Positions 1 through 10,441 of a stretch of 10,441 bases of DNA are shown here, piece by piece. Numbering within the stretch: the first letter of the stretch is position 1; the number at the start of each line of letters is the position of its first letter. The translations under genes and the position numbers were made by a program. The DNA lies in assembly GCA_011772275.1 (NCBI GenBank), contig WVZU01000414.1, positions 331 through 10,771 on the forward strand. Direction: 5' to 3'. The notes below the pieces were generated by a model. The model saw nothing but the letters and a program-made list of their open reading frames with translations, was not told where the DNA came from and did no database searches. Source of the DNA: Planctomycetales bacterium (lineage in GTDB: Bacteria > Planctomycetota > Planctomycetia > Pirellulales > UBA7805).

Positions 1-2350
1 ATGGGGTCGGAGATCCGACTTGGAGGCGGGATGCGGATACCGCGTCATCCGAAGCGGGAAGGGGCTGCAGAGCCCCGGTGGCCGGATCGATGGGGTCCGG
101 CAGCCAATCGTGGACTTCGGATCCATCCGCCGCCGGCTGGGGTGCGATGTATTCGGCACCGGCGGCATGGTCGCCCAGCGGGATGCCGCTAAAAATATCC
201 GCCCGCAAATCAATCGCCGCTCGGCTCTGCGGATTGTAATGGATTGCCAGATTCACATATTTCAACGCGCGTTCCGCCTCCCCCAGGGCCCAGGCCCGCT
301 GTGCCTTGAGGAAGTAGTTGTGTGCGATACGTCGCTTGGCCAACGGGCTCAATTTTTCGAACTGGACGGCATGCCGATGATGGAATTCCATCGCCGCATG
401 GTTCCCTTCCTGAGTCAGCTCGGTGTCGCCCACAATATGTGGCGTGATCACGACCAGGATTTCGCGGCGATCCAGGGTTTCGGACTTTTGCCGGAAGAGG
501 GGTCCCACGGCGGGCAGGCTGCCCAAGAGGGGGATCTGCGTGGAATTCGACGAGATATCGTCGCGGATCAAGCCGCCGATGATCACGGTCGAACCATCGT
601 AGGCGATGATGTTGGTGGTGACTTCCGTCACTTCCTTGTCGGGCAACGTGAACCCCCCTTCCACACGCACCGAACCGGTCGACAGTTCGGGGTGAATTTC
701 CATCCGGACCAGCCCGTCATTGGAGATAAACGGCCGGATCCGCAACTGCGTGCCGACTTCCAGAAATTCGACCGATTGCGTGGTCGCTGTTTCGGTAACC
801 GTCGAACTGACGTAACCCAATTCGGCACCAATCAGAATTTCCGCTCGCTGCTTGTTCAAGACCAGCAAGCGCGGTGTGGCGATCACGTCGGTATCGCCAA
901 CCGTCTCCAGGGCGTCCAGCAGGAAACTGATGCTGCTGTTGAGGATCCCGACTTTCAGTCCCCCGTCGCTGAAATTCAACTGGCCCAGGGAGAGGGGCGG
1001 ATTGCCGGAGATGATCCGCACGTCGTCATGGTCCTTCAACAACTCGAAGTCCACCCCCAGTTGATTCGAATCGTTTAACTTGACACTGAGGATCATGGCC
1101 TCGATCGCCACCTGCAGCGGTCGCACGTCGACATCGCGGAAGACCCGATCGATCTCCTGCAAGACCGACACATAATCCCGCACCAGCACGACCTCCGCAT
1201 CGGCGTAATTGTCACCGCCGGCATTCGCCGAGTCGGCGCCGATTCCGCTTTCGGCTGGCGCGGTGACACTGACGGTACCCAGCGAGGGGGTCAGCAGCGG
1301 CGTGATCAAGGCCTGCAAATCGGACGCTCGAATGTAATTCGGCCGAAAGATCCGCGTTACGATTTGTTCGACCTCCGCGGGCTCGGTTTTGAATTCTTCG
1401 GGCAAACCGACGTAGATAATCTCCGCTTCGCGGTGATCCACATATCCGGTCGACTTCAGAATTCCGCGGAGGGCGGTCTCGAACGACACGTCCTGCATCG
1501 TCCCGGTGACCGTTCCCTGCACGCTTTTCGTCGCCACAATGTTGCGACCGCTCCCACGGCTCAACAACTCCAGCACTTCGCGAATATCAATATCTTTCAA
1601 TTGCAGCGAAAGTCGATCTTGGCCTGCATGGATCACCTCTTTGTGCGAATTCGGTGTCGCCGGTGGCGCCAGTTCTGGCAAGCGTCGTTGGGACGGGTCC
1701 GTTGTGGTTGACTGGCGAGCGATCTGCCGATCGTCCTCGCGTTGGCGGCGCTCCAGCACCTTGTCCAGCAACTGCATCATCGTGGAAACGGGCAGCGACG
1801 GTTCGCTTTTGTCGACTTCCACCTGTTGGCGAACGGCCGGACGCAGCGTCGCCACAACCGGCTCGCCGGCGGCGGCCAGCGGCATCTCCACCGCGGGGTT
1901 CGGCGACAAACCGATTGGCCTGGCTGGGATCGAGTGGGGTGTGGCAGGTTGGGCGGCCAGGGGGCCGGCCGGGGGCGTCCGTCTCACGGCACCCGACGCC
2001 GATCCGTTGCGGACCGGCCCCGGCCAGGCGGTGGTCGGTGTTGGATCCGCGGGCCCGGAGCCGAGCGGATTGGCCGATTCCCGCTCGATACGCGGGGCCT
2101 GCACCTCCGCCTGCCCGGCTTCGACAAAATCTTCGCCGGTGTCCGCTGCGGTCTCGACTGCCGCCGAGCCGACTGCCGCAGGGCCGACTGCCGCCGGACC
2201 GGCACTCGCCACCTGCGGGGTCGCCGGGGGTTGAAAAAAAGAAAGGGCGATCCGTGAGGAAAGATCGTTGGACGTCGAGAGGTAGACTGCGGCCCCTGCG
2301 CCACAAGCGGCGAAGATCGATAACAGAACGATGCGACCCAGCATGTTCAT
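1..2350 (-). CDS. Type IV pilus/type II secretion secretin (PilQ/GspD/MshL-like), 3' end outside window
   Basis: This gene encodes an outer-membrane secretin, the gated channel through which a pilus or secreted substrate passes. 783 residues are visible and no stop is reached, so the gene continues past base 1. Residues 4-24 are a hydrophobic anchor or signal. Residues 30-240 are a Pro/Ala-rich, low-complexity spacer. Residues 246-315 match an STN/N0 domain (RLSLQLKDIDIREVLELL). Residues 329-408 match a Secretin_N (N1) domain with a disordered insertion at 362-384. Residues 410-640 are the secretin core, with VAIEAMILSV, ATPRLLVLNKQRAEI, STVIIGGLIRDD, IPLLGSLPAVGPLF and EILVVITPHIV. After the core, 665-725 look like a TPR helix pair. 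ATG at 2350 lies 3 nt after GGAAGG; the in-frame ATG at 2344 lies 9 nt after it and is an equally good start. An in-frame TGA lies upstream near 2410. It is the last visible gene of the operon. Confidence 0.95.
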   Translation of the reverse strand, partial: MNMLGRIVLLSIFAACGAGAAVYLSTSNDLSSRIALSFFQPPATPQVASAGPAAVGPAAVGSAAVETAADTGEDFVEAGQAEVQAPRIERESANPLGSGPADPTPTTAWPGPVRNGSASGAVRRTPPAGPLAAQPATPHSIPARPIGLSPNPAVEMPLAAAGEPVVATLRPAVRQQVEVDKSEPSLPVSTMMQLLDKVLERRQREDDRQIARQSTTTDPSQRRLPELAPPATPNSHKEVIHAGQDRLSLQLKDIDIREVLELLSRGSGRNIVATKSVQGTVTGTMQDVSFETALRGILKSTGYVDHREAEIIYVGLPEEFKTEPAEVEQIVTRIFRPNYIRASDLQALITPLLTPSLGTVSVTAPAESGIGADSANAGGDNYADAEVVLVRDYVSVLQEIDRVFRDVDVRPLQVAIEAMILSVKLNDSNQLGVDFELLKDHDDVRIISGNPPLSLGQLNFSDGGLKVGILNSSISFLLDALETVGDTDVIATPRLLVLNKQRAEILIGAELGYVSSTVTETATTQSVEFLEVGTQLRIRPFISNDGLVRMEIHPELSTGSVRVEGGFTLPDKEVTEVTTNIIAYDGSTVIIGGLIRDDISSNSTQIPLLGSLPAVGPLFRQKSETLDRREILVVITPHIVGDTELTQEGNHAAMEFHHRHAVQFEKLSPLAKRRIAHNYFLKAQRAWALGEAERALKYVNLAIHYNPQSRAAIDLRADIFSGIPLGDHAAGAEYIAPQPAADGSEVHDWLPDPIDPATGALQPLPASDDAVSASRLQVGSPTP
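2156..2200 (-). repeat. Three tandem 15-bp units in the secretin spacer
   Basis: Three adjacent 15-bp units (2156-2170, 2171-2185, 2186-2200) differ by a few bases and encode the pentapeptides PAAVG, PAAVG and SAAVE (about residues 52-66). They lie in the disordered spacer between the N-terminal anchor and the STN domain and keep the reading frame. This is likely slippage-derived low complexity rather than a separate element. Confidence 0.7.
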
Positions 2351-2399
2351 AGGCCTTCCGTGGCTGGCAAGTTCGTGGCGTGGGCCCAGCGCAAAGCGG

Positions 2400-2425
2400 T
2401 CGCCCCATCACACCACGTGGGGCGA
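2400..2425 (-). other. Hairpin in the gap between the PilP/GspC-like gene and the secretin gene
   Basis: TCGCCCCA (2400-2407) is the exact reverse complement of TGGGGCGA (2418-2425), giving an 8-bp stem with a 10-nt loop. It starts one base after the stop codon of the upstream gene (2427-2429) and ends about 50 nt before the secretin start. No T-run follows on the minus strand, so it is not a typical intrinsic terminator. It could stabilise the upstream mRNA or set secretin output; the role is a guess. Confidence 0.5.
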
Positions 2426-2426
2426 A

Positions 2427-3158
2427 CTAATGGCTTCCCGTCAAAAAATGAATCCCCTCATGATCGCCAAATGTCGGCAACCGGACGCTCAGTTCATATT
2501 CTTCTCCGCCGCGGGCCAGCACCAGGCAGCCCGGACGGGCGGACACTATCTCGAATTCAAAGTCACCCTGGTCCAGCTGGTAGCGCAGTTTTCTCCTTGA
2601 CCGCGAGGCAGGCATCGTCTCATCCGAAGGGAAACTGTACGTGCGGCCGCTAATTTTGACCACCGTGACCCGCGGGCCCACCAGGGTACCCGTCAGGGTC
2701 ATGCCCAGATTTTCCGGCGTCACCTGACCGGCGGTAACCACGGCCTCCTGCTGCCCCTTCTCGCTGCCCATTCGCCCCGGTTGGGCCATCGCGTCCAGCG
2801 GCGCGAAGGGATCCGGCCTGCCATCGGGCATGGCGGCTGACCGCATCCGCGGATCGTTTGCGATCCGATTCATCAATTCGTCCCAGTCGGTGTTCGCAGC
2901 CGGGGTGGCAGCGGTGGCTGCGGGTGGCCCCGCCTCGGCAGCCACCGCAGCTACCGACGGCGGATCGAGCGAGGCGGTGGCAGGCCTGTTTTCCGCGGAA
3001 AACAGGCTGCCGAGTGCCGGGATCCAGTAGTAAACGGCGACCAGGATCGCCATCCCCAGAAACGCAGCCTTGCCCCTGTTGGCCAATATTTCCCGTGTTA
3101 GTTGTCTGTAAAGTTGATGGTGCATGGATAGGGGGGTCGTGCCTGGACGAGCCGGCAT
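2427..3158 (-). CDS. Inner-membrane connector protein, PilP/GspC-like
   Basis: The 243-residue product has the layout of GspC/PilP-type proteins that link the inner-membrane platform to the periplasmic N domains of the secretin. A cytoplasmic N terminus is followed by one membrane helix (about 31-52), an Ala/Pro-rich linker (58-90), a short charged stretch containing the motif GRPDPFAPL (113-121; DPF-P/L is common in PilP/GspC-type proteins), and a small beta-rich C-terminal domain (about 148-228, starting LGMTLTGTLVGPRV) resembling the HR/PilP beta domain. There is no lipobox, so it is membrane-anchored like GspC rather than a PilP lipoprotein. It starts 29 nt after pilO and is followed by the secretin gene, which is the expected order. 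The ATG at 3158 has only a weak ribosome site; ATG at 3125 (MHHQLYRQ) is an alternative. Function is inferred from architecture and position. Confidence 0.75.
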   Translation of the reverse strand: MPARPGTTPLSMHHQLYRQLTREILANRGKAAFLGMAILVAVYYWIPALGSLFSAENRPATASLDPPSVAAVAAEAGPPAATAATPAANTDWDELMNRIANDPRMRSAAMPDGRPDPFAPLDAMAQPGRMGSEKGQQEAVVTAGQVTPENLGMTLTGTLVGPRVTVVKISGRTYSFPSDETMPASRSRRKLRYQLDQGDFEFEIVSARPGCLVLARGGEEYELSVRLPTFGDHEGIHFLTGSH

Positions 3159-3187
3159 CTCTTTTATCGGTTATCGTCAGGCTCAAC

Positions 3188-3730
3188 CTAATCGGATTTG
3201 CTTTGATTGACCGCAAAAATTACCACATTTGTCTCGCTTTCCAGCAACGCTCCTTCTTTGGCCGGCGCTTGAATGGCCAGCCGATCGATCCACACCGTTG
3301 CTGGCAATGCTTCCAGCTGTCGCAGCATGTGGAACATTTGAGCGAAATTGCCGAGGGTCCCCAGTTGGAGGGGTGTCTGCCTGATGGTTTGCAGGCTGGT
3401 GGTGGTTTGGGGGTCGAAGCGGACGATTTGCACGCCCGATTCCTGGACACTCTGGCTGATCTTGGCCAGGACGGAGGCGGCGTCGTTATCATTTTCTTGC
3501 ATCCACCGCGTCACAAACGATTCTGTCTTTTCCAATTCTTCTTCTTTTTGGAAGATGGCGATTGAGAGGGGACGGGTGCGATCAATTTCTGCCTTACAGG
3601 CTTTTAATTCCGCGCGGCGCCTGGCGAGCTGGGCTTTCGCCGGCAGGAAGAAGACCAGCAAATATCCGATGCCGATCGCTGCCAGTCCCAGCGTCAGCAG
3701 CCAGTTTCCGTAGCGCCGTTTGCCGTTCAT
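3188..3730 (-). CDS. pilO: Inner-membrane assembly protein PilO/GspM-like
   Basis: The 180-residue protein has the PilO/GspM plan: a short basic cytoplasmic tail, one membrane helix (about 9-28), a periplasmic coiled coil (about 31-78, rich in Glu/Lys/Arg) and a ferredoxin-like C-terminal domain (about 97-175). The stretch LGNFAQMFHMLRQLEALPAT (126-145) fits the family pattern in which a helix precedes the strand carrying 'WIDRLAI'. PilO pairs with PilN through the coiled coil and ferredoxin-like domains, forming the periplasmic part of the alignment complex. The start codon overlaps the pilN stop in an ATGA, which indicates translational coupling and equal dosage. The assignment rests on fold-level features and the PilM-N-O order, since sequence conservation in this family is low. 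Confidence 0.85.
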   Translation of the reverse strand: MNGKRRYGNWLLTLGLAAIGIGYLLVFFLPAKAQLARRRAELKACKAEIDRTRPLSIAIFQKEEELEKTESFVTRWMQENDNDAASVLAKISQSVQESGVQIVRFDPQTTTSLQTIRQTPLQLGTLGNFAQMFHMLRQLEALPATVWIDRLAIQAPAKEGALLESETNVVIFAVNQSKSD

Positions 3731-4497
3731 GAGGGATTCTTTCCATCTTCGGGTGGACGGTGATCTTTTCCTGCCTGCTGGTCTGGGATGGGCTTTCCGC
3801 GGATCCCGCAGGCAGGCTGTACGGCGAGGTGGGCGTCGAATCGGGCGATCGATGGCCGGCCATCCGGATTGGGCTCGCTCTCTATCGAATCCAGTTCCAC
3901 CTCCGCAAACAGGGGATCCCGTCCGAGGCGGGAGAGGTAGTCGTGGAAGTGTCGGCTATTGAGCGTCGTGCCGGAGATCCGGACGACCAGTTTGCCTTCC
4001 GTTTGTTTTTTAAGTGACTGCCGATCTGCCTCGGCGGGCACGACCGTCGCGGCGGCCGTTTGCTTGGCAGCTTGATTTTGCGGGGGGCGAGCGGGCACGG
4101 CCCTTTCCCGTTGGACAACGATTTCATCCAGGGACATCGTGGCGGGCAGGGCTTCAATCAGAGCGGCGACGATCTGGGTATGCGGCCAGGGGTGTTCCAG
4201 GTAGACCGCCAGCTGTGCCATGGCATTCAGTTCTGCCAGACGGTTATCCAGGCGCGCCAGGCGGAGGGCTTCGGTCTTGGATTCGGCATGGTGTTGATCG
4301 ATTTCCGCCAGTTGTTTCTCGACCGAGAGGCGCATCCGGTACTGGAACAAGGAAGCCATGGGCAACAAGGTGGCAAAGATGAAGACCACCAGGATTTGGG
4401 AGACCTGCGAGCGGCGGCGCGCGTATTCCTCGCGATAATGGTCCGGCAGAAAATCGATCTGCTGCTGAACTCGCTGTTGGTTCCGTTCCCGCCCCAT
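3727..4497 (-). CDS. pilN: Inner-membrane assembly protein PilN (GspL C-terminal half-like)
   Basis: The 256-residue protein begins with the PilN cytoplasmic motif QQIDFLPDHYREEYARR (12-28; compare the family INLLPxxYR), the segment that docks into PilM. A membrane helix follows (about 31-53), then a coiled coil (56-93) and a ferredoxin-like periplasmic domain (about 105-225). That domain is split by a Pro/Ala/Gln-rich insertion (133-165), so the protein is longer than a typical PilN (around 180-200 residues). Residues 228-256 form a charged, Pro-rich tail. ATG at 4497 lies 9 nt after GGAG; a TTG just before it at 4500 is possible but less likely. It begins 3 nt after the pilM stop and overlaps pilO by ATGA, so pilM-N-O are tightly coupled. 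PilM and PilN are separate here, not fused as in GspL. Confidence 0.88.
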   Translation of the reverse strand: MGRERNQQRVQQQIDFLPDHYREEYARRRSQVSQILVVFIFATLLPMASLFQYRMRLSVEKQLAEIDQHHAESKTEALRLARLDNRLAELNAMAQLAVYLEHPWPHTQIVAALIEALPATMSLDEIVVQRERAVPARPPQNQAAKQTAAATVVPAEADRQSLKKQTEGKLVVRISGTTLNSRHFHDYLSRLGRDPLFAEVELDSIESEPNPDGRPSIARFDAHLAVQPACGIRGKPIPDQQAGKDHRPPEDGKNPS

Positions 4498-4500
4498 CAA

Positions 4501-5556
4501 TCAGTTCTCCCCGCGCAGTGCCAGGCCGGTAGCGATCGACCATTGGGACCGCCGCCGCGTCTCGCCACGGTCGTTCAGACCACGGAACGGATCCCCCAGC
4601 TGGCAGGGAAGTCCCAAGCGGCGCCCCAGCCAATCCACCAGCTCCTCGCTCGCCTCGCCACCACTGATAATCACCCGTGACAGGCCTTGCTGGCGAAAGG
4701 TGACCCCGTAGTAGCGGACGCACAAGGAGAGTTCACTGCAAATCCGGTCGCAGACCGGCCGCAGCGCCTGCTGGATGGCCGTGATCATTTCCGGATCTTG
4801 CTGATCACGTCGGCGGTCGCCGTTGTGCATCCGCAGCATGCCAGCGGCCGCCGGATCCATGCCCAGGCATCGGGAGACGGCTTCATCCATCTGGCGTCCC
4901 CCCACGTCCAAATATTTGACAAACAGGGGCGCTTCCCCTTGTGCGATCACCACCAAACTTTCGCCGGCGCCGATATTGACCAGCATGGAGCAGCAATTTT
5001 GATCGTGGGACCTGCGAAATTGGGAGGCGTAGCTGCGGACCAGAGCAACCGGCTCGACATCCACAGCGATCGGTCGCAGTCCCACGTCGACAATCGGCTG
5101 CAGGAACGCTTTTAGCTGATCCCGATGGCAAGCCATGAGGACAATTTCCCGCCGCATCGAGTCGCCGTGCCGCACATCGGCAGCTTCCAGATAACGCAGC
5201 TCGGCCTCGTCCAGCGGAAACGGCAATTTCCCCTGGGCCTCTTGGCGAACAACGTTGGCCAGATCGATATCGGGCGAGCTGGCGACGCGAATATTCTGGA
5301 TGAAGAGGTCCGCCGCCCCCAGGCAGACCACCGCCTCGCGGCCGTAAAATCGCCGGCTGTCCAATCCCTTGCTCAACGCATCCAGCACCATGTCCGGCTG
5401 CCGGGCAGCATTCCTGTCGGTGGGATGACCCAGCAGGTCCCACCGCGCCGCCTGGGCAACCGTCTTCCGATCTCTGCTCATCTGCACCAGCTTGATCGAG
5501 CTGGTGCCGATATCGACACCGATCGGGCTGTATCGTTTACTGGCAAAACTGATCAT
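4501..5556 (-). CDS. pilM: Actin-like ATPase PilM (GspL cytoplasmic-domain homologue)
   Basis: The 351-residue cytoplasmic protein has the actin/FtsA-like nucleotide-binding plan of PilM at its usual length. Residues 12-24 (IGVDIGTSSIKLV) are the phosphate-1 loop; residues 192-204 (LVNIGAGESLVVI) are the phosphate-2 loop; residues 295-315 (VIISGGEASEELVDWLG...) are the adenosine loop. QEAQGKLPFPLDEAELRY (105-122) is a typical PilM stretch. PilM binds the N-terminal peptide of PilN and couples the cytoplasmic motor to the inner-membrane complex. ATG at 5556 follows a purine-rich stretch (AGAGAGACGAG). The gene lies 32 nt after the GspH-like gene, and pilN starts 3 nt after its stop. No substitutions in the recognisable nucleotide loops are apparent. 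Confidence 0.94.
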   Translation of the reverse strand: MISFASKRYSPIGVDIGTSSIKLVQMSRDRKTVAQAARWDLLGHPTDRNAARQPDMVLDALSKGLDSRRFYGREAVVCLGAADLFIQNIRVASSPDIDLANVVRQEAQGKLPFPLDEAELRYLEAADVRHGDSMRREIVLMACHRDQLKAFLQPIVDVGLRPIAVDVEPVALVRSYASQFRRSHDQNCCSMLVNIGAGESLVVIAQGEAPLFVKYLDVGGRQMDEAVSRCLGMDPAAAGMLRMHNGDRRRDQQDPEMITAIQQALRPVCDRICSELSLCVRYYGVTFRQQGLSRVIISGGEASEELVDWLGRRLGLPCQLGDPFRGLNDRGETRRRSQWSIATGLALRGEN

Positions 5557-5588
5557 GAAGATCTCGTCTCTCTTTAGAAAGGGTAAAC

Positions 5589-6188
5589 CTAGGATGCTTT
5601 GCCGTATAAACTGCTGGGCAGATCCCGCTGGGGATCGTGCAGGCGGGCGATCCCGGTCAGCGGATGGATTTCAATGGCCAGGTAGCGGGCTGCGTCCCCC
5701 GCACCGGCGGTCAGCCAGATGATCGTGGGCCCGCTTGGGGCAGTTTCCCCCAGGGGGCCGAATTCCACCTCGGCCGGTTCCGGCAGCGGGTCGCCCTCCA
5801 GCCCGGCGGTAGCGGCGAAGATCGTGACCGATTCCCGGATTCCTGGCAAGGACGTCAGAGACAAAATCTGCTGGTCGGGAGGATCCGAGGGCGACCGGTT
5901 GGGGGACGGTGGTAAGGCGTGAAGGGTCGTGTCGCTACCGCTGTGCTGAATCACCACTTGGTTCAGCGATTGGTTGAAGGTGACCCGATAATGGCTGTTG
6001 AACGTGACCGCCAGATTGCGGGCATAATCCAGCTCGGCAGCCACCACGCGCCCGGCCGAGCGGAGTTGTTCGGCAATGCCGGGGCGCATGTCGGGAATCA
6101 CCAAGGCGGCTACGGTGCTGAGCAGCACCAGCGCGATGAAAATCTCCAGGAGGGTGATACCGGAACGTCTCGATTCAGGATTCCGCAT
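5589..6188 (-). CDS. GspH-like minor pseudopilin
   Basis: The 199-residue product carries a type III prepilin leader: basic RRSG (7-10), predicted cleavage after Gly10, then ITLLEIFIALVLLSTVAALV with Glu at +5. The following helix LRSAGRVVAAELDYARNLAV (42-61) and the strand HYRVTFN match the GspH/FimT pattern of an amphipathic helix leading into a beta domain. A Pro/Ser-rich insertion (91-107) separates the strands. The end (EFGPLGE...IIWLTAG...LAIEIHPLTGIARL) is the GspH-type C-terminal sheet. In type II systems such minor pseudopilins join the I-J-K tip complex to the pseudopilus shaft. It is placed between the small coiled-coil gene and pilM. The ribosome site upstream of ATG 6188 (GGGGCGGA) is weak. 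Confidence 0.88.
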   Translation of the reverse strand: MRNPESRRSGITLLEIFIALVLLSTVAALVIPDMRPGIAEQLRSAGRVVAAELDYARNLAVTFNSHYRVTFNQSLNQVVIQHSGSDTTLHALPPSPNRSPSDPPDQQILSLTSLPGIRESVTIFAATAGLEGDPLPEPAEVEFGPLGETAPSGPTIIWLTAGAGDAARYLAIEIHPLTGIARLHDPQRDLPSSLYGKAS

Positions 6189-6266
6189 GGTCCGCCCCAG
6201 CCAGGCCGCTCGTCGTCGCCAGAGATCCGGACGGCACCGCGGGCCCTGCTGTCGCCGGGCGGCACG

Positions 6267-6512
6267 CTACCTGGCCGGTTGCGGCGCTACGATGACCGCC
6301 AGCTTGCCGCTGCTCAGCAGGGTATTCTGCTCTCTTAGGAGACGATTGAGCTGTTTGAGTTCCTCGATCATGATTTCGCGTTGTTCGGCGGGATTGACAA
6401 ACGGAATCTGCTTGCCGGGTGCCGCCGGACTGGTTCGGTAAAAGCTTAGCACGCACAGGCACAGTACGTTGGCCAGAATCAGCAGCGGCCAGAAGTTGCG
6501 TTTTCGCATCAT
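6267..6512 (-). CDS. Small membrane-anchored coiled-coil protein, unknown function
   Basis: I do not recognise this 81-residue protein. It has a short basic N terminus (MMRKRN), one hydrophobic helix (about residues 8-25, FWPLLILANVLCLCVLSF), a short Pro-rich linker (30-40) and a predicted helix with coiled-coil character (about 42-67, EQREIMIEELKQLNRLLREQ). The topology is that of a bitopic protein with a short periplasmic coiled coil. The start is set by a strong Shine-Dalgarno GGAGG (6518-6522) exactly 5 nt before ATG 6512; the more upstream ATG at 6524 has no ribosome site. It lies between the GspK-like and GspH-like pseudopilin genes, so a role in assembling or anchoring the pseudopilus is plausible but unproven. 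Confidence 0.7.
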   Translation of the reverse strand: MMRKRNFWPLLILANVLCLCVLSFYRTSPAAPGKQIPFVNPAEQREIMIEELKQLNRLLREQNTLLSSGKLAVIVAPQPAR

Positions 6513-6517
6513 CGGAA

Positions 6518-6522
6518 CCTCC
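6518..6522 (-). promoter_or_regulatory. Shine-Dalgarno GGAGG of the small coiled-coil gene
   Basis: GGAGG on the minus strand sits 5 nt upstream of ATG 6512. It decides the start of the small gene in favour of 6512 over the upstream in-frame ATG at 6524, within which this site would lie. Confidence 0.7.
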
Positions 6523-6589
6523 ATGGTGGTGGCAGTGACAGCGGTCTACCGTCTGCAAAGGGCAAAGACGTGCCGCTTTCATAGAATCG

Positions 6590-8803
6590 TTACAGATCGT
6601 CGACCCACTGGACCAAATCCCAGCGAAGAGCTTTATCCTTGGGGTGAGGCACAAAAAGCGGATTACTCCAGTCCTGCCAGTGATAGGTGACCGGCTGCGT
6701 CGCCGGTTTGATCTGGAGCCGCGGTTCGACGAGCAGCCCCTGCTGGGCCTCGACAAATTGCGGAAAGTAAGCCAGCGGACTGTTGTTGGCAACTGCAGCC
6801 AGGAAGTCGTTGGCGCGGCTTAACCACCAGGTTTCCGTTTGCTGCCATTCGTATCGCGATCGCACGCGGAGGGCCCCTGTCGCCAGCCGGCCCTCGAAAT
6901 CACACGCCGTGGTCTGGGACCCCATTTTGATCTCAAATTCATCCCACACCGTGACCATGCCACGCAACACCGCCTCCGCGCCGCTCTCCAGGCGGAGGTC
7001 ATCGCTGACCAGTGCGGAGGGTAGTTCGACGGCAGAGCTGGCATTGAGCAGTGGTGGAATGTAGGCGGGCGAGATGTGCACCTTTGTGCCCGCAATCCGC
7101 AGATCCACGTTGCCCCCCGCACCCATCAGGGTGCCCTGGATCGTCACGTCGTCGTACAGCAGCAGTTCGCCATTGGAATAAAAGAACCCCAGCGGATTGG
7201 TCTGCATGTCGGGCGTGAAAGAGACCCCCGCCAGACTGCTGGCCGGAATCTCTGTGGCCGAGTACACCGGACCACCCGCGTACAGCTGGTAGGTCGGCAC
7301 CATGTCGGGAGGATCGAAGGGAGGGGTGTTGTGGACGGGAATGTCGTTGATCCCGATTTTTTGATCGTCCTCCAGCAGCGACAGGACGGCGGCATCGGTA
7401 GGCGACCGCGGCAAATCGACCGGTCCCTCAAACGTGCGATAATCGCCGGTACCGGCCTGTTGCATGGCTGACAGGTCGCGGAAGTAGCGGGCTCGCGTGC
7501 TGCCGGGCGGATTGTCACCCAGGTAAACCGGTACGAGGGGGTCTGTGGTGATCGTCCCCAACTTGCTGGTCTCGCCAACGAGACCGCCATTCTGGTAGAG
7601 CTTCATCGACGATCCGTCATACACCGCGGCAGCAAATACCCACTCACCGGGCTGCAGTTCCCCGCTGGAGGCGATCAACTCGGTGGTCGTCCCGCCCGTT
7701 TTCAGCAGAAACTGCAGTCGGATCTGGCCGCTGGATTCGGTGGTGCCAAGCATCCAGAAATGGTCGGCGACGGCGGGGCTGGTCGCCTTGGAAATGATTC
7801 GGCCATCGGCATAGTCAAAGTCGTCCGCGCGGAACCATGCCAGGATTGTCATGCTCGATCCACTTAGATCGATCTGTCCCAGGTCGACGTAGTCGTTCAA
7901 GCCGTCGAAGGCGGCCCCTCGGTAATCTCCGGGCACGCCATCGCTGCCCGCCACCGCGCCTTGGTAAGTCCCTTGATGCCGCTTCATCTGATCGACGGCC
8001 GTCGTCGCCTCGGCGGCTTCATTCAGCCGCCACCAGGCGATTGGCCCGTACGAGGCGTAGATGTTGGCCATGTTGTCCTGCACCTCGTCCGAGGGCAAGA
8101 GGGCCGCATCGTAGATCGCTTGCAGCTCGCCGGCAGAAAAAACTCGCGAATACAAGGCTACCTCGTCGATCCCGCCGTCAAACGGCCTGCCGGGGTAAGG
8201 GTAGTCGTCAAAAAACTGCAGCGGTCCCTGCAGGTGCACTGGACCTTCCGCGCGAAAGGGTATTTCCAGATACGTTTTCGCGCTTTGCCATTGAAAAATC
8301 GTGTGGTTCTGCACGTCACCCCATCCAGCCACCGCCGGCGACAGCTGGCGCCGGACCAGCTGGACCACCGCCATCGCCCGGTGCACGGCACGGGCCGAGG
8401 GATGGGCCGGGTCCGCAGAGTAACCGGTGCTGAACAGCGTCACCCGGTAGGGATACTCCTGCCAGTCGGGGTGCGTCTTGGTGATGGTCGTGTCCCCGGC
8501 CACAAATTGGACCTGGTAACTGTCGGTGTTGCTCAGCTGGCCCTCCAGCGTCGTTCCCACTCCAGCCCAGGAAGTCGTATGCATCATTTGCAATGCGGCA
8601 CTCAGTCCGGCGTGGGCCGCTTGTCGGGCCGCTGAGCGTCGAGCGGCGTTGTGCTGCAGAAGCATGGTGGTGGTCTGCGAGCGCATCATGGCATAGGAGA
8701 CCGCCAGCGCCAGGCTGATTACACCCAACACGATTACCACCGCCAGACCGCGACGATCACGAGCAGGTCCGCTAAAGCGACAGATGGGGAATCTTGGGGA
8801 CAT
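6590..8803 (-). CDS. GspK/PilX-like pseudopilin carrying an inserted, permuted LamG domain
   Basis: The 737-residue protein starts as a GspK/PilX/MshP-type pseudopilin: basic PARDRRG, predicted cleavage after Gly19, and the hydrophobic stretch LAVVIVLGVISLALAVSYAM. Glu at +5 is absent, as in GspK. The helix ARQAAHAGLSAALQMM (59-74) is typical of PilX/GspK. Residues 206-434 are LamG-type (concanavalin-like) sequence in unusual order: the domain tail first (RPFDGGIDEVALYSRVF, 206-222), a linker, then the domain front and middle (IAWWRLNEA, FDGLNDYVDLG, GEWVFAAAVYDGSSMKLYQNG, YLGDNPPG). Residues 435-737 resume the host protein, with a beta-rich part (545-640). LamG domains often bind glycans or proteins; a tip adhesin is an inference. 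The ATG at 8803 is 5 nt after the GspJ-like stop; the ribosome site is poor. MshP/MshQ of MSHA pili offers a parallel. Confidence 0.85.
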   Translation of the reverse strand: MSPRFPICRFSGPARDRRGLAVVIVLGVISLALAVSYAMMRSQTTTMLLQHNAARRSAARQAAHAGLSAALQMMHTTSWAGVGTTLEGQLSNTDSYQVQFVAGDTTITKTHPDWQEYPYRVTLFSTGYSADPAHPSARAVHRAMAVVQLVRRQLSPAVAGWGDVQNHTIFQWQSAKTYLEIPFRAEGPVHLQGPLQFFDDYPYPGRPFDGGIDEVALYSRVFSAGELQAIYDAALLPSDEVQDNMANIYASYGPIAWWRLNEAAEATTAVDQMKRHQGTYQGAVAGSDGVPGDYRGAAFDGLNDYVDLGQIDLSGSSMTILAWFRADDFDYADGRIISKATSPAVADHFWMLGTTESSGQIRLQFLLKTGGTTTELIASSGELQPGEWVFAAAVYDGSSMKLYQNGGLVGETSKLGTITTDPLVPVYLGDNPPGSTRARYFRDLSAMQQAGTGDYRTFEGPVDLPRSPTDAAVLSLLEDDQKIGINDIPVHNTPPFDPPDMVPTYQLYAGGPVYSATEIPASSLAGVSFTPDMQTNPLGFFYSNGELLLYDDVTIQGTLMGAGGNVDLRIAGTKVHISPAYIPPLLNASSAVELPSALVSDDLRLESGAEAVLRGMVTVWDEFEIKMGSQTTACDFEGRLATGALRVRSRYEWQQTETWWLSRANDFLAAVANNSPLAYFPQFVEAQQGLLVEPRLQIKPATQPVTYHWQDWSNPLFVPHPKDKALRWDLVQWVDDL
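7500..7507 (-). repeat. 8-bp direct repeat, downstream copy
   Basis: CCCGGCAG on the minus strand marks the downstream edge of the LamG module. It is identical to the copy at 8187-8194, and the bases on either side differ. Confidence 0.6.
8187..8194 (-). repeat. 8-bp direct repeat, upstream copy
   Basis: CCCGGCAG on the minus strand marks the upstream edge of the LamG module, exactly 687 bp (229 codons) from the second copy. Confidence 0.6.
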
Positions 8804-8808
8804 AGAGA

Positions 8809-9618
8809 TCAGCGTGACAATTGGTAATACAAGGCGGCGGATCCGAAGAAGGGGATTACAACTTCCGAGCTGACAGCGGTGCCGGGTTCATCGGCAAGCA
8901 ATTGCAATTCGATATGACAGAGGGACTGTCGCAGGCCCCTATTTCCTCCCTGAATATCCTGAACCCAGGCCAGATCATCCCAGGCCAGCGAACCGGCTTG
9001 ATATGCATCCCATTGGCTGGAAGGAGGCCGCAGACGTTGATGGAAACGGACGACGCCCCGCCGCGCGCCCCCCGACTCGATGGGCATCGTCCGCAGCGTT
9101 GCAATCAGGACCGATCGGTCGACGTCGGCTTTCGCCTTGATCGCAGCCAACTCCGCACGCCAGCCGGCCAGGTCGCTTAAGGGAGGCGTCGCGCGATTGT
9201 CTTGCGACGCGCGGATCTCCACCAATTGCTGGGGGGAGGCCGGATCGGGACAATAGATCACCAATTCGCTGAACAGCGGTGGGCCGGCGGGATTCGCGGC
9301 GGTGCCCAAAGGGCTCCACACCACCAGGGTATCCGGAAAATCCCAACCGTGGACCTGCTCGTGCAGCACAAAGAAACCAGGGAATTCGGCAGTCGCGGTC
9401 GCCCGAAAGACCCGGTTTTGTATCCGCAGCACAGCGACTCTGGCCTGCTGTACCGCAGCGGCGTGACCAAACGTGTAGGCACTGCCCGATTCGACTGCGG
9501 ATGACAGCGCGCCCAGCGAGACCGCCACCATGCCCAGGATGGCGATCGCGATCAGAGTCTCCAGGACCGTCAGGGCCTTGCGGCTGGGGGTGCTATTGCG
9601 GTGCGGGAACATAGGCAT
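8809..9618 (-). CDS. GspJ/MshO-like minor pseudopilin
   Basis: The 269-residue product has a prepilin leader with a basic stretch (TPSRKA) and then LTVLETLIAIAILGMVAVSL, with Glu at +5; the residue before the predicted cleavage is Ala rather than Gly. The helix AAAVQQARVAVLRIQNRVFR and the following beta-rich body (FPGFFVLHEQ, DTLVVWSP, LFSELVIYCPDP) fit the GspJ/PilW/MshO group. The central part (about 148-225) is helix-rich with several Trp residues. GspJ-type proteins form part of the tip complex with I and K. ATG at 9618, or ATG at 9612, lies inside the end of the preceding gene (stop at 9593), so the two overlap by about 20-26 bp without a clear ribosome site; translational coupling is likely. 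The frame stays open further upstream, but that part runs antiphase to the preceding gene and looks non-coding. Confidence 0.85.
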   Translation of the reverse strand: MPMFPHRNSTPSRKALTVLETLIAIAILGMVAVSLGALSSAVESGSAYTFGHAAAVQQARVAVLRIQNRVFRATATAEFPGFFVLHEQVHGWDFPDTLVVWSPLGTAANPAGPPLFSELVIYCPDPASPQQLVEIRASQDNRATPPLSDLAGWRAELAAIKAKADVDRSVLIATLRTMPIESGGARRGVVRFHQRLRPPSSQWDAYQAGSLAWDDLAWVQDIQGGNRGLRQSLCHIELQLLADEPGTAVSSEVVIPFFGSAALYYQLSR

Positions 9619-10192
9619 ATACGCGGCGCAAATTCGCCAGATCTCGTCGGGTTCCGTCCGGATTATCGCGGAGGATCCGCACCTCCACAGCACGGTAGTC
9701 GCTGGCCACGCCCGGATCGAGCCGCAAGGAGTGGTCGGTGGCGTCGACGTAGTAGACTTCAATCTCTTCGCGCCAAGCGGCGAAATAACCGAGCGGCAGG
9801 CGGAAATTGGGATGCCGTAAAAAACCGCCGCTCTCCCCCTGCCCCAACTCCTGGCCCTGGATGTTTTCGACCGGCTGAGCAACGAAGCCGTTGTAATCGT
9901 CGCTGTCGTCGTACCGCGCCCGGCCCTCGCCATTCAATTCCCACGAGCTGGCCCCCAGGGGATATTCGTAAGGCCCCGCGCCGACGGCCGCATAGCGTTG
10001 GCCCATCACCTCGTCAATTAATTGCTCGGCAATCCCCATGGCGATGCTGGTTTCGACGGACACCTGGGTAGTCTGCACCGAACTGGTGAGGGCCAGCATG
10101 ATGGCACCGCCGGCCACAGCCAGGATGGAAATGGCCAGGAGAGCTTCCATCAGCGAGAATGCAGATCGTCGTCCAGCAAGCGGTCGCGTCAT
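9593..10192 (-). CDS. GspI/MshD-like minor pseudopilin
   Basis: The 199-residue product opens with MTRPLAGRRSA, then FSLMEALLAISILAVAGGAI, a type III prepilin signal with Glu at +5 and Ala at -1. The helix ends in GIAEQLIDEVMGQRY (53-67), a hallmark of GspI/MshD-type pseudopilins in which an Ala/Glu-rich helix leads into a small sheet. ARYDDSDDYNGF (92-103) resembles the acidic YDDxDDY stretch of MshD-like prepilins. The C-terminal half (EIEVYYVDA, YRAVEVRIL) is beta-rich. It is the first gene of the operon, with a good ribosome site, GAGG at 10200-10203, 7 nt before ATG 10192. Its end overlaps the GspJ-like start. In type II systems, I nucleates the tip complex with J and K. Confidence 0.87.
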   Translation of the reverse strand: MTRPLAGRRSAFSLMEALLAISILAVAGGAIMLALTSSVQTTQVSVETSIAMGIAEQLIDEVMGQRYAAVGAGPYEYPLGASSWELNGEGRARYDDSDDYNGFVAQPVENIQGQELGQGESGGFLRHPNFRLPLGYFAAWREEIEVYYVDATDHSLRLDPGVASDYRAVEVRILRDNPDGTRRDLANLRRVYAYVPAPQ

Positions 10193-10267
10193 GTTGTTAC
10201 CTCGCCGGCGGTCGTCGAGCCGGATTGATGGAGGCGGATCTGAGCGACTCGAAAAGTCCGCTGCCAG

Positions 10268-10323
10268 AAAAAAAAGTGACGCGGTGGGGTCCCCTTAGAG
10301 CTCCCAGCGTTCCCCACCACGTC
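10268..10323 (-). terminator. Intrinsic terminator hairpin with T8, ahead of the first gene
   Basis: On the minus strand GACGTGGTGGGG (10323-10312) pairs with CCCCACCGCGTC (10289-10278) in a 12-bp stem with one G-U pair, a 22-nt loop, and then AC and eight T residues (10275-10268). The mismatch is a tolerated G-U only in minus-strand RNA (C-A on the plus strand), and the T-run is on the minus-strand side, so it acts on leftward transcription. It ends 75 nt before the operon's first ATG. It either closes an upstream gene or serves as an attenuator of this operon. Confidence 0.65.
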
Positions 10324-10325
10324 GC

Positions 10326-10359
10326 AACACCCGCTCCCCTCCCCAAGGTAACGGGTGCT
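10326..10359 (-). other. Second leader hairpin just upstream of the terminator
   Basis: AGCACCCG (10359-10352) can pair with CGGGTGTT (10333-10326) on the minus strand, an 8-bp stem with one G-U pair and an 18-nt purine-rich loop. It lies 2 nt before the terminator stem. It may be part of a leader structure or of a double terminator. Confidence 0.35.
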
Positions 10360-10363
10360 CTCA

Positions 10364-10391
10364 ACTCTAGGTTGGCGGTTCGCCGAGTCAA
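10364..10391 (-). promoter_or_regulatory. Possible sigma70-type promoter TTGACT-N16-TAGAGT
   Basis: TTGACT (10391-10386) and TAGAGT (10369-10364) are separated by 16 bp on the minus strand, close to the -35 and -10 consensus (5/6 and 4/6). Transcription would begin near 10357, just ahead of the two hairpins. No comparably good pair is seen between the terminator and the first ATG. Planctomycete promoters are poorly characterised, so this is tentative. Confidence 0.3.
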
Positions 10392-10441
10392 ATCGTGGAA
10401 AAAACCCGACAATCGCCCCACCGCGGGGTGCGGATCTTCCT

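Follow-up and report, generated by a model that had tools for sequence, protein, structure and literature searches.

The closest described systems fall into two groups, one of permuted domains and one of pilins with extra domains. The swaposin (plant-specific insert) of plant aspartic proteases is presented in an account of circular permutation as a permuted unit of saposin, which occurs in tandem, lying inside another protein, and the same account gives concanavalin A (ConA) and favin as lectins related by circular permutation (PMC3320104). Inserted domains may themselves be permuted, with RNA polymerase insertions cited as an example (PMC13114784). Among pilins, Streptococcus sanguinis PilC is described as a modular minor pilin whose ConA-like module was shown to bind glycans (PMC9934059), and Thermus thermophilus ComZ and GspK of type II secretion systems (T2SS) as large minor pilins, proposed to lie at the tip, with a domain inserted into the pilin fold (PMC6561018). 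A survey of modular pilins, in a paper on PilB, names PF13385 as one of the extra domains that pilins carry (PMC8179133).

Here we describe a locus in the window, the whole 10,441-nucleotide stretch of DNA that was analysed, at which a gene for a GspK-like minor pilin, the host, carries a LamG domain in its interior (Table 1). From profile matches and a predicted structure, we are almost certain that residues 205-434 of the host form a complete LamG jelly-roll unit that is circularly permuted and cleanly inserted in one host loop. The explanation taken whole, of a permuted LamG that came from a tandem array and sits in a GspK-like pilin, is very likely in our judgement; its last part, a binding module at the tip, is by itself about as likely as not.

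Table 1. Features of the locus in coordinates of the window; residue numbers are those of the host protein.
Feature	Coordinates	Strand	Basis
Host gene, GspK-like minor pilin with putative permuted LamG insert, 737 aa	6590..8803	-	ORF; insert-bearing orthologues
Host part 1 (residues 1-204), N-terminal helix 20-74 and strands	8192..8803	-	AF2 model; alignment with insert-free orthologues
Inserted LamG unit (residues 205-434), rotated order	7502..8191	-	profile, rotation scan, model, empty-site alignment
LamG tail (residues 205-236), a strand (RPFDGGIDEV) plus a helix; normally the C-terminal part of LamG, first here	8096..8191	-	profile 128-150 of 151
Linker, original C-terminus to original N-terminus (residues 237-253)	8045..8095	-	matches the junction between LamG1 and LamG2 in tandem LamG proteins
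LamG front and middle (residues 254-434), GDNPPG at end	7502..8044	-	Pfam profile 2-128
Host part 2 (residues 435-737), beta-rich with C-terminal strands	6590..7501	-	model; alignment with insert-free orthologues
Pilin-like gene A	9593..10192	-	N_methyl below cut-off; same position in relatives
Pilin-like gene B	8809..9933	-	N_methyl at residues 118-139, below cut-off; same position in relatives
85-aa small gene, immediately 3' of host gene	6267..6524	-	relatives in place at many loci
GspH-like pilin	5589..6188	-	N_methyl and GspH below cut-off
pilM	4501..5556	-	PF11104 3.1e-30
pilN	3727..4500	-	PF05137 7.8e-05, 23.1 vs 22.8 bits
pilO	3188..3730	-	PF04350 6.1e-10
Gene between pilO and secretin	2427-3158	-	in place in many relatives
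Secretin, continues past window edge	2..2350	-	PF00263 7.2e-40

Along the host protein, GRPFDGG (from residue 205) comes before IAWWRL (at 255) and GDNPPG (ending at 434). The Pfam family Laminin_G_3 (PF13385) matched the host at 89.6 bits against a curated cut-off of 27.6, with residues 301-435 aligned to positions 2-128 of the 151-position profile and a second stretch also passing; the tail alone (204-240) aligned to positions 128-150 with an E value of 0.002. Scored as is, the sequence reached 90.5 bits in two stretches, compared with 106.0 bits in one stretch after rotation and 76.5 bits without the tail. The rotated insert spanned profile positions 2-150 of 151, with all parts of the domain present, and matched the solved LamG-like chain 4qvs_A in a single run. 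For the protein in natural order, the match to 4qvs_A was significant over 256-431 only, and the tail piece was correctly placed at -0.7 bits, marked '?'.

We extended the comparison to relatives by means of a rotation scan in steps of 4 residues, using a profile made from 71 canonical domains only. Departing from the canonical order of parts in Laminin_G_3, the inserts of all 67 relatives scored best when rotated, by 32-48 residues in every case and by 36 in 60 of them, at a gain of 22.4-48.4 bits (median 36.8). All 71 canonical domains, which are both the controls of the scan and the training set of its profile, were best at 0 or at most 12 residues from an end. The preliminary description had proposed a circularly permuted LamG, tail before front, at 7500-8194. 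The swapped order of the profile pieces and the preference for rotation in every relative bear this out, as does the better and unbroken match of the rotated insert, and the coordinates were right to about a codon, since residues 205-434 correspond to nucleotides 7502-8191. We also considered a LamG in normal order over 254-460 and rejected it: the match stops at 435, and what lies beyond is host sequence, as seen in 41 insert-free orthologues.

A model of residues 200-440 alone, of which about 10 belong to the host, was predicted as one closed domain (pTM 0.92) with the ConA-like beta-sandwich fold of Laminin_G_3. DSSP assigned a strand at 209-218 of this model (pLDDT 98), and the AF2 model places strand 209-218 and helix 224-235 within the LamG tail. 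The displaced 209-218 segment is thus predicted to be a strand of the LamG unit, as expected if both pieces build one sandwich, and the contrary outcome did not appear. Two adjacent, broken LamG remnants that form no folded domain would account for pieces that match the profile as separate stretches; that these pieces tile one profile without overlap, that 67 of 67 relatives gain by rotation and that the insert alone is predicted with so high a pTM make such remnants extremely improbable.

The host also occurs without its LamG unit. In 41 insert-free orthologues (34 loci and 7 proteins), the loop at the LamG site holds 0-1 residue in all but one, L027, in which it holds 8; this loop precedes a helix that reads SARERYLGDLNAMR in L023. 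In alignment A1, which comprises 74 of 90 proteins, 16 LamG-only proteins having been left out, the insert measures 221-243 aa in 67 proteins and 0-1 residue in the other 7. Set against the empty site, the insert is an extra domain on a pilin, as in modular pilins. Among the matches listed, 141 of the 296 genomes of the window's taxonomic order, which belongs to the planctomycetes, have a match of any kind, many to LamG alone, and 19 of the 296 have the insert-bearing host, nearly full length in 18 and cut at a contig end in G002; at least 45 genomes of the order carry both host halves without LamG between them. In 19 genomes of the same class outside the order, again among the matches listed and with G473 excluded, whose second match begins inside the insert region, the spacing of the host halves is 16-56 residues above that of the empty site and 174-214 below that of the filled site. 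In these sequences, such spacing points to the empty loop as the older state.

Relatives from named species are Blastopirellula and Bremerella proteins annotated as LamG domain-containing or LamG-like jellyroll fold, and the host rows of L013 (G092, of the window's order) and L040 of Blastopirellula marina are identical, which fixes the placement of that order. One insert-free orthologue, L032:1501-3414 (-), has a different insertion a little downstream of the LamG site, following DLNAMR; it is roughly 100 residues long (counted as 103), and no Pfam family matched it. This region of the host may be an insertion hot spot. An insert-bearing host gene is also present on a contig filed under a Gemmatimonadetes MAG (L035:6001-8151); it groups with insert-bearing rows in the host tree, and its placement in that MAG may reflect misbinning or transfer. 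Separately, frames of 10,579, 9,221 and 9,507 aa in the related genomes G257, G215 and G199 match query residues 207-436, 238-454 and 197-411, respectively, and represent very large LamG-bearing proteins.

The operon runs from the small pilin-like genes through the host gene, the 85-aa gene, the GspH-like pilin, pilM, pilN, pilO and one further gene to the secretin, which has a weak GspD-type N0 match below cut-off. In a Blastopirellula relative, N_methyl is above cut-off in the counterparts of gene A (27.5 vs 21.2 bits), gene B and the GspH-like pilin, the last of which also passes for GspH. Because the pilin N-terminal motif of gene B lies at residues 118-139, its listed ORF start is too early, with the true start probably near residue 110. 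No Pfam family matched the 85-aa gene, relatives of which directly follow the host gene at many loci both with and without the LamG insert. For the gene that separates pilO from the secretin, the counterpart in the Blastopirellula relative matches T2SSB weakly (E 0.0054), without reaching the cut-off.

Gene order is largely shared between filled and empty loci. Of 20 insert-free loci retrieved together with their flanks (L071-L090), 17 have pilM downstream in the same gene order; the contig of L078 ends early, and L071 and L072 hold two small pilins and the host gene only. Among the seven insert-bearing loci L034-L040, six have pilins A and B, host, pilin H, pilM, pilN, pilO and secretin in order, and L035 differs from these in having the host gene alone. 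Matches to the T2SSE ATPase above cut-off number 12 in the window's genome and none on the window's contig; those in the genome lie on C147 (several on that one contig), C284, C198 and others.

The host resembles GspK in its N-terminal part. The GspK model NF037980 matched residues 18-81 at 15.7 bits, below the equivalog cut-off of 130; it also matched 15 of 19 A2 members at E <= 0.1 and 16 of 28 insert-free members at E <= 0.01, with the scores shown far below cut-off and the resemblance N-terminal in the rows with a range shown. This GspK-like N-terminal part, together with the large size of the protein and the place of its gene after two small pilins, is what we would expect of a GspK-like minor pilin. 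The earlier label 'GspK/PilX-like' is thus fair, if loose; no PilX family matched. N_methyl (PF07963) did not match the host, although RRG-LAVVIVLGV, without Glu5, is visible by eye, and no Pfam pilin family covers the protein. With an alignment of 28 insert-free sequences as query, no solved relative of the host part was found at E <= 10.

Other candidate relationships were rejected. Weak Pfam matches of the host look like chance, only one of 28 insert-free members having matched anything at E <= 0.01 (PA2201_N). The best stretches for TafC (NF052521) fall in the LamG part (P0002 233-419; P0010 213-248), far below cut-off. Fold searches with the whole model matched mainly the LamG part, and the many clostridial neurotoxin receptor-binding domains among them share only the common sandwich, at 10-18% identity in the rows compared.

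We consider it probable, from sequence comparison, that the insert is one repeat of a tandem LamG array taken in a shifted register. Scored against a profile of rotated inserts, the canonical domains that come closest are second LamG units from two-LamG proteins (P0079, 314.8 bits; P0132, 304.5; P0100, 294.3; P0075, 292.8). A profile of the tail-linker-front segment matched the LamG-LamG junction contiguously in 22 of the 97 canonical proteins, with top scores in P0100, P0128, P0075 and P0079 (61.5-63.6 bits); a further permuted host, P0166, and a fragmentary one, P0168, had been left out of the canonical set. The insert's tail is nearer the second domain's tail than the first's in 12 of 13 selected two-LamG proteins, with P0136 preferring the first and P0170 a near tie, 1.1 bits apart. 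Tandem pairs with a GDNP...RPFDG loop in both domains occur in P0143, P0149, P0151, P0152 and P0154. No donor was identified in the window's genome, which has one other Laminin_G_3 match (G000:C398, a 1411-aa frame); this means little, because the assembly is 84.6% complete.

A cut at the GDNPPG / RPFDG loop in two adjacent repeats would yield a unit of one repeat length like the insert. Because one repeat length would be cut in a shifted register, the natural tail-linker-front junction would be kept, and the chain could close into the ordinary fold with its ends in another loop. The same end product would arise within the host if a tandem LamG pair had been inserted in normal order and deletions had afterwards removed the first unit's front and the second unit's tail, and permutation by duplication is a standard model of circular permutation (PMC3320104). 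We regard this course as unlikely here: no host with two units, with one side trimmed or with LamG in normal order was found among the 67 insert-bearing A1 proteins and 26 insert-bearing loci (overlapping sets), and insert lengths stay tightly within the range given above. The lack of such two-unit or normal-order intermediates also weighs against the account that we prefer.

Excision of a single repeat in shifted register has a possible wider consequence, which we offer tentatively: one repeat cut at any register and dropped into a foreign loop in one step may be a ready route to permuted inserts, and may here have turned LamG end for end on a tip pilin. Such a step could involve, for example, a one-repeat DNA circle that joins where a short stretch is similar; by eye, YP/NPxxSxR is weakly recognizable in the loop of the host as well as in that of LamG. 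Judging from the order of elements, the displaced 10-residue strand would run from the new ends to the old ends, so that the LamG unit would be anchored through the pole that faces away from its natural termini, with the other pole outward.

To ask how often the insert arose, we built two trees. The host tree, made by a quick method with insert columns removed, contained 93 rows (60 loci and 33 selected P proteins), 52 of them with insert. The insert needs 4 changes on this tree compared with 30.7 in shuffles, starred branches force at least 2, and a single insert-bearing clade, when forced, was not rejected (p 0.477). Eight insert-free rows lie on the insert-bearing side, which together with the forced changes requires exact losses, gene replacement or repeated gains. 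For the LamG tree, 127 canonical domains were kept beforehand by score and coverage, and thinning at 70% identity left 126 of 194 domains (55 permuted, 71 canonical). The permuted state needs 2 changes, and a single permuted clade was again not rejected (p 0.521); in the free tree seven canonical domains adjoin permuted ones, so two origins or a reversal are possible. The trees are compatible with a single gain followed by a few losses, or with two to three gains, within the window's order. Several independent insertions of a permuted LamG at the same loop would fit both the changes forced on starred branches and the canonical domains found among permuted ones, but one clade is compatible with either tree and the compared rows share the same loop and the same cut region, and we find repeated insertion improbable.

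What might a LamG unit do in this position? GspK has no glutamate at position 5, and the host pilin, likewise without Glu5, would sit at the filament tip. There, the LamG unit on its two short connections would bind glycan or matrix, as does the ConA-like module of S. sanguinis PilC. By this analogy, display at the tip as a binding module is the likeliest role, and ligand binding there is about as likely as not; no sugar-binding residue was identified in the insert, and the fold by itself shows no function. The chief rival, possible though less readily credited, is that LamG serves in a type II secretion-like pseudopilus confined to the periplasm, as a module for assembly or for recognizing cargo. 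An operon that combines GspH-like and GspK-like pilins with a secretin of weak GspD-type N0 resemblance (below cut-off) would suit such a pseudopilus, as would the lack of a T2SSE match on the window's contig; moreover, insert-free orthologues occupy the same operon, which makes the insert an addition to machinery that also occurs on its own. Against a periplasmic role, the ConA-like module on the S. sanguinis minor pilin is reported as a proven lectin (PMC9934059), and carbohydrate-binding extra domains, including PF13385, are described as frequent on pilins (PMC8179133).

Tip display, the role we prefer, would place the host beside pilins already described. Like PilC, it is a minor pilin with a ConA-like module; in the account of PilC cited here the extra domains are C-terminal, whereas the module of the host is internal and permuted and its operon includes a secretin (PMC9934059). 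Like ComZ and GspK, it is a large minor pilin of the GspK kind with an inserted extra domain, but ComZ inserts a beta-solenoid and GspK a helical domain, and PMC6561018 is not cited here as describing a LamG or a permuted insert in either. In the main text of the modular pilin survey (PMC8179133), no word begins with 'permut'. ConA is permuted post-translationally, whereas the LamG insert is permuted in the gene. Permuted lectins, permuted inserts and lectin-bearing pilins are therefore known kinds. Among the papers listed from the open-licence literature, judged by title and start of abstract, we found no description of a permuted LamG, and against that literature what is new is a permuted LamG within a pilin, together with its empty site and likely source.

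These comparisons suggest that a tip-type pilin can acquire a lectin-like module without addition at an end; ordinary profile scans score such a permuted domain as cut short. Natural cases of circular permutation are, as a rule, deduced by comparing two end products. In the present case, hosts with the loop empty, hosts with the loop filled and the likely source family are all extant, which allows the path that led from a tandem repeat to a permuted inserted domain to be followed and put to the test. In this respect the LamG insert looks like a bacterial counterpart of the plant swaposin insert. In both, a permuted unit of a domain known in tandem forms an insert, the tandem LamG relatives having the same junction, and the host here also exists without its insert, in the 41 empty-site orthologues. 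The swaposin is a small helical domain in a protease host of plants, whereas the insert described here is a lectin-like beta-sandwich in a minor pilin of bacteria, for which both the empty site and a likely source family are available.
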